A DNA stretch of 64,000 bases from Acidimicrobiia bacterium (GTDB lineage: Bacteria > Actinomycetota > Acidimicrobiia > Spongiisociales > Spongiisociaceae): assembly GCA_021296345.1 (NCBI GenBank), contig JAGWAN010000005.1, positions 1 through 64,000 on the forward strand, written 5' to 3'. Both the position numbers and the translations under genes were made by a program. Positions 1-64,000 of this stretch are shown in pieces. The notes beneath the pieces were generated by a model. That model saw only the letters and a program-made list of their open reading frames with translations. It was not told the DNA's origin and did no database searches. The first letter of the stretch is position 1. Each line of letters starts with the position of its first letter.

Positions 1-88
1 CCACCCCACCCGGCCCCGAAACCAGCTGAACCACCACCCGGCAGCACACGAACACCCCAAAACCGGCGCCGGCAACCCCCTCAGCGCC

Positions 89-126
89 TAAGTGGCGAAC
101 ATCACAGCCCATTAGTAGCGAACATC
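89..126. repeat. Short direct repeat next to tRNA-Glu
   Basis: Two 15-nt units, at 89-103 and 112-126, match at 13 of 15 positions and share the core AGCGAACATC or GGCGAACATC, with a 23-nt period. No ORF is credible in positions 1-132. Repeated short motifs of this kind occur at the ends of some insertion sequences, and the site lies beside a tRNA gene. No transposase is visible, because the window begins here. The IS-end reading is only a guess. Confidence 0.4.
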
Positions 127-132
127 CCGTAG

Positions 133-206
133 TGGCCCCGACGGGATTCGAACCCGCGTTTCTGGCTTGAAAGGCCAGCGTCCTAGGCCGGCTGGACGAC
201 GGGGCC
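133..206 (-). tRNA. tRNA-Glu (anticodon UUC)
   Basis: Read on the minus strand, the sequence starts GGCCCCG and ends CGGGGCC plus discriminator A, giving a perfect 7-bp acceptor stem. The anticodon arm is CTGGC-CTTTCAA-GCCAG with anticodon TTC. The T arm contains GGTTCGAATCC. The CCA tail is not encoded. It supplies the substrate of the glutamyl-tRNA synthetase found at 6904-8382. Confidence 0.95.
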
Positions 207-295
207 TTGGGTTCCCGATCCTACGCCGTCTGTGGCGCTGCGGAGAACCTTCGATCAACGGTGGGTGTTGCTCGGTGACCGGAGGCTAGTGGAGA

Positions 296-1066
296 TCAGC
301 CTCGTGCGGACAGAGCGGCGGCGAGTTCATCCGAACTGAGCGACTCCTTGCGGACCCGCAGGTCGAGATAGATGACGGTACCTAACGCGGCGGTCAGCGG
401 GATCGATAGCAGGTTGGTGACCTGCAGGTCTAGGTAGCCGGTCATGCCATCGCTCACTCCTAGGCCGGGCGAGAGGATGAGCGCGATCACGGTCGAGACG
501 ATCCCGAGAACGATGACCGCGAGGACTATGACCAGCAAGCCGGCACCCAACACCCGCCAGCGCTCGCCCTCCACCAGGCGCCACGACCGCTTGATGCTGT
601 CCATCGGACCGATGCCTTCGATGATCAGAGCCTGCCAGACCACGGCGAATGATACGAGCAGGAAGACCCCGGGCACGATCAAGAGTACGAACCCGATGGC
701 GGTCGACACCCCGGCGACGATCCCCGCCAGGATGATCGCGACGGTTCTACGGACCCCGATCCTGGTCGCCCTCCGCCAGTCGGACGGGACATCCGCATAC
801 GCTTCGGCGGCTACCAGGATGGCGGCCACAGTCGCCACGACCGAACCGATCACGCCTACGACAGCCCCGAGCCAGCCGATGGGCGACGTACAGGTGATCG
901 AGCCGCCCGATTCGAGGCTGCAGCCCCCGACCAGGCTGACGAGGACGGGGATGCCCGCGAGCACCACCGCGATCGCGAACATCGGGCCGAAGCGGCGCCG
1001 GTAGACGGTGAAGGTGGCGTCGACGATCTCGCCGACACCGAGAGGACGTAGTTGTAGTTGAGCCAT
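296..1066 (-). CDS. Multi-pass membrane protein of unknown function
   Basis: The product has 256 residues and an amphipathic N-terminus (MAQLQLRPLGVGEIVDATF), followed by about five to six hydrophobic segments. The N-terminal pattern, with the phrase YRRRFGPMF before the first membrane segment, resembles actinobacterial proteins described as glycerophosphoryl diester phosphodiesterase membrane-domain-like; no phosphodiesterase catalytic domain is present. The ATG at 1064-1066 is preceded at 7 nt by TAGACT on the minus strand, which suits a leaderless mRNA. It is transcribed divergently from the GPP34-P450 gene. Function is unknown; a role in membrane organisation is only a possibility. Confidence 0.75.
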   Translation of the reverse strand: MAQLQLRPLGVGEIVDATFTVYRRRFGPMFAIAVVLAGIPVLVSLVGGCSLESGGSITCTSPIGWLGAVVGVIGSVVATVAAILVAAEAYADVPSDWRRATRIGVRRTVAIILAGIVAGVSTAIGFVLLIVPGVFLLVSFAVVWQALIIEGIGPMDSIKRSWRLVEGERWRVLGAGLLVIVLAVIVLGIVSTVIALILSPGLGVSDGMTGYLDLQVTNLLSIPLTAALGTVIYLDLRVRKESLSSDELAAALSARG

Positions 1067-1073
1067 GGCGCCA

Positions 1074-1079
1074 AGTCTA
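1074..1079 (-). promoter_or_regulatory. Putative -10 box of the membrane protein gene
   Basis: TAGACT (minus strand) lies 7 nt before the ATG at 1066. This TANNNT-N7-start arrangement is typical of leaderless actinobacterial transcripts. No Shine-Dalgarno is present. Confidence 0.45.
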
Positions 1080-1214
1080 CCGGACCACTACAGCCCCCGT
1101 CGATGGTTGATCCCCAACCGTGCCCTACGCTCGCCCATCGGTTCTCTCCATGCTTCCGAACAGCCTGCTCAATGCTAAGGTATCAATGGTTGGGTAACGG
1201 AGAGGACCGGACGG

Positions 1215-3242
1215 ATGACTCTCACCGCAGACAGTGCGGTCACTCAGAAGCTCAGTTTGCTCGACGAACTCGTCCTCACACTCCTCAACGAGGAGAGCGG
1301 CTACTTCCGGCAGGTTCCCGGGTGGGATTTGAACTGTGCCGTTATCGGAGGCGTGCTGGGAGAGCTATCCCTCCTATCTCGTATCGACACGGATATGGAT
1401 TCTCTAATCCTTCTGGATAGAACACAGACGGGCGATCCTGCCCTGGATCCCATACTCGAGAAAATCGCCGCAGAGCCGGTTCAGCGGGACGCCCAGTACT
1501 GGATCGAACGACTCGCTCCGCGCGCGGACTCGATTATCGCCCTGACCCTTGACCGACTGGTAGACCTGAAGCTCCTCCGGCATCACGACGGTGAATTCTG
1601 GTCGCTGGCCCAAGGCGCGTGGCAGAACGACTCCCACGCCACATCCGGAGAGGGTACCGCTGTCGACTTTGTCAAGACGCGTCTCAGCAGAGCGATTTTC
1701 GCTAACGAGATTCCGTACCCGAGAGACATCATAATAATTTGTCTCATCAATACATGTGACGTCTTGCGCTTCATATTCGAACTCGATGAGGAGTCGGAGA
1801 AACGCGTCGAGTTCATCAGCAAGATGGACTTGATCGGCAGATCCATCGCCGCAGCAGTTGGCCATAACCTGGCTGGGTCATTGTTCAGGCCCTCCGCTTT
1901 CGCCAAGCCGATTCCGGTTGTCCCGCTTCGTCATGTGCTGCGCAGTCGTCACATGCGCGAAGGCAATCTTCCTGCGTTCTTTGCAGAGCTCGCGAAGGCA
2001 TACGGGTCCGTTTTCCAAATCCGCCCGCCCTTTGCCAACCCGATAATCTTTCTCGCCGGGCCCGAGATGAACCATTGGGCACATCGGCACGGGCGCATGT
2101 ATCTGAGAGCTCGAGACTATCTGGAGGACTTCGAGAAGGTATACGGTGGGTCGGGGATATTGCCTACCCTGGACGGTGCTGATCATTTCCGGTACCGCAA
2201 GTCCATGCAGCCGGCTTATTCACGTTCGAGGTTGGTGGCGCAGCTGGATGAGATCTACTCCAATGCCCGCAATCATATGGCGGCTTGGTCTGTCGGAGAC
2301 GTACTCCCCGGAAAGACGATGTGCAGGCGGTTCATCAACTCGAAGATGTCGCCGATCACTGTCAGTATCGATTCTCAGGATGTCGTCGATGACCTCCACA
2401 AGTTCAAGGAAAGAGCACTACAAACCCACGTAGTCGGGAATCTGCCTAAGTTCATGCTGCGTACTCCGGGAATGAGGCGCCGGGCGAAACTGATCGCAGA
2501 AGTCATGGAACGGGTTCAGAGCGTCCACACACCGGCCCAGCGGGCGGGATGCCCTCGTGATCTGGCCGATGACCTGCTGAGTATGCACACGAGCGACCGG
2601 CAGTTCCTCCCAGAGTCGAATCTGCCGTTCGTGCTCTCGGCGCCGCTGATCGCAAGCATGTATGTCGGCGATCAGCTTGGCCTCGTCATCTACGCGATGT
2701 TGTCACAGCCCGAGTTCCACAAGAGTATCCGCGATGAGGCTGATGCCTTGTTCGCCGACGGGAACCCGGATCGTGACGAAATCACCGGTCCGGCGATGGA
2801 CGTTACCCGCCGGTTCATCATGGAGTGCATGCGTCTCTACCCGATCGTGCCGGCATCGTACCGAAACGTCATGAATACCTGCGCGGTCGACGACTACGAA
2901 CTGCCGGAGGGCGCACGGGTCTTAGTCGCCCAGACGGCCACGCACTATATGGAGGACGTCTTCCCCGATCCCCTCTCGTTCGATATCGACCGCTACCTGG
3001 CGCCGCGCAAGGAGCACCTCGGGTCGTCATATGCGCCGTACGGTCTGGGCACCCATACCTGTCTGGGATCCCGGTGGACGTCGCTGCATCTGGCAATACA
3101 CTTGCTGTTGCTCGTACACCATTTCGACGTCGAGATCTCCCCGGCCAAGTACAAGCTGAAGATCAGCCCGTTCCCGTCGTCGTCGGTGAACAACAAGCTG
3201 AAGTTCGTCATCACCGAGCGGAGGCACGAACTGCCGGTGTAG
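1215..3242 (+). CDS. GPP34 (GOLPH3-like) domain - cytochrome P450 fusion protein
   Basis: The product has 675 residues in two parts. Residues about 12-222 match the GPP34/GOLPH3 fold family: LSLLDELVLTLLNEESG, then a GGVLGELSLLSRI helix and LTLDRLVDLKLL. Residues about 232-675 are a cytochrome P450: C-helix HFRYRK at 324-329, ExxR at E537-R540 (ECMR), PERF-like region FDIDRYLAP, and heme loop YGLGTHTCLG with the thiolate Cys616. Two deviations are visible: the heme-loop Phe is Tyr609 and the usual Arg is His614, and the I-helix reads YVGDQLGL without the usual acid-Thr pair. The ATG follows GGAGAGGA at about 8 nt. No ferredoxin or reductase gene is in the window. Parts of the GPP34 half are clearly AT-richer than the neighbours (28 of 60 G+C at 1741-1800), suggesting acquisition. 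GPP34 proteins bind membrane lipids in eukaryotes, so a membrane-docked P450 is a reasonable inference; the substrate is unknown. Confidence 0.88.
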   Translation: MTLTADSAVTQKLSLLDELVLTLLNEESGYFRQVPGWDLNCAVIGGVLGELSLLSRIDTDMDSLILLDRTQTGDPALDPILEKIAAEPVQRDAQYWIERLAPRADSIIALTLDRLVDLKLLRHHDGEFWSLAQGAWQNDSHATSGEGTAVDFVKTRLSRAIFANEIPYPRDIIIICLINTCDVLRFIFELDEESEKRVEFISKMDLIGRSIAAAVGHNLAGSLFRPSAFAKPIPVVPLRHVLRSRHMREGNLPAFFAELAKAYGSVFQIRPPFANPIIFLAGPEMNHWAHRHGRMYLRARDYLEDFEKVYGGSGILPTLDGADHFRYRKSMQPAYSRSRLVAQLDEIYSNARNHMAAWSVGDVLPGKTMCRRFINSKMSPITVSIDSQDVVDDLHKFKERALQTHVVGNLPKFMLRTPGMRRRAKLIAEVMERVQSVHTPAQRAGCPRDLADDLLSMHTSDRQFLPESNLPFVLSAPLIASMYVGDQLGLVIYAMLSQPEFHKSIRDEADALFADGNPDRDEITGPAMDVTRRFIMECMRLYPIVPASYRNVMNTCAVDDYELPEGARVLVAQTATHYMEDVFPDPLSFDIDRYLAPRKEHLGSSYAPYGLGTHTCLGSRWTSLHLAIHLLLLVHHFDVEISPAKYKLKISPFPSSSVNNKLKFVITERRHELPV

Positions 3243-3335
3243 AGACATCCCGTGGATCCCCGGTTCCCGGGGCTCCGTCTGTTCGGCCCGTTGCTCCTGT
3301 CGGGTGGTGGGGACCACCTGTCAGGATCCGCCGTA

Positions 3336-3543
3336 CTAGCCCTGATTATTCCTGCTTCCGGCACACCGATGCGCATCAGGCCACGTCAACCTCATCATGG
3401 TTGAGCGGCCACACTTCACCCGGCGGCGGATTTCGCCCAGGGCCGGAGATGGGCCGGGCAGGATGGCTTAACGCCAGGTCAGGGGGACACGAAGCCCATT
3501 CCCTGCACCGGCACAAACTCCATCCATGAGTAATTGGAGCTAG
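3336..3543. repeat. Family-2 intergenic element, copy A (intact ends)
   Basis: This is a 208-bp element between the converging P450 and Rieske genes. It starts CTAGCCCTGATTATTC and ends GAGTAATTGGAGCTAG, so its ends are imperfect inverted repeats. It carries the internal motif CCAGGTCAGG. The left 100 nt align closely with copy B at 4677 in the same orientation. Its right edge contains the TAG stop codon of the Rieske gene. No ORF in it is credible. Related partial copies are at 12080, 20918 and 42321. Confidence 0.75.
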
Positions 3544-4589
3544 CGGATCTCCGGATCGCCGGGGTCGGGATAGAACTGGGCGCAATAGCGGCGGAACGGC
3601 ATGATCTCGCCGTCGGAACGGCAGAGGAGCGGGCGGGATCGGAACTGTTTACGGCTCCAGATGACCACATCCTGCTGGACGTCCCGGTGCTGCTGAGACG
3701 AGATGAACCTGTTCATGATGGGGGCTCGCAACTTCACCGGCAGGAAGCCCAGGCCCGCTATCCACCGGCCCGGCTTGCGTATCTCCCGCACCTGTGAAAC
3801 CAGCGACAGGTCGATGAGCGAACCGTCGACCGGCGTGGCCAGCACCCACAGGCGCGTGTCCATTCCGATCGAACGCTCGCGGATCTCCACGAACGAGTAG
3901 CCCAACCCGAAGATTCGGGTGCGGGCGGAGACCTCAAAGGTAGAGGTAATCGTTCCGGCAATCTTTCGGTTGCGCCTGAAGTCGAAGTCGCTCTCCAGGC
4001 GCGGCCCGTCCACCAACACCCGCCCCACGCGGTCCACGCTGTCGTAGCCGTGGACGTAGCGCAGGTGGCCCACGTCGACCGAGTTCTCCGTCGTCTCCTG
4101 GGGATGGCCCGGGAACCGGAGGGTCCTGATCTTGAGACCGGTCCATCCGTCCTGATCCAGCACATCGTCAGGCAAGCTCCATTGCGGCGCCCGTCCCCCG
4201 ATCCCCCACCAGGCGAAGATCAGGCCGGCAACTTCCTGCGTCTCGAAGACGCGCAACCTCGCGGTCGTGGGCGGGGGCGAGTAGGGGGTGGCCACGCACT
4301 GGCCGGTCGCGTCGAACTCGTAGCCATGGAACGCACAGACCAGCCGCCCATCGCAGATACGTCCCCCTGCGGTCGGTCCCAGATCGGCGCCCAGATGCGG
4401 GCAAAAGGCCCCGGAAACGCACACCTTCCCATTCCCGTCGCTCCATGCGACGATGTTCTCCCCCATCCACGTCTTTTCGATCATCCCGGCTTCCACCAGA
4501 GCCTTACGGCTCGTGACGAAGTACCAACCCTCAGGAAATGGAGAAGGAATCGGGGCATTTTCGAGCACGACCCTACGCCGGGTTGCCAT
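3540..4589 (-). CDS. Rieske non-heme iron oxygenase, KshA/DAF-36-like
   Basis: The product has 349 residues. The Rieske [2Fe-2S] motif is C63-P-H65 ... C85-AF-H88. The mononuclear iron site reads ENSVDVGHLRYVH, giving bridging Asp172 and His175/His180, with a likely third ligand Asp307 in QDVVIWSRK. The C-terminal phrase PLLCRSDGEIMPFRRY followed by QFYPD strongly recalls the end of 3-ketosteroid 9-alpha-hydroxylase oxygenase (KshA) and the DAF-36/Neverland sterol desaturases. A steroid- or isoprenoid-like substrate is therefore inferred. The start ATG has GAGGAGG 7 nt upstream. No reductase partner (KshB-like) is nearby. The gene is bracketed by family-2 repeats A and B, and its stop codon lies in A. 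It converges with the GPP34-P450 gene. Confidence 0.88.
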   Translation of the reverse strand: MATRRRVVLENAPIPSPFPEGWYFVTSRKALVEAGMIEKTWMGENIVAWSDGNGKVCVSGAFCPHLGADLGPTAGGRICDGRLVCAFHGYEFDATGQCVATPYSPPPTTARLRVFETQEVAGLIFAWWGIGGRAPQWSLPDDVLDQDGWTGLKIRTLRFPGHPQETTENSVDVGHLRYVHGYDSVDRVGRVLVDGPRLESDFDFRRNRKIAGTITSTFEVSARTRIFGLGYSFVEIRERSIGMDTRLWVLATPVDGSLIDLSLVSQVREIRKPGRWIAGLGFLPVKLRAPIMNRFISSQQHRDVQQDVVIWSRKQFRSRPLLCRSDGEIMPFRRYCAQFYPDPGDPEIR

Positions 4590-4676
4590 CGCTGACCCTC
4601 CTCACCCGGATCCTCGCCATGATCCGTCGCCGTCACCCATGGGGCCTCCGGAACCGCTGTACACGACCCGCCTACC

Positions 4677-4884
4677 CTAGCCCTGATTATTCATGTCCCC
4701 AGCACACCGATCCGCATCACGCCACTTCAACCACATCATTGCTAAGCGGACACCCCCTCACCTTGGCGGTGAAGCCACCTCAGGAAGAAAGTGAGGCTCT
4801 CCACTGGTCATACCCCAGGTCAGCCCACCCGAAATGCCACTGCTTACTCCCCTTCAAACCCCGACCATGAATGATCGGGGCTAA
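4677..4884. repeat. Family-2 intergenic element, copy B
   Basis: This 208-bp element lies between the divergent Rieske and Ddn-like genes. It begins CTAGCCCTGATTATTCATG and ends CATGAATGATCGGGGCTAA, a clear terminal inverted repeat. The left 100 nt match copy A with scattered substitutions, and the middle has diverged. The internal motif ACCCCAGGTCAG is shared with copies C and E. Together A and B form direct repeats on both sides of the Rieske gene. Confidence 0.75.
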
Positions 4885-5112
4885 CCCCCGAACGCGTGCT
4901 TGTGAGGAATACCGTCGTCGCTTACAGTCGGTATTAACGCTTTTGTGTACAGCAGAACGGGAGTTCCCGGGAATCATAAGGGATCGTTGCCGGCCGATAT
5001 GTCGTCACGGCAAGGAGGATCGGCGGACCCGGCTTCGCGTTGTGACGGGACCATGGCATCATCAGCGCGGGCTCCGGCAGGCCTTCAAACAGGACGAGGA
5101 TCGGAGCGCCGG

Positions 5113-5538
5113 ATGAGCGAATGGAAGAGGGACGTGAACGACTGGAATGCGGCGATCATCGAGGAGTTCCGCGCCAACGATGGCCGGGTGGGTGGAATGT
5201 TCGACGGGAGGCCCCTGCTGCTCCTACATCACACGGGCGCCCGCACGGGGACCCGGCGGGTCACACCGCTCAGTTACCAGGACCTGGTGGATGGATACGC
5301 GGTCTTCGCCTCCAAGGCCGGGGCGGACACCAACCCCGACTGGTACCACAACGTGGTAGCCAATCCCGGGACGGAGGTGGAGGTCGGGACCGAGACCATC
5401 CGGGTCCGCGCCCGGGTCGCCTCGGGAGCGGAGCGGGACCGGATCTGGAGCAAGCAGAAGCGGGACTATCCGCAGTTCGAGGAGTACGAGTCCAAGACGG
5501 CACGGGTCATCCCGGTCATCGTGCTCGATCGCGCCTGA
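5113..5538 (+). CDS. Deazaflavin (F420)-dependent nitroreductase family protein, Ddn-like
   Basis: The product has 141 residues. The N-terminal phrases VNDWNAAIIEEFRANDGRVGG, then PLLLLHHTGARTG, and the later NPDWYHNVVANPGTEVEVG are hallmarks of the DUF385/Ddn split-barrel family, which binds F420H2 and reduces nitro compounds or quinones. The length is normal. I chose the ATG at 5113 because homology begins at MSEWKRDVNDW and the upstream codons look non-coding; GAGGA at about 5096-5100 is a distant ribosome site. It is separated from the Rieske gene by repeat B, and its real substrate cannot be read from the sequence. Confidence 0.87.
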   Translation: MSEWKRDVNDWNAAIIEEFRANDGRVGGMFDGRPLLLLHHTGARTGTRRVTPLSYQDLVDGYAVFASKAGADTNPDWYHNVVANPGTEVEVGTETIRVRARVASGAERDRIWSKQKRDYPQFEEYESKTARVIPVIVLDRA

Positions 5539-5608
5539 GACTGTTCGCCGCGCCGGCAGCGGGGCCGACCGGCCGCTCAGGCCCGCCGGATCTGGCAAAA
5601 TCGACCGT

Positions 5609-6865
5609 GTGAATCCCGAGCCGGAAACCCCGCTGCGGTCCCTCGACTTAGAGTTCGCCCGTCGCCAGTTTCCCGCGTTCTCCGACGTCCGTCTCTCCGG
5701 GTGGGCTCACTTCGAGAACGCCGGCGGCTCCTATGCCTGCCGCCAGGTGATCGACCGGCTGACCGGCTTCTACCGCCGCACCAAGGTGCAGCCCGACCAT
5801 GCCTTCCCGCTCTCGATCGAGGCCGCCGAGGCGATGGAGAACTCCTACCGGCGGATGGCGGCCTGGACGGGCGTGGGGGTGGATGAGATCCACTTCGGGC
5901 CATCCACCTCGCAGAACACCTACGTCCTGGCCCGGGCGTTCCGGTCCATGTGGCGCGATGGGGACGAGATCGTCGCATCCACGCAGGATCACGAGGCCAA
6001 TGCCGGGGTGTGGAGGCGGTTGAAGGCCACGGGGATCGTCGTTAGGGAGTGGCGGGTGGACCCCGAGAAGGGCACCCTGGATCTGGCCGATCTCGACAGG
6101 TTGATGACCGAACGCACCAGGCTGGTCGCCTTCCCCCACGCCTCGAACGTGGTGGCCGCCATCAACCCGATCGCCGAGGTGGTGGCCCGGGCGCAGGAGG
6201 TGGGCGCCCGGGTGGTGGTCGACGGAGTGTCCTACGCACCCCACGGCCTACCCGACATCGGGGCCCTGGGAGTCGATGTCTACCTCTTTTCCGCCTACAA
6301 GACATGGGGTCCGCACCAGGGGGTGATGTACGTCCGCCGCGACCTGGCCGGCCGGCTCGGGAACGAGGGCCACTACTTCGTAGCCGACCAGCCCCGCTCC
6401 AAGCTCGTGCCGGCCGGACACGACCATGCCCAGGTGGCGGCGTGCGCGGGAGTGATCGACTACCTGGACGCTCTGTATGCCCACCATGCGGGATCCTCTG
6501 CGTCCCCGGTGGAGCGGGGCCGGGCGGTCCATGACATGTTCCGGGCCCACGAGACGGACCTGGCGAACCGGCTGCTGCGATACCTGGCCGGGCGGGACGA
6601 CGTACGGGTCGCCGGCCCGCTCGACGCCACCCGGCGGACCCCCACCGTCTCGATCGTCCCGTTGCGACGCTCGGTCGCCAACGTCGCGGAGTCGCTGGTC
6701 CGCAGGCGGATGATGGTCGGCGTCGGGGACTTCTACGCCCCCCGCCTCCTCGATGAAATGCGGATACCGACGGAGCCCGGCGTGCTGAGGATGTCCTTCA
6801 TCCACTACAACACCGAACGTGAGATCGACCGGTTGATCACCGCCCTCGACCGGGCGCTCGATTAG
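5609..6865 (+). CDS. Class V aminotransferase, cysteine desulfurase-like (VC1184-type subfamily)
   Basis: The product has 418 residues with a PLP fold type I domain. The PLP-binding lysine is in SAYKTWGPHQG, preceded by VDGVSYAPHG, whose Asp would contact the pyridine nitrogen. The C-terminal phrases GVGDFYAPRLL and RMSFIHYNTEREIDRL match the cysteine desulfurase-like family built around Vibrio VC1184. In SufS enzymes the region of the active-site Cys reads RSGHHCA; here it reads GVGDFYA, so the persulfide cysteine is absent and sulfur transfer is doubtful. The start is GTG at 5609. It stands alone between the Ddn-like gene and gltX. Confidence 0.82.
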   Translation: MNPEPETPLRSLDLEFARRQFPAFSDVRLSGWAHFENAGGSYACRQVIDRLTGFYRRTKVQPDHAFPLSIEAAEAMENSYRRMAAWTGVGVDEIHFGPSTSQNTYVLARAFRSMWRDGDEIVASTQDHEANAGVWRRLKATGIVVREWRVDPEKGTLDLADLDRLMTERTRLVAFPHASNVVAAINPIAEVVARAQEVGARVVVDGVSYAPHGLPDIGALGVDVYLFSAYKTWGPHQGVMYVRRDLAGRLGNEGHYFVADQPRSKLVPAGHDHAQVAACAGVIDYLDALYAHHAGSSASPVERGRAVHDMFRAHETDLANRLLRYLAGRDDVRVAGPLDATRRTPTVSIVPLRRSVANVAESLVRRRMMVGVGDFYAPRLLDEMRIPTEPGVLRMSFIHYNTEREIDRLITALDRALD

Positions 6866-6903
6866 GTCTCGGCTGCCAGTCTCGTAGCTCTGGGAACGAG
6901 CGA

Positions 6904-8382
6904 CTACCCGTCGGTCCCGGCCGGTAGGGAGAGGCGCTCGATAGCTGCCGTGATCCGGGCAAGCGCCACCTCCCTCGGGAGAGCCTCCAGGCTCTCGAAC
7001 AGTGGAGGTGAGATGTTGGAACCGGTGATCGCTACCCTGATCGGCTGCCAACCCTTACGGGGATTGAGGCTCTCGGCCGCCAGCATGTCCCGCAAGGCCT
7101 TCTCGATGTTCCCGGCCGTCCAGTCCCCGATACCTTCGAGCATCGTCCTAGCGGCGCCCAGAGCTCGCGGGGCGTCGGATTTCATCACCTTGCGCCAGGC
7201 CTTCTCGTCATAGGTGATGTCCGAGAACAGGAAACGCGCCGCCGGTCCGATATCGGTGGTCAGCTTGGCGCGCTCCTGTATGAGTGGCGCCAGTCCGGCC
7301 AGACGGCTCCGTTCATCACCGTCCAGGTCGCGCCCGAGGTCCTCCTCGACCGAGGCGACCGCCAGATCGGCGAATCGTCCGGTAGCCATCGCCCGCATGT
7401 ACACGCCGTTCATCCAGCCCAGCTTGTCGGGGTCGAACACGGCCGGGCTCTTCTGGACATCCGCCAGATCGAAGGCCACGATCGCATCCTGCCGGCCGAA
7501 GACCTCGTTGTCCGGATCGAGCGACCAGCCCAGCAGGCCCATGTAGTTGAACACCGCCTCCGGTAGGTACCCGCCCGCCCGGTAGGCGCGTAGCGATGTG
7601 TCACCGTGCCGCTTCGACAGCTTCCGCCCATCAGGGCCGAATAGAAGCGGAAGATGGGCGTAGACCGGCCGTTCGCGGCCGAGTGCCTCGGTGATCAGGA
7701 TGTGCTTGGGAGTCGAGGAGAGCAGGTCTTCTCCGCGGGCCACGTGGGTGATCAGGTAGTCGATGTCGTCTACGGTGGACGCCAGGTGGTAGGTCGGCGA
7801 GCCGTCGGACCGCAGGATCACGAAGTCGTCGATAGCCTCCGGTTCGAACCGCACCTCGCCCCGGACCACGTCCGTGAACCCGACCGCCCGGCCCGGATTC
7901 GAGAATCGAACCACCGCCCGCTCCCCAGCCGCGAGGCGTCGGCGGGCCGTGTCCGGGTCGCTGCCGGGAGGACGCCGCACGTAGTGGCCGGGGGGTTTCT
8001 TCTCGGCTCGGGCGCGCGCACGCAACTCCTCCGTCTCGCTCGCCGAACGGAAGTCGTAGTAGGCGCGTCCCATGTCGATCAACCGGTCGGCCGCTTCCCG
8101 GTAACGATCGAAGCGGTCGGACTGGCGATAAGTACCGTGCGGACCTCCCACCTCCACGCCCTCGTCCCAATCCAGACCCAGCCAGCGGAAACCGGAGACG
8201 ATGTCCTCTATGTAGTGGTCGTCGGAGCGGGCCTGGTCGGTGTCATCGATGCGGATGATGAAGACGCCACCGTGGCGGCGGGCGAACAGCCAGTTGAACA
8301 GTGCCGCCCGCACGTTGCCGACATGGAGGTAACCGGTCGGCGACGGCGCGATGCGCACGCGGATCCGGCGGTGACTGCTCAT
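6904..8382 (-). CDS. gltX: Glutamyl-tRNA synthetase
   Basis: The product has 492 residues, normal for bacterial class Ib GluRS. The HIGH signature is PSPTGYLHVGN near residue 14, and the KMSKS loop is KLSKRHG near residue 253. The C-terminal anticodon-binding helical domain is complete. It charges tRNA-Glu, and with GatCAB (12662-15889) and no GlnRS seen in the window it may also charge tRNA-Gln (non-discriminating), which is an inference. The ATG overlaps the last 4 nt of the upstream FAA-hydrolase-like gene (ATGA), so the two are co-transcribed. Confidence 0.97.
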   Translation of the reverse strand: MSSHRRIRVRIAPSPTGYLHVGNVRAALFNWLFARRHGGVFIIRIDDTDQARSDDHYIEDIVSGFRWLGLDWDEGVEVGGPHGTYRQSDRFDRYREAADRLIDMGRAYYDFRSASETEELRARARAEKKPPGHYVRRPPGSDPDTARRRLAAGERAVVRFSNPGRAVGFTDVVRGEVRFEPEAIDDFVILRSDGSPTYHLASTVDDIDYLITHVARGEDLLSSTPKHILITEALGRERPVYAHLPLLFGPDGRKLSKRHGDTSLRAYRAGGYLPEAVFNYMGLLGWSLDPDNEVFGRQDAIVAFDLADVQKSPAVFDPDKLGWMNGVYMRAMATGRFADLAVASVEEDLGRDLDGDERSRLAGLAPLIQERAKLTTDIGPAARFLFSDITYDEKAWRKVMKSDAPRALGAARTMLEGIGDWTAGNIEKALRDMLAAESLNPRKGWQPIRVAITGSNISPPLFESLEALPREVALARITAAIERLSLPAGTDG

Positions 8383-9140
8383 TCGGACACCACCGGATTG
8401 GTAAGGGCACCCACTCCCTCAAGCAGCACCTCCACTACATCGCCGTTCCTGACCGGTCCCACGCCCGGAGGGGTACCGGTGAGGATCACGTCACCGGGTA
8501 GCAGGGTCATCACGTAGGTCACGAAGGAGATCAGCTCAGCCACCCCGAAGATCATGTCGTTGATCGATGTTCCCTGACGCAATACGCCGTTCACACGGCA
8601 TTCGAGAGAGAAGTCCTCCAAGGGATCGTATTCGGTCTCGATGGCCGGCCCGAGCGGGCAGAACGAGTCGAAACTCTTGGCCCGAGCCGGCTGCTGCTCC
8701 TCCAGGAGAAGATCCTGGGCTGTGATGTCGTTACCGGCGGTGTAGCCGAGCACCACGGATGAGGCATCCTCGACCGCCACCTTGCGGGCGACCTTGCCGA
8801 TCACAACGGCCAACGCTGCTCCATGGTGGACCTCGCCCGACAGGGCAGGCAGCACGATCGCCTGGCTCGGGCCGATGACCGACGTGGAGGGCTTCATGAA
8901 CAGGTTCGGCCTGTCCGGCAACACGCGGCCGGACTCGTCCGAGCCGGAGTCGTAGTTGCCGGTGACGCCGATCACCTTGGTCGGGAACACCGGCGACAGC
9001 AGGCGGGCCTCGCGGAAGTCGACCACCACCTCAGTTGGTTGCCAGGCCACGAACGGAGTCCCGTCGTGGATGCGGATCCCCTCCGGCTCTACAGCGCCGT
9101 AACGGATGCCCTCCGGGGTCTGCATGCGGACGATCTTCAC
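8379..9140 (-). CDS. Fumarylacetoacetate hydrolase-fold protein lacking two metal ligands
   Basis: The product has 253 residues of the FAH/FAHD family: FMKPSTSVIGP, GYTAGNDITAQDL, KSFDSFCPLGP and LTGTPPGVGPVRNGD are standard blocks. In active relatives the metal site reads (D/H)YExEL, with two glutamates. Here the aligned block is VHHGAALAVVIGK, coded CAT GGA GCA GCG, so both glutamates are replaced by Gly and Ala. The third ligand (Asp in GND) is kept. The protein may be catalytically dead or may have a changed mechanism. It is translationally coupled to gltX by a 4-nt overlap. Confidence 0.85.
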   Translation of the reverse strand: MKIVRMQTPEGIRYGAVEPEGIRIHDGTPFVAWQPTEVVVDFREARLLSPVFPTKVIGVTGNYDSGSDESGRVLPDRPNLFMKPSTSVIGPSQAIVLPALSGEVHHGAALAVVIGKVARKVAVEDASSVVLGYTAGNDITAQDLLLEEQQPARAKSFDSFCPLGPAIETEYDPLEDFSLECRVNGVLRQGTSINDMIFGVAELISFVTYVMTLLPGDVILTGTPPGVGPVRNGDVVEVLLEGVGALTNPVVSE

Positions 9141-9532
9141 CGCCGCACCCTCCCTGGCGCTTGCCGCTTTCGGGGCCTTTGATGGGAGTGTTTTCGCGTT
9201 CTCGGGGTGATGGCGTGGGATCTGTCACACGGTCGCACCATCTTGGGGATCACCAAATACCCGGCGGCTCCGGGCTCGGACGTCAACCCGGCCGCCCGAA
9301 GGGTTATCGAACATCGAGAGCGGGTCCGGTGGCCCGGCCCGGCGGAACGCTCTCTCATCCCCGGAAAGGTGGCGGTGGGGGTGGGCCCGGCGGAGCCGCC
9401 GGAGGCGGGGGTTCGCGCTCCCCCGGTCGGCTGATCGGAGGAGGGATCAGGCCGTGCCGAGCCGGTGTCCTTCATGACGCGGGCCGGCTATCCCAGGGCG
9501 GCGGGAACAACTTGACGATTTCGACCGACCGG
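9141..9532. other. Intergenic stretch with no supported gene
   Basis: These 392 nt lie upstream of the FAA-hydrolase-like gene and downstream of the hypothetical gene at 9533. Short open frames on both strands (for example 9207-9434 plus) show no recognisable protein pattern and no good ribosome site. The stretch is G-rich around 9360-9420. I see no repeat shared with the rest of the window. Confidence 0.5.
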
Positions 9533-10048
9533 TCAGCCGACCAGGGAAGGGTCTGCCTGGAGACGGGCTCGAACCCTGCTGGGCTCGTCCATGAGCAGGT
9601 CGGTCCCAACAGACCCGAGCGCGGAGCGGCCCGGCCAGGGATCGTGTGCCAACTCGTCCAGCCAGTGCTCCCTCACCTCGGCGAGCCGTGCCGGGGCGCC
9701 ACCGCTCCCGGCATAGCCATCGTGTAGCCCCACCAGAGACAGCGCCACTTCCACGTCCTGGCGGGTAGGTCCCCGGCGGGCCCGGGACGCCCGAGCGCCC
9801 ACCAACGCGGCTAGCAAGCTCTCCAGATCTCTGGGCCTCCAGCCCCGGTCGAACGAAGCCGCTCTGATCATCCGAAGTCCCCAGCCGGTGTCGGGGCCCG
9901 GCCGCCCGAACGACCCTCCGGAGGGAGTCTCTGCGGGAGAAGTGATTTCACCGGGACGGGTCGGGCTCCAGCGTCGCTCCGGGGCACGGTCGAGGTCTTC
10001 AACGGGACGCTCGGTGGCTCCCAGGCGGATGTTCGGTTGCCTACCCAT
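9533..10048 (-). CDS. Conserved-looking hypothetical protein
   Basis: The product has 171 residues, no signal peptide and no membrane segment. It is Arg/Pro-rich at the N-terminus and then helical. The middle phrase GGSFGRPGPDTGWGLRMI and the C-terminal EHWLDELAHDPW look like a real, soluble actinobacterial protein rather than a shadow frame. I do not recognise a domain or function. It starts ATG at 10048, and a family-1 repeat lies just upstream, between it and ilvE. Confidence 0.6.
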   Translation of the reverse strand: MGRQPNIRLGATERPVEDLDRAPERRWSPTRPGEITSPAETPSGGSFGRPGPDTGWGLRMIRAASFDRGWRPRDLESLLAALVGARASRARRGPTRQDVEVALSLVGLHDGYAGSGGAPARLAEVREHWLDELAHDPWPGRSALGSVGTDLLMDEPSRVRARLQADPSLVG

Positions 10049-10125
10049 CAGGAGACCTCGGTCGGGACGTGCATCACCCTCCGGCGTCTCCCGAACGGCC
10101 GACGATCGTCCACCCTCCTGGGGTA

Positions 10126-10287
10126 TGTCTGTGGAATGGCGGTGTGGTGTGGCGACGGCAGCGGCGTTCCTCGCAAGGCCCGCTGACGAAGGCGCGCCCG
10201 CAGCGGCACGTCAAGGAAGCGGAACACAGCGACGGGACGCCGATGACCGCCAGAGCACACCTGGTCGCTTCGCAGACAGGCCACTAG
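10126..10287. repeat. Family-1 MITE-like element, copy 1
   Basis: This is a 162-bp element from TGTCTGTGGAATGGCGG to CGCAGACAGGCCACTAG. It aligns without gaps to copy 2 at 30095-30262 in the opposite orientation, with about 20 substitutions. The right edge CTAG contains the TAG stop codon of ilvE (10284-10286). It can be read through in both strands, but substitutions between the copies are mostly amino-acid changing in either frame, so it is not a protein gene. Confidence 0.75.
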
Positions 10288-11195
10288 ATGTAGTCGAGCC
10301 AATCGACATATTCGTCTAGCTTCCCTGTGTTGGCGTCGGCGTAGATCTCCTGCGCCCGCCTGGTCACCGGGCCGGGACGGCCCGCACCCACCGGACGATT
10401 ATCGACCTCCCGAACCGGTGTCACCTCGGCCGCGGTCCCCGTCATGAACAACTCATCGCAGTAGTAGAGGTCGGAGCGGTGGATCACCTTCTCCACCACC
10501 TCGTACCCGTCGTCGCGGAGCAGCGTCATCACCGAGTTGCGGGTGATGCCGTCGAGACAACCCGCCGAGAGCGGCGGGGTGAAAATGACGTCGTCGCGGA
10601 TCACGAACAGGTTCTCGCCCGATCCCTCGGAGATGGAACCCTCCGCATTGAGCATCAAGGCCTCGTCGTAGCCGTCCGCCACCGCCTCCCGCTTGGCGAG
10701 GATCGAGTTGATGTAGGTCCCGGTCGCCTTGGCGTTCGGGAAGGCGTCATGGGAGAAGCGACGCCACGAGGACACCTTCACCCGTATGCCGTTGCGAACG
10801 CCCTCCTCGCCGAGGTAGGCGCCCCACTGCCAGGTGATGATCGCCACCTGCACCTCGGCGTTGCGGGGATCCAGACCGAGAGCGCCGAGCCCGAGGAAGA
10901 CGATCGGGCGGATGTAGGCGGATGAGAATTCGTTGGCCCGGACTACCTCCTTGGCAGCCTCGACCATCTCATCCACCGTGTACCCGGGATCCATGCTGTA
11001 TGACTTGGCGGACCGGGCGAGCCGTTTCATGTGGTCGGTAAGCCGGAATCCGGCCGTACCGCCGGCGGCTTCGTAGGCTCGGATGCCTTCGAAGACACCC
11101 GTGCCGTAATGCAATGCGTGAGTCAGGACATGGACGGTGGCGTCTTCGAAGTCAACGATCCGACCATCCATCCATATGTATCTAGCCGTATCCAT
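10284..11195 (-). CDS. ilvE: Branched-chain amino acid aminotransferase
   Basis: The product has 303 residues of class IV PLP aminotransferase. The start YIWMDGRIVDFEDATVHV and HALHYGTGVFEGIRAYE are diagnostic of the IlvE subfamily. The PLP lysine lies in NAKATGTYINSILAK, and EGSGENLFVIRD and FMTGTAAEVTPV complete the active site. It catalyses the last step of Val, Leu and Ile synthesis with glutamate as donor. The ATG is preceded at 6 nt by TAAGAT, suggesting a leaderless transcript. The stop codon lies in the edge of a family-1 repeat. Confidence 0.95.
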   Translation of the reverse strand: MDTARYIWMDGRIVDFEDATVHVLTHALHYGTGVFEGIRAYEAAGGTAGFRLTDHMKRLARSAKSYSMDPGYTVDEMVEAAKEVVRANEFSSAYIRPIVFLGLGALGLDPRNAEVQVAIITWQWGAYLGEEGVRNGIRVKVSSWRRFSHDAFPNAKATGTYINSILAKREAVADGYDEALMLNAEGSISEGSGENLFVIRDDVIFTPPLSAGCLDGITRNSVMTLLRDDGYEVVEKVIHRSDLYYCDELFMTGTAAEVTPVREVDNRPVGAGRPGPVTRRAQEIYADANTGKLDEYVDWLDYI

Positions 11196-11201
11196 ACCAC
11201 C

Positions 11202-11207
11202 ATCTTA
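11202..11207 (-). promoter_or_regulatory. Putative -10 box of ilvE
   Basis: TAAGAT (minus strand) lies 6 nt before the ilvE ATG, with no Shine-Dalgarno. This fits leaderless initiation. Confidence 0.45.
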
Positions 11208-11329
11208 GAACCCCCACCGACCGATGAGCCCCGGCCTGCGCGATTGTCGCGGTGCCCGGCACCGGACCCGGTCGAGGTCCGACGGCTATCCGCGCGGTAT
11301 CCTGCTGGCTGGTCTGATGCGTTGCGTTC

Positions 11330-12052
11330 GTGAGTAGCCTGCTCTCGCCCGATATCTGGGTATCCCTCCTAGCCCTCACGGCGCTCGAGATCGTGCTGGG
11401 CGTGGACAACCTGGTGTTCATCTCCCTTATGGCCAACAAGCTGCCTCCTGCCTCCCGGGACCGGGTGTGGAAGGTGGGGCTGGCCATGGCCGCCGGCATG
11501 CGGGTGGTGCTCCTGTTCGCCATCACCTGGGTTATCGGTCTCACCGCTCCGCTCTTCTCCGTCCTGAACCACACCGTCTCCGGGCGGGACCTCGTCCTCT
11601 TGGGCGGCGGCCTGTTCCTGCTCGCCAAGGCCGTGATCGAGATACACGAACAGCTCTATCCGGGATCACGACACGACGGTCGGGCCGACCGGACCGCCGC
11701 AACCTTCGCCGGAGTGCTGAGCCAGATCGCGTTGCTGGACCTCGTTTTCAGCCTGGATTCGGTTATAACCGCCGTCGGTATGGCCGACCGTATCGGCGTC
11801 ATGATCGCGGCCGTGCTCATCGCGGTCGGCGTGATGATGTGGCTGTCGAGTTCGGTCATGCGGATCGTCAACGAACATCCGACCATACGGATGCTGGCGC
11901 TGGCCTTCCTCCTACTGATCGCGGTTTCTCTCGTCGCCGAGGGCGGAGGGGCCCACCTCCCCAAGGGCTACATCTACTCGGCAATGGGCTTCGCCGTGCT
12001 GGTCGAGGTGCTGAACATGCGCATGCGGCGCAACCAGCCGGCCGGCTCCTGA
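11330..12052 (+). CDS. TerC family integral membrane protein
   Basis: The product has 240 residues and about seven membrane segments. LEIVLGVDNLVFISLMANKL and LDLVFSLDSVITAVGMAD carry the acidic in-membrane residues of the TerC/YceF-YkoY superfamily, whose members export metal ions such as manganese, in some cases at the Sec translocon. The start is GTG at 11330. It is followed by a short family-2 repeat and then pgpA on the same strand. The transported ion cannot be told from sequence. Confidence 0.9.
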   Translation: MSSLLSPDIWVSLLALTALEIVLGVDNLVFISLMANKLPPASRDRVWKVGLAMAAGMRVVLLFAITWVIGLTAPLFSVLNHTVSGRDLVLLGGGLFLLAKAVIEIHEQLYPGSRHDGRADRTAATFAGVLSQIALLDLVFSLDSVITAVGMADRIGVMIAAVLIAVGVMMWLSSSVMRIVNEHPTIRMLALAFLLLIAVSLVAEGGGAHLPKGYIYSAMGFAVLVEVLNMRMRRNQPAGS

Positions 12053-12079
12053 CATCCGCCGTCGAGTCGTCAGATGGCT

Positions 12080-12153
12080 ATAACCCCAGGTCAGGAGCAC
12101 GGAACACCCTACCTGTTACCCGTACAACCCCCATCCATGAATAACTGGGGTTA
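12080..12153. repeat. Family-2 element, copy C (short form)
   Basis: This 74-bp element starts with ATAACCCCAGGTCAGGAGC, identical in its core to copy E at 42349, and ends CATGAATAACTGGGGTTA, matching the family-2 terminal repeat. Its own ends TAACCCCAG/CTGGGGTTA are perfect inverted repeats. The right edge directly abuts the ATG of pgpA. Confidence 0.65.
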
Positions 12154-12609
12154 ATGGCCAGGGCCGTAGCGTCGTGGTTCGGGTGCGGATTCATCCCGCG
12201 CCGGCTCCGGGGAGCTGACGAAGGTGCCGGGACGGTGGGCGCCCTGGCTGCTCTGGTTCCGGCGCTCCTCCTCGGCCGGGTGGGCTGGGCGGCCCAGCTG
12301 GCGGCAGCCGTGGCGATAACCGGGCTCTCGGTCTGGGCGAGCGGGCACTTCGCCGATGAGGGAGATCCGGCGTGGGTGGTGGTAGACGAGGCGGCAGGGA
12401 CGTTCATCGCCACCATCGGGGTGTCGCTCGGGCCGGCTCTGGTGGGCTTCGTGGTGTTTCGGGTTGCCGACATCACCAAACGGTTCCCCCTCGTGCGGCG
12501 GGCCGAGACATTACCGGGCGGGTTGGGGATTACCGCCGACGATGTGGTGGCGGGGTTGTGGGGTCTAGGCGCGGCCTGGATCGTCCAGTTTCTAGGTGAT
12601 AGTTTCTAA
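12154..12609 (+). CDS. pgpA: Phosphatidylglycerophosphatase A
   Basis: The product has 151 residues. Diagnostic PgpA blocks are GTVGAL near the start, DPAWVVVDEAAGTFIA in the middle, and FRVADITKRFPL with LPGGLGITADDVVAG at the end. The enzyme dephosphorylates phosphatidylglycerophosphate to phosphatidylglycerol at the inner membrane, and four hydrophobic segments fit this. The ATG immediately follows the family-2 element, so the transcript probably starts inside or just at the edge of the repeat. It converges with gatB. Confidence 0.9.
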   Translation: MARAVASWFGCGFIPRRLRGADEGAGTVGALAALVPALLLGRVGWAAQLAAAVAITGLSVWASGHFADEGDPAWVVVDEAAGTFIATIGVSLGPALVGFVVFRVADITKRFPLVRRAETLPGGLGITADDVVAGLWGLGAAWIVQFLGDSF

Positions 12610-12633
12610 CTGATAGTAGATAACTACAACTAT

Positions 12634-12654
12634 CGACTAGCGACTAGCGACTAG
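12634..12654. repeat. Three tandem 7-nt units between pgpA and gatB
   Basis: CGACTAG occurs three times in a row between the convergent ends of pgpA and gatB. It follows a small hairpin, GTAGATAACTAC flanked by GATA and TATC. The unit contains CTAG, the same tetranucleotide found at the ends of the family-1 and family-2 elements. A terminator role is possible but there is no T tract. Confidence 0.5.
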
Positions 12655-12661
12655 CTCGGAG

Positions 12662-14110
12662 TCAGAGTCCGGCTCGTTCGCTGATAAGGCTTCCAGCCAG
12701 TTTCGGGTCGGCCCTTCCCCGGGTATTGCGCATTACCTGGCCCACGAAGAAGCCGACCAGCTTCCGTTCGCCATCCTTGAGGCGGGCGAACTCATCGGGA
12801 TTCGCCGCGATCAGCCCGTCGACCACGGACTCCAGCAGGCCGGTGTCGGATATCTGCAACAGATCACGGGTTGCCGCCACTTCTGCCGGAGAACCCTCCC
12901 CTGCGATCACTCCTGCCAGCACCTCCCGGGCGGCCGAGCCGGACAGCGACCCTTGCCGGACCATGCCCAGCAACTCGGCCAGCGACGGCCCGTTCAGCGA
13001 GGACTCTCCCACGGACGGGATGCCGGCCTTGCGTAGCGAGGCCACAACCTCTCCGGTCGCCCAATTGGCGGCCTGACCGGGGCCGGCCCCGGCCTCCACA
13101 GCATCCTCGAACAGCTGCGACAGGCCGGCCTCCGCTCCTGCCAGCGTGGCCGCCTGGGCCGTGTCGATGCCCATCTCCTCGTACCGCTCCCGCCGGACGC
13201 TCGGCAGTTCCGGCAGCAAGGCCGCCATCCTGTTCTCCCACTCACGGTCGACTTCCATAGGCACCAGGTCGGGATCGGGGAAATAGCGGTAGTCGGAGCT
13301 GCCTTCCTTGATCCGCCCACCCCTGGTGACGCCGGTCTCCTCGTCCCAGTGCCGGGTCTCCATAACGATCCCCTGACCGCTCGACAGGCGAGCGGTCTGG
13401 CGCGCGATCTCGTACGAGACGGCCCGCTCCAGCGACCGGAACGAGTTCATGTTCTTGATCTCCACCTTCGTGCCAAGTGGCGCCTCGGGTCCCGAACGCA
13501 CCGAGATATTGGCGTCGAAGCGGATCGATCCCTCCTCCAGCCGGGCGTCGGACACTCCGAGGGCCTCCACCAGCAACCGGAGTTCCTGCGCGTAGGCCCT
13601 GGCTTGGGCGGCAGACCGGATGTCCGGACGGGTCACGACCTCGACCAGCGGTACGCCGGACCGGTTGAAGTCGAGCAACGAGTACTCGGCTGCGCTGATC
13701 CTCCCGTCGCCGCCACGGTGGGTGCTCTTGCCGGTGTCCTCCTCCTGGTGGACCCGCTCGATCCCGATCCGGCCGGGATGGTCCCCGCCCACCTCGAGGT
13801 AGCCGTCCACGCAGACCGGCAGGTCGAACTGGGAGATCTGGTAGTTCTTCGGTAGATCGGCGTAGAAATAGTTCTTGCGGTGGAACACCGGCCGGCGGTT
13901 CACCGAACAGTTCAGCGCCAGACCGATCTGCACGATCCGGTTGATCGCCTCCCGGTTGGGCACCGGCAACGCGCCCGGCAATCCCAGGCAGACCGGGCAG
14001 ATGTTGGTGTTGGGCTTGGCGTCGAAACGGGCCGGACAACCGCAGAACATCTTCGACTCCGTGGACAGTTCGACATGGGTCTCCAGGCCGATCACCGCTT
14101 CCCAGGTCAC
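12662..14110 (-). CDS. gatB: Asp/Glu-tRNA(Asn/Gln) amidotransferase subunit B
   Basis: The product has 482 residues, the normal length. The N-terminal WEAVIGLETHVELSTESKMF and the zinc-site cysteines in CGCP and NICPVCLGLPG are typical of the GatB kinase-like cradle domain. The C-terminal helical and YqeY-like tail that binds tRNA is intact. It phosphorylates Glu- or Asp-tRNA and receives ammonia from GatA. The ATG overlaps the gatA stop by 4 nt (ATGA), giving the operon gatC-gatA-gatB. Confidence 0.97.
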   Translation of the reverse strand: MTWEAVIGLETHVELSTESKMFCGCPARFDAKPNTNICPVCLGLPGALPVPNREAINRIVQIGLALNCSVNRRPVFHRKNYFYADLPKNYQISQFDLPVCVDGYLEVGGDHPGRIGIERVHQEEDTGKSTHRGGDGRISAAEYSLLDFNRSGVPLVEVVTRPDIRSAAQARAYAQELRLLVEALGVSDARLEEGSIRFDANISVRSGPEAPLGTKVEIKNMNSFRSLERAVSYEIARQTARLSSGQGIVMETRHWDEETGVTRGGRIKEGSSDYRYFPDPDLVPMEVDREWENRMAALLPELPSVRRERYEEMGIDTAQAATLAGAEAGLSQLFEDAVEAGAGPGQAANWATGEVVASLRKAGIPSVGESSLNGPSLAELLGMVRQGSLSGSAAREVLAGVIAGEGSPAEVAATRDLLQISDTGLLESVVDGLIAANPDEFARLKDGERKLVGFFVGQVMRNTRGRADPKLAGSLISERAGL

Positions 14111-15591
14111 CGGACCCCGCCTCTCAGCCCGTATGCGGGATCGAACGGAACGGTGGTGTCGAAGCCGGTCAGGGACTCCACGGCGGCGGCCACCTGGAAC
14201 ATGACCGCCTCTTCGAGGGCCGGGGCCATCACCTGGAACCCGATGGGCAGATCGTGGCGGTCCAGGGCGACCGGGACGCTGATGGCCGGGTGCCCGGCCA
14301 GGTTGGACGGGATGGTGAAGACATCGCTCACGTACATCGACAGAGGATCATCGGTCCGGTCACCCAGCGGGAAAGCGGTGGTGGCACTGGTGGGCGAGAC
14401 CAGCACATCACACTGCGTGTAGGCGCGGGCGAAATCCTCGCGGATCAGCGTGCGCACCTTCTGAGCCTGGCCGTAGAACGCCTCGTGATAGCCGGCCGAG
14501 AGGGCGAAAGTGCCCAACAGCACCCGGCGAGTGACCTCGGCGCCGAAACCGTCAGCACGCGACCGGGACATCATCTGCTCGGTGGTGACGCCGTCGACCC
14601 GCAGTCCGTACCGGACTCCGTCGAAGCGGGCCAGATTGGCGGAGCACTCGGCCGGCGCGATCAGGTAGTAGGCGGAAAGGCCCTGCTCCGTGGAAGGGAG
14701 ATCGACCTCGAGGGTGACGGCGCCGGCCCCCTCCATAGCCGCCAGCGCGCGGTCGAAGGCTGCCTCCACATCGGGTTCCACGGCATCGGCGCCACCCAAC
14801 CGGCGGGCCACACCCACACGGATCCCGTCCAGGCCCCGATCCAGCCAGGACCCGGAGGGCTCGATCTCGCCCGGATACGAGGTGGCATCGAGGGGATCAT
14901 GGCCGCAGATGGCGTCGAGCAGTAGCGCGGCATCCTCAACGCGGTGGGCAATGGGACCGATCTGGTCTAGCGAGGACGCGAAGGCGATCAGCCCGTAGCG
15001 GCTTACCGCTCCGTAGGTGGGCTTGGCTCCGACCACTCCGCACAACGAGGCCGGTTGGCGGATCGAACCACCCGTGTCGGAACCCAGACCGCCCAGAGCC
15101 ATCCCCGCCGCAACCGCCGCCACGCTCCCGCCCGAAGAACCACCCGGAACCCGGTCGGTGTTCCAGGGGTTACGGGTGGGCCCGAAGGCGGAGTTCTCCG
15201 TGGAGGATCCCATGGCGAACTCGTCGAGGTTGGTCTTGCCCGCGATCAGCGCGCCGGCATCACGGAGGCGCCGGACCGCCGTGGCGTCGTACGGGGGGAC
15301 GTAGCCGGACAAGATCCTCGAGCCGGCGGTGGTCTCCATGTGCCGGGTGGTCATGTTGTCCTTGACCGCGATCGGGATACCGTGGAGCGGGCCACGATCC
15401 TTCCCGGCAGCCAACTCCTCGTCGGCCCGGGCGGCGGCTTCCATCAGGCCGTCCGAATCGAGGGTCAGGTAAGCGTGGAGTTGGGCCTCTACCATCGAGG
15501 TGCGCGCCAGAACCTGGTCGGCCAGCCCGACCGAGGTAACCCTCCCGGTCCGGAGGGCGCGGGCCGCCCCCGCGATCGTCGTGAAGGCCAC
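14107..15591 (-). CDS. gatA: Asp/Glu-tRNA(Asn/Gln) amidotransferase subunit A
   Basis: The product has 494 residues from the GTG at 15591 (VAFTTIAGAARALRTG), one nucleotide after the gatC stop. I rejected the longer frame because its extra N-terminus overlaps gatC. This is an amidase-signature enzyme: catalytic Lys in IAVKDNM, the two serines in GGSSGGSVAAV and DTGGSIRQPA. It releases ammonia from glutamine or asparagine for GatB. The operon order and overlaps are standard. Confidence 0.97.
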   Translation of the reverse strand: MAFTTIAGAARALRTGRVTSVGLADQVLARTSMVEAQLHAYLTLDSDGLMEAAARADEELAAGKDRGPLHGIPIAVKDNMTTRHMETTAGSRILSGYVPPYDATAVRRLRDAGALIAGKTNLDEFAMGSSTENSAFGPTRNPWNTDRVPGGSSGGSVAAVAAGMALGGLGSDTGGSIRQPASLCGVVGAKPTYGAVSRYGLIAFASSLDQIGPIAHRVEDAALLLDAICGHDPLDATSYPGEIEPSGSWLDRGLDGIRVGVARRLGGADAVEPDVEAAFDRALAAMEGAGAVTLEVDLPSTEQGLSAYYLIAPAECSANLARFDGVRYGLRVDGVTTEQMMSRSRADGFGAEVTRRVLLGTFALSAGYHEAFYGQAQKVRTLIREDFARAYTQCDVLVSPTSATTAFPLGDRTDDPLSMYVSDVFTIPSNLAGHPAISVPVALDRHDLPIGFQVMAPALEEAVMFQVAAAVESLTGFDTTVPFDPAYGLRGGVR

Positions 15592-15592
15592 C

Positions 15593-15889
15593 TCAGGCCT
15601 CCTCGATGGCCGGCGGCACCCGGAAGAAAGGGCCTTCGGTGTCCGGGGCCTGGGCCAGCACCTCCTCATGGCCCAGCACGGTCTCGGAGGTGACCCGATC
15701 CTCGCGGAAGCGGTTAGTCGTCGGGAAGGGATGGGAAGTGGGCTCTACACCCTCGGTATCGACAGCCTGGATACGAGCCACATGCTCGAGCAACTCCTGG
15801 CACTGGCGCCCGTAGGTGTCCATTTGCCGGTCGGACAGCTCGAGACGCGCCAAGCGCGCCACATGGGAGATATCGATCTCAACGGCCAC
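15593..15889 (-). CDS. gatC: Asp/Glu-tRNA(Asn/Gln) amidotransferase subunit C
   Basis: The product has 98 residues from the GTG at 15889. ISHVARLARLELSDRQMD is the GatC N-terminal helix, and the C-terminus ETVLGHEEVLAQAPDTEGPFFRVP is the conserved tail that wraps GatA. It acts as a scaffold between GatA and GatB. The longer reading frame upstream runs into a family-3 repeat and is not coding. The gene starts the gatCAB operon. Confidence 0.93.
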   Translation of the reverse strand: MAVEIDISHVARLARLELSDRQMDTYGRQCQELLEHVARIQAVDTEGVEPTSHPFPTTNRFREDRVTSETVLGHEEVLAQAPDTEGPFFRVPPAIEEA

Positions 15890-15945
15890 GGAGGCAAGGT
15901 TAACCCGAACCCGTCGGCTGTCTTGGCGGCGCCGAGGCAGCTGGG

Positions 15946-16120
15946 CAGTGGTCAGTGGACAGAGGGCAGTGGACAGAGGGCCAGCGAACAGCAGAACACG
16001 GAGCACCGAACCAGCAGCGGGGATTCACCAAACAGCGGGGGGAGCACTTCTCAGAGGGGGCTCACGACTTCCGAAACAAACCCAGCCCCAACTGGCCACT
16101 AACCACTAACCGCTGGCCAC
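15946..16120. repeat. Family-3 intergenic element, copy 1
   Basis: This stretch between gatC and dapE is made of CAGTGGTCAGTGGACAGAGG-type short tandem units at the left and CCCAACTGGCCACTAACC at the right, forming imperfect inverted ends. The inner part TTCACCAAACAGCGGGGGGA followed by GCACTTCT has a counterpart in copy 2 at 23219-23552. It overlaps the last codons and the stop of dapE (16099-16101), so that gene ends inside the repeat. Confidence 0.6.
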
Positions 16121-17184
16121 TTGTCAGCAGTGGGAGCCTCGGTCAGGAAGCCGAGCATGGCCTCGTGCGCCGGTCGCAGGTTGGCGATCGGCACGCTCTC
16201 CGTGGCCTGGTGTGCTTGGACAACCTCACCAGGCCCGTAGTTGACGGCCGGGATCTTGTAGCGAGCCAGACGGGCCACATCGGTCCAGGCCTGCTTGGGA
16301 GTGATTCGGGCACCGGTGGCTCGGATCAGCCGGTCGAGGTGCGGGTTGCCCTCGGGGACCGGGGCCCCGGGAACGATCTCGTGGACCTCCACCACGTCGG
16401 CGGGGGCGGCGATTTCGGCAATCCGCTTGCGCGCTGCTTCGGGGGTCACGTCGGGTGGGAACCGGTAGTTGAGATGGAGATCGAAGCGCCCGGGAATCAC
16501 ATTGCGCGCAATCCCTGCGGTGGCCTGGGTTACGGAGAACACCTCGTAGAAGGAAAGGCCGGTCACCACATGCTCCTCCGGCTGCCGCTCGTGGAGCCCG
16601 GCCAGCCACGTACCCGCTTTGGTGACGGCGTTCTCACCCAGCCAGGGGCGAGCGCTGTGAGCGGTCTTGCCCTCGAAACGGACGGTGGCATTCGCTGTGC
16701 CTTGACAACCGAGCTGGAGCTCGAGGTCCGTGGGCTCGAGCACCACTGCGAACTCCGCCCCGGATAGCCATGACATCTGCTGCAGAACCGGCTCGAGGCC
16801 GTTCCCCGCGTCGGGACCCTCCTCGGCGTCATAGAACACACCGACCACATCGAAGGGGCCCTCCCGGACCGCGTCGTCCTCGAGCAGGTGGACCATGACC
16901 GCGACGCCCGACTTCATGTCCGACGTCCCGAGACCGTACAGCCGTCCTCCCTCAACCTGAGCCGGACCCTGACCCTGGGACGGAACGGTATCGATATGGC
17001 CCACCAGCAGGATTAGTGGGCGCCCGGTACGGGGGCCCACTACCACGCTCTTGCCGACACGGCGGACATGCTCCCTCGCGTAGGTCCAGCCGAACCGGCG
17101 CGAAAGCGCTTCGCAGAGTTGACCCTCCTGCCCGGTAGGCGACGGGATGTCAACCAGCCAGGCCAGGGTGTCAACCAGGGTCAT
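16099..17184 (-). CDS. dapE: Succinyl-diaminopimelate desuccinylase
   Basis: The product has 361 residues of the M20 metallopeptidase family. LILLVGHIDTVPSQG carries the first zinc His and catalytic Asp, GTSDMKSGVAVM the bridging Asp, and DAEEG the general-base Glu. The length matches the actinobacterial DapE. It removes succinate from N-succinyl-LL-diaminopimelate for lysine and peptidoglycan. Its ATG overlaps the dapC stop by 4 nt. The last six residues (WPAVSG) and the TAG stop are encoded in a family-3 repeat, so the natural C-terminus was probably altered by the insertion. Confidence 0.92.
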   Translation of the reverse strand: MTLVDTLAWLVDIPSPTGQEGQLCEALSRRFGWTYAREHVRRVGKSVVVGPRTGRPLILLVGHIDTVPSQGQGPAQVEGGRLYGLGTSDMKSGVAVMVHLLEDDAVREGPFDVVGVFYDAEEGPDAGNGLEPVLQQMSWLSGAEFAVVLEPTDLELQLGCQGTANATVRFEGKTAHSARPWLGENAVTKAGTWLAGLHERQPEEHVVTGLSFYEVFSVTQATAGIARNVIPGRFDLHLNYRFPPDVTPEAARKRIAEIAAPADVVEVHEIVPGAPVPEGNPHLDRLIRATGARITPKQAWTDVARLARYKIPAVNYGPGEVVQAHQATESVPIANLRPAHEAMLGFLTEAPTADKWPAVSG

Positions 17185-18320
17185 GGGTTACCCAGACAGG
17201 TTCTGACCACGTCGATCGCGTGCTCGCATTCGTCCAGGGTTGGCACCAGCGCCAAGCGGATATGCCCTTCGCCGCCGGGACCGAACACGCGACCGGGAGA
17301 GACCACCACACCGTGTTCCAGAAGCCGCTCCGTGATGGCCACATCATCCTTTACCTTCAACCAAATATACAATCCCGCCTCGGAGCCGATCGTCTCGTAG
17401 CTGAGCGCCGCGAACCCTTGCGAGATGATCGCCCGCTTGCGCCGGAAGAGGGTACGGCGTTGCTCGACGTGGGCATCGTCGTTCCAGGCGGCGACGGCGG
17501 CGGCCTGGGTGAACTCGGGAGGGGCCGTGCCCGTGCCGGTGCGGAGGGATTTGAGGACGGCAATCGCCCGTTCGTCCCCCACAATTGCTCCACTCCGGTA
17601 GCCGGTCATGCCGCTCCGCTTGGAGAGGCTCAGATAGACGAGCACCCCCTCAGTGCCGCCCACCTCGAGAAGAGAAGCAGGCGGATCGTGATCGTAGAGA
17701 TCCACGTAGCACTCATCGGAACACAACAGCACCTCGTGGCGTTGCGCCCGTTCCCTGAACCGGGCCAACTCGTCGAGCGAACTGACCACGCCGGCGGGAT
17801 TGTGGGGGCTGTTGAGCCATACCATGCGCGCCTTTTCCCAGGATCGGTCCGGGATATCCGAGGCGCGAAACAGGAAGTCGTCCGCCAGGCGGATAGGGAG
17901 CGGTACCGCCCCGGCCAGGCGAGCCCCCCTCTCGTAGATGGGATAGCCGGGAGTGGGCCATACCACCCCATCGCCCGCGTCGCGATCCACGAACGCCAGC
18001 GCCGTGGAGAAGATAGATTCCTTGGAGCCGGTCGTGGGCATCACCTGGGTATCAGGATCGACCTCCACGCCGAAGCGGCGGCCCACATAGCCGCCGATGG
18101 CCCGGCGCAGGACGGGCAAACCCATGACCGTGGGGTACTGCGACACCCTCGGAACCGCACTCTTGAGCGCCTCCGGGATGAAGGCAGGGGTCGGTTCGCG
18201 CGGATCGCCGATCGAGAAATCGACCAGCGGCCTACCGGCCTCGCGGAGGTGGCGGGCCCGGTCCTGTATGGCCGTAATGGCGTGGGAGCCGATCTGGTCC
18301 AGCACCGGATTCACGCGCAC
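17181..18320 (-). CDS. dapC: Succinyldiaminopimelate aminotransferase
   Basis: The product has 379 residues from the GTG at 18320 (VRVNPVLDQIGSHAI). This is a PLP fold type I aminotransferase: SKESIFSTALAF, SPHNPAGVVSS, DECYVDLYDHD, and the PLP lysine in LSLSKRSGMTGYR, a pattern specific to actinobacterial DapC. I preferred this start to the upstream ATGs because TACCCT stands exactly 7 nt before it (leaderless type) and homology begins here. It pairs with DapE by a 4-nt overlap, forming a two-gene lysine/DAP operon. Confidence 0.9.
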   Translation of the reverse strand: MRVNPVLDQIGSHAITAIQDRARHLREAGRPLVDFSIGDPREPTPAFIPEALKSAVPRVSQYPTVMGLPVLRRAIGGYVGRRFGVEVDPDTQVMPTTGSKESIFSTALAFVDRDAGDGVVWPTPGYPIYERGARLAGAVPLPIRLADDFLFRASDIPDRSWEKARMVWLNSPHNPAGVVSSLDELARFRERAQRHEVLLCSDECYVDLYDHDPPASLLEVGGTEGVLVYLSLSKRSGMTGYRSGAIVGDERAIAVLKSLRTGTGTAPPEFTQAAAVAAWNDDAHVEQRRTLFRRKRAIISQGFAALSYETIGSEAGLYIWLKVKDDVAITERLLEHGVVVSPGRVFGPGGEGHIRLALVPTLDECEHAIDVVRTCLGNP

Positions 18321-18327
18321 GGGGATC

Positions 18328-18333
18328 AGGGTA
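18328..18333 (-). promoter_or_regulatory. Putative -10 box of dapC
   Basis: TACCCT (minus strand) lies 7 nt before the GTG at 18320, which supports the shorter start and a leaderless mRNA. Confidence 0.45.
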
Positions 18334-18463
18334 GCGGGGGTTTGTCCGGTGAATGGAATGGGAGCTTTCGCGCTCCGACCCATGGAGAATTGGGGCAACT
18401 GGCCCGGACGGCGAGTTCTGCAGGTGAACCACCCCATAGAATCCCTGCCGTGGAGACCTGGAC

Positions 18464-20985
<2,522 letters not shown>

Positions 20986-20992
20986 GCGCCGG

Positions 20993-22045
20993 TCAGGCGG
21001 TGGTCCTGATGATTCCCCCGCCAACCACTTCCTCGTCCAGGTAAAGGGCCAGGGTCTGCCCTCTTGCCAACGCCTCCTGGGGTTCGGCGAAATGCACGAT
21101 CGCCAATTCGTCCTCCTGCGAGACCTCCACCGGTACGGCCCGGCCATGGGCTCGGTACTGCGCCAGTAGGTCGCCCGCGACCGGCCGGTCCACCCAGCTC
21201 ATATTCTCCACCGTTGCCTCGTCTACCTCTAGGCCCGACCGGTCACCCACGGTCACGATGCCCGCGTCGGGATCGATGTCGGTCACGTACAGGGGCTCGC
21301 CCACGGCCACCCCGAGACCGCGGCGCTGGCCGATCGTGAAGTTGGTGATGCCGTGATGTACACCGAGCAGCCGGCCGTCCTGGTGGATGATCGGGCCCTG
21401 GGTCGGCACCACGCCCTGGACGGCGAGAAATTGACGGTAGTTCCCCTGTCCGACGAAGCATATGTCCTGGCTGTCGGGCTTGTGCGCGGTGCGAATCCCG
21501 AGGCGGGCGGCCATCCGCCGGGTCTGGTCCTTGGTCAGGTCGCCCACCGGGAAAGACAGCCGGGCCAGCTGGTCCTGACCCAACATCGAGAGCACGTACG
21601 ACTGGTCCTTATCGGGATCGACTCCCCGCCACAGGCGGTTGCGCCCGTCCTCGGAAGTGACGCGGGCGTAGTGCCCGGTTACCACTACGTCGTAGTCGAG
21701 GGCGTCGGCATGAGCTAGGAGGCGCGAGAACTTGATTGTCCGATTGCACTCCACACACGGATTGGGAGTGCGGCCCGTGCGGTAATCGTCGATGAAGCCG
21801 CCGACCACCCCGGACATGAACTCCTCGGTGTAGTCCCAGACGTAGTACGGGATGTCGAGCCGGGCGGCCACTCGCCTGGCGTCCTCGGCATCGGAAACGG
21901 TGCAGCATCCGGCGGTGGGCGCCTCGCCGTCCGGGCCCTGCCAGAGCTTCATGGTCACCCCCATGACCTCCCAGCCCTGTTCCTTCATCAAGGCGGCGGC
22001 AACCGAGGAATCGACCCCGCCCGACATCGCCACCAGCGCTCTCAT
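20993..22045 (-). CDS. mnmA: tRNA-specific 2-thiouridylase
   Basis: The product has 350 residues. It has the PP-loop SGGVDSSVAAALM at the N-terminus, a catalytic Cys in RTGRTPNPCVECN and a second Cys in DSQDICFVGQGNYRQFL. It thiolates U34 of tRNA-Lys, -Glu and -Gln using persulfide sulfur. Its ATG overlaps the stop of the nifS-like gene by 4 nt, so the sulfur donor and acceptor are made together; the only tRNA in this window, Glu(UUC), is a natural substrate. Confidence 0.97.
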   Translation of the reverse strand: MRALVAMSGGVDSSVAAALMKEQGWEVMGVTMKLWQGPDGEAPTAGCCTVSDAEDARRVAARLDIPYYVWDYTEEFMSGVVGGFIDDYRTGRTPNPCVECNRTIKFSRLLAHADALDYDVVVTGHYARVTSEDGRNRLWRGVDPDKDQSYVLSMLGQDQLARLSFPVGDLTKDQTRRMAARLGIRTAHKPDSQDICFVGQGNYRQFLAVQGVVPTQGPIIHQDGRLLGVHHGITNFTIGQRRGLGVAVGEPLYVTDIDPDAGIVTVGDRSGLEVDEATVENMSWVDRPVAGDLLAQYRAHGRAVPVEVSQEDELAIVHFAEPQEALARGQTLALYLDEEVVGGGIIRTTA

Positions 22046-23175
22046 CGCAGGGCGCCTGCCTCGCCGGCGACCAATCTGGCTGCGCGTGTGCCTTCACCCT
22101 CCGCGGTCGACCACCCGAACGAGAACCGGAGGCACTCCCTGGCCAGAGCGGGGGTCATGCCCATGGCCTCGAGAACGTGGGAGACGGTGGCCGCACCCGA
22201 TTGGCATGCGGAGGCTGCGGACGCGGCGAGCCCGGCCCGGTCGAGCCGGACCAGCAGCATTTCGTTGCGAACGCCAGGAATGCGAAGGTGACTGGTCTGG
22301 ACCATCCGCGGCGCCCCGGCGCCGGTGACAACCAGATCGGGGATCAGCTTGGCCAACGTGGCTTCGAAGGCGTCGCGTTCGCCCATGACCCGGGCTCGGA
22401 AGGCAGCCCGCTCCTCCTCGAGAGCGGCCATTGCCGCCGCCATTCCGACGACGGCCATCACGTTGTGGGTGCCGGAGCGCCGACCCAGTTCCTGCCCGCC
22501 ACCGTGGACCAAGGGAGCAAGCGGAGTCCTCGACCGGACGTAGAGAAGGCCCACGCCCTTGGGACCGCCGAACTTGTGTGCTGCCAAAGACAGCAGGTCG
22601 ACACCCAGGGCGTCGACATCCGCCCGTTCCGACACGTATCCCTGGACGGCATCGGTATGGACGATGGCCGCGGGGTGGGCAGCCTTTACCGTTGCCGCCA
22701 CCGCCTCGACGGGCATCCGAACGCCGGTTTCATTGTTGCCCATCATGATCGAGACCACCGCGGTGTCCGCGGTCACGTGGGAGGCTGTCTCGGCCGGGTC
22801 GACGAGGCCGTCCGCGGTCACCTTCGCGAACGTGACCGTGGATCCGAGAGACCTGCAGTGCTCGGCGCTCCCGAGGACTGCGTCGTGCTCCGTGGGCGAC
22901 GTGATGATGGCGCCGCGGCGCCCGCCCGAGAAGGCCCGGCCTTTGATGGCCAGGTTGTCGGCCTCCGATCCACCCCCCGTGAACACGATCTCCTTCGGGT
23001 CGGCGTTGATAAGCGAGGCGACGAGGTCACGGGAATCCTCGAGGGCGTTCTTGGCTTTACGAGAAATGGCGTGACTTCCCGACGGATTGCCGTAGACGTC
23101 GTGACGGAAGGGTTCCATGGCGGCCCACACCTCAGGTCGCAGGGGCGAGGAGGCTGCATGATCGAGGTAGAGCAT
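22042..23175 (-). CDS. Cysteine desulfurase, NifS/IscS type
   Basis: The product has 377 residues from the ATG at 23175 (MLYLDHAASSPLRPEVW). PLP lysine is in SLAAHKFGGPKGVG, and the persulfide Cys is in AASACQSGAATVSHVLEAMG. It draws sulfur from cysteine for MnmA and Fe-S clusters. I preferred this start to one 33 nt upstream because the protein family begins with YLDHAA and because CACAAT stands 7 nt upstream. The family-3 repeat fills the upstream region to mrp. Confidence 0.92.
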   Translation of the reverse strand: MLYLDHAASSPLRPEVWAAMEPFRHDVYGNPSGSHAISRKAKNALEDSRDLVASLINADPKEIVFTGGGSEADNLAIKGRAFSGGRRGAIITSPTEHDAVLGSAEHCRSLGSTVTFAKVTADGLVDPAETASHVTADTAVVSIMMGNNETGVRMPVEAVAATVKAAHPAAIVHTDAVQGYVSERADVDALGVDLLSLAAHKFGGPKGVGLLYVRSRTPLAPLVHGGGQELGRRSGTHNVMAVVGMAAAMAALEEERAAFRARVMGERDAFEATLAKLIPDLVVTGAGAPRMVQTSHLRIPGVRNEMLLVRLDRAGLAASAASACQSGAATVSHVLEAMGMTPALARECLRFSFGWSTAEGEGTRAARLVAGEAGALR

Positions 23176-23182
23176 GGAGGGA

Positions 23183-23188
23183 ATTGTG
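23183..23188 (-). promoter_or_regulatory. Putative -10 box of the nifS-mnmA operon
   Basis: CACAAT (minus strand), with TGG just before it, lies 7 nt before the ATG at 23175. It is a weaker match than the TANNNT boxes seen elsewhere. Confidence 0.3.
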
Positions 23189-23218
23189 CCACGAGTGGGG
23201 CCGAACACGGCACTTCTT

Positions 23219-23552
23219 CCAGTGGTCAGTGTTCTGTGGCCAGTGGCCAGTGGGGCTGGGGAGTGTCTCGGGTTAGTGCGTTCTCTCTGTGAATCGTCCC
23301 GTGTTTCTTGGAGACTTGCAATGGCCCCCCGGTTGGTGGAGTCATGGGAAGATCAACAAGGTATTCACCGGAGGTGCGGGAGCCAGGGGGAGCACCGTTC
23401 TGAGTGGGCGGTAGTTCTGTTCGATCGCTTCCTAGTTTCGGGCGTTCGTCCAAGTCGTTGCATGGAGGTTGCATGTGGGTCAGCCGGAGGGGGCTCGCCA
23501 AACCCCGGAACAGTCCCCGCCCCAACTGGCCACAGGCGACTGGCCACTGCCT
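23219..23552. repeat. Family-3 intergenic element, copy 2
   Basis: About 334 bp fill the space between nifS and mrp. The left end CAGTGGCCAGTGGGGCTGGG and the right end CCCCAACTGGCCAC are inverted repeats. The inside contains GATCAACAAGGTATTCACC, GGGGGAGCACCGTTCTGAG and GGGGGCTCGCCAAACCCCGG, which parallel copy 1 at 15946. No supported ORF is present. The right end touches the stop codon of mrp. Confidence 0.6.
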
Positions 23553-24684
23553 AGAGCGCTGCCAACAGCTTGGCGATCCGACCCGTACAGGTCTCGGCTT
23601 CGGCCGGGGGGACCAGCTCGATCAGCCTTCCGGCCACTCCCATGAAAACCCGGGCAGCAGGTCCATCGGGCCGGACCACCACCACCGGCTCGCCCCGGTC
23701 GGCGCCGGAGCCCAGGGCCGGATCCAGGGGGATCTCTCCGATGAGCGGGACGTTCAGTGAGTCCGCCAGCGCCTCTCCCCCTCCTCTACCGAATAACTCG
23801 AACCGTTGTCCGTCCGGAGTTTCGAAGTAGGACATGTTCTCGATCACCGCCACCACCGGCATTGCGGAGCGGCGAGCCATGTCGGCCACCCTGATCGCCA
23901 CCTTCTGGGCAGCCCGGGACGGGGTGGTCACCACGATCATTTCCGACTGGGGAAGTAGGCGGGACAGCGCCATCTGGACGTCGCCCGTGCCAGGAGGCAG
24001 ATCGATGACCAGGTAGTCGAGCTTGCCCCAAGCGACCTGTTGCAGGAACTGCTCCAGCGCCTTGGAGAGCATCAGGCCCCGCCACATGAGGGCAGTCTCC
24101 TCCGATTCGATGATCAGGCCCGTGGACACCACCTCGATGCCGTGTGCCTCAACCGGTTGCATGAGCCTCGTAGCCGGGTCGGCCTCGATCCGGGCGTCGG
24201 TCCCCAGCATCCTGGGGATCGAGAACCCCCAGATGTCAGCATCTAGCAACCCAACCCGGTACCCCAACCGGCCGAGCGACAGGGCCAGGTTGACGGAAAC
24301 CGAACTCTTGCCGACTCCGCCCTTGCCGCTCCCGACCGCGATCGTCCTGGTGGTGGGCGGAACGCGGGTAGGCGCGGCGTTCTCGCGGGCGCGGCGGCGA
24401 GCCACTTCCATCAGCTCCGAACGCTGCTTCCTGGTCATGGCCCGGGTCTTGACCACCGCCCTTTGCACTCCGGGGATAGCCTCGATCCTGCGGACGGTGT
24501 CGTTCTCTATCTGACCCCGCATCGGACACTCTGCGATGGTCAGGGCCAGGCCGATTGTCACTACGCCTTCATCGAGTACGACCTCGCGCACCATCCCCAG
24601 GTCGACCACATCCGAACCTAGTTCAGGATCCATTACCCCTCGAAGGGCCTCCATGATCCGGTCTTTGGTGAGGGTCTGTGGCAT
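23551..24684 (-). CDS. mrp: Mrp/NBP35-type P-loop ATPase, Fe-S carrier
   Basis: The product has 377 residues. An N-terminal MIP18/DUF59 domain (residues 1-90, DRIMEALRGVMDPELGSDVVDLG) precedes a MinD-like ATPase with the deviant Walker A SGKGGVGKSSVSVN. The CxxC cluster site of enteric Mrp is replaced by ENMSYFETPDGQRF, as in other actinobacterial Mrp proteins. It probably loads or transfers Fe-S clusters. GGAG lies 6 nt before the ATG. Its stop is at the edge of the family-3 repeat. Confidence 0.9.
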   Translation of the reverse strand: MPQTLTKDRIMEALRGVMDPELGSDVVDLGMVREVVLDEGVVTIGLALTIAECPMRGQIENDTVRRIEAIPGVQRAVVKTRAMTRKQRSELMEVARRRARENAAPTRVPPTTRTIAVGSGKGGVGKSSVSVNLALSLGRLGYRVGLLDADIWGFSIPRMLGTDARIEADPATRLMQPVEAHGIEVVSTGLIIESEETALMWRGLMLSKALEQFLQQVAWGKLDYLVIDLPPGTGDVQMALSRLLPQSEMIVVTTPSRAAQKVAIRVADMARRSAMPVVAVIENMSYFETPDGQRFELFGRGGGEALADSLNVPLIGEIPLDPALGSGADRGEPVVVVRPDGPAARVFMGVAGRLIELVPPAEAETCTGRIAKLLAAL

Positions 24685-24857
24685 GGTCGTCTCCGCGCCT
24701 CCGTCGGATCAGCCCACCTTATCGGCTATGACGTCCTTCTCGACACGCCTGCTCCTCCGGCTCACTCCGACGGGCCGGGATCGCTAGGGAAACAACCGCG
24801 CCGCACGGATTCGCCCGCCGCTTCCGCGCGATCTCACGGTTGGATGCCGGCCGCTTG

Positions 24858-24863
24858 TATACT
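24858..24863 (+). promoter_or_regulatory. Putative -10 box of the A-type Fe-S carrier gene
   Basis: TATACT at 24858 is a near-consensus -10, lying about 58 nt before the ATG at 24921. No convincing -35 is seen at the right spacing. Confidence 0.4.
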
Positions 24864-24920
24864 GCCCTACGTCGGGCCGATTCCTCGGGATGGCCCGGAT
24901 GGTCGATCGGGAGTACGCGG

Positions 24921-25283
24921 ATGGAACAGCTCGTCAACATCACCACGAGCCGGCCGATGAGGGCGGTCACGCTGACCGATGGAGCGGTTGCCAAAGTACG
25001 AGAGTTGCTGGTCTCCGAGGGGGATCCAACCCTGGCCCTGCGCATGGCCGTTCGCCCCGGAGGGTGTTCCGGGTTCTCGTATGAGATGTTCTTCGACTCC
25101 GACAGGTCCAACGCCGACGTCGTCGAGGAGTTCGAGGGTGTCAACGTGCTGGTCGATCGCCAGAGCGTGGACCTGCTGCGCGGATCGACCCTCGACTACC
25201 AGGACGGCCTCATGGGGGCGGGTTTCGCCATCAACAACCCGAACGTCTCCAGGTCGTGCGGTTGCGGCAATAGCTTCAGCTAG
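24921..25283 (+). CDS. erpA: A-type iron-sulfur carrier (ErpA/IscA/HesB family)
   Basis: The product has 120 residues from the ATG at 24921. The three conserved cysteines appear in PGGCSGFSYEM and in SRSCGCGNSFS at the C-terminus. LTDGAVAKVRELL is the usual N-terminal block. It receives clusters and delivers them to target proteins. The longer in-frame start at 24840 adds residues unlike the family and overlaps the TATACT promoter. GGGAG is 8 nt upstream of the chosen start. It is divergent from mrp. Confidence 0.9.
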   Translation: MEQLVNITTSRPMRAVTLTDGAVAKVRELLVSEGDPTLALRMAVRPGGCSGFSYEMFFDSDRSNADVVEEFEGVNVLVDRQSVDLLRGSTLDYQDGLMGAGFAINNPNVSRSCGCGNSFS

Positions 25284-25374
25284 GTTCGCACCATGTCTCG
25301 GGCGATCCTGCCCGAGCACCGAACACGTCGAAGGGCGCAGTAGCCTCTGATCCTCAGGCTACGGAGGCATCACG

Positions 25375-25761
25375 ATGGTAAAGAGAGTCCTGCCCGTTCC
25401 CAGCGCTCCCGGCGCTCTGGGCCCGTATTCGGTGGCGGTGCAGGCCGCCGATCTGGTGTTCCTTTCGGGCCAGGTGGCGCTCAAACCGGGTGGCGGGCGA
25501 GAGAGTGGCGACACCGCCGCGCAGACCCGCCAGGTCATGAACAACATCGGCGCCATGCTCGGCGACATCGGCCTCGGCTACGCCGACATCGTAAAGACCA
25601 CCATCTTCATGGTTGACCTCGCGGACTACACCGATATCAACCAGGTGTACGCGGAGTATTTCGAGGGCGATCCGCCAGCCCGGTCAGCGGTAGAAGTGTC
25701 CGCACTCCCTGGTGGATTCCGGGTCGAAATAGAGATCATGGCCGTCCGACGCGACGGCTGA
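25375..25761 (+). CDS. ridA: RidA family enamine/imine deaminase
   Basis: The product has 128 residues. GPYSVAVQAADLVFLSGQVA and the C-terminal PARSAVEVSALPGGFRVEIE, with the substrate-binding Arg and the Glu, indicate an active RidA subfamily member. It hydrolyses reactive 2-aminoacrylate-type intermediates made by PLP enzymes. GGAGG lies 7 nt before the ATG. The stop TGA overlaps the ATG of the following methyltransferase (TGATG), so the two are translated together. Confidence 0.92.
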   Translation: MVKRVLPVPSAPGALGPYSVAVQAADLVFLSGQVALKPGGGRESGDTAAQTRQVMNNIGAMLGDIGLGYADIVKTTIFMVDLADYTDINQVYAEYFEGDPPARSAVEVSALPGGFRVEIEIMAVRRDG

Positions 25762-26453
25762 TGACCGGAACCACGTCCCCCGCCGAACATGCCGAAGCGA
25801 GTGGTCATGTGGCACCCGCCTCCTATCACGAGAGCGGCACCGTGGAGGCGTGGAACGAGCGCTACACGACCAGAGGCATGGTATGGGGAACCGACCCCAA
25901 CCGGTTCCTGGCCGATTACGCGACCGGGCTCAGCCCTCGCCGAGTCCTTGACCTCGGGTGTGGGCAGGGACGCAACGCGGTATGGCTGGCCACCCAAGGC
26001 CATCGGGTTACCGGGATCGACCTATCCCCGGTGGCCATCGAACAGGCCCGCCGGATGGCAGCCGACCGCACGGTGGAGGCGCTCTTCGAGGTGGCGAACG
26101 TGGTGGAGGACTGGACGCCGACGCCGGGTAGCTTCGACCTGGTGATCCTCTCCTACCTGCAACTCCCGCCACATGACCGCCGGGTGGCTCATGCCAAAGC
26201 CACGGAAGCCGTCGCTCCCGGGGGGACGGTCTGGCTTATCGCCCACCATTCCGACAACATCGCCGACGGGGTTGGAGGTCCTCCGTATCCGGAGGTGCTG
26301 TTTGACGAGAGGGCGCTCGCCGACGATTTCAGCGACCTGGATCTCCTTAGAAACGAGAAGGTCTACCGCGATGTGGAGGGCGAGGACGGCCTGGTGCGGT
26401 TGGCTCACGACATACTGCTGGTGGCCACCAAGCCCTTGGAACCGGAGGGATGA
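25761..26453 (+). CDS. Class I SAM-dependent methyltransferase (TehB-like)
   Basis: The product has 230 residues. Motif I is VLDLGCGQGRNAVWLA, motif II has GIDLSPVAIEQAR, and the phrase WNERYTTRGMVWGTDPNRFL at the N-terminus matches the tellurite-resistance/thiopurine methyltransferase-like group. Small molecules rather than nucleic acids are the likely target, but the substrate is unknown. It is coupled to ridA by a 1-nt overlap. Confidence 0.85.
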   Translation: MTGTTSPAEHAEASGHVAPASYHESGTVEAWNERYTTRGMVWGTDPNRFLADYATGLSPRRVLDLGCGQGRNAVWLATQGHRVTGIDLSPVAIEQARRMAADRTVEALFEVANVVEDWTPTPGSFDLVILSYLQLPPHDRRVAHAKATEAVAPGGTVWLIAHHSDNIADGVGGPPYPEVLFDERALADDFSDLDLLRNEKVYRDVEGEDGLVRLAHDILLVATKPLEPEG

Positions 26454-26677
26454 GCAGGGTCGGAGCTGATCCCGCACGATCCAACATCGGGGAGCCCGCA
26501 GCCTGATCAGAACCGACCAGAGCCGCGCATGCGTTTCCGAATCGTGCTCGGGCAGACTAGCCTTGCCACGCCACGCCCCGAGATGCCCGGGTGCGATGAT
26601 CGCACAGGGGTAGAGGCGGCCGCCAAGCGGTCTACTCACCGCGGCATGGGGGATTCCGCTGATGAGAGGATGCTTGT

Positions 26678-27706
26678 ATGGCATACAGGGCTATGTACAT
26701 CTGGTCGGACGGGACCGAGCCGACCCAGCTCCTGCGGTCGAAGACCAACGTGCTCAAGGACGGCGAAGAGCCGGGCATCTGGGGCTTCGACGGATCGAGC
26801 ACCAACCAGGCTCCCGGAGGTGACTCGGATGTGGTGCTCCGGCCGGTCAAAACCGTGCCCGACCCGATCAGGGGAGGCGACGACATACTCGTGCTGTCCG
26901 AGTGCCTGACGCCCGACTTCGAACCCCACCCCACCAACACCCGGGCGGCCTGCGTGGAAGCAGAGGCCAAGTATGCCGACCTCAACCCGATCTTCGGATT
27001 GGAGCAGGAGTACACGTTCATCACGATGATGGACCCCACGGCCAGCCAGTACTACGGACCCCCGCCAGGATTCCCGCTCGGTGGATATCCGGCCCCCCAG
27101 GGCCCGTACTACTGCTCGGTGGGCGCCAATCGCGCCTTCGGGAGGGTCGTCGTGGACAAGCACAGCCAGGCCTGCATCGACGCCGGCCTGTCGATCGAGG
27201 GCACCAACGCCGAGGTTATGCCCGGGCAGTGGGAATACCAGATCGGACCGCTACCGCCGGTGGAGGTGTCCGACCAGATCCTGATCGCCCGCTGGCTGAT
27301 CGAGCGGATCGGCGAGGACTACGGCCTCCAGGTGAGCTTGGATCCGAAGCCGGTACAGGGTGACTGGAACGGCGCCGGATGCCATACCAACGTCTCGACC
27401 CGCCAAATGATGGAGAGCTACGACGCGGTGATCGCCGCCTGCGAGGCTCTGGCCGCCAACGCGGACCACCACATCAAGAACTATGGCGCCGGCATCGAGA
27501 TGCGGTTGACCGGCGCTCACGAGACCCAGCGCTACGACCAGTTCAGCTACGCGGTGTCCGACCGGGGCGCATCGGTGAGGATCCCCTGGACCACCCACAA
27601 GAACGGCAAGGGCTACATCGAGGATCGCCGTCCCAACTCGAACTGCGATCCCTACCTGGTCACCCGCCTGATCATGGAGACCATCTGCGGAGCGGCCTCC
27701 TCCTGA
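26678..27706 (+). CDS. glnII: Glutamine synthetase, class II (eukaryote-like)
   Basis: The product has 342 residues, the length of GSII rather than the 470-residue GSI. Signatures are GIWGFDGSSTNQAPGGDSDV, FGLEQEYTF, PGQWEYQIGP, the ATP/glutamate site WNGAGCHTNVST and SVRIPW. It makes glutamine from glutamate and ammonia. GSII is found in actinobacteria and rhizobia in addition to GSI. The tyrosine used for adenylylation in GSI is not present in this class. GAGAGG lies about 8 nt before the ATG, in a 224-nt intergenic region, and a strong terminator follows. Confidence 0.95.
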   Translation: MAYRAMYIWSDGTEPTQLLRSKTNVLKDGEEPGIWGFDGSSTNQAPGGDSDVVLRPVKTVPDPIRGGDDILVLSECLTPDFEPHPTNTRAACVEAEAKYADLNPIFGLEQEYTFITMMDPTASQYYGPPPGFPLGGYPAPQGPYYCSVGANRAFGRVVVDKHSQACIDAGLSIEGTNAEVMPGQWEYQIGPLPPVEVSDQILIARWLIERIGEDYGLQVSLDPKPVQGDWNGAGCHTNVSTRQMMESYDAVIAACEALAANADHHIKNYGAGIEMRLTGAHETQRYDQFSYAVSDRGASVRIPWTTHKNGKGYIEDRRPNSNCDPYLVTRLIMETICGAASS

Positions 27707-27720
27707 ACCAACCGACCCTT

Positions 27721-27768
27721 AAGGCCCGATGCGCGCCGTGATGCGCGCATCGGGCCTTTACCTTTTTG
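27721..27768 (+). terminator. Intrinsic terminator after glnII
   Basis: AAGGCCCGATGCGCGC at 27721-27736 pairs perfectly with GCGCGCATCGGGCCTT at 27743-27758 around a 6-nt loop, giving a 16-bp stem. A TTTACCTTTTT tract follows. It is the clearest terminator in the window. The next 230 nt to the stop of the hypothetical gene at 28000 hold nothing I can support. Confidence 0.9.
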
Positions 27769-27999
27769 GCGTCCTCATCGGCCGCAGGTAAGGCCTACAC
27801 GCAGGAACCGACCTTTCTCTCTCCTTGCCCGGCGTCCCGATCAACGCGCCGGTCAGGAGACCGACCTCCCTCACCAACCGGAGTATCAAAGCACCCTGCC
27901 GTTCCAGGCACTCGCCCTGCCGTGCGCACCGCTCATCCTGCTGAGGGATATGGTGCTGGGGACCGGTCAGAAGCCATCGGGAGGGAGTCCCCGAAGTCG

Positions 28000-28662
28000 T
28001 CAGCCGGCGCCGAATCCTTGAAGGACGATCTCGCTGATCTGGTCGACCTGTTGCTCGAAGCTGGCCGCCGCGGCCCGGAACTCCACCACGGCCGCCCGGC
28101 GGAGTTCACCGGTGTCGGGCGCCCTCAACCCGGCGAGGGAGTTGGCGGCTGCTTCGGCCACCGCGGCCGCCGACTCGTAGACCCGCTGGTGAGCCTCGGT
28201 CAACCCTGCCACATCCTCGGGTGGACGGTGGAGCTCCACCGCCTCACTGAACACTACGGCCCGCTCCGAGGCAGCAACCATGGCGGCCTCCGTATCGCCG
28301 AAGGTAACGCCCGTCTGATCCCGGTTCTCCCAGTCGTCGTTGACGGCGTTCAACTCCTCGACCAACGCGGCCAACGTAGCCTTGTCCTCCTCCAGATTGG
28401 TGAGGTACACCTCGATCTCGGGCGGCAGGACGGTCGTAGGGGTGGTGTCCTCCGGCGTCTCGGTCTGATCACCCTCTGCGGTGGTGTCATCAGGGGCCGC
28501 CGAGGTCGCGGTCGTGGACGGGGCAGTACCCGATATCCCGGCCGTGCTCTCAACGGTGGGCGGCTCCAGACGGTTCACCCAAACCCAGGTGAACAGGATC
28601 ATTCCCAGTACTACCAAGGGCAATACCCACCGGCCTGGCCTGGGGTCGGGGTTGGACACCAT
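28000..28662 (-). CDS. Membrane-anchored protein with helical outer domain, unknown function
   Basis: The product has 220 residues from the ATG at 28662 (MVSNPDPRPGRWVLPL). It has one membrane segment (about 13-30), a Thr/Ser/Pro/acidic linker (about 38-80, rich in TTA and DDT) and an alpha-helical domain (about 82-215, many Ala and Glu) that could be coiled coil. I shortened the frame because the upstream part reads through the promoter of the divergent gene. It faces another single-pass protein at 28812. Function is unknown. Confidence 0.65.
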   Translation of the reverse strand: MVSNPDPRPGRWVLPLVVLGMILFTWVWVNRLEPPTVESTAGISGTAPSTTATSAAPDDTTAEGDQTETPEDTTPTTVLPPEIEVYLTNLEEDKATLAALVEELNAVNDDWENRDQTGVTFGDTEAAMVAASERAVVFSEAVELHRPPEDVAGLTEAHQRVYESAAAVAEAAANSLAGLRAPDTGELRRAAVVEFRAAAASFEQQVDQISEIVLQGFGAG

Positions 28663-28811
28663 AGCGAACAACGTTAGTCCGCACGCGACCGGATTCCCGG
28701 TTATCCCTGCCCGCCGGAGTAGCCGGCCGTGCTGGAAATGCCGGGATATTCGGGGTATGTTGCGGGAGGCGCGATGTTCGTCGGCACCGGGAGGAACGAA
28801 AGGGTCCGCCC

Positions 28812-29603
28812 GTGCCAAACCTTCCACCTCCAACCGACGACCAGGTGAGCGAGCACCTCCCGTGGGAGCAACTCACCATCCCTCCCCAACCCGACCGCAA
28901 GATACTGATCTACGGCGTCGCCGCCGGGCTGATCGTGATGGTGCTGGGCATGGTCGTCTTCCGGCAGATCAACCGGCCTTCGGTGGCTGATCTGATGCCG
29001 GTCACCCCGATTTCCGTCGCCTCCGAGCCGCTGGCTACGACCACCACACTCCCGCCGGTGACTGACCGGGAAGGACCGGTCCCGGCCACCGTGGCCTTGG
29101 CCGAACCGGAGGTCACCGGAGGGCTATCGGAGGCCGACCTCATGGCGGTCGACCGGGAAGGTACGGAGCGCACCGTGGCGGGAACCGCCGAATGGCTGGT
29201 GCTGGAATTCTTCACCATCGATCCGTCCGAGGTATGGACCGAGCGGGTGCAGGCCGCATCGGGCCTACGACTGCCTGACGGGTTGGTGCCTGAGCTGTCC
29301 AGCGCCGGGACGGTCTCCTATGTGGAATGGACCCGGACCCGATCACTCACACAGATCGGACCGGACACCTACCAAGCCCTCGTCCTGATCCGCCGGTTGG
29401 TGGCACCGGACGGAGTCAGCTTCCGGCGACTTCCGGTGGAGCGAGTAGAAGTCGACCTCCGCGTAGAGCCGGATGGCGAGGTACGTGCCCTTTCGTTGCC
29501 CGAACTCTCCACACCGACCGAGACGGAACTGACCCAGCTGCCGGAAACCGAGCTGGTATGGGTGGTGGATTCGGCCGGCATCGGATGGCCGATGACACGT
29601 TGA
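28812..29603 (+). CDS. Single-pass membrane protein with large outer domain, unknown function
   Basis: The product has 263 residues from the GTG at 28812. A proline-rich cytoplasmic start (about 1-30) is followed by one membrane segment (LIYGVAAGLIVMVLGMVVF), a linker with ATTTTLPPV, and an outer domain of about 170 residues with alternating strands (GPDTYQALVLIRRLV, RVEVDLRVEPDGEVRAL). It slightly resembles the NTF2-like accessory domains of actinobacterial secretion proteins, but I cannot place it. GGGAGG lies about 17 nt upstream, so the start is uncertain. Confidence 0.65.
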   Translation: MPNLPPPTDDQVSEHLPWEQLTIPPQPDRKILIYGVAAGLIVMVLGMVVFRQINRPSVADLMPVTPISVASEPLATTTTLPPVTDREGPVPATVALAEPEVTGGLSEADLMAVDREGTERTVAGTAEWLVLEFFTIDPSEVWTERVQAASGLRLPDGLVPELSSAGTVSYVEWTRTRSLTQIGPDTYQALVLIRRLVAPDGVSFRRLPVERVEVDLRVEPDGEVRALSLPELSTPTETELTQLPETELVWVVDSAGIGWPMTR

Positions 29604-29763
29604 CCGGCCTGCTCGGTTGACCAGACGATCCTGGCTCAGCCTACGAACGCGCCGAAAATTGTCCGGTTGCTGCCATGGCCGGCAATGGAACCCCAACGTG
29701 GAGGCGTGGCGACCAACCCATCCCCGTCTTTTCGGCATGCTCCTGCGATCCGCGCACGAACCG

Positions 29764-30024
29764 CTAGACGCCCGGAAACTGCCTCTCGAGAATGGCTGTA
29801 ACCGCGGGGGCGATGCCGGACCAGTCGGCGTCGGGATTCTTGGTGACGGTGACGAAATCAGCGGTCATGAAGACGCTCATGACCCCGTCGATCCCGAACA
29901 ACTCACCGGCCACGGGATCGTCTCCGGCGTTGGCCGGTACGTAGCTACGAGGACCCCCCACCTCCACCCCGACGCTGAACTTCAGCGCGTTGGGATTAGG
30001 GGTGTGTTGGGGAACGATCGGCAC
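29764..30024 (-). CDS. Stand-alone Nfu/NifU N-terminal-domain protein
   Basis: The product has 86 residues from the GTG at 30024 (VPIVPQHTPNPNALKF). TPNPNALKFSVG and LFGIDGVMSVFMTADFVTVTK are the hallmarks of the Nfu N-domain. The C-terminal NifU domain with its CxxC, which carries the cluster in Nfu proteins, is missing, so this is only the accessory half. AGGAGG lies 4 nt before the GTG, and TAACAT at 30044-30049 is a good -10. Likely a helper in Fe-S assembly; not proven. Confidence 0.78.
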   Translation of the reverse strand: MPIVPQHTPNPNALKFSVGVEVGGPRSYVPANAGDDPVAGELFGIDGVMSVFMTADFVTVTKNPDADWSGIAPAVTAILERQFPGV

Positions 30025-30043
30025 CGGACCTCCTTTGCTGGAG

Positions 30044-30049
30044 ATGTTA
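30044..30049 (-). promoter_or_regulatory. Putative -10 box of the Nfu_N gene
   Basis: TAACAT (minus strand) lies about 20 nt before the GTG at 30024, leaving room for a short leader with AGGAGG. Confidence 0.4.
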
Positions 30050-30094
30050 ATCCCGTCCCCTGTCGCACAACCTCGCAACCACTACCATCACCTT

Positions 30095-30262
30095 GTGGTC
30101 TGTCTGCGAAACAACCAGGCGTGCTCTGGCGGCCATCGGCGCCCCGTCGCTGCGTTCCGCTTCCTCAACGGACCGCTGCGGGCACGCCCCCGTCAGCGGG
30201 CCTTGCGAGGAACACCGCTGCCGACGCCACACCACACCGCCATTCCACAGACAGACCACTAG
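30095..30262. repeat. Family-1 MITE-like element, copy 2 (perfect terminal repeats)
   Basis: This 168-bp element has 12-bp perfect terminal inverted repeats, GTGGTCTGTCTG at 30095 and CAGACAGACCAC at 30248-30259, followed by TAG. It aligns with copy 1 (10126-10287) in inverse orientation with no gaps. It sits between the divergent Nfu_N and glcD genes and ends 2 nt before the GTG start of glcD. No transposase is encoded; mobilisation would need one in trans. Confidence 0.8.
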
Positions 30263-30264
30263 CC

Positions 30265-31695
30265 GTGCAACCGTCCCCCGAACTAGAGCTCGAGCTCCGT
30301 CACCGGCTTGGTGACGAGCAGGTAGCCTCCGACCCGCTCGACCTGTACGTATTCGGCAAGGATGCCGGACTCGTCCGCGGCGAGCCGGGGCTGGTGGTCT
30401 TCCCCCGCAACACCGACGAGGTGGCCACCATCATGCGCCTCGCCGGTCGCCACGGCGTGCCCGTGGTACCGCGTGGATCGGGAACCGGCCTGGCAGGCGG
30501 GGCGGTCACCACCGGACCCCATGTGCTCCTGGTCACCACTCGCATGAACCGGATCGGCCTCGTGGATGTTGAGAACCGGTGCGTCTGGGTACAGCCCGGG
30601 GTCATCAACCTGGACCTCAGCATCCACACCACCCCGTTCGGGCTCCACTACGCGCCCGATCCCTCCTCCCAGTCGGTATGCACGATCGGAGGCAACGTGG
30701 CCAACAACTCGGGGGGGCCGCACTGCCTGGCCGAGGGCACCACCGTCAACCACGTGCTGGCAATGGAGATAGTGACACCGGATGGCGACATTCTGCAGGT
30801 GGGCGGGCCGGCGCCGGATCCGATCGGGCTCGATGTACGCGGGTTGATGGTCGGCTCCGAGGGGACGCTGGGCATCGTCACCGACGTCCTGGTGAACCTG
30901 CTGCCCAACCCACCCGCGTCCCGCACCATCCTCCTCGCCTTTTCGGAGGTAGAACATGCGGCCGCCACCGTATCGGGGATCATCGCCAACGGGCTGATCC
31001 CGGCAGCCCTCGAGATGATGGACCAGCCGATGACGATCGCGGTGGAACGTTTCGCAAACGCCGGCTTCCCCACCGAGGCGGCGGCCGTGCTGATCGCCGA
31101 AGTGACAGGGCATCCGTCGGCGGTAGACGCCGAGGCTGAGCTCGTACGCCGGCTCGGCGCCTCCCATCGGGCCACCCTCATCCGTGTCGCCTCCGACGAG
31201 GCTGAACGGAAACGGATCTGGCTGGGTCGTAAGTCGGCCTTCGGCGCCATCGCCCAGATGAACCCCGACTACTACCTGCACGACACGGTGGTACCCCGGA
31301 CCCGGCTGGTGGAAGCCATCGAGCAGACCTACGCCATCTCGGAGCGTCACGGTATCCCGATGCTGAACGTCTTCCACGCAGGCGACGGCAACCTGCATCC
31401 GCTGATGTCGTTCGATGCTTCCATTCCAGGGGTCATGGAACGGGTGGATGCGGCCGGGAAAGACCTCATCGAGGCGTGCGTGGCCATCGGCGGTTCGTTG
31501 TCAGGTGAGCACGGTATCGGCATGGAGAAGCGGGATTACATGCACCTCGTCTTCGACGAGATGGATCTCGATGCCCAGGCCCGCATCCGTGAGGCCTTCG
31601 ATCCTGGGAGAAGGCTGAACCCCGGCAAGATCGTTCCACAAGGTTCACGATGCTTCGATTTCGGCCGCCCGCCGCCGGTGGGGGCTTGGGTGTGA
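30265..31695 (+). CDS. glcD: Glycolate/D-lactate oxidase FAD subunit
   Basis: The product has 476 residues from the GTG at 30265. The FAD-binding type-4 domain has PRGSGTGLAGGAVTTG, and the C-terminal domain ends with FHAGDGNLHPLMSF and GEHGIGMEKRDYM, typical of GlcD. It oxidises glycolate to glyoxylate, or D-lactate to pyruvate, and passes electrons to GlcE/GlcF and then to quinone. The frame extends 650 nt upstream but that part covers the family-1 repeat and is unlike the family. It overlaps glcE by GTGA. Confidence 0.92.
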   Translation: MQPSPELELELRHRLGDEQVASDPLDLYVFGKDAGLVRGEPGLVVFPRNTDEVATIMRLAGRHGVPVVPRGSGTGLAGGAVTTGPHVLLVTTRMNRIGLVDVENRCVWVQPGVINLDLSIHTTPFGLHYAPDPSSQSVCTIGGNVANNSGGPHCLAEGTTVNHVLAMEIVTPDGDILQVGGPAPDPIGLDVRGLMVGSEGTLGIVTDVLVNLLPNPPASRTILLAFSEVEHAAATVSGIIANGLIPAALEMMDQPMTIAVERFANAGFPTEAAAVLIAEVTGHPSAVDAEAELVRRLGASHRATLIRVASDEAERKRIWLGRKSAFGAIAQMNPDYYLHDTVVPRTRLVEAIEQTYAISERHGIPMLNVFHAGDGNLHPLMSFDASIPGVMERVDAAGKDLIEACVAIGGSLSGEHGIGMEKRDYMHLVFDEMDLDAQARIREAFDPGRRLNPGKIVPQGSRCFDFGRPPPVGAWV

Positions 31696-32774
31696 GCTCG
31701 GCCACCTCTGCTCGAGGAGGCTCGGACCCACCGACCGCCACACCGGCGACGCTAGAGGAGGCGGCCGGCCTGATGGCCAACCTGCCCGCCGGAGGAGACC
31801 GTATCCGCATCGACGGCGGCGGATCGCACCGGGGTATCGGATACCCGGTGACATCCGACGTGATCCTTTCCACCTCCCGGCTGGATCGCGTGGTGGCGTG
31901 GGAGCCGGACGACCTGACGGCGGTGGTGGAAGCGGGCGTCCTGGTGAAGGACCTCGAGCAGATGCTCCAGTCGAAGGGCCAGACCGCCCTGCTGCCCGAG
32001 CAGCCTGGAACCGGCACGGTGGGCGGGGCGATCGCCACGGCCACATCCGGATGGCGGCGTCACCGGTACGGCCCGATCCGGGACCGGGTGCTGGAGATAA
32101 CCCTGGTGTCCAGCGATGGTCGGGTAGTCACCGCCGGTGGCCGGGTGGTGAAGAACGTGACCGGGTACGACATTCCCCGCCTCGCCACCGGCTCGCTCGG
32201 GGCTATGGGCCTGATCGCCCGGGTCTGCCTCAAGTTATGGCCGGTCCCGCAGGCGTCTGCGACCGTGCCCGTGGCGTCCGCCGAAGAGGCACTTGAGGCG
32301 TCCTATCGCCCTCTAGCCGTGTTGGAGACCCGGGAGGGCGCTGCCGTTTTTCTCGGAGGCACCTCCGAAGAGGTAGCGGGCCAGGCGGCCGCGCTGGGCT
32401 CCGAACCCACCGCCGGGCTGAACTGGCCGAGCCATCCGTCCGGATCGGTTCGCTTCTCGGTGCGGACCCCGCCTTCGTCCTTGCGGGGCATCGTCGATCG
32501 GCTCGACCCGGGCTGGACCTACCTAGCCCAGTTCGGAGTCGGCGAGGTGACGGTCGCCACCGACGAGGCCAGCCTCGAAGAACTGGGCGAATTGAGGCGC
32601 CGGGCCGAGTCCCTCGGAGGTGCTCTTGTGATGCTGGACGCGCCCGCATCGATGGTCCGGGCATTCGACCCGTGGGGAACGCCGCCCCCGTCGATCGAGA
32701 TCCAGCGGCGCGTCGTCAACCTGTTCGATCCCGGCCGCAGGATCAATCGGGGCATCCTGCCAGGCCGGATCTGA
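31692..32774 (+). CDS. glcE: Glycolate oxidase subunit GlcE
   Basis: The product has 360 residues from the GTG at 31692, overlapping the glcD stop by 4 nt. FAD-binding domain blocks are RIDGGGSHRGIGYPVTSD, LLPEQPGTGTVGGAIATATSG and GGRVVKNVTGYDIPRLATGS. It ends NLFDPGRRINRGILPG, like GlcE. It is the second flavin-binding subunit of the membrane-associated glycolate oxidase. An earlier ATG at 31650 would overlap glcD by 46 nt and is less likely. Confidence 0.9.
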   Translation: MSSATSARGGSDPPTATPATLEEAAGLMANLPAGGDRIRIDGGGSHRGIGYPVTSDVILSTSRLDRVVAWEPDDLTAVVEAGVLVKDLEQMLQSKGQTALLPEQPGTGTVGGAIATATSGWRRHRYGPIRDRVLEITLVSSDGRVVTAGGRVVKNVTGYDIPRLATGSLGAMGLIARVCLKLWPVPQASATVPVASAEEALEASYRPLAVLETREGAAVFLGGTSEEVAGQAAALGSEPTAGLNWPSHPSGSVRFSVRTPPSSLRGIVDRLDPGWTYLAQFGVGEVTVATDEASLEELGELRRRAESLGGALVMLDAPASMVRAFDPWGTPPPSIEIQRRVVNLFDPGRRINRGILPGRI

Positions 32775-32775
32775 G

Positions 32776-34023
32776 ATGAGCTGGGTAACCCGTGACGCGC
32801 CCCGAGCGGACGAGCTCTCCTCGTGCATCCAGTGCGGGCTCTGCCTGCCGAGCTGCCCTACCTTCCGGCTGACCGGACTCGAGACCGCCTCGCCGAGGGG
32901 ACGGCTGACCGCTATGTCGGCGGTCGCCGCCGGACGACCCGTGGACAGCCGCTTCGAGGAGATCATGGGCGCATGCCTGCAGTGCCGCGCCTGCGAGGTC
33001 GTGTGCCCGTCGTTCGTGCCGTTCGGCCGGGCCATGGAGGGCGCCAGAGCCGAGATAGCCGCCCAGACGTCGGGCGTTGACCGCCGGCTCCGAAGGCTTG
33101 TAACTGCCCGCCTGCTGCGGAGCCGGATGGCGGTTCGGCTGGGGACGCTGGCCGCGTCGATCGCCCAGTCATCCCGGCTCGACAGATTGGCGCCGGGTCG
33201 GATCCGGGGCACCGTGGCAGGGCTTCGATCGCTCAAAGGGAGACCCCGCTCGATCGTCGGAAGGACTCGGGCCGCGCAGGGGGAGAAACGGGGAGTGGCC
33301 GCTCTCCTGGCCGGTTGCGTCATGGACGCCTGGTTCGGAGATGTGCACACCGCCACCGTCGAGCTGCTGGCGGCGGCCGGGTGGGAGGTGGTGTCGCCCC
33401 GGGGTCAGACCTGTTGCGGAGCGCTCGCCGCGCATGACGGCTGGGCGGACGACACCCGGAAGATGGCCTCCGTGAACATGGAGGCCTTCCGCGGCATGGA
33501 TCTGGTAGTCGTCAACTCGGCCGGGTGCGGGGCCCACATGAAGGAATACGACCATTGGGTCGACGGCGGGGAGGAACTTGCCACCAGAGTTGCCGACGCC
33601 AACGAGGTGGTGGCGGAGGCGATCGCTGACGGAAGGCTTCCCCGATTGAGCGCTGATGGCGACCGGGTGGCGGTGCAGGATCCTTGCCATCTCCGGCATG
33701 TGCAGCGGATTACCGACCAGCCCCGAGCAGTCCTGGCAGCAGCTGGGCTAACCGTTGTCGAGATCGACCCGGACGGTCGATGTTGTGGAGCGGCGGGTAT
33801 CTACAGCCTGCTGGAACCCGACATGTCGCGCCGGCTCGGTTCCTCCAAGGCGGAGCAGGTGCAAGCGACCGGGGCACTTCTCGTAGCCAGCGCCAATCCG
33901 GGATGCGAGATGCAGTTGCGCACGTACTTGAGCGAACTCGGACATACCGCCCGGGTCGCTCATCCGGTGGAGCTCTACTGGGAGGCACTGCAGCGGGCCG
34001 AGGGACGGGCAGCCGTCCGGTGA
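32776..34023 (+). CDS. glcF: Glycolate oxidase iron-sulfur subunit
   Basis: The product has 415 residues. Two [4Fe-4S] motifs lie in CIQCGLCLPSCP and CLQCRACEVVCP within the first 80 residues. Two CCG domains follow (QTCCGALAAHDG, RCCGAAGIYSL), as in heterodisulfide-reductase-like subunits. It carries electrons from GlcD/GlcE to the quinone pool. It starts 1 nt after the glcE stop and ends with a GTGA overlap to the next membrane protein. Confidence 0.93.
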   Translation: MSWVTRDAPRADELSSCIQCGLCLPSCPTFRLTGLETASPRGRLTAMSAVAAGRPVDSRFEEIMGACLQCRACEVVCPSFVPFGRAMEGARAEIAAQTSGVDRRLRRLVTARLLRSRMAVRLGTLAASIAQSSRLDRLAPGRIRGTVAGLRSLKGRPRSIVGRTRAAQGEKRGVAALLAGCVMDAWFGDVHTATVELLAAAGWEVVSPRGQTCCGALAAHDGWADDTRKMASVNMEAFRGMDLVVVNSAGCGAHMKEYDHWVDGGEELATRVADANEVVAEAIADGRLPRLSADGDRVAVQDPCHLRHVQRITDQPRAVLAAAGLTVVEIDPDGRCCGAAGIYSLLEPDMSRRLGSSKAEQVQATGALLVASANPGCEMQLRTYLSELGHTARVAHPVELYWEALQRAEGRAAVR

Positions 34024-34658
34024 CCGACTACCCACCATACGACCGGCGGCGTTGGAACCTCTTGGAGTTGCTTCCCCCGACTCTCCAGCCCGGTCCCGAG
34101 GTCTGGCGGTGGGCGACCATCGGCGTCTACTCGCTGCGGATGGTGCTCGGGGTATTGCTCGCGGTCATCGGCACCGGGCTCGCCGGAATGGGGATCGGGT
34201 TGGCCCTGGGTGGGTTCGGCCTGCTCACGCTGGACCTAGCGCCGCCGGAATCCGAAGTCCTGGCGGTCGGGGTGGCCGTGTTGATGCTCGGCGCGGCGGT
34301 AATAGGCCTGGCCGTCGAGGGAGGGCTCGGGCCTTCCGGTCGGCGGGTCGAGGCCGAACCGTGGGAAACGCTCCTTACCTGGACGCCGGCCATTCTGGTC
34401 GGCATCTGGCTCACCGCTCGGCTGGCAGACCTGGCGACCTCGACTCTGGGCCGCTTCTCCGTGCTGTTCGACCTCGTGCCGGCCTATCTGGACGTGGTAG
34501 GCGGCCGGGCCTGGCCAGCCGCTCTGATTGCCCTCGCGCTGGCCTGGCCGGCCCTCCAGTACGGAGCGCCCCGCTACCCGTGGATCGCCGCCAACGTCCC
34601 ATCCCTCCTCTACGCGCCCTGGATCGTCCTCGTCATCCTGGAATTCCGGCGCGGCTAA
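34020..34658 (+). CDS. Membrane protein in the glcDEF operon, unknown function
   Basis: The product has 212 residues from the GTG at 34020, overlapping the glcF stop by 4 nt. About five hydrophobic segments are visible (for example LGVLLAVIGTGLAGMGIGLA and AALIALALAWPALQ), without charged catalytic pairs. Translational coupling makes it part of the glycolate oxidase operon, but I do not recognise it; it could anchor the complex or be a transporter-like protein. Confidence 0.7.
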   Translation: MTDYPPYDRRRWNLLELLPPTLQPGPEVWRWATIGVYSLRMVLGVLLAVIGTGLAGMGIGLALGGFGLLTLDLAPPESEVLAVGVAVLMLGAAVIGLAVEGGLGPSGRRVEAEPWETLLTWTPAILVGIWLTARLADLATSTLGRFSVLFDLVPAYLDVVGGRAWPAALIALALAWPALQYGAPRYPWIAANVPSLLYAPWIVLVILEFRRG

Positions 34659-34689
34659 GCCTGAAGGAAAAGGTGCCCGGCGGTGGGGT

Positions 34690-36453
34690 CTACATACGAG
34701 CCGGAACTTCTATGCCCAATAGGTCGAGCAGGAGCTCCAGCACTCGGCGGGCGGTCCGGACCGTCCCCAACCACGCGGACTGCACGGCGGGGTCGGGCTC
34801 GGTCAGGATATGGCAGGCCTCGTAGAAACGACTGAAGTCGGCGGCAACCTCGTAGGCGAACTCGGCCAGATGGTTGGGGGCACGCAACTCCATGGCCCGG
34901 TCGATCACCTCAGGTAGCTGGAGGAGGCGGAGCACGAGCCTGGTCTCCGTTTCGTGGCCCGGCGGCAGGACGGCGCCGGGCGCCAGTCCCCGGCCAGAGG
35001 CCCGGGCGAGGATCGAATCCATGCGGACGGCCGCCATCTGCAGGTAGGGCCCGGTCTTGCCTTCCAGCGCGGTGAACCGGCGCACATCGAAGACGTAGTT
35101 GGAGGTGCGGTTGTTGACCAGGTCGCCGAACTTGAGGGCGGCGATCCCGACTTGGCGAGCGATAACCGCCCGTTCGTCCCCGGAATAGCGGGCCGCCAGA
35201 TCCGACTCCTCCAAGCGGGCCGCCGCGGCGTCCGTGACCATCTCGATCAGGTCTCCCAACCTGAGCACACCGCCCTCCCGCGTCTTGAAGGGGGTTCCAT
35301 CCGGGGCGTTCATGGTGCCGAAACCGATGTGTTCCATGACTGCCCGGCCGGATACGCCGGCCCGGCGGGCGGCCCGGAACACCTGCTCGAGGTGGTAGGA
35401 CTGGCGGGCGTCGACGACGTAGAGGATCAGGTCCGCCCTCAATTCCGCCACCCGCATCTGGACGGTGGCCACGTCGGTGGTGCCGTAGAGGAAGGCTCCG
35501 TGGGAGGTCTCGAGCACGAGGGGTGTCATCCGGGCCTTGTCGTCGGGCCGGCTCACTTCGATCACCACCGCTCCGTCCGACCGGACCGCAATCCCCCGGG
35601 CAAGGGTTTCATCCACCAGCGGTCGGAGCAGGTCCCGGACCGTGCTCTCCCCGTACCAGAGGTCGAACTCCACGCCCAGGTCGGAGAAATCCTGCTCCTG
35701 GGAGGCGCGGGAAACCCGGACGAAGTGTTCCCAGAGCGCCACGTACCCGGGCCGACCCGACTGGAGATCGGTGGTGGCCCGCCGAGCTTCCGCGGCTACC
35801 ACCTCGTCATCCGCGACCTGGCGAACCATCCCCGGATACCACTCCTGGAGATCGGCCAGAGTGATGTCAAGCGCTTCTTCGTATGGACCCTCGTAGGATT
35901 CGTCGAAGTGTGCAAGGTCCGGATGACGGCGGCGGGTGGCCACGATGAGCATGCCCATCTGGAGTCCCCAGTCACCGAAGTGGGCATCTCCCAGCACCTC
36001 ATGCCCCGCGAAACGGAAGAGGTGCTTGAGGGTGTCCCCGATGATCGTGGCCCGGAGGTGCCCGACATGCATTGCCTTGGCGACGTTCGGCCCGGCATAG
36101 TCCACTATCACGTTGAGCGGGTGCTCGACCAGAGGTACACCTAACCTCTCGTCCCCGGCCATGGCGTCCCCGCAGTCGGCGAGGGCCCGGCCGGTCACGG
36201 TCAGGTTGATGAAACCCGGCCCGGCGATCGACACCGAGGCGAGGCGGTGGTCGCCCTCGATCCGCGTCACCACCTGCCGGGCTATTTGGCGAGGGTCACG
36301 ACCGGCGCTTCGAGCGGCAGCCAGCGCGCCGTTGCACTGGAACTGGCCAAGGTCGGGACGATCCGAAACTTGAACTGCGCCGAACGAAGCATCCAGCCCG
36401 GCGGTTTCGAAACCGGCCCCGACGATACTGGTCAGATCCGAGAGAAGGCTCAT
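34690..36453 (-). CDS. argS: Arginyl-tRNA synthetase
   Basis: The product has 587 residues with the N-terminal Add-1 domain, then the class Ia Rossmann core. The HIGH element is in GPNVAKAMHVGHLRAT. The KMSKS loop is degenerate (FKTREGGVLRLGDL), as usual in many ArgRS. The C-terminal DALR anticodon domain ends near EVPARM. It charges tRNA-Arg. A 49-nt gap separates its start from the prepilin peptidase stop, on the same strand. Confidence 0.96.
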   Translation of the reverse strand: MSLLSDLTSIVGAGFETAGLDASFGAVQVSDRPDLGQFQCNGALAAARSAGRDPRQIARQVVTRIEGDHRLASVSIAGPGFINLTVTGRALADCGDAMAGDERLGVPLVEHPLNVIVDYAGPNVAKAMHVGHLRATIIGDTLKHLFRFAGHEVLGDAHFGDWGLQMGMLIVATRRRHPDLAHFDESYEGPYEEALDITLADLQEWYPGMVRQVADDEVVAAEARRATTDLQSGRPGYVALWEHFVRVSRASQEQDFSDLGVEFDLWYGESTVRDLLRPLVDETLARGIAVRSDGAVVIEVSRPDDKARMTPLVLETSHGAFLYGTTDVATVQMRVAELRADLILYVVDARQSYHLEQVFRAARRAGVSGRAVMEHIGFGTMNAPDGTPFKTREGGVLRLGDLIEMVTDAAAARLEESDLAARYSGDERAVIARQVGIAALKFGDLVNNRTSNYVFDVRRFTALEGKTGPYLQMAAVRMDSILARASGRGLAPGAVLPPGHETETRLVLRLLQLPEVIDRAMELRAPNHLAEFAYEVAADFSRFYEACHILTEPDPAVQSAWLGTVRTARRVLELLLDLLGIEVPARM

Positions 36454-36502
36454 ACGAATCCGGCAGGATAGACCCAGACCGCGGATGAGCGGTGACGTGC
36501 CC

Positions 36503-37264
36503 TCAAGCGATCACCGGACTACCGGCCAGCGCCCGAGCGATCGCGAACCAGGCCCCGGCGACCATGAAGGGACCGAACGGTAGGTGATCGTGGCGGGTGA
36601 TGCGACGCAGGGCCAATAGCACCACGCCCACCGCCCCGGCCAGCAGGAATGCCCCCACCAAGGCCGCCACGGCGGTTTCCCAGCCGTGGTAACCGGCGAA
36701 CAGCCCCAGCAGGAATGCCAGCTTGACATCGCCCATCCCGATGGCGCCTCGGGTCACCAGCGCCGGGATCAGGAGCACTACGGAGTAACCGAGGCCGGTA
36801 ACCAGCGCCTCCGGTACGTCGCCGATCCGACCGTCCGGAAGAGCCCCACCGGCCACCAGGAGCAGGCCCACCACAGTGCCGGGTAAGAGCACCCGGTTGG
36901 GGAGGCGGTAGCTCCGCAGGTCGACGAAGCTCAGCACGACCGTCACGGCCACCATCCATAGAAAAGCCGGCAGAGCCCACTGCGCGCCGACCACCCAGGC
37001 CGCGCCGGCCCAGGCAGCCGCGGTCACCGGCTCCACCAGCCAGTACATCGCCCCGGCGGACCGGTGGCATCGGGGACAGGGATCCCTGCTTCCGGCCCAC
37101 CACAACAGAGGCAGGTAATCCGCCGGTCTTGGTGGACACCCGCAGGTCGGACGGCAGGCCATGACCGACCTCACCGGCGCCTGCTCCAGCTCGGCTCGGA
37201 TCAGTGTCACCAGGAGCCGGCCCGCGAAGAGGCCGGCCACTCCCGCAACCAGGTAGAGATACAC
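36503..37264 (-). CDS. Type IV prepilin peptidase (A24 family)
   Basis: The product has 253 residues. The N-terminal membrane segment is followed by the cytoplasmic zinc-type cysteines (CRPTCGCP, CPRC), then membrane helices. The two catalytic aspartates lie in VDLRSYRLPN and GMGDVKLAF. It cleaves leader peptides of type IV prepilins and pseudopilins and can methylate the new N-terminus. It is a candidate processor for the pilin-like protein at 58628. The start is GTG at 37264, close to family-1 copy 3. Confidence 0.9.
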   Translation of the reverse strand: MYLYLVAGVAGLFAGRLLVTLIRAELEQAPVRSVMACRPTCGCPPRPADYLPLLWWAGSRDPCPRCHRSAGAMYWLVEPVTAAAWAGAAWVVGAQWALPAFLWMVAVTVVLSFVDLRSYRLPNRVLLPGTVVGLLLVAGGALPDGRIGDVPEALVTGLGYSVVLLIPALVTRGAIGMGDVKLAFLLGLFAGYHGWETAVAALVGAFLLAGAVGVVLLALRRITRHDHLPFGPFMVAGAWFAIARALAGSPVIA

Positions 37265-37275
37265 CGCCTACTCGG

Positions 37276-37324
37276 CTACGTCTGTCTGCGGAATGGCCAA
37301 GTTGTTGCGCAGACGGACCACTAG
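37276..37324. repeat. Family-1 element, copy 3 (49-bp internally deleted form)
   Basis: TACGTCTGTCTGCGGAATGG on the left and GCGCAGACGGACCACTAG on the right are the two ends of the family, with only a few nucleotides left in between. It fills the gap between the prepilin peptidase start and aroE. Its right CTAG supplies the TAG stop of aroE. This is the classic look of a deleted MITE that could form a hairpin in RNA. Confidence 0.7.
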
Positions 37325-38118
37325 CAGGCCGGATCCCGGTGCGCGGCGAGCGCCGCCAGCATGACGGTCGGGGGTACCTCCACGCCGGTCCAGATGGCGA
37401 ACGAGGCCGCCCCCTGGCCGACCAGCATCAACTCCCCGGAGGCCACCGGCAGGCCCCGCGCCGCCAGGGCGGCCTCGGCCGGGGTCTGCCCTCGACCGTA
37501 CGCCAGTTCCAGCAAACCCCCTGCCTCATCCAGCACGCCGGCAGGGAGGGCTTCGCCACGCATGCCCAGCGGAGTGGCGTTGACCAGTACCGCCCCCGCC
37601 ACCGGTTGCCCCCACGGTGCGACCACGGCTCTGGCACCCACCCGGGCCATCAGGTCGTGGGCTGCTTCCGGCCGCCGCGCCGCCACCCAGACCTCGCGAT
37701 CCCCCAGCGCCAGGAGGGCCGCTGCGGCGGCCGAACCCGCTCCCAGCAGCAACACCGGAGCATCGCCGGGGAGCCGGGCGTGCTGCCAGGCGAAGCGCAC
37801 TCCTTCGGGGTCGGTGGACTCCGCATGAAGCCGGCCGTTCTCCATCCAGAGGGTGTTGGCGCCGCCCGAGCGGACCACCGCTCCCGAGCGCCGGTCGGCC
37901 AACCCGGCGGCCAGTGCCTTATGGGGCATCGTGACGTTGGCGCCGGCCAAACGCCCGGACCGGAGGTCGTCTGCAGCCCGTCCCATGCCGCGGCGGTCAA
38001 CCTGGCGCCGGCTGTAGGAACCCTCGAGCCCCGCGAACTCGAGGGCGGCAGCATGGATGACCGGCGAGAGCGAATGGGCTACCGGATCGCCCAGGACGGC
38101 CAGACGCAGGAAGGCCAT
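37321..38118 (-). CDS. aroE: Shikimate dehydrogenase
   Basis: The product has 265 residues. DPVAHSLSPVIHAAALEFAG is the substrate site at the N-terminus, NVTMPHKALAAG carries the catalytic Lys, LLLGAGSAAAAAL is the NADP dinucleotide fold, and NATPLGM with GQGAASFAIWTG complete it. It reduces 3-dehydroshikimate in aromatic amino acid synthesis. It lies 5 nt after mltG. The stop TAG is part of the family-1 repeat edge. Confidence 0.94.
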   Translation of the reverse strand: MAFLRLAVLGDPVAHSLSPVIHAAALEFAGLEGSYSRRQVDRRGMGRAADDLRSGRLAGANVTMPHKALAAGLADRRSGAVVRSGGANTLWMENGRLHAESTDPEGVRFAWQHARLPGDAPVLLLGAGSAAAAALLALGDREVWVAARRPEAAHDLMARVGARAVVAPWGQPVAGAVLVNATPLGMRGEALPAGVLDEAGGLLELAYGRGQTPAEAALAARGLPVASGELMLVGQGAASFAIWTGVEVPPTVMLAALAAHRDPAC

Positions 38119-38123
38119 TCGAA

Positions 38124-39251
38124 TCAGCCGATCCCCAGAGCGTCCGCCTGTTGCTTGGCCACCAGGAAGTCGTCGTATTCCCTGAAGAAGGAGTGAGATC
38201 CGTCCTCCGAGGTGAGAACGTAAAAGAGGTAGTCGGTATCCGCCGGCTCGATGACCGCTTCGATCGACTTGGCGCCGGGCGCACCGATCGGTGTCGGCGG
38301 GAGACCCGCTATCCGGTAGGTGTTGTAGGGAGACTCGAACTCGAGGTCATCGAGAGTGGGCGACCTGCCCCGGTCGTCCAGAGCGTAGAGGACGGTGGCG
38401 TCGATCTGGAGCGGCATGCCTCGCTCCAGCCGGTTGTTGATGACGCTGGCGATCAGGGGCCGGTCCTCATCGGTCCCGGCCTCGGCCTCCACCAAAGAGG
38501 CCATGACCAGGCCTTCGTAGACCGAGAAGCCCCGCGCGGTCACCGCAGACCAGTCGTACCCCTCCAGGCGTCGCTCCATCTCGGTCGCCAGCCGTTGCAG
38601 CATCTCGGGCGGGGTTGCATCACCGAAGAACTCGTAGGTGGCCGGGAAGAAGAGTCCCTCCCATACTGCACTCTCGAGACCCTGGGGCAGGTAGGGGGAG
38701 GTGACGTCCCCGCTCACGAGCGCGGCCGTGAAATCCTCTTCCGAGTAGTTGCGGCTGGCCAGAGCCAGGACCTCCAGGAGCTCGCGGAGACGGAGTCCTT
38801 CGACCACCGTCACCCGGAACACATCAAGGGGCGGCCCCGCTATGAGAAGGTCCACTATCTCGTCGAGGTCGGTTCCGGTAACCAACTCGTAGGTACCGGC
38901 CTTGAGGAGGCTGCCTGCCTCACGAGTCCTGACCAACGACTCGAACTCGATGGCCGAGGGCACCACACCGTTGCTCACCAGGATGCCGGCGATGCTGCGT
39001 GCGCTGGACCCGGACGGGATCTCCACCATTACGGTGCGGCCCGGCTCGACCTCGACGGTCTGATCTGCTCCGCCGAGCCCGCCCAGCCTGTTGACCCAGT
39101 TGCCCAGGCCGGCGCCCCCTACTACCAGAGCGTATGTGACGACAGCCGCTACCAGCAGGCCGGTGATAGCACCTCGGGCGCGGATCAGCCACCAATCACG
39201 ACCGCCGTCGTAACCCTCCGATGGACGATCCGGTCGCCGGTAGGCGCTCAT
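38124..39251 (-). CDS. mltG: Endolytic murein transglycosylase
   Basis: The product has 375 residues with an N-terminal cytoplasmic part, one membrane segment (about 29-48), a LysM-like subdomain and the catalytic domain. The catalytic Glu is in LVMASLVEAEAGTDEDRPLIA, and the late phrase YNTYRIAGLPPTPIGAPG is diagnostic. It cleaves nascent glycan strands and sets their length. It overlaps ruvX by ATGA and precedes aroE, an order common in actinobacteria. Confidence 0.94.
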   Translation of the reverse strand: MSAYRRPDRPSEGYDGGRDWWLIRARGAITGLLVAAVVTYALVVGGAGLGNWVNRLGGLGGADQTVEVEPGRTVMVEIPSGSSARSIAGILVSNGVVPSAIEFESLVRTREAGSLLKAGTYELVTGTDLDEIVDLLIAGPPLDVFRVTVVEGLRLRELLEVLALASRNYSEEDFTAALVSGDVTSPYLPQGLESAVWEGLFFPATYEFFGDATPPEMLQRLATEMERRLEGYDWSAVTARGFSVYEGLVMASLVEAEAGTDEDRPLIASVINNRLERGMPLQIDATVLYALDDRGRSPTLDDLEFESPYNTYRIAGLPPTPIGAPGAKSIEAVIEPADTDYLFYVLTSEDGSHSFFREYDDFLVAKQQADALGIG

Positions 39252-39691
39252 TCGACCCTCGTCCGGGCTTGGCTATCGAGATAGCCCTGGAGCATCACCG
39301 CGGCCGCTACCTTGTCGATCCGCCGGCGTCGCTTTGCCCGGGATGTCCCTGCCGCCACCAGGACGTCTTCCGCGATCCGGGTGGTCAGCCGCTCGTCGTA
39401 CAGGACCACCTCCACCCCGACGAGGGGACGGAGCCGATCTACGAACCGGCGGGCCCTGCGGGCAGCCGCCTGTTCAGTGCCATCGAGCAATACCGGCAAC
39501 CCCACCACCACCTTGGTCACATCCTCGGAACCGACCAGGTCGGCCAGCCGGCGTTGGAGGCCGGCGTCCGCCTCGAATACAGCGAAGGGATGGGCAGCGA
39601 TACCCAGACGGTCGGAAAGAGCCACACCCACCCGCCGACTTCCGTAGTCGATGCCCATGATGCGGCTGGCCCCTTCCGGTCCGGCGCCCAT
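39248..39691 (-). CDS. ruvX: RuvX/YqgF family Holliday junction resolvase-like nuclease
   Basis: The product has 147 residues of RNase H fold. IMGIDYGSRRVGVALSD has the first catalytic Asp, and the C-terminal half has YDERLTTRIAEDVL and KRRRRIDKVAAAVML. In E. coli it helps mature the 16S rRNA 5' end, and in other bacteria it resolves Holliday junctions. It begins in the stop of alaS (TGATG) and overlaps mltG. Confidence 0.93.
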   Translation of the reverse strand: MGAGPEGASRIMGIDYGSRRVGVALSDRLGIAAHPFAVFEADAGLQRRLADLVGSEDVTKVVVGLPVLLDGTEQAAARRARRFVDRLRPLVGVEVVLYDERLTTRIAEDVLVAAGTSRAKRRRRIDKVAAAVMLQGYLDSQARTRVE

Positions 39692-42312
39692 CAGGCACTC
39701 AGACGGCGTGCTACCGCCTCCCGAATCGCGTCCAGAGCCTCGCCCACCTTGTCGCCTCTCGGTCCGCCTGCCTGTGACAACTCGGGATCGCGACTGCCCC
39801 CTCCGCCGAGCAACTTGGCGCCCACCAGCACCAGATCGGCCACCGAAACACCCTGGTCAACCAGGTCACGGGTCGCCAGGCCGACCAGCGCCCCCTTGCC
39901 CCCCGTCCGGCTTCCCAGTACCACGACACCGGACCCGAGCCGGTCCCGGACTTGCGCCCCGACCTGCCGCAACGCCACCGGAGCATGATCGTCGAGCTCG
40001 GCCACCAGCCATGAGGTATCGCCGGTACGCCGGGCGGCGCCGGCCAGGTCGGCGGCGATCGCGGTCCTTTCCTGCTGCCTGCGCTGATCCAATTCGCTCT
40101 GGATGGCGTCGGCCCGCTCGGCGAGGCGGCGCACCCCCGCCGGGACTTCCGACATCGACAGGCCGAGGAAGCGACCCACGTCGGTCAGTTGCTGCCTCGC
40201 CTCCCTGGCATAGGAATAGGCTGCCATACCCGTCAGAGCTTCCACCCTGCGCACGTTCGATCCGATTGAGGACTCGGAAGTGACCAGCAGCGGTCCTATC
40301 TCCGCCGAGCTGCCCACATGGGTGCCTCCACAGAACTCGACCGAGAAGTCGCCCACCGAAACCACCCTCACCTGCTCGCCGTACTTGTCGCCGAAGAAGG
40401 CCAGGGCCCCCATCGCCTCGGCTTCGTCCTTGGATGTCTCGAGCAGCCCTACCCGATGGTTGTCCACCACCCGCTGGTTGACCAGCTGCTCCACGTCGCC
40501 GAGTTCTTCGGAAGCCACCGCCGTGTAGTGGCTGAAGTCGAAACGGAGGCGTCCGTCCTGGACCAGGGAACCGGCCTGGTTGGCATGTTCACCTATCACC
40601 TCCCGCAGCGCCCAGTGGAGGAGGTGCGTGCCGGTGTGAGCCTTGCGGATGCGGTCGCGCCGCGGGCTGTCGATGCGAGCATCCACCTCCTGGCCGGTCT
40701 GGACGAAGCCGCGGGCCACTCTTCCACGATGGCCGTGCAAGCCGGTTACGGCCGCCTGCGTGTCGCCCACCTCGATCCGGCCGGTCACCGACTCGATCAG
40801 CCCGACATCGCCAACCTGCCCGCCGGCCTCGGCGTAGAAGGGTGACCTGTCCAGGAAGACTTCCACCTCCTGGCCGGCCTCGGCTCCATCCACCAGCTCC
40901 CCCTCCCGGAGGATGGCGAGGACCAGGGCAGGCGAATCGTCTCGGACGTAACCCAGGAAATCGGTGGGGCCGATGGTGTCGAGAATGCGCTTGTAGGACT
41001 CGACGCGGACTGCCTCCGCTCCGCCCTTCCAGGCGGCCTTGGCCCGCGCCCTTTGAGCGGCCATCTCGGCCCCGAACCCATCCAGGTCCACCGCGCGATG
41101 CTGCTCCGCCACGATCTCCCGGGTGAGGTCGATCGGGAAGCCGTACGTGTCATGCAGCTTGAAGGCCAGAGCACCGGACACGACGTCGCCCGTCTCCGAA
41201 CCCGCCAGCGCCTCGTCCAGCATCTGGGTACCGGTGGCGAGCGTGCGCCGGAACTGGGACTCCTCCCGCTCGAAGACGTGCTGGATGAAGTCGAGGTTGG
41301 CCCTGAGTTCCGGGTAGGCGTCCTCCATGATGTCTGCGGTCACCTCGGCCAAGCCGGGCATGATGAGGCTCTCGCTACCCAGTTGCCAAGCGTGGCGCAC
41401 CGCTCGCCGGATCAGGCGCCTAACCACGTAACCTCGACCTTCGTTTCCGGGCAGGGCGCGGTCGCCGATGAGGAACGTGGAGGCGCGGGCGTGGTCGGCG
41501 AGCAGGCGAAGCGTCACGTCGACCCGTTCGTCCTCTCCGTAGGTCCGGCCCAGGGCGCCCGACGCGGCGGCCAGGACATCATGGACGCAGTCGGCTTCGA
41601 AGAGGGTGTCGACTCCCTGGAGGATCATGGCCAGACGCTCCAGCCCGGTGCCGGTGTCTATCCCTTTGGCAGGGATGTCGCCGACAACGTGATAGGGCTC
41701 ATCCTGGATGTTCTGCATGAAGACCAGGTTCCAGAGCTCCACAAACCGGTCCTCGCCACCACCGATCGGGCCTCCGTCATGCCCGTAGGCAGGGCCACGG
41801 TCGATGAAGATTTCCGAGCACGGACCGCACGGACCGGGAATGCCCATCTGCCAGAAGTTGTCCTTGCCGCCCCGCTGCACCCGATCAGGGGGTACCCCGA
41901 TCGAGTCAATCCAGATCTCCTCGGCCTCGTCGTCCGTCTCGTAGACCGTGTACCAGAGGAGCTCGGGATCCAGACCGAGCGGCCCGGTGACGAAGTCGAA
42001 GGCGTAGCGGATGGCCAGTTCCTTGAAGTAGTCGCCGAACGAGAAGTTCCCGAGCATCTCGAACATGGTCAGATGGCGGGCAGTGGTGCCGATGATGTCG
42101 ATGTCGACCGTTCGCACGCACTTCTGGACGCTGACCGCTCGGGGCCAGGGGGGCTCCTCCTCTCCCAGGAAATAGGGCTTGAACGGAACCATGCCGGCAT
42201 TGGTCACCAGCAACGTGGGATCGGTGGGAATCAACGATGCGGACGGACGAACTACGTGATCGCGTTCGGCAAAGAAGTCGGTGAAGGCGCGCCGGATGGC
42301 ATTGGCTCGCAT
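39691..42312 (-). CDS. alaS: Alanyl-tRNA synthetase
   Basis: The product has 873 residues and full domain set: class II catalytic core, anticodon-free tRNA recognition domain, editing domain with HTGTHLLHWALREV and CGGTHVGSSAE zinc site, and a C-Ala domain ending in GGGGSRDPELSQAGG. It charges tRNA-Ala. Its ATG is preceded at 7 nt by TAACCT, suggesting a leaderless transcript. That -10 overlaps the left edge of a family-2 repeat. Confidence 0.97.
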   Translation of the reverse strand: MRANAIRRAFTDFFAERDHVVRPSASLIPTDPTLLVTNAGMVPFKPYFLGEEEPPWPRAVSVQKCVRTVDIDIIGTTARHLTMFEMLGNFSFGDYFKELAIRYAFDFVTGPLGLDPELLWYTVYETDDEAEEIWIDSIGVPPDRVQRGGKDNFWQMGIPGPCGPCSEIFIDRGPAYGHDGGPIGGGEDRFVELWNLVFMQNIQDEPYHVVGDIPAKGIDTGTGLERLAMILQGVDTLFEADCVHDVLAAASGALGRTYGEDERVDVTLRLLADHARASTFLIGDRALPGNEGRGYVVRRLIRRAVRHAWQLGSESLIMPGLAEVTADIMEDAYPELRANLDFIQHVFEREESQFRRTLATGTQMLDEALAGSETGDVVSGALAFKLHDTYGFPIDLTREIVAEQHRAVDLDGFGAEMAAQRARAKAAWKGGAEAVRVESYKRILDTIGPTDFLGYVRDDSPALVLAILREGELVDGAEAGQEVEVFLDRSPFYAEAGGQVGDVGLIESVTGRIEVGDTQAAVTGLHGHRGRVARGFVQTGQEVDARIDSPRRDRIRKAHTGTHLLHWALREVIGEHANQAGSLVQDGRLRFDFSHYTAVASEELGDVEQLVNQRVVDNHRVGLLETSKDEAEAMGALAFFGDKYGEQVRVVSVGDFSVEFCGGTHVGSSAEIGPLLVTSESSIGSNVRRVEALTGMAAYSYAREARQQLTDVGRFLGLSMSEVPAGVRRLAERADAIQSELDQRRQQERTAIAADLAGAARRTGDTSWLVAELDDHAPVALRQVGAQVRDRLGSGVVVLGSRTGGKGALVGLATRDLVDQGVSVADLVLVGAKLLGGGGSRDPELSQAGGPRGDKVGEALDAIREAVARRLSA

Positions 42313-42319
42313 CCGTTGC

Positions 42320-42325
42320 AGGTTA
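42320..42325 (-). promoter_or_regulatory. Putative -10 box of alaS at the repeat edge
   Basis: TAACCT (minus strand) lies 7 nt before the alaS ATG. Its first bases come from GGTTAGCCCTGA, the left end of family-2 copy E, so the promoter may be supplied by the repeat. Confidence 0.4.
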
Positions 42326-42416
42326 GCCCTGAGTAGCGAGTTGCCGGTAACCCCAGGTCAGGAGCCCAAAACCCTCACTCCATACCCCGCACGAACCCCA
42401 AATCCGATCGAGGTCA
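42321..42416. repeat. Family-2 element, copy E (short form)
   Basis: GGTTAGCCCTGAGTAGCGAG at the left is followed by TAACCCCAGGTCAGGAGCC in the middle, shared with copy C at 12082. The right end CCGATCGAGGTCAA is a degenerate terminal repeat. It fills the space between alaS and rarA, and its right edge overlaps the rarA stop codon (TGA, 42414-42416). Confidence 0.6.
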
Positions 42417-43781
42417 ATGGTGCGGATCCGCGGTCCTGGTTGGACGACCCAGGACCCTGTCCCATTCCTCGAGCCGGTCGGCGATGCCCGCCTCCCGGCC
42501 CTGGCGGGTGGGTCGGTAGAGGACCCTCCCTTCCAGCTGCTCCGGCAGGTAGGGCTGGGGATGGAGGTGCTCCGGTCCCGTGTGAGGATCGACGTAGCCG
42601 GGCGGAGTGCCGTCCACGTGCGACGACACCAGCCGCCCGCCGGTGGAGCGCAGGTGGGCGGGAACGGTGGCGGTGGGGGTCTCGTCGACAGCCCGCCGGG
42701 CCGCTCCCATCGACCGCTTCACCGAGTCGGACTTGGGCGCGGTGGCCAGGTATACCGCGGCCTGCGACAGGTTGTAGGCGGCCTCGGGCAGGCCGACCAT
42801 GGCCAGGGCCTGAGCGGCGGCCGCCGCCTGGACCAGAGCGTCCGGGTCCGCCAGGCCGATGTCCTCCGAGGCGAAGATGACCATCCGTCGTGCCACGAAC
42901 TCGGGATCCTCGCCGGCCGACAGCATGGTATGGAGCCAGTAGAGGGCGGCGTCGGGGTCGGAGCCCCGCATCGACTTTATGAAGGCGGAGATGACGTCGT
43001 AGTGCTGGTCACCCTTCTTGTCGTAGCGGATGATGCGACGCTGGAGGGCCTCCTCAACATGGCGGTAGGTGATGGTGGTCCGTCCTCCCTCGCCGGCAAC
43101 GATGGCGGACAGCTCCAAGACGTTGAGCGACAGCCGGGCGTCACCTCCCGCCCGCCGGGCCAAGGCCTCGGCCGCCGAAGGGTCGATCGCCATCTTTGCG
43201 CCCCCGAGCCCCCTCTCGCGGTCGGTTAGCGCTCGCTCGAGAAGCTCTACGACTGCGGCAGCGGAGAGCGGAACCAGCCGGAACAGCGTGCATCGGCTGA
43301 TCAGGGGGGAGTTGACCTCGAAGAACGGGTTCTCGGTGGTAGCGCCGACCAGGATGACCGTGCCGTTCTCGACCGCGGGCAGGAGAGCGTCCTGCTGAGC
43401 TTTGTTGAAGCGATGGATCTCGTCCAGGAAGAGCACGGTCCGGGTCCCTTCCTCCCCGAGCCGGCGCTCGGCCCCCTCCAAAACCCGGCGAACATCACGC
43501 ACCCCGTGGGCGGAGGCGGTCAGCTGCTCGAAGACCGCGTCGCTCTCGGAGGCCATGAGCCGGGCCAGGGTTGTCTTCCCGGTGCCCGGCGGTCCGAAGA
43601 GCAGGACGGACACCAAGCGGCCCGACTCGACCATGGCGCGGAAGGCGGCGCCCTTCCCCAGGAGCTCGGGCTGGCCCACCACCTCTCGCAGGGACTGCGG
43701 ACGCATGCGGTCGGCCAGCGGGGCCACCCGGCGGCGGCGTCTTTCCCGGCCGGCCGAGAACAGGTCGGGCCCGGACGGCAT
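42414..43781 (-). CDS. rarA: Replication-associated recombination protein A
   Basis: The product has 455 residues. It is an AAA+ ATPase with Walker A FGPPGTGKTTLA, Walker B VLFLDEIHRFNKAQQD and sensor region GATTENPFFEVN, with the MgsA/WRNIP1-type C-terminal tetramerisation domain (RGSDPDAALYWLHTML). It acts at stalled forks. It lies between alaS and aspS, the usual place in actinobacteria. The C-terminus reaches the family-2 repeat. Confidence 0.95.
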   Translation of the reverse strand: MPSGPDLFSAGRERRRRRVAPLADRMRPQSLREVVGQPELLGKGAAFRAMVESGRLVSVLLFGPPGTGKTTLARLMASESDAVFEQLTASAHGVRDVRRVLEGAERRLGEEGTRTVLFLDEIHRFNKAQQDALLPAVENGTVILVGATTENPFFEVNSPLISRCTLFRLVPLSAAAVVELLERALTDRERGLGGAKMAIDPSAAEALARRAGGDARLSLNVLELSAIVAGEGGRTTITYRHVEEALQRRIIRYDKKGDQHYDVISAFIKSMRGSDPDAALYWLHTMLSAGEDPEFVARRMVIFASEDIGLADPDALVQAAAAAQALAMVGLPEAAYNLSQAAVYLATAPKSDSVKRSMGAARRAVDETPTATVPAHLRSTGGRLVSSHVDGTPPGYVDPHTGPEHLHPQPYLPEQLEGRVLYRPTRQGREAGIADRLEEWDRVLGRPTRTADPHH

Positions 43782-43793
43782 CGCGGTTACCCG

Positions 43794-45593
43794 TCAGGAT
43801 CTGGCGGGGTCGGAAGGCCCCGGAGGGGATTGGTCCGTGGCAGCCAGGGCCACCTGGGTATCAGCGGTGAGATCGAGGCCGAGTTCCTCCAGATGGGCAT
43901 CGACCACCCGGGTGGGGGCGGTGGTGAGCGGATCGGCGCCGCTCTGGGTCTTCGGGAACGGGATCACCTCTCTGATACTGGCCTCGTTCTGGAGGATGGC
44001 TACCAGGCGATCGATCCCCACCGCGAAACCGGCATGGGGTGGTGTCCCGTAGCCAAGAGCCTCGAGGAACCAGCCGAAACGGGACTCGGCCTCCTCATCG
44101 GAGATGCCGAGGGTCTCGAACACGGCCCTCTGCGTATCGGGGTCATGGATCCGTACGGACCCGGAGCCCAGTTCGGACCCGTTGAGCACGAGATCGTAAG
44201 CCTGGGCAACCGCTGTCTCCGGACTCCCGCGCATCTCCTCCACCGAGACCGGAGCGGTGAACGGATGGTGGGACGGAACCAACTCACCCTCTGCGGTGGT
44301 CTCGAAAACCGGAAAGTCCACTATCCAGACGAAACGCAGCTCCTCATGGCTACCGGGCCGGCCGAGGTCCAGACGGATCGCACCCAGCACCGAGGAGGCC
44401 ATAGCGGCCTTGCCGGCCACCAGCAGCAACAGGTCGCCCGTCGATGCGTCCAGTGCCCGGGTCGCCTCCGCTATCTCGGCGCCGTCCAGGAACTTGGCCA
44501 CGGGCGACCGCCAACCGCCGCCGTCCTTGACCACGGCCCAGACCAGGCCTGCGGCACCCAATTCCCTGGCCCGGCCCACCAAACCGTCCATCTCTGCCCG
44601 GGAGGGATTCACCGGCCCGGCGTTGATGCCCCGGACCACTCCCCCCGCGTCGAGGGCGCCGGCAAAGCCGCGGAAGCCCGTGCCCGAGAACGCATCCGAC
44701 AACTCCGTCACTTCCATGCCGAACCGTAGATCAGGCTTGTCGGTGCCGTAGCGGGCCAGCGCCTCCTGGTAGGTGATCCTGGGTAGCGGTAGGGGGAGCT
44801 CGACGCCGCGCAGGTCTCGCACCACGGCCGCCACCACCCGTTCGATGGCTGCGAACACATCCTCCCGTTCCCAGAACGATCCCTCAAGATCCAATTGGGT
44901 GAACTCGATCTGGCGGTCGGCCCGCGTATCCTCGTCCCGGTAGCAACGGGCGATCTGGTAGTAACGCTCCACACCCGCCACCATCAGCAACTGCTTGAAG
45001 AGTTGAGGGCTCTGGGGCAGGGCGTAGAACCGGCCGGGCCTTAGCCGGCTCGGGACCAGGAAGTCCCGGGCGCCCTCGGGTGTCGAGTTGACAAGCGTAG
45101 GAGTCTCCACATCGAGGAAGCCTGCGTCGTCGAGAGTACGCCGGATTGCGCTGATGCACTTGGAACGGGCGCGCAGATTGGCGGCCATGCGGGGGCGGCG
45201 CAGATCGAGATAGCGGTACTCGAGCCGGACCCGCTCCTCTGAGTGGGAGCGGTCGTCGATCATGAAGGGGAGCGGGGCCGCGCGGCTCAAGACCTCGAGC
45301 AGACCGGCCTCGACCTCGAAGTCCCCGGAGGGGAGATCTGGGTTCTCGGTCCCGGCCGGGCGGCGGCGGAGCGTACCCTCGACCCGGACGCAGTACTCCA
45401 TGCGGAGGTCCGACGCCGATGAGACCACCGCCGGATCGACCACCACTTGTACTATCCCCCGACCGTCCCTCAGGTCGAAGAACGAGATACCGCCCAGGTC
45501 CCGGACCCGAGCCACCCAGCCGGCCACCTTCACGGGCTGACCCAGCTGATCCGGTCCGAGCTCGTCGGCGAAGTGGGAACGGTAGGCGGTCAT
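43794..45593 (-). CDS. aspS: Aspartyl-tRNA synthetase
   Basis: The product has 599 residues from the ATG at 45593, which overlaps the hisS stop by ATGA. An OB-fold anticodon domain (VKVAGWVARVRDLGGISFFD) is followed by the class II core (GARDFLVPSR, PQSPQLFKQLLM) and a bacterial GAD insertion. Because GatCAB is encoded, it may be non-discriminating and also make Asp-tRNA-Asn, which is inference. The longer start at 45626 is less likely. Confidence 0.96.
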   Translation of the reverse strand: MTAYRSHFADELGPDQLGQPVKVAGWVARVRDLGGISFFDLRDGRGIVQVVVDPAVVSSASDLRMEYCVRVEGTLRRRPAGTENPDLPSGDFEVEAGLLEVLSRAAPLPFMIDDRSHSEERVRLEYRYLDLRRPRMAANLRARSKCISAIRRTLDDAGFLDVETPTLVNSTPEGARDFLVPSRLRPGRFYALPQSPQLFKQLLMVAGVERYYQIARCYRDEDTRADRQIEFTQLDLEGSFWEREDVFAAIERVVAAVVRDLRGVELPLPLPRITYQEALARYGTDKPDLRFGMEVTELSDAFSGTGFRGFAGALDAGGVVRGINAGPVNPSRAEMDGLVGRARELGAAGLVWAVVKDGGGWRSPVAKFLDGAEIAEATRALDASTGDLLLLVAGKAAMASSVLGAIRLDLGRPGSHEELRFVWIVDFPVFETTAEGELVPSHHPFTAPVSVEEMRGSPETAVAQAYDLVLNGSELGSGSVRIHDPDTQRAVFETLGISDEEAESRFGWFLEALGYGTPPHAGFAVGIDRLVAILQNEASIREVIPFPKTQSGADPLTTAPTRVVDAHLEELGLDLTADTQVALAATDQSPPGPSDPARS

Positions 45594-46837
45594 CCCCGCC
45601 CTCCCCCGGGACCGCCTATCACCCACGCGGCTACCTCGCCGGCAGGGATGGTGCGCTCATCGCCAGAGCTGAGATCCTTGGCCGTCACCATCCCCTCGTC
45701 CCACTCGGCGCCGATCACCACCGCTGCCGCCGCGTCACGTCGATTGGCCGCCCGGAACTGCGCTTTAACGGATCGGCGGCCCGCCACCAGGTCACACCTG
45801 ACCCCGGCTGCTCTGAGACGACGGGCGAACGCGTGGGCGAGGCTGCGGCGCTCCTGGTCGGCCACCACCAGGAACACGTCCAGCGCCCTCGCCGGAGGGC
45901 TTTGCCCGGCAGCCGAAAGTATCCGGTCAAGCCCGAGTGCCAGGCCGACGCCCGGCAAATCCCCACCGCCGAGCAGGCGTGACAATCCGTCGTAACGACC
46001 GCCGCCGCCGACGGCGTTGTGGGCCGCGGTATAGCCGGGCGGTATGTACTCGAACACGGTGCGGTTGTAGTAGTCCAACCCGCGCACCAACCGGGGGGCC
46101 TGCTGGTATGCGATTCCCCGTTCCTGGACACCTGTGATGAGTTGCTCGTAATGGGCGGCAGCCTCACCTTCCAGATAATCGACGGGAACGGGGGCATCGG
46201 CCACCACGTCTCGGTCGGCTTTGGAATCCAGTACCCGCAAGGGGTTGGTCTGGATCCGCTGACGGGCATCCCGGGAGAGCAGGTGGCTTCGCTCGTCCAG
46301 CCAACCCGACAGCAGGGCATGGTATGCCACCCGATCCGGGGTATCACCGATCGAGTTCACGTGCACTACCACGTCGCCGAGGCCACAATCCAGCAAGTAG
46401 CGATAGCCGAGCTCGATCACCTCCAGGTCGGCCTCGGCGTCAGGGGAGCCCATGTACTCGACCCCTAGTTGCCAGAACTGCCGGCGACGGCCCTCCTGCG
46501 GACGTTCGTACCGGAAGCAGGGTCCCGAGTAGGCACCCTTGAACTCGCCCGACAGGCCCGCCTGTATGTAGGCCCGCAGAACGCTCGCAGTGACCTCGGG
46601 ACGGAGGGTGAGGTGCCGCCCTCCCTTGTCCTGGAAGCTGTACATCTGCTTCTCGACCACCTCGGTAGCCTCGCCCACCCCCCGCGCGAACAGGTCGGTG
46701 GCCTCGAATATGGGGGTGGCTACGTAGGCATATCCGTACTGCTCCGCCAGTAGGTCCCAGGAACGAAGCAGCTCACGCCAGCGCCGGGACTCCGGGGGCA
46801 ATATGTCGTCGGTGCCCTTGGGCGCCCGGAAGCTCAT
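45590..46837 (-). CDS. hisS: Histidyl-tRNA synthetase
   Basis: The product has 415 residues. Class II motif 2 lies in CFRYERPQEGRRRQFWQLGV, and the HisRS-specific motifs are LVRGLDYYNRTVFEY and GGGGRYDGL. It ends with the small anticodon-binding domain. It begins directly after the MBL gene stop (no gap) and overlaps aspS by 4 nt, an order MBL-hisS-aspS often found in actinobacteria. Confidence 0.96.
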   Translation of the reverse strand: MSFRAPKGTDDILPPESRRWRELLRSWDLLAEQYGYAYVATPIFEATDLFARGVGEATEVVEKQMYSFQDKGGRHLTLRPEVTASVLRAYIQAGLSGEFKGAYSGPCFRYERPQEGRRRQFWQLGVEYMGSPDAEADLEVIELGYRYLLDCGLGDVVVHVNSIGDTPDRVAYHALLSGWLDERSHLLSRDARQRIQTNPLRVLDSKADRDVVADAPVPVDYLEGEAAAHYEQLITGVQERGIAYQQAPRLVRGLDYYNRTVFEYIPPGYTAAHNAVGGGGRYDGLSRLLGGGDLPGVGLALGLDRILSAAGQSPPARALDVFLVVADQERRSLAHAFARRLRAAGVRCDLVAGRRSVKAQFRAANRRDAAAAVVIGAEWDEGMVTAKDLSSGDERTIPAGEVAAWVIGGPGGGRG

Positions 46838-47485
46838 TCACACACCTACCAGAAAGGGATTGGAACGCCGCTCGCGGCCCACCGTGGTCGAAGGACCATG
46901 GCCCGGCATCACGGTGACTTCGTCGTCGAGAGGGAGCACTTTCTCCTTCATGCTCGTCATGAGGGTCTCGTAGTCCCCGCCGGGGAGGTCGGTACGGCCG
47001 ATCGAGCCGGCGAACAGCTGGTCGCCCGAGAAGAGTATCGCCTCTTCGGACGAATAGAAGCAACAATGGCCGGGAGTATGTCCGGGTGTAGCCAGCACCT
47101 CGAGCCGGAGGCCGGCCAGGGCGAGAGGCATGCCGTCGGAAAGATGCCGGTAGGTCTCGGGCGGTCGGTAGTCGCCGGGCGGAACGGTCCCCATCAAGAT
47201 GCGCATCTGATCCTCCGGCCCCCGGGCCAGGTAGTCATCGTCTGGGTGGAGGTAAGCGGTGACCCCGGTTCGAGCCGTGAAGTTTCCGGCGCCTCCGAGA
47301 TGATCGACATGGCCATGGGTGAGCAGCAAGGCCGTCGGGGTCAGATCGTGCGCCGCCATCAGACCGGTGAGGGGCTCGAGACAGTCCGGTGGAGCATCGA
47401 TGACGACCGCCGGCCCGCCCGACTCGCGGGCGACCACGTAGGTGTTGGTGGCGGCCAGCCACAACTCGAGTCGGCGGATGAACAT
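46838..47485 (-). CDS. MBL-fold hydrolase (glyoxalase II-like)
   Basis: The product has 215 residues. LLLTHGHVDHLGGAG is the HxHxDH zinc motif, ATPGHTPGHCCFY and VMPGHGPSTTVGRER supply further metal ligands. It may hydrolyse hydroxyacyl-thiol esters or act on mycothiol-type adducts; the thiol is not visible. It sits between relA and hisS, as in many actinobacteria. Confidence 0.85.
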   Translation of the reverse strand: MFIRRLELWLAATNTYVVARESGGPAVVIDAPPDCLEPLTGLMAAHDLTPTALLLTHGHVDHLGGAGNFTARTGVTAYLHPDDDYLARGPEDQMRILMGTVPPGDYRPPETYRHLSDGMPLALAGLRLEVLATPGHTPGHCCFYSSEEAILFSGDQLFAGSIGRTDLPGGDYETLMTSMKEKVLPLDDEVTVMPGHGPSTTVGRERRSNPFLVGV

Positions 47486-47549
47486 ACGGAGGCCAGGTTA
47501 GAGTCGACGGATGGCGCTGTGGAATGGCGCCGCACACGCCTGTCCTGTA

Positions 47550-49742
47550 TCAACCCGGCCTCAGCCGGAAGGCTTCGTAGACGCTGGCAATCCGGCGCAC
47601 ACCCGCCAGCAGGCGGTCGAGCTGGCCGGGATCCGATAGCTCTACTTCGTACCGGAGCACCGCTACCCGGTCGCGATCGGTCCGTGAAGACGCCCCCCCG
47701 ATGTTGGCGCCCGCAGCCGATATGACCGAGGTGATGTCCCGGAGAAGGTTGGGCCGGTCGAGTGCCTCCACCTGGATCCACGCACTGAAGCTGCTGAGCT
47801 GGCCCGGCGCCCAGCTCGCTTCGATCATGCGCTCCTCCTGGTCTCGGAGGCGCTGGATGTTGCTGCACTCGGTGCGATGGATCGACACTCCTCGACCGAT
47901 AGTGACGAACCCCACCAGATCATCGCCCGGTACCGGACTGCAGCAGCGGGCGATACGAACCCAGACATCATCGAAACCTTCCACGATGACGCCCTCGCCC
48001 GCCGGTCGATCCGTCCTCCGCCGCACCGGATCGAAGGTTCCGAGATCCTCCCCCACCACGGGCACCGACAGCACCCGTTTGATCCGACTAATGACGGTTT
48101 GCGGGGCTACTACGCCGTCCCCCACCGCTATGTACATCGTCTCCGTGTCGCGGTAGCCGAGGGCAAGGGCCACGTCGTGAAGCACCCTGGTCCGCTCGTT
48201 CTTGATGATATGAACCCGATCCCGCCTGATCAGGTCCTGGACCGTTTCCCGTCCCCGCTGGAGGGACTCCTTCCGGCGAGCCCGCGAGAACCACTGCTTG
48301 ATCTTGGAGCGGGCCTTGGAGGTGCGGACGAAGCCGAGCCAGTCCCTGGTGGGTCCGGAGTCATCGGATTTGGTGGTGATGATTTCTACGATGTCGCCTG
48401 ATTGGAGCTCGGTGGCCAGCGTCACCAGCCGTCCGTTCACCTTGGCACCCACGCACCGGTGCCCCACTTCGGTGTGCACCGAGTAGGCGAAGTCCACAGG
48501 AGTGGCGCCGCGCGGCAGCGTCTTCACGTCCCCGTGCGGGGTGAGCACGAACACCAGGTCCTCGTACAGGTCGAGCTTGAGGTTCGCCAGGAACTCGACG
48601 GGATCCTCGTAGTCCTCCGGCAGGTTGCGAAGATCCACCATCCACGCCAGATCGGTACTGGTCCCGCCTTCCTTGTATCTCCAGTGGGCGGCGATGCCGA
48701 ACTCCGCACGCATATCCATCTCGTGAGTTCGGATCTGCACCTCCAGCGGCTTGCCGTCCGGACCGATCACGGTGGTGTGCAGGCTCTGATACAGATTGAA
48801 CTTGGGAAGTGCGATGTAGTCCTTGAACCGCCCCTGGACCGGAGTCCACCGGGAATGGACCAGCCCCAGCGCCCCGTAGCAGTCCTTGACGACCTCCACC
48901 AGGATGCGGATCCCGATCAGGTCGTGGATGTCCTCGAATGACAGCCGGCTGTCGACCATCTTTCGGTAGATCGAATAGTGGTGCTTCGGGCGTCCTTTCA
49001 GCGACGCGTCTATACCGACGCGGGCCAGTATCTCCCTCGCCTCCGACATGACCTGGCGGATGACGGCCTCCCGTTCGGGCGCCCGCTGGCGGATGAGGTC
49101 CTCGATCTCCTGGTAGCGGCCCGGATAGAGGATCTCGAAGCAGAGGTTCTCCATCTCGTGCTTGACCTCCTGGAAGCCCAGCCGGTGAGCCAGCGGCGCG
49201 TAGATCTCCAGGCTCTCCCTCGCCTTGACCTGCTGACGCTCCACCGGCAACGGATGGATGGTCCGGAGGTTGTGGAGCCGGTCGGCGAGCTTGATGATGA
49301 GTACCCGCACATCCTGAGCCATCGATACCACCATCTTGCGGATGGTCTCGGCTTGGGCCTCCTCCCGCGTGATATCGAACTTCACTCCGTCCAGCTTGGT
49401 GACCCCGTCGGTTATGTGGGCCACGTTCTCGCCGAACAGGCGCTCAACCTCGTGGAGCGTCAGGTCCGTGTCCTCCACCGTGTCGTGGAGCAGTCCGGCG
49501 GCGATCGTCTCGGCATCGAGCCCGTACTCGGCCAGTATCTGGGCGACCGCGATGGGATGGGTGATGAAGGGGTCGCCGGACAGCCGGAACTGGCCGGCGT
49601 GGTGGCTCTGAGCCAGGTCGTAGGCATGGATGACGATGTCGTCGTCAACATCCGGGAAGTGGCGCCGCAGGGCTAGGAGGATCGGTTCCAGCTCTGCTTG
49701 GGCGGCATCATGGCGACCGCGTGCTACCGCGAGGTCCGTCAT
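47550..49742 (-). CDS. relA: Bifunctional (p)ppGpp synthetase/hydrolase
   Basis: The product has 730 residues. The HD hydrolase domain is intact (GLLHDTVEDTDLTLHEV), the synthetase domain has DLIGIRILVEVVKDCYGALG and EFGIAAHWRYKEGG, and TGS and ACT domains follow (GATPVDFAYSVHTEVGHRCV). It makes and degrades the stringent alarmone, as the single long Rel of actinobacteria does. Apt lies upstream, with a 3-nt gap at its start. Confidence 0.96.
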   Translation of the reverse strand: MTDLAVARGRHDAAQAELEPILLALRRHFPDVDDDIVIHAYDLAQSHHAGQFRLSGDPFITHPIAVAQILAEYGLDAETIAAGLLHDTVEDTDLTLHEVERLFGENVAHITDGVTKLDGVKFDITREEAQAETIRKMVVSMAQDVRVLIIKLADRLHNLRTIHPLPVERQQVKARESLEIYAPLAHRLGFQEVKHEMENLCFEILYPGRYQEIEDLIRQRAPEREAVIRQVMSEAREILARVGIDASLKGRPKHHYSIYRKMVDSRLSFEDIHDLIGIRILVEVVKDCYGALGLVHSRWTPVQGRFKDYIALPKFNLYQSLHTTVIGPDGKPLEVQIRTHEMDMRAEFGIAAHWRYKEGGTSTDLAWMVDLRNLPEDYEDPVEFLANLKLDLYEDLVFVLTPHGDVKTLPRGATPVDFAYSVHTEVGHRCVGAKVNGRLVTLATELQSGDIVEIITTKSDDSGPTRDWLGFVRTSKARSKIKQWFSRARRKESLQRGRETVQDLIRRDRVHIIKNERTRVLHDVALALGYRDTETMYIAVGDGVVAPQTVISRIKRVLSVPVVGEDLGTFDPVRRRTDRPAGEGVIVEGFDDVWVRIARCCSPVPGDDLVGFVTIGRGVSIHRTECSNIQRLRDQEERMIEASWAPGQLSSFSAWIQVEALDRPNLLRDITSVISAAGANIGGASSRTDRDRVAVLRYEVELSDPGQLDRLLAGVRRIASVYEAFRLRPG

Positions 49743-49745
49743 GGT

Positions 49746-50282
49746 TCAGCTGTCATAGGTCAGGATCGAATACAAATCGACTCCGTCCAGTGCTTCCCTT
49801 CCACCCAGAAAGGTCAGCTCGATGAGTACCCCCATGCCGACCAACTCCGCGTCCAGGCCTCGGATCAGTTTGGTAGCCGCCCGGGCCGTGCCGCCGGTGG
49901 CTATCACGTCGTCCACGAGCAGCACCCGGTCGTCCGGGCCCACCCCATCGACATGAACCTCAAGCGCATCAAGCCCGTACTCGAGCTGGTACTCCTCCTT
50001 GCGGGTGTGATAAGGCAGCTTGCCCGGCTTGCGCAACGGTACGAAGCCGGCACCGAGGATCAGGGCCACAGCCGGCGCCAGCACGAAACCCCGGGCCTCG
50101 ATCCCCGCCACCGTGGTCACGCCCGAATCTTCGAACGGTGCCGCGAGCATGTCCACGGCCAAACGGAGGCCGCTGGGATCGGCCAGGAGCGGTGTGATGT
50201 CCTTGAACGTCACCTCCGGAACCGGGAAGCCGGGGACGTCGCGGACCAGCGTGCTCAACCGACCGGCATCCATAGCGCTCAT
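49746..50282 (-). CDS. apt: Adenine phosphoribosyltransferase
   Basis: The product has 178 residues. The PRPP-binding motif is VLLVDDVIATGGTARA, and GIEARGFVLAPAVA is typical of Apt. It salvages adenine to AMP. The start could be 50282 or the second ATG at 50273; the latter has TAGCAT 7 nt upstream, as in other leaderless genes here. It lies between secF and relA, the common actinobacterial order. Confidence 0.94.
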   Translation of the reverse strand: MSAMDAGRLSTLVRDVPGFPVPEVTFKDITPLLADPSGLRLAVDMLAAPFEDSGVTTVAGIEARGFVLAPAVALILGAGFVPLRKPGKLPYHTRKEEYQLEYGLDALEVHVDGVGPDDRVLLVDDVIATGGTARAATKLIRGLDAELVGMGVLIELTFLGGREALDGVDLYSILTYDS

Positions 50283-50330
50283 GCTACAGGTGGCGGGTCG
50301 GATACAACCGAGCGGCGGGGACGCGGGTTC

Positions 50331-51344
50331 TCATTTCTTTCTCCTACCAGCGGAACGCTGGCCTCTGGAACTGAGCCGGTGACCGGAGACACTGGATACG
50401 CCGGCCCTGCGTTCCGACCGGTAACGGCGCCTCGACCACTCGGTCTCCCGTTCCTTCCACAGGGCGAGCAGCGGCGCGGCCACGAATATCGACGAGTAGG
50501 TACCCGCGCCGATCCCGACGAACAGCGCCAGGGCGAAGTCGCGAAGCGTGCCGGCTCCCAGCAGCAACGAACCGATGAAAAGCAGGGAGCCGACGGGGAG
50601 CAGGCTGGTGAGGGAGGTGTTGATCGAGCGCATCAACACCTGGTTCATGGAACGGTCCACCAGATCGGTGTACGTCCGCCGATCCTGGTCGGACTCCACG
50701 TTCTCCTTGATCTTGTCGTAGACGACCACGGTGTCGTAGAGGGAGTACCCGAGGATCGTCAGTACCGCCACCACGGTGGCTGGGGTGACCTCGAAACCCA
50801 CCAGCGAGTACGCCCCTGCCGTCAGTATCAGGTCGTGCAGCAGGGCCGCTAGCGCGCCGATCGCCATCTTCCACTCGAACCGGATGCTGATGAAGATCAC
50901 GACCACGCCCAGGAACACCAGCAACGCTTGCACCGCCCGTCCGGCGATCTGGCGCCCGAACGTGGGGCCCACCGACTCCACGTCGGTCAGTTCGATCTGG
51001 GTCCCGGTCACCTCAACCAGTGACAGCACCATCGCACGCTCGGTGTCGAGATCGACCGCTTCTGTCTGGATCCGGACCAACGCGCCGTCGTCGACCAGCT
51101 GCACGCGGGCGGCGCCGCCCTCCGATCCGAGGGCCGAGCGGATGTCGCCGATCCCGGCAGCAGCCGGGTTGGGCATGCTGATGGAGGTCCCACCGGTGAA
51201 ATCCAGGCTGAGGTTGAGGTTGCGGATGGCCAGGCTCAGCAGGCAGATCGCTATCGCGATGCCCGAGACGATGAACCACCGGCGGGCCTGGCCGACGAAG
51301 TCGATGGATGTCTCACCGCGGTAAAGACGACCGATCGCGCTCAT
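50331..51344 (-). CDS. secF: Protein translocase subunit SecF
   Basis: The product has 337 residues with six membrane segments. LNLSLDFTGGTSISMPNP is the first periplasmic-domain block, and LGYSLYDTVVVYDKIKEN is the conserved D-region. The C-terminus is a basic Arg/Lys tail. With SecD it pulls exported proteins across the membrane using the proton gradient. Its start overlaps the secD stop by ATGA. Confidence 0.95.
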   Translation of the reverse strand: MSAIGRLYRGETSIDFVGQARRWFIVSGIAIAICLLSLAIRNLNLSLDFTGGTSISMPNPAAAGIGDIRSALGSEGGAARVQLVDDGALVRIQTEAVDLDTERAMVLSLVEVTGTQIELTDVESVGPTFGRQIAGRAVQALLVFLGVVVIFISIRFEWKMAIGALAALLHDLILTAGAYSLVGFEVTPATVVAVLTILGYSLYDTVVVYDKIKENVESDQDRRTYTDLVDRSMNQVLMRSINTSLTSLLPVGSLLFIGSLLLGAGTLRDFALALFVGIGAGTYSSIFVAAPLLALWKERETEWSRRRYRSERRAGVSSVSGHRLSSRGQRSAGRRKK

Positions 51345-52915
51345 CGGGAGGCCCCAGGGGACAGCCGCTGCCCGGTGGTGCCCCGGATGCTGAAGAACCC
51401 TCCGTCGCCGAGACGGCCCCGGGCCATGATCCCCGACGCGTTACGCGTGAACACGGTGAATACGATCACGTCGAGCACCGTGGCGATGCCCAGTGCTTGG
51501 GCGAAGCCCTTGACCGGCCCGATCGCCAGTGCCCATAGGAGCACCGCGCCGACGAACGATACGAAGTCGGCGGTGAGGATGGTCCGGAAGGCTCGCCTGT
51601 AGGCCTCCCTGGTGGCATCGACCACGGTCCGGCCGTTGCGGATTTCCTCCTTGGTTCGTTCGAACAGGACGATGTAGGAGTCGGCGGTGATCCCTACCGA
51701 GACGATCACCCCGGCCACCCCGGAAAGGGTCAGGGTAAGGCCCTGCCAGGCTCCGAGCACCCCGAAGATGACCACCAGGAAGCTGCCGAACACGCTCAGG
51801 CCCAGCAGGGTTACCAATCCCAGGGACCGGTAGTAGACCATCAGGAAAAGCACCACCAGCGCCAATCCGCCGACGCCCGCGAGCAGACCGGCTCGTAGGG
51901 AGTCCTCACCGAGAGTGGCGGAGACTTTCTGGACCGAGGATCGCTCGAATGCCACCGGCAACGACCCATACCGCAACACCGTGGTCAGATCCTCCGCCTC
52001 CGCCTGTACGTCCCCCGAGGCGCCCAGGGTTATGACCGCTGTACCTCCGGTGATCCCGTCCGGACCGACGCCGGTTGAGATCTCCGGCGCCGACACGACT
52101 GCTCCGTCCAGCACTATCGCCAGCCGGCGGTTGGGGGTTCCCACGGGATACTGGGCGAGCAATCCGGTGACCGCCGCAAACCGGCCTGCGCCCTCTCCGG
52201 TCATGTTGAGCTGCACGGTCCATGCGCTATCGGCATACTGCCCGAACAGCGCCAGGGCCGAAGCCACCTCCGCACCGGTCAGGAGGCTGGGCGCCGTGGG
52301 CAATCGGGAGCAGTCCAGCCCGTCGTTGCAGATGCCTTGGCGATGGGCGGCGATATCGGCCGGACCCACCTCGTAGATAGCGACGATGTTCCCCAGGTCG
52401 TCGTATTCCGGGATGAAGGACCTGCGGGCGTTGATATCGTCCTCGATGCTGAGCCCGGTCTCGGGGTCGACGCCGTCGGGGAACACGAAGCCTTCGCCCT
52501 GTTGCTCAGCCTCCAGCTGGATCGGCGAGAGAGCCCCGGGTAGGCATCCCGCCGAGAAAGACCGCGTGGTGCAGGCCAGGACCGGCCGGAAGGACAGCAG
52601 CCCGGTTCTTCCCACCGCGTCCAGCGCCCGTTCCTGATCGGTGACACCGGGTAGCTGGACCAGTATCGACGTCCCACCGGTGATCGAGATCTCCGGCTCC
52701 TGGACGCTCCCGAAGTCCTCGATCCGCCGCCTCATGACCTCGACCGCGGTCTCGATCACCCCCTCGTCGGTGCCTTCCGGCCCCTCCAGGATGACCGAGG
52801 TCCCGCCCTGAAGGTCGAGGCCCAGCCTGGGCGTCCAGCCGAGCGCGAAGATCGCGGCCAGCCCGCCCCAGGCGAGGCCCGCCATGATGACGACCGCGAG
52901 CCAGCGGCGGAACAC
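51341..52915 (-). CDS. secD: Protein translocase subunit SecD
   Basis: The product has 524 residues. LGLDLQGGTSVILEGPEG and the later FERTKEEIRNG are diagnostic. It has one N-terminal membrane segment, a long periplasmic P1 domain (about 40-330) and five further membrane segments. It begins GTG at 52915, 15 nt after yajC, giving yajC-secD-secF as in most bacteria. Confidence 0.95.
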   Translation of the reverse strand: MFRRWLAVVIMAGLAWGGLAAIFALGWTPRLGLDLQGGTSVILEGPEGTDEGVIETAVEVMRRRIEDFGSVQEPEISITGGTSILVQLPGVTDQERALDAVGRTGLLSFRPVLACTTRSFSAGCLPGALSPIQLEAEQQGEGFVFPDGVDPETGLSIEDDINARRSFIPEYDDLGNIVAIYEVGPADIAAHRQGICNDGLDCSRLPTAPSLLTGAEVASALALFGQYADSAWTVQLNMTGEGAGRFAAVTGLLAQYPVGTPNRRLAIVLDGAVVSAPEISTGVGPDGITGGTAVITLGASGDVQAEAEDLTTVLRYGSLPVAFERSSVQKVSATLGEDSLRAGLLAGVGGLALVVLFLMVYYRSLGLVTLLGLSVFGSFLVVIFGVLGAWQGLTLTLSGVAGVIVSVGITADSYIVLFERTKEEIRNGRTVVDATREAYRRAFRTILTADFVSFVGAVLLWALAIGPVKGFAQALGIATVLDVIVFTVFTRNASGIMARGRLGDGGFFSIRGTTGQRLSPGASR

Positions 52916-52930
52916 GGGAGAGTTCTACTC

Positions 52931-53233
52931 CTAGGCGGAGTCGTCGGCGTTCATGCGGGCGGCGACGGCACTGCGTAGCACCCTGATGCGCCCTTCCTCG
53001 ATGCCGAGGGTCACCCAGTCGTCGCCCAGCCCGACAATGACTCCCATCAGGCCCCCGATGGTGCGAACCTGATCGCCGACCTCCAGGGCGGACGACAGAG
53101 CCTGCTGCTTACGGGTCCGCTTGCGCTGCGGCCGGATGATCAGGAAATACATGAGCGCGCCGAGAAGCAACAGCGGCCACAGGACGCCAAGACCGCCACC
53201 GGCGTCGGTCTGGGCAATGTAGGCAACGGACAC
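52931..53233 (-). CDS. yajC: Preprotein translocase subunit YajC
   Basis: The product has 100 residues. A single membrane segment (LGVLWPLLLLGALMYFLI) is followed by RPQRKRTRKQQ and a small beta domain with VGDQVRTIGGLMGVIVGLGDD. It is part of the SecDF-YajC complex. The GTG start at 53233 has AAAGAGGTG 6 nt upstream, the clearest ribosome site of this cluster. Confidence 0.93.
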   Translation of the reverse strand: MSVAYIAQTDAGGGLGVLWPLLLLGALMYFLIIRPQRKRTRKQQALSSALEVGDQVRTIGGLMGVIVGLGDDWVTLGIEEGRIRVLRSAVAARMNADDSA

Positions 53234-53343
53234 GTTTCACACCTCTTTCCTACCGGTCTCTCTTGGGACCTGCTCGGATACGTACCCACCGTTGGGGGGT
53301 GTGTCGATGCTAGTGGTCTGACCATGGACCCGGAAGTTGGCGG

Positions 53344-55514
<2,171 letters not shown>

Positions 55515-55538
55515 ACACGATCGTCGGGTCTGATGTTG

Positions 55539-56075
55539 CTAGCTTCGCTTGATGACGCCGCAGGCCACTCGGCCACCGGCCCCGGGGTCCGCGCCGTAGC
55601 TGTCGGGTTTGGCGTGGATGATGATCGCGGAGCCGTCGGCGTCGAAGAGGGACCCATCGGCATCAACGGCGAGGGAAACTCGGTCGGCGAAATAGTCGGC
55701 GCGGGCAACCCCGTCGTCCCCGGCGTGGAGGTTCGGCAGGTCCCCTGGATGCCAGCTCTCCTCGTGCATGAAGCCGTGGCCCTCATCTTCGGGATCGAAA
55801 TGGCCTCCGGCAGCCGAGAAGTCCGGGGTGCAGGCGCCGATACCATGGATATGGAATCCGTGCGGTCCGGGGGTCAGTCCGCTCACCTCAGCCGAGATCA
55901 GAACACCGTTAGGCCCTTGCGTGAAGGCGACCTTGCCCATCGCGTCGCCCTCCGGCCCCGACAGCGACGCCACGGCCGTCTGACCCACCGAGTTCGTTTC
56001 CTCCCCGCATGCACCCAGGCCGACAATGGCCACCAAGCAAACCAATACGATGGGGATGCTTCGCCTACCGATCAC
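55539..56075 (-). CDS. sodC: Cu/Zn superoxide dismutase lipoprotein
   Basis: The product has 178 residues from a GTG start with GGAGGGA nearby. The N-terminal signal ends in a lipobox VGLGAC. The copper and zinc ligands lie in HGFHIHGIGAC, GGHFDPEDEGHGFMHEE and AIIIHAKPDSYG, with the disulfide cysteines present. It disposes of superoxide outside the membrane. It interrupts the usual ruvB-queA neighbourhood, so it may be a local insertion. Confidence 0.93.
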   Translation of the reverse strand: MIGRRSIPIVLVCLVAIVGLGACGEETNSVGQTAVASLSGPEGDAMGKVAFTQGPNGVLISAEVSGLTPGPHGFHIHGIGACTPDFSAAGGHFDPEDEGHGFMHEESWHPGDLPNLHAGDDGVARADYFADRVSLAVDADGSLFDADGSAIIIHAKPDSYGADPGAGGRVACGVIKRS

Positions 56076-56129
56076 AAGTCCCTCCGCTCTATGCGACCAG
56101 TTCTGATCGTAACTGGAGTGAATTCGAGG

Positions 56130-57173
56130 TTAGGGGTGTGCTTCCGTTCCGAGGAGGGAGAACTGCGCGGACCCGGGCGGCGGCTGCTGGCCGAGGTGCT
56201 GGTAGGTGAGCGCGGTGGCCATCCGCCCTCTCGGGGTGCGCGCCACCAGACCTCGCTGGACGAGAAACGGCTCGTAGGCCGACTCCACGGTCTCCGGCTC
56301 CTCCCCCACCGCGATGGCCAGGGTGGTGAGCCCGACCGGGCCGCCACCGAACTTCGACACGATGGCATCGAGGATCAGGCGGTCCACCTTGTCCAGACCG
56401 AGGTCGTCAACCTCCCAGAGCTCCATACCGGCCTCGGCAGTGGCCTCGGTGATGCGTCCGTCCGCGCGCGCCACGGCGTACTCGCTCATCCTGGTCAGCA
56501 GGCGGTTGGCAATCCGCGGGGTGCCGCGGCTACGGACCGCCACGTAAGCGGCTGCGCCGTCGGTAATCGGAACGCCGATGATGGTCGCCGACCTCATCAC
56601 GATCCGCTTCAAGTCATCGGCCTCGTAGTAGTCGAGCCGGTCCACCATGCCGAAGCGATCGCGGAGAGGAGCGGTCACCGTTCCGATCCGGGTGGTGGCC
56701 CCGACCAGGGTGAACCGGGGCAGGGTCAGGCGGAGCGACTGAGCGGTGGGACCCTTGCCGACCACGATGTCGAGTGCGAAGTCCTCCATGGCCGAGTACA
56801 GCACCTCCTCGATGACCCGGGCCAGGCGGTGGATCTCGTCGATGAACAGCACGTCCCCGTACTCGAGCCCGGACAGGATTGCGGCCAGATCGCCGGGGCG
56901 TTCGACGGCGGGGCCGGAGGTGGAGCGGAGCTGGGCCCCCATCTCGGCGGCGATGATACGGGCCAGGGTCGTCTTTCCCAGGCCGGGCGGCCCCGACAGC
57001 AGCAGGTGATCGAGGGGTCTGCCGAGCTTGGTGGAGGCCTCCATGGAGATGGCGAGACGCTGCTTGATCATCCGCTGTCCGACGAACTCGCCCAGCGCCT
57101 TGGGACGGAGCAGTACCTCGCTGGCGTGATCCGCATCGGTGGGATGGGTGGCCAGGAGGCCGTCCTCACGCAC
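56130..57173 (-). CDS. ruvB: Holliday junction branch migration helicase RuvB
   Basis: The product has 347 residues. Walker A LLSGPPGLGKTTLARII, Walker B VLFIDEIHRLA and GATTRIGTVTAPLRDRFG, with the C-terminal winged helix ending LVQRGLVARTPRGR. It is the motor of RuvAB branch migration. The start overlaps the ruvA stop by 8 nt. The operon probably answers to the LexA box before ruvC. Confidence 0.97.
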   Translation of the reverse strand: MREDGLLATHPTDADHASEVLLRPKALGEFVGQRMIKQRLAISMEASTKLGRPLDHLLLSGPPGLGKTTLARIIAAEMGAQLRSTSGPAVERPGDLAAILSGLEYGDVLFIDEIHRLARVIEEVLYSAMEDFALDIVVGKGPTAQSLRLTLPRFTLVGATTRIGTVTAPLRDRFGMVDRLDYYEADDLKRIVMRSATIIGVPITDGAAAYVAVRSRGTPRIANRLLTRMSEYAVARADGRITEATAEAGMELWEVDDLGLDKVDRLILDAIVSKFGGGPVGLTTLAIAVGEEPETVESAYEPFLVQRGLVARTPRGRMATALTYQHLGQQPPPGSAQFSLLGTEAHP

Positions 57174-57753
57174 CAGGGAGGCCCTTGTTCCGACCCATCA
57201 ACTGGAGCGCGCTCCGGACCATCTCCTCGACCGATCCCGTCAGCGGTATCTCCTCAAGAACTGCTCGAACCTCGGCCGCCACGTACCCGAGGGACTCGAG
57301 GGCCTCACGGACCTTCGCCACCTCCGAGGAGGAGGTGGAGCTCTCGACCATCGAGCCCAGCTTGGGTCGGAGATCGAGTATCAGCTTCTCGGCCTTCCGC
57401 TTGCCGATACCCGGAGCAGCTACCAGTGCCGCGACATCGTCCGTGGCCACCGCATGGCGCAGATCAAGAGGGCGCAACGTCGACAGGATGGCCATGCCCA
57501 GAGCGGGCCCCACCCCGCTGGCGCCCAGGAGGATCCTGAACATGTCACGGCTGGCCCGCCCGTCGAATCCGTAGAGGGCCATATTGTCTTCCCTCACCGC
57601 GAGATGGGTATGCAACACGATCTCCTCGCCCAGTCCGGGCAACGAGATCAGGTCGCGAGGCGTTACGTTCACCTCGTACCCGACTCCCCCGACCTCGATC
57701 ACGACACCCGACTCGCCCTTGGCGACCAGGACACCCCGGAGCCGACCGATCAT
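57166..57753 (-). CDS. ruvA: Holliday junction DNA helicase RuvA
   Basis: The product has 195 residues: the N-terminal OB domain (MIGRLRGVLVAKGESGVVIE), the central HhH pair (GVGPALGMAILSTL, LVAAPGIGKRKAEKLIL), and the C-terminal helical domain that contacts RuvB. It holds the four-way junction. The ATG overlaps the ruvC stop by ATGA. Confidence 0.96.
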   Translation of the reverse strand: MIGRLRGVLVAKGESGVVIEVGGVGYEVNVTPRDLISLPGLGEEIVLHTHLAVREDNMALYGFDGRASRDMFRILLGASGVGPALGMAILSTLRPLDLRHAVATDDVAALVAAPGIGKRKAEKLILDLRPKLGSMVESSTSSSEVAKVREALESLGYVAAEVRAVLEEIPLTGSVEEMVRSALQLMGRNKGLPGA

Positions 57754-58265
57754 CCGGCCACCCCCCGCGCTGCTGCCTCCACGCGGCCCAACCGGTTGCC
57801 CATGCTCTGCATGTGGCAGAGGGCGATGGCCAGGGCATCGGCGGCGTCGGCCGGTGCGGGCGCCTGCCGCAGACCGAGACGCCGCGCCACCATCTGCTGC
57901 ACCTGTTTCTTCGAAGCCCGGCCGTCGCCGGTGACGATCGCCTTGACGGCCGAGGGGGAGTACTCGAAGACCTCAAGCCCCGCCCGCGACGCCGCCAGCA
58001 TGATCACACCCGAAGCCTGGCCCACCTGAGTGGCGGTGAGACGGTTCCGGTTGACGAAGACCCGTTCAATGGCCATCACCTCGGGCCGGACCTCCTCGAT
58101 CAGTTCCCTGAGGTCCTGGTAGAGGACGTCCAGCCGGGTGCCGGTCGGCGAGCCGGCTTCCGTGCGGATCACGCCGGCAGCCCTGACATCCGGCGAGCCG
58201 GCACGCGTGCGGACCACACCAAACCCGGTGGTGGTGAGCCCGGGATCGACACCCATCACGAGCAC
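57750..58265 (-). CDS. ruvC: Crossover junction endodeoxyribonuclease RuvC
   Basis: The product has 171 residues from the GTG at 58265. Catalytic acidic residues lie in GVDPGLTTTGFGVV, MAIERVFVNRN and ADAADALAIALCH. It cuts Holliday junctions symmetrically. It is the first gene of ruvCAB, and a LexA-type operator lies about 20 nt upstream. The ATG at 58256 is a less likely start, because the family usually begins two or three residues before (G/L)-(V/I)-DPG. Confidence 0.95.
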   Translation of the reverse strand: MLVMGVDPGLTTTGFGVVRTRAGSPDVRAAGVIRTEAGSPTGTRLDVLYQDLRELIEEVRPEVMAIERVFVNRNRLTATQVGQASGVIMLAASRAGLEVFEYSPSAVKAIVTGDGRASKKQVQQMVARRLGLRQAPAPADAADALAIALCHMQSMGNRLGRVEAAARGVAG

Positions 58266-58286
58266 GGCGGCTCCGGGGCCGGTAAT

Positions 58287-58302
58287 GCGAACATACGTTC
58301 TA
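58287..58302. promoter_or_regulatory. LexA-type SOS box before ruvCAB
   Basis: GCGAACATACGTTCTA is an imperfect palindrome with the core GAAC-N4-GTTC of the actinobacterial SOS box (TCGAAC-N4-GTTCGA), with 13 to 14 of the consensus half-site bases intact. It is placed over the likely promoter of ruvC, where LexA repression of ruvCAB is known in mycobacteria. Confidence 0.75.
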
Positions 58303-58357
58303 GTCTAGCCCAGGCTAGGTACGGTTCCTGGGCTTTCGGCCCTGCAAAGAGCCTTCC

Positions 58358-58579
58358 CTACCAGTCGTCGGGGTCCACGCGCTGGCTCCGCAGCCACTCG
58401 ATGACCCGATCGCGATGGAACAGGAGGCGTCCCTTGACGCGGGCGCAGTCGATCCAACCCTCTCCGATGAGGCGGCGCGTTTCCTCGATCGAAAGACCGA
58501 GCAGATCGGCGACCCCGGGCACATCAAGGACCGGCGGAAAGAGCCGGGGATCGGTGCCGGCATCCGATCGGTAGATCAA
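58358..58579 (-). CDS. Small helix-turn-helix (excisionase/MerR-type) DNA-binding protein
   Basis: The product has 73 residues. LDVPGVADLLGLSIEETRRL followed by GRLLFHRDRVIEWLRSQ is the winged-helix fold of excisionase-family proteins, which bind DNA as small regulators. It is located between ruvC and the Tad cluster on the same strand. No integrase is present, so regulation of neighbouring genes rather than excision is more likely. Confidence 0.75.
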   Translation of the reverse strand: MIYRSDAGTDPRLFPPVLDVPGVADLLGLSIEETRRLIGEGWIDCARVKGRLLFHRDRVIEWLRSQRVDPDDW

Positions 58580-58627
58580 GCCGTCACCCCGTGGTCGTAG
58601 GGCGCGAACAGCAAGTACCGCTCCATG

Positions 58628-58873
58628 TCAACCCGTGGTGGTGGGTGTGGTGACGGGAGAGACGTTAACGTCCGTGATGATCTGGTCCCTCACCCAGGCG
58701 ATCACGTCGTTACCGACATTCGTGAGCCCGGCCCGGAGGGCGAACACCACCAGTACCCCAACCACGATCCAGGCGAGGATTGTCGAGGTCTCGGCGGCTC
58801 CCTCCTCGTCCCGAAGCCGCCGGGTACGGGCATGGACCCGTGCCATCGCCCTAGCACCTATCTCGATCTTCAC
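58628..58873 (-). CDS. Small pilin-like protein of the Tad cluster
   Basis: The product has 81 residues from the GTG at 58873, with AAAGGAG 5 nt upstream. A basic leader (about 1-28) ends with DEEGAAETSTILAWIVVG, and a single hydrophobic helix follows. A Gly followed five residues later by polar and hydrophobic residues resembles a Flp-type prepilin cut. The outer tail is short and Thr/Val-rich. It lies 93 nt after tadC and is the likely fibre or pseudopilin substrate of the prepilin peptidase at 36503. Confidence 0.7.
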   Translation of the reverse strand: MKIEIGARAMARVHARTRRLRDEEGAAETSTILAWIVVGVLVVFALRAGLTNVGNDVIAWVRDQIITDVNVSPVTTPTTTG

Positions 58874-58966
58874 CGTCGCTCCTTTCTGTTTCCGAATTGC
58901 TCGATGCGACCCGACCAACGAACCACCCCACCTGCCGACCGTCCGAACCGCCACGCCATCACGGCC

Positions 58967-59923
58967 TTATCCCCCGAACACGATCGACGGGATCGGAGCG
59001 GCCATGAACAGCATCGTGATGGGCGCGAGAACGACGACCACCGGTATGACCATCAGGATCCGCCGACGCGCCGCCGCCCTCCTGAGCGCGTCTCTACGCA
59101 TCGCCCTCAGGTCCTTCGACAACCCGAGCAGCGCATCAGAGAGATCGGATCCCTGCTCCTGGGACCTCGCCATGACGCGGTAGGTCCGGGCCGCCTCCGG
59201 CTCCGGCGTGAGCCTTTCGGCCCGGGCCATGGCTTCGGCAAATACCCAACCCCGGTCGTGCAGGTGGAGCACCTCGGCGATCTCCTCCACTGCGATCCCG
59301 CGGGCGCGGCCCACCACGTACCGCAGACCTTGAATGGGTCCACCGCCCACCCGGGTGTACATGGCCACCAGCTGGTTGAGGGTGTAGAGCTCCGAACGGA
59401 TTGCCTCACGGCGGCGGCGGACCGCCGCGGATAGCCGGGCGCGAACCTGGAGAGCGCCCAGGGTCACTCCGGCCGCCATGAACAGGATCACCCTCGCACT
59501 GGACCCGCCACTCAACAACGCAACCCCTCCCAGCCCGGCGGCGTACACGACCACCAGGCCGAGGGATTGCATCCGGTATACCCGGGGTCGTGTGGCTTCC
59601 TCCAAGTCCGGGAACAGACCTGACTGCCGGAGCCGGATGGCCAGTTCCCGATCGTCCATCGGCATCAGAATCCGCGCCAAGGGATACACCATCCCGGTCA
59701 GCATCGGTCTCAGCAGGCGGCGAATCGCGCCCTCGCCGGCCGTTCGTCCCGGATCTATCCGGCCCGCGTAGTCGGGGCCCGGACCGAATTCCATCCTGGC
59801 CGCGCTGGAGTACGGCCGCACCCGCGACGCCAACCGGCGAGGTGGCTTTACCCAGAACGCAACCCCGGAGACGGCGAAGACCACCGAAGAGGCAACCGCC
59901 AGGACCGTAAGGCCGGCGTTCAT
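58967..59923 (-). CDS. tadC: Tad pilus inner-membrane protein TadC (type II secretion F domain)
   Basis: The product has 318 residues from the ATG at 59923, which overlaps the tadB stop by ATGA. It has an N-terminal membrane segment, a cytoplasmic helical F domain (VARSQEQGSDLSDALLGLSK and LRAMRRDALRRAAARRRI) and C-terminal membrane segments. With TadB it forms the platform of the Flp pilus. The longer GTG start at 59929 is possible. Confidence 0.87.
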   Translation of the reverse strand: MNAGLTVLAVASSVVFAVSGVAFWVKPPRRLASRVRPYSSAARMEFGPGPDYAGRIDPGRTAGEGAIRRLLRPMLTGMVYPLARILMPMDDRELAIRLRQSGLFPDLEEATRPRVYRMQSLGLVVVYAAGLGGVALLSGGSSARVILFMAAGVTLGALQVRARLSAAVRRRREAIRSELYTLNQLVAMYTRVGGGPIQGLRYVVGRARGIAVEEIAEVLHLHDRGWVFAEAMARAERLTPEPEAARTYRVMARSQEQGSDLSDALLGLSKDLRAMRRDALRRAAARRRILMVIPVVVVLAPITMLFMAAPIPSIVFGG

Positions 59924-60816
59924 CGCCACCCTCCCCGATCAACGTCTCCGGCGCCGGCCAGAACGCGCGGCTCGCCGGTCGACCGACCGATGTACCTCAG
60001 GAGCGCTACGCCGATCAACGACCACACCACCGCCGCGAGGACCACTACCAGACCGGAACCGGAGCGATAGAAGTCCCGGTACTGGTCCGAAGTCTGGGTA
60101 AGAAACAGCAGCAGGAGCCACGGAATCAGCACCACCACCCAACTCTCGATACGCTGCTCGGTCCCGTCGGCCCGTATCTCGGCCTCCAAGCGAAGATCTT
60201 CCGTTATCTCTCCGATCACATCCCTGAGCACCTCGGTCACGAGACCGCCGCCGTGCTCGTGCGCTAGCACCAGCACCTCCAGGACCCGATCGGAGCTGGG
60301 ATCGCCCAGTTCTTCCTTCATCAGCTCCAGGCCACGAACCACACCCATCATGCGAGCCATGAGACGGAACCGACCGAACGCGGGGCGGAGCGGCGCCGGA
60401 CCCCGCTCGGCCAGGTCGCCCAGAGCCAGCGTCAGCGTCGACCCGGCCGAGATCGCCGCGAGCACATCCCGGAGGGCATCCGGCCAGGCTTGACGGATCT
60501 GGCGAAGCCGTTCGCGACGTCGGCGCGTGTAGAAGGCATATGGCGAGGACGCCATGACCACGGCCGGCATGATCGCCAACCACCAAGCCTCTGCGATAAG
60601 GGTTGTCACGGCCAGTGTCGCCAGACCCAGGACGCCGGAAGCGGCAAGGAACTGGGGCGGGCTCAGGTCGCTTCCGGCCTGGACCAGCCAGAGGTGATAG
60701 CGGGACAGGTCGCGTCGGGCGGCTCTCCGGCGGCGTAGCGCGGTCGTGTAGCCGGTGAACACCCCGGCCGCCAAATAGACGGCGACGGCCGTAGCCAGGG
60801 AAGCCAGCAGCCTCAT
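59920..60816 (-). CDS. tadB: Tad pilus inner-membrane protein TadB (type II secretion F domain)
   Basis: The product has 298 residues from the ATG at 60816 (MRLLASLATAVAVYLAAG), overlapping the tadA stop by ATGA. The F domain shows LVLAHEHGGGLVTEVLRDVI and a row of RRRRERLRQIRQAWPDALRD. Membrane segments flank it. It is the second platform protein. The order tadA-tadB-tadC is the usual one. Confidence 0.88.
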   Translation of the reverse strand: MRLLASLATAVAVYLAAGVFTGYTTALRRRRAARRDLSRYHLWLVQAGSDLSPPQFLAASGVLGLATLAVTTLIAEAWWLAIMPAVVMASSPYAFYTRRRRERLRQIRQAWPDALRDVLAAISAGSTLTLALGDLAERGPAPLRPAFGRFRLMARMMGVVRGLELMKEELGDPSSDRVLEVLVLAHEHGGGLVTEVLRDVIGEITEDLRLEAEIRADGTEQRIESWVVVLIPWLLLLFLTQTSDQYRDFYRSGSGLVVVLAAVVWSLIGVALLRYIGRSTGEPRVLAGAGDVDRGGWR

Positions 60817-62099
60817 CGCGACGGCTCCCAGGAACCGGAAAGGATGGCTTCGATGCCGGCGCCATCGGGGAGAGACTGTTCCAGCCGCTGGTGGATCCCG
60901 GTCGGCGGAAGTACGCCGGTCCACTCGAGGGTCTCGGCGATGTCGCTCCTGAGGAACAGGGGCTCGGTCGCGAAACCACCGGTCCGATGGCTGGAATCAA
61001 GCGCCAGGATCTCCATGACCTGGCGCCGGATGCCTGCTTGGTCACCGGTGAACTGGTCCCGCCGCAGGTGTACCACGAAGTCGATGGCTGTACGGAAGAC
61101 CCGGGTCAGGATGGCTTCGGTCACATTCTCACCTGCCATGAGAGCTGCATTCACCAGCGCCACCAGGGCCGCTGAGGCAGAATCGGCGTGGATGGTGCAG
61201 GCGAAGCCGCACCCGGCGTTGACCGCACGGGTGAGCTCGAAGGCCTCCGATCCCCGTACCTCGCCGACACAGATGAGGTCGGGACGCTGGGCCAGCACCA
61301 CCTTCACCAGGTCCCGCAGCGTGTAGCGCCGGCTGCCGTCAAGGTTGGGAGGGCTCGCCTCGTAGTAGCTCCCATGCAGCAAGGGCATTGCGAGTTCCCT
61401 GACCTCCTCGCACACCCGGACACACCGATCGGCAGGAACCGACCTCAGATAGGCACTCAAGAGCGTGGTCTTGCCCGCCCCCGGCGGCCCGCTGAACAAG
61501 ATGGTGGTGTTGGCTCGGGCCGCCAACCATAGGAACGCCGCCGCCGGCCGGGACAGCACACCACCCTCCACGAGAAAGCTCAGGTCATAGTTCTTGACCG
61601 TGTACTTCCGGAGGGTCACCGATAGGCGATCCGCCACCGGCGGTATGACCGCGGTCAGGCGGGCTCGTCCACCTAGCACCCGCGCCTGCTCGATCGGGTT
61701 GGAAACATCGAGCCGCCGGTTGGTCCCGGCCAGAATGCGGGTGACGATCTGGCGGTTCTCCTCCTCGGAGGTCGGGGTGTCAAGGGCCTGCAGGCGCCCG
61801 GATGAATCGATGAACGTCACCCGCTCGCCCTCGATGAAGACGTCTTCTATGTCGTTACGGTCGATCACCGCGGTCAGCGGTCCGTAGCCGACCAGAGAAT
61901 CGACCAGCCTGGCTCCGATCTCGACAGGATCGCGAAAGGGACGGACACCGCGGCCGCCGAAGGCTCTCCTCTGGTAAGCCGATACCAGCTGGTCCACCTC
62001 GGCCCGGATGGTCTCGCCGTCCTCAAGAGGATCCAGCTCAAGCTCACCGATGCGTTCCGCGGCTCGCCTTCGCAGGGCTTCGTACGGGCCGGTGCTCAC
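60813..62099 (-). CDS. tadA: Tad pilus secretion ATPase TadA/CpaF
   Basis: The product has 428 residues from the GTG at 62099 (GTGA overlap with the upstream gene). Walker A is FSGPPGAGKTTLLSAYL, the Asp box includes RVCEEVRELA, Walker B lies in RPDLICVGEVRGSEAFEL, and the His box has ACTIHADSA. The N-domain phrase YGPLTAVIDRNDIEDVFIEG is typical of CpaF. It powers pilus assembly at the inner membrane. Confidence 0.93.
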   Translation of the reverse strand: MSTGPYEALRRRAAERIGELELDPLEDGETIRAEVDQLVSAYQRRAFGGRGVRPFRDPVEIGARLVDSLVGYGPLTAVIDRNDIEDVFIEGERVTFIDSSGRLQALDTPTSEEENRQIVTRILAGTNRRLDVSNPIEQARVLGGRARLTAVIPPVADRLSVTLRKYTVKNYDLSFLVEGGVLSRPAAAFLWLAARANTTILFSGPPGAGKTTLLSAYLRSVPADRCVRVCEEVRELAMPLLHGSYYEASPPNLDGSRRYTLRDLVKVVLAQRPDLICVGEVRGSEAFELTRAVNAGCGFACTIHADSASAALVALVNAALMAGENVTEAILTRVFRTAIDFVVHLRRDQFTGDQAGIRRQVMEILALDSSHRTGGFATEPLFLRSDIAETLEWTGVLPPTGIHQRLEQSLPDGAGIEAILSGSWEPSR

Positions 62100-63259
62100 A
62101 ACGCGTCCCGGTCGGTACCGGTCACCATTGCGCCGCCGAGTTTTTCCACGGTCCTGATGAAGGATCCCTTCGGCGCCGGCGTTCCGTTCCACACGGCCCG
62201 TTCCAGGCCGGTGTCCGCCGGGAGCCACGTTATGGAATCGGGAACGAGGTTTCTCAGCAGCTCATCGCTGAGCTCGCCTCTCTGGAACTTCGTGAGGGTG
62301 CGGGACTCGAACACGATGTGGAGGGGTGCAGCTGTGAGAGTACGAGCCTTGGCGGACCAGGAAATGGTTCTCGACAAACCGACCGGGGTGGGCTCGGCCA
62401 TGCAGACCACCTCTCCCGCCAGTCCGAGCAGAGCCCGGCTCACATCGAAGCGCCCCGCACGAGCCTTGGCCGAACCCGGTTCTTCAAGATACGGAGAGGC
62501 TTTGAGGATCACCTCGTCCGCCACCGCCGAGATGGTCTCGACCAGGTCCACCATCTCCTCGGCCCGCACCGTATGCCAATCGGTGGGATCGGGCAGGCCG
62601 GTCAGAAGCGTCACGCCGTACGGTCCGGCCACGAATGAATCCTTCACGTCACCGCGGAGCAACAGATGGGCGTCGAGGGCCGTGAGTAGATTCGGAACGA
62701 CCGGCAGGGAGAACCTCTGCGCAAGCATCGGCGAGATGGTGTCCACCTCGATCACCATGGACACACGCTGGCGGGTTTGGAAAGCCCCGGCCAGTATGAC
62801 GGCCACGTCACCCGCCACGTCCCCGCCGGCCACCATCGTGATGCGGCCGAGCCGAGTCTGCTCTCGGACCTTGGCGGTTCCCACACGTGATCGAGGTAGG
62901 CCGTCGAAGGCTACGGTTGCGACGATCTCCAGGATCACTTCCGGGCCGCCGTCGGCCGACGCAAGGCCGTCCACGCCCAATGCCAGGAGGCGCTCCCTAC
63001 CCAGATTGCCCGAGTCGGGGTCGAAGATCCCCACCACCTTGCGGCCTTCCTTCTGGATCCGATCCACCAAGCGCGGGCTCAGGAAGCTGGTGATGTCATC
63101 GATCAGCAGGATCTCGTATTCGGTCTGCAGCGCCTCCGTTGCTGTGAGCACTGTTCCCTTGAGGCGGGCACCCCCGAAGTCGCTGAGGAACCGCACCAGT
63201 TCGGAGGCCCAACCCCGTTGCGACCCGGCGATGGCGATGACGGGCTCGAATCCGATCAT
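62096..63259 (-). CDS. TadZ/CpaE-like protein with degenerate P-loop
   Basis: The product has 387 residues. An N-terminal receiver-like domain (about 1-125, ILLIDDITSFLSP) is followed by a SIMIBI-type ATPase-like fold. At the Walker A place the sequence is VAGGDVAGDVAVILAGAF, where CpaE and ParA proteins have GGVGKT, so the lysine and threonine are absent. The Walker A' Asp remains in MVIEVD. It probably places the Tad machine at the cell pole without hydrolysing ATP. It overlaps cpaB and tadA by 4 nt. Confidence 0.75.
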   Translation of the reverse strand: MIGFEPVIAIAGSQRGWASELVRFLSDFGGARLKGTVLTATEALQTEYEILLIDDITSFLSPRLVDRIQKEGRKVVGIFDPDSGNLGRERLLALGVDGLASADGGPEVILEIVATVAFDGLPRSRVGTAKVREQTRLGRITMVAGGDVAGDVAVILAGAFQTRQRVSMVIEVDTISPMLAQRFSLPVVPNLLTALDAHLLLRGDVKDSFVAGPYGVTLLTGLPDPTDWHTVRAEEMVDLVETISAVADEVILKASPYLEEPGSAKARAGRFDVSRALLGLAGEVVCMAEPTPVGLSRTISWSAKARTLTAAPLHIVFESRTLTKFQRGELSDELLRNLVPDSITWLPADTGLERAVWNGTPAPKGSFIRTVEKLGGAMVTGTDRDAL

Positions 63260-63975
63260 GATCCCGGCCCGAGCGCAGGCAGAAGGGTTTCCCGGATAGC
63301 CGGATAGCCACGGTAGGCGGGCAGGCCGGTAGATCTGAGCACGTGGATCAAGCCGGAATCGAGCGCCGAGGCGATCAGCAAGGCCTGCACCGGGCTCACC
63401 GAAACGGTCAGACCGAAACCTGATCCGGACAGGCCGCGTGTACTCGCTGTCACGGCCAGCACTTCGATACCGGAAGCAACGAAGCGACTTCTGTTCCCCC
63501 GCACCAGCATCACATCGATACGATCACCGACATCGAGGGCCCCGCCGACGGCTCGATCAGGCGCGATTGGAATGCTCATCGCCCGCTGCCCGTCCGGCGT
63601 AGCGACCGGTCTCAGGTCGTCCGCCATCAGGGGTGCACCCGCTTCCACGTCGCGAACCACCACCTGCCCGAAGAGGTTTGCAAGCCGTTCCCGGGAGAGC
63701 GCGCGGTCCACGAATGGTCCGTCCGCATCCACATACCGGTAGGAAACGTCGGCGCTGTCCAACCGGCTGCCGGCGGGTATGGCGTGGGCGGCCACCGGAA
63801 CGTCGACCGCTTCGCCCTCGTCCCGGAGGATCAGCACATTTAGCAGGAAGGCCAGGAGGCCGGCGGTGATCATCACAGCGTGACCGAAGGACAGGCGGCT
63901 GAACGGACTCCGCCTACGGCTTGCCGGACCCCGGGGGGTCGCCGCCGTCCATGCAGGTGCGTTGGGACCAACCAT
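63256..63975 (-). CDS. SAF-domain protein, CpaB/RcpC-like pilus assembly protein
   Basis: The product has 239 residues from the ATG at 63975; a GTG at 63981 with AGGAG at 4 nt is an alternative. It has a basic cytoplasmic N-terminus, one membrane segment (about 33-50), then the SAF domain (VAAHAIPAGSRLDSADVSYR) and a RcpC-like C-terminal domain (AVGGALDVGDRIDVMLV). In Tad systems it stabilises the outer assembly. It heads the visible operon, and further genes lie to the right of the window. Confidence 0.85.
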   Translation of the reverse strand: MVGPNAPAWTAATPRGPASRRRSPFSRLSFGHAVMITAGLLAFLLNVLILRDEGEAVDVPVAAHAIPAGSRLDSADVSYRYVDADGPFVDRALSRERLANLFGQVVVRDVEAGAPLMADDLRPVATPDGQRAMSIPIAPDRAVGGALDVGDRIDVMLVRGNRSRFVASGIEVLAVTASTRGLSGSGFGLTVSVSPVQALLIASALDSGLIHVLRSTGLPAYRGYPAIRETLLPALGPGS

Positions 63976-64000
63976 GTTCACACTTCTCCTCTGCCGTCAT

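Follow-up and report, generated by a model that had tools for sequence, protein, structure and literature searches.

A GPP34-P450 fusion gene and its convergent neighbor

The window, by which we mean the whole stretch of 64,000 nucleotides of Acidimicrobiia DNA analysed here, carries a gene in which a GPP34 (GOLPH3-like) domain is joined to a cytochrome P450. The features identified at this locus are as follows.

1199..1205, + strand: Shine-Dalgarno-like GGAGAGG, 9 bases upstream of the ATG
1215..3242, + strand: GPP34-P450 fusion gene (675 aa), from the open reading frame, Pfam and full-length conservation in relatives
1257..1859, + strand: GPP34 (GOLPH3-like) domain, residues 15-215, from Pfam, PDB profile match and fold match
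1860..1934, + strand: linker, residues about 216-240, with low model confidence at 215-228
1935..3224, + strand: cytochrome P450 domain, residues about 241-670, from Pfam, PDB profile and fold
2652..2672, + strand: I-helix segment ASMYVGD (residues 480-486), replacing AGx(D/E)T, from alignments
2823..2834, + strand: ExxR (E537-R540), invariant in family alignment A2
3030..3068, + strand: heme-binding loop YAPYGLGTHTCLG with the thiolate Cys616, which is invariant
3540..4589, - strand: Rieske non-heme iron oxygenase with KshA_C (Pfam KshA_C, E = 3.4e-24; Rieske, E = 1.6e-15)

The reading frame of the fusion (1215-3242, + strand) starts with ATG and runs through 675 codons with zero internal stops, as an earlier note made from the sequence had claimed. 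That note had placed GPP34 at about residues 12-222, and the Pfam HMM for GPP34 (PF05719) matched residues 15-215 (E = 2.3e-25, 90.3 bits; cut-off 29.1), while the p450 model (PF00067) was matched with E = 2.8e-35 (122.4 bits; cut-off 22.8). The AlphaFold model of the GPP34 half (pLDDT 86) had human GOLPH3 and yeast Vps74 as its only significant fold matches in the PDB (GOLPH3 by Foldseek: E = 2e-7, TM 0.68), and a profile built from GPP34 sequences, both fused and standalone, matched the PDB entries of GOLPH3 and Vps74 with E values of 1e-8 to 2e-7 (3kn1, E = 1.3e-8). The fold matches of the full fusion model (pLDDT 76) were P450s, with the CYP51-ferredoxin of Methylococcus capsulatus first, and the PDB profile matches of the P450 half included CYP51-ferredoxin and CYP725A4. 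By profile and by fold, sterol 14-demethylases are among its nearest solved P450s. A chance match to GPP34 is ruled out by the Pfam, PDB profile and fold matches together.

An assembly or binning error as the source of the fusion, a doubt raised beforehand, is ruled out by unbroken full-length homologues in 14 genomes of the same order and at 80 loci of independent MAGs. These homologues in relatives and other phyla also rule out a protein confined to one genome. The Rieske gene lies tail to tail with the fusion gene in the window, and because the two genes converge they do not form a simple operon there.

Loss of the oxygen-activating motif from the P450 half

By fold and HMM, and by the presence of the heme-thiolate Cys and ExxR, the C-terminal half is a member of the P450 superfamily. 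Across 47 sequences, no variation was seen in ExxR (E537, R540), the heme Cys616 or the C-helix Arg. The note had spoken of full P450 landmarks; HFRYRK (324-329), ExxR (537-540) and Cys616 are indeed in place, but the description was incorrect as it stood because the I-helix AGx(D/E)T is absent. In the alignment, the I-helix reads IASM-YVGD against IAGLDT, one residue shorter, and the O2-activating acid-threonine pair is gone. Compared with CYP51 and CYP725A4, the position of the catalytic Thr is occupied by V/L484, beside the invariant Tyr483. Y483, G485 and D486 are all invariant in the fusion family, and every checked member reads AS-x-Y-x-GD, one residue shorter than its relatives. The acid-alcohol motif of the I-helix is usual in P450s, is not universal, and is no condition of membership in the superfamily.

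Nearly all Chloroflexota relatives of the P450 half (25-34% identity) have AGxDT, and the window family forms one clade on a fully supported branch of 1.27 changes per column. Since the relatives keep AGxDT and the family is a single clade on a long branch, the motif change is derived and consistent with a single event, after which it was retained across phyla. The loss of the pair in every checked member makes a standard O2 monooxygenase cycle improbable and argues against an ordinary monooxygenase. It speaks for a changed reaction rather than decay, because the heme-binding residues stay invariant.

The GPP34 half and lipid binding

The PI4P-binding residues of human GOLPH3 are W81, R90, R171 and R174. 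In the profile alignment, which is weak in this region, the positions of R90, R171 and R174 are not Arg in the fusion, and a Trp of the fusion sits two positions off W81. Docking of the GPP34 half through phosphoinositide as such is unlikely, since these pocket arginines are missing from the alignment; the domain reading of the earlier note thus stands, while the phosphoinositide basis that it had borrowed from GOLPH3 is weakened. Sterol binding, anionic-lipid binding and enzyme recruitment are candidate roles, and GPP34 as a membrane dock or lipid presenter for the P450 is plausible. Many residues are invariant in the fused GPP34 domain, several of them consistently unlike those of standalone GPP34. 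A standalone GPP34 gene also occurs in the window genome (L001, contig C13:19792-20385) and in many relatives, including relatives that do not carry the fusion.

A second GPP34-P450 family and the age of the fusion

A second family of GPP34-P450 proteins was found in Chloroflexota (L150:1263-3311, L152:6227-8287 and L151:5969-8032, the last with one in-frame TAG). It shares the order of the two domains with the window fusion and is 31% identical to it over the full length, but it has the canonical AGxDT that the window family lacks. It also differs in its surroundings, with an acyltransferase-3 gene directly downstream and none of the sterol-set neighbors described below in the flanks examined. 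Two further P450s have no GPP34 domain (L153:6276-7715 and L154:3032-4486), and their N-terminal stretch resembles the last GPP34 helix; GPP34 has therefore probably been lost secondarily from both, and the fusion probably predates the loss of the I-helix motif.

Distribution and habitat of the fusion

Among 198 related genomes, 15, including that of the window, carry the fusion full length and unbroken: eight of the ten genomes of the window genus, one of another genus in the same family, and six of a single genus in another family, whose proteins are 63-64% identical to the window fusion (alignment A1). A scan of 84,980 species yielded 189 related stretches, the best 80 of which are fusions with 61-87% identity. 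According to the record titles, these 80 loci belong to Actinomycetota, Chloroflexota, Gemmatimonadota, Nitrospirota, Latescibacterota, Binatota and Verrucomicrobiota. Identity over all full-length copies was 58-87%, with one copy at 52%. In a sample of 396 Actinomycetota genomes drawn evenly, the fusion occurred in the window's own genome only, and about 25 of 400 Chloroflexota genomes had it.

The tree of the fusion protein is shallow, and the GC content of the gene is below that of its flanks at 96% of 55 loci. Both are as expected if the gene has moved between phyla, although the tree alone is no proof of this. No plasmid record covered 80% of the fusion query, the best ones matching the P450 part only. 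Membership in a defence system was considered and rejected, with no PADLOC match.

The carriers of traceable provenance are sponge symbionts. Five carrier accessions (MPNQ bin134, MPMM bin22, MPNN bin127, MPMZ bin75 and MPNA bin76) span three phyla, and all are MAGs from the sponge Aplysina aerophoba (PMC5649159). Judging from their names, the isolate prefixes RHO, COS, IRC and APA fit sponge species of a further study (PMC8163846). The fusion gene is found in tandem copies at L044, L055, L060, L064 and L066, the last also with a split copy, and some MAGs have two separate fusion loci.

Recurrent neighbors of the fusion gene

Neighboring genes were found by clustering all open reading frames around the 80 best of the 189 loci. 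A KshA-type Rieske family, also present in the window, was found near the fusion at 65 of the 80 loci, a flavin amine-oxidase-like enzyme at 58, an MMPL transporter with sterol-sensing similarity at 44, and a sterol methyltransferase (SMT)-like protein at 32. Their order and orientation vary from locus to locus, and at least one of the four is retained at 77 of the 80. The SMT-like neighbor contains a Sterol_MT_C domain (PF08498, E = 1e-22), and the Rieske protein keeps its metal-ligand motifs (CxH/CxxH and D-x2-H-x4-H). Rarer neighbors include an ERG4/ERG24 sterol reductase (ERG4_ERG24, PF01222, E = 7.5e-40), an LppX/LprAFG lipoprotein, an AcrB-type RND pump with HlyD and an MFS transporter. 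By linkage and co-occurrence with SMT, ERG4/24, the KshA-type Rieske protein and the sterol-sensing MMPL transporter, the fusion belongs to a sterol-modification gene set, a context that the earlier note had missed. Loci from Gemmatimonadota, Latescibacterota and Verrucomicrobiota (L069, L095, L096, L111, L113 and L115) have an AcrB-type RND pump near the fusion, several with HlyD, and no MMPL transporter close by.

Co-occurrence across genomes and the source of the sterol

Within the 198 relatives, an SMT-like orthologue (at least 67% identity) was present in 15/15 fusion genomes and 0/183 others, the Rieske gene in 14/15 and 0/183, and ERG4/ERG24 above the cut-off in 14/15 and 1/183 (G004). 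Fisher's test gave p values of 8e-23, 1.5e-20 and 2e-19, respectively, with kinship ignored; these values are too small because ancestry is shared and just three genera are involved. The robust part of the co-occurrence is the joint absences. Two close kin of the carriers, G009 and G013, lack the fusion, the Rieske gene, the SMT-like gene and ERG4/ERG24, and G004 lacks the fusion, the Rieske gene and the fusion-linked SMT type together.

Of the set, only the fusion and Rieske genes of the window genome (G000) lie in the window, and the SMT and ERG genes are on other contigs. The SMT-like protein of this genome, encoded on contig C17, shares 72% identity with a Chloroflexota one that adjoins the fusion. 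The flavoenzyme was not found in the window genome, in a search that had no positive control. The canonical sterol-binding signature of SMTs is FYEYGWG, and the fusion-linked SMT-like protein (L124:7918-9159) reads FMVFGWG instead, so its substrate may differ from the classical delta-24 sterol; this substitution is a weak point of any assignment to sterols. A second SMT homologue of the window genome (L123:8788-9630, contig C1) is of the canonical type and seemingly broken by a TGA.

A squalene/oxidosqualene cyclase (PF13243) was detected neither in the window genome nor in the 14 fusion-bearing relatives, control genomes being positive. De novo sterol synthesis in the window genome is thus unsupported, and the sterol would come from outside. 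A cyclase was found in 6 of 14 other carrier genomes, and two of these six have the DxDD motif of squalene-hopene cyclases.

Proposed function and alternatives

From the domains and their conservation, the genomic linkage and co-occurrence, the motif loss and the missing cyclase, we infer a sterol substrate, a changed type of reaction, membrane docking and a host origin of the sterol. On balance we favor a membrane-associated P450 within a horizontally spread gene set that modifies exogenous, probably host, sterols by non-standard chemistry. The sterol would be taken up from outside, most likely from the sponge host. The GPP34 half would probably tether the enzyme to the cytoplasmic membrane or present the sterol, and the P450 half, binding heme through Cys616, would have as its substrate a sterol, or a triterpenoid closely related to one, at a point either preceding or following the steps of the Rieske oxygenase, the SMT-like enzyme and the ERG4/ERG24-type reductase. 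Its chemistry may use a proton relay supplied by the substrate, or peroxide, or may be an isomerization, dehydration or desaturation type of step. A bolder version, which we put forward tentatively as less likely than this general reading, is that a P450 without O2 activation and a sterol-loading or sterol-sensing GOLPH3-like domain are at the centre of a module for remodelling host sterols that is exchanged among phyla within sponges.

The main rival is the breakdown of steroids or hopanoids for food, in which the KshA-type Rieske protein and the P450 would open host sterols in a manner like the 9,10-seco pathway. The solved structure nearest to the Rieske neighbor is a 3-ketosteroid 9alpha-hydroxylase (4qdc, E = 5e-23), steroid degraders and sponge-only KshA clusters have been reported from sponge MAGs (PMC5790920), and the carrier Sva0996 bin134 is assigned by NCBI to the family Candidatus Hopanoidivoransaceae. 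However, the SMT family and the ERG4/ERG24 reductase, whose co-occurrence with the fusion is near perfect, are anabolic or remodelling enzymes, and degradation genes like hsaC are absent among the recurrent clusters identified in the neighborhoods. Catabolic P450s, moreover, are generally ordinary monooxygenases with the Thr, and we regard breakdown as rather unlikely.

It is more doubtful still that the P450 half is a dead scaffold or accessory, like the P450 homologues that activate glycosyltransferases, with GPP34 recruiting partner enzymes as GOLPH3 does. Eukaryotic GOLPH3 is known as an enzyme adaptor, and both the lost O2-activation motif and the long branch leading to the family would fit; yet P450-derived scaffolds often lose the Cys, and the invariance of ExxR, the heme Cys and the C-helix Arg points to selection on heme binding. 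Least probable is an ordinary O2-dependent monooxygenase with substrate-assisted proton delivery, of the kind known from P450eryF, which hydroxylates without the Thr, and with an incidental GPP34 half that has no lipid role, given how many residues of fused GPP34 are invariant or set apart from the standalone form and that the second family has kept the fusion too.

Relation to known systems and significance

The CYP51-ferredoxin of Methylococcus capsulatus is close to the window fusion in its P450 fold, being the best fold match and among the best profile matches, and it is likewise a domain fusion with a P450 in a bacterial sterol context. In contrast, its partner domain is a C-terminal ferredoxin rather than an N-terminal GPP34, and with 18-20% identity to CYP51 and no AGxxT the window fusion falls outside the CYP51 family. 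A CYP51 14-demethylase would also need substrate fed by a cyclase, which was not detected in the window genome. The GPP34 half resembles GOLPH3/Vps74 (PF05719) by fold and profile but is bacterial, fused to a P450, and without conserved PI4P-pocket arginines in the alignment.

Functional bacterial SMTs from sponge symbionts have been demonstrated and sterol modification proposed (Brown et al., 2023; PMC10070321), and SMT family enzymes in sponge symbionts are common to that study and ours. Of the 24 SMTs described there, 13 occur with an oxidosqualene cyclase (PMC10070321), whereas the 15 fusion genomes of the window's order have none. A text search of the same paper found no mention of a P450, transporter or desaturase (PMC10070321). 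Whether odd sponge sterols originate from the sponge or its symbionts bears on how fossil steranes can be used as the oldest animal biomarkers (PMC10070321).

With its occurrence in seven phyla or more, the gene set points to symbionts modifying sterols that others have made, and the GPP34-P450 fusion serves as a marker for finding them. If the host-sterol module exists as proposed, its products may include sponge sterols of so far unexplained biosynthesis. The fusion family is further a natural case of P450s that lost the O2-activating pair by deletion and retained this state in all members checked, and it gives a first lead towards the role of a bacterial GPP34 domain. No paper describing a GPP34-P450 protein turned up in our literature search outside subscription journals; the name Gpp34 is also borne by unrelated insecticidal proteins.
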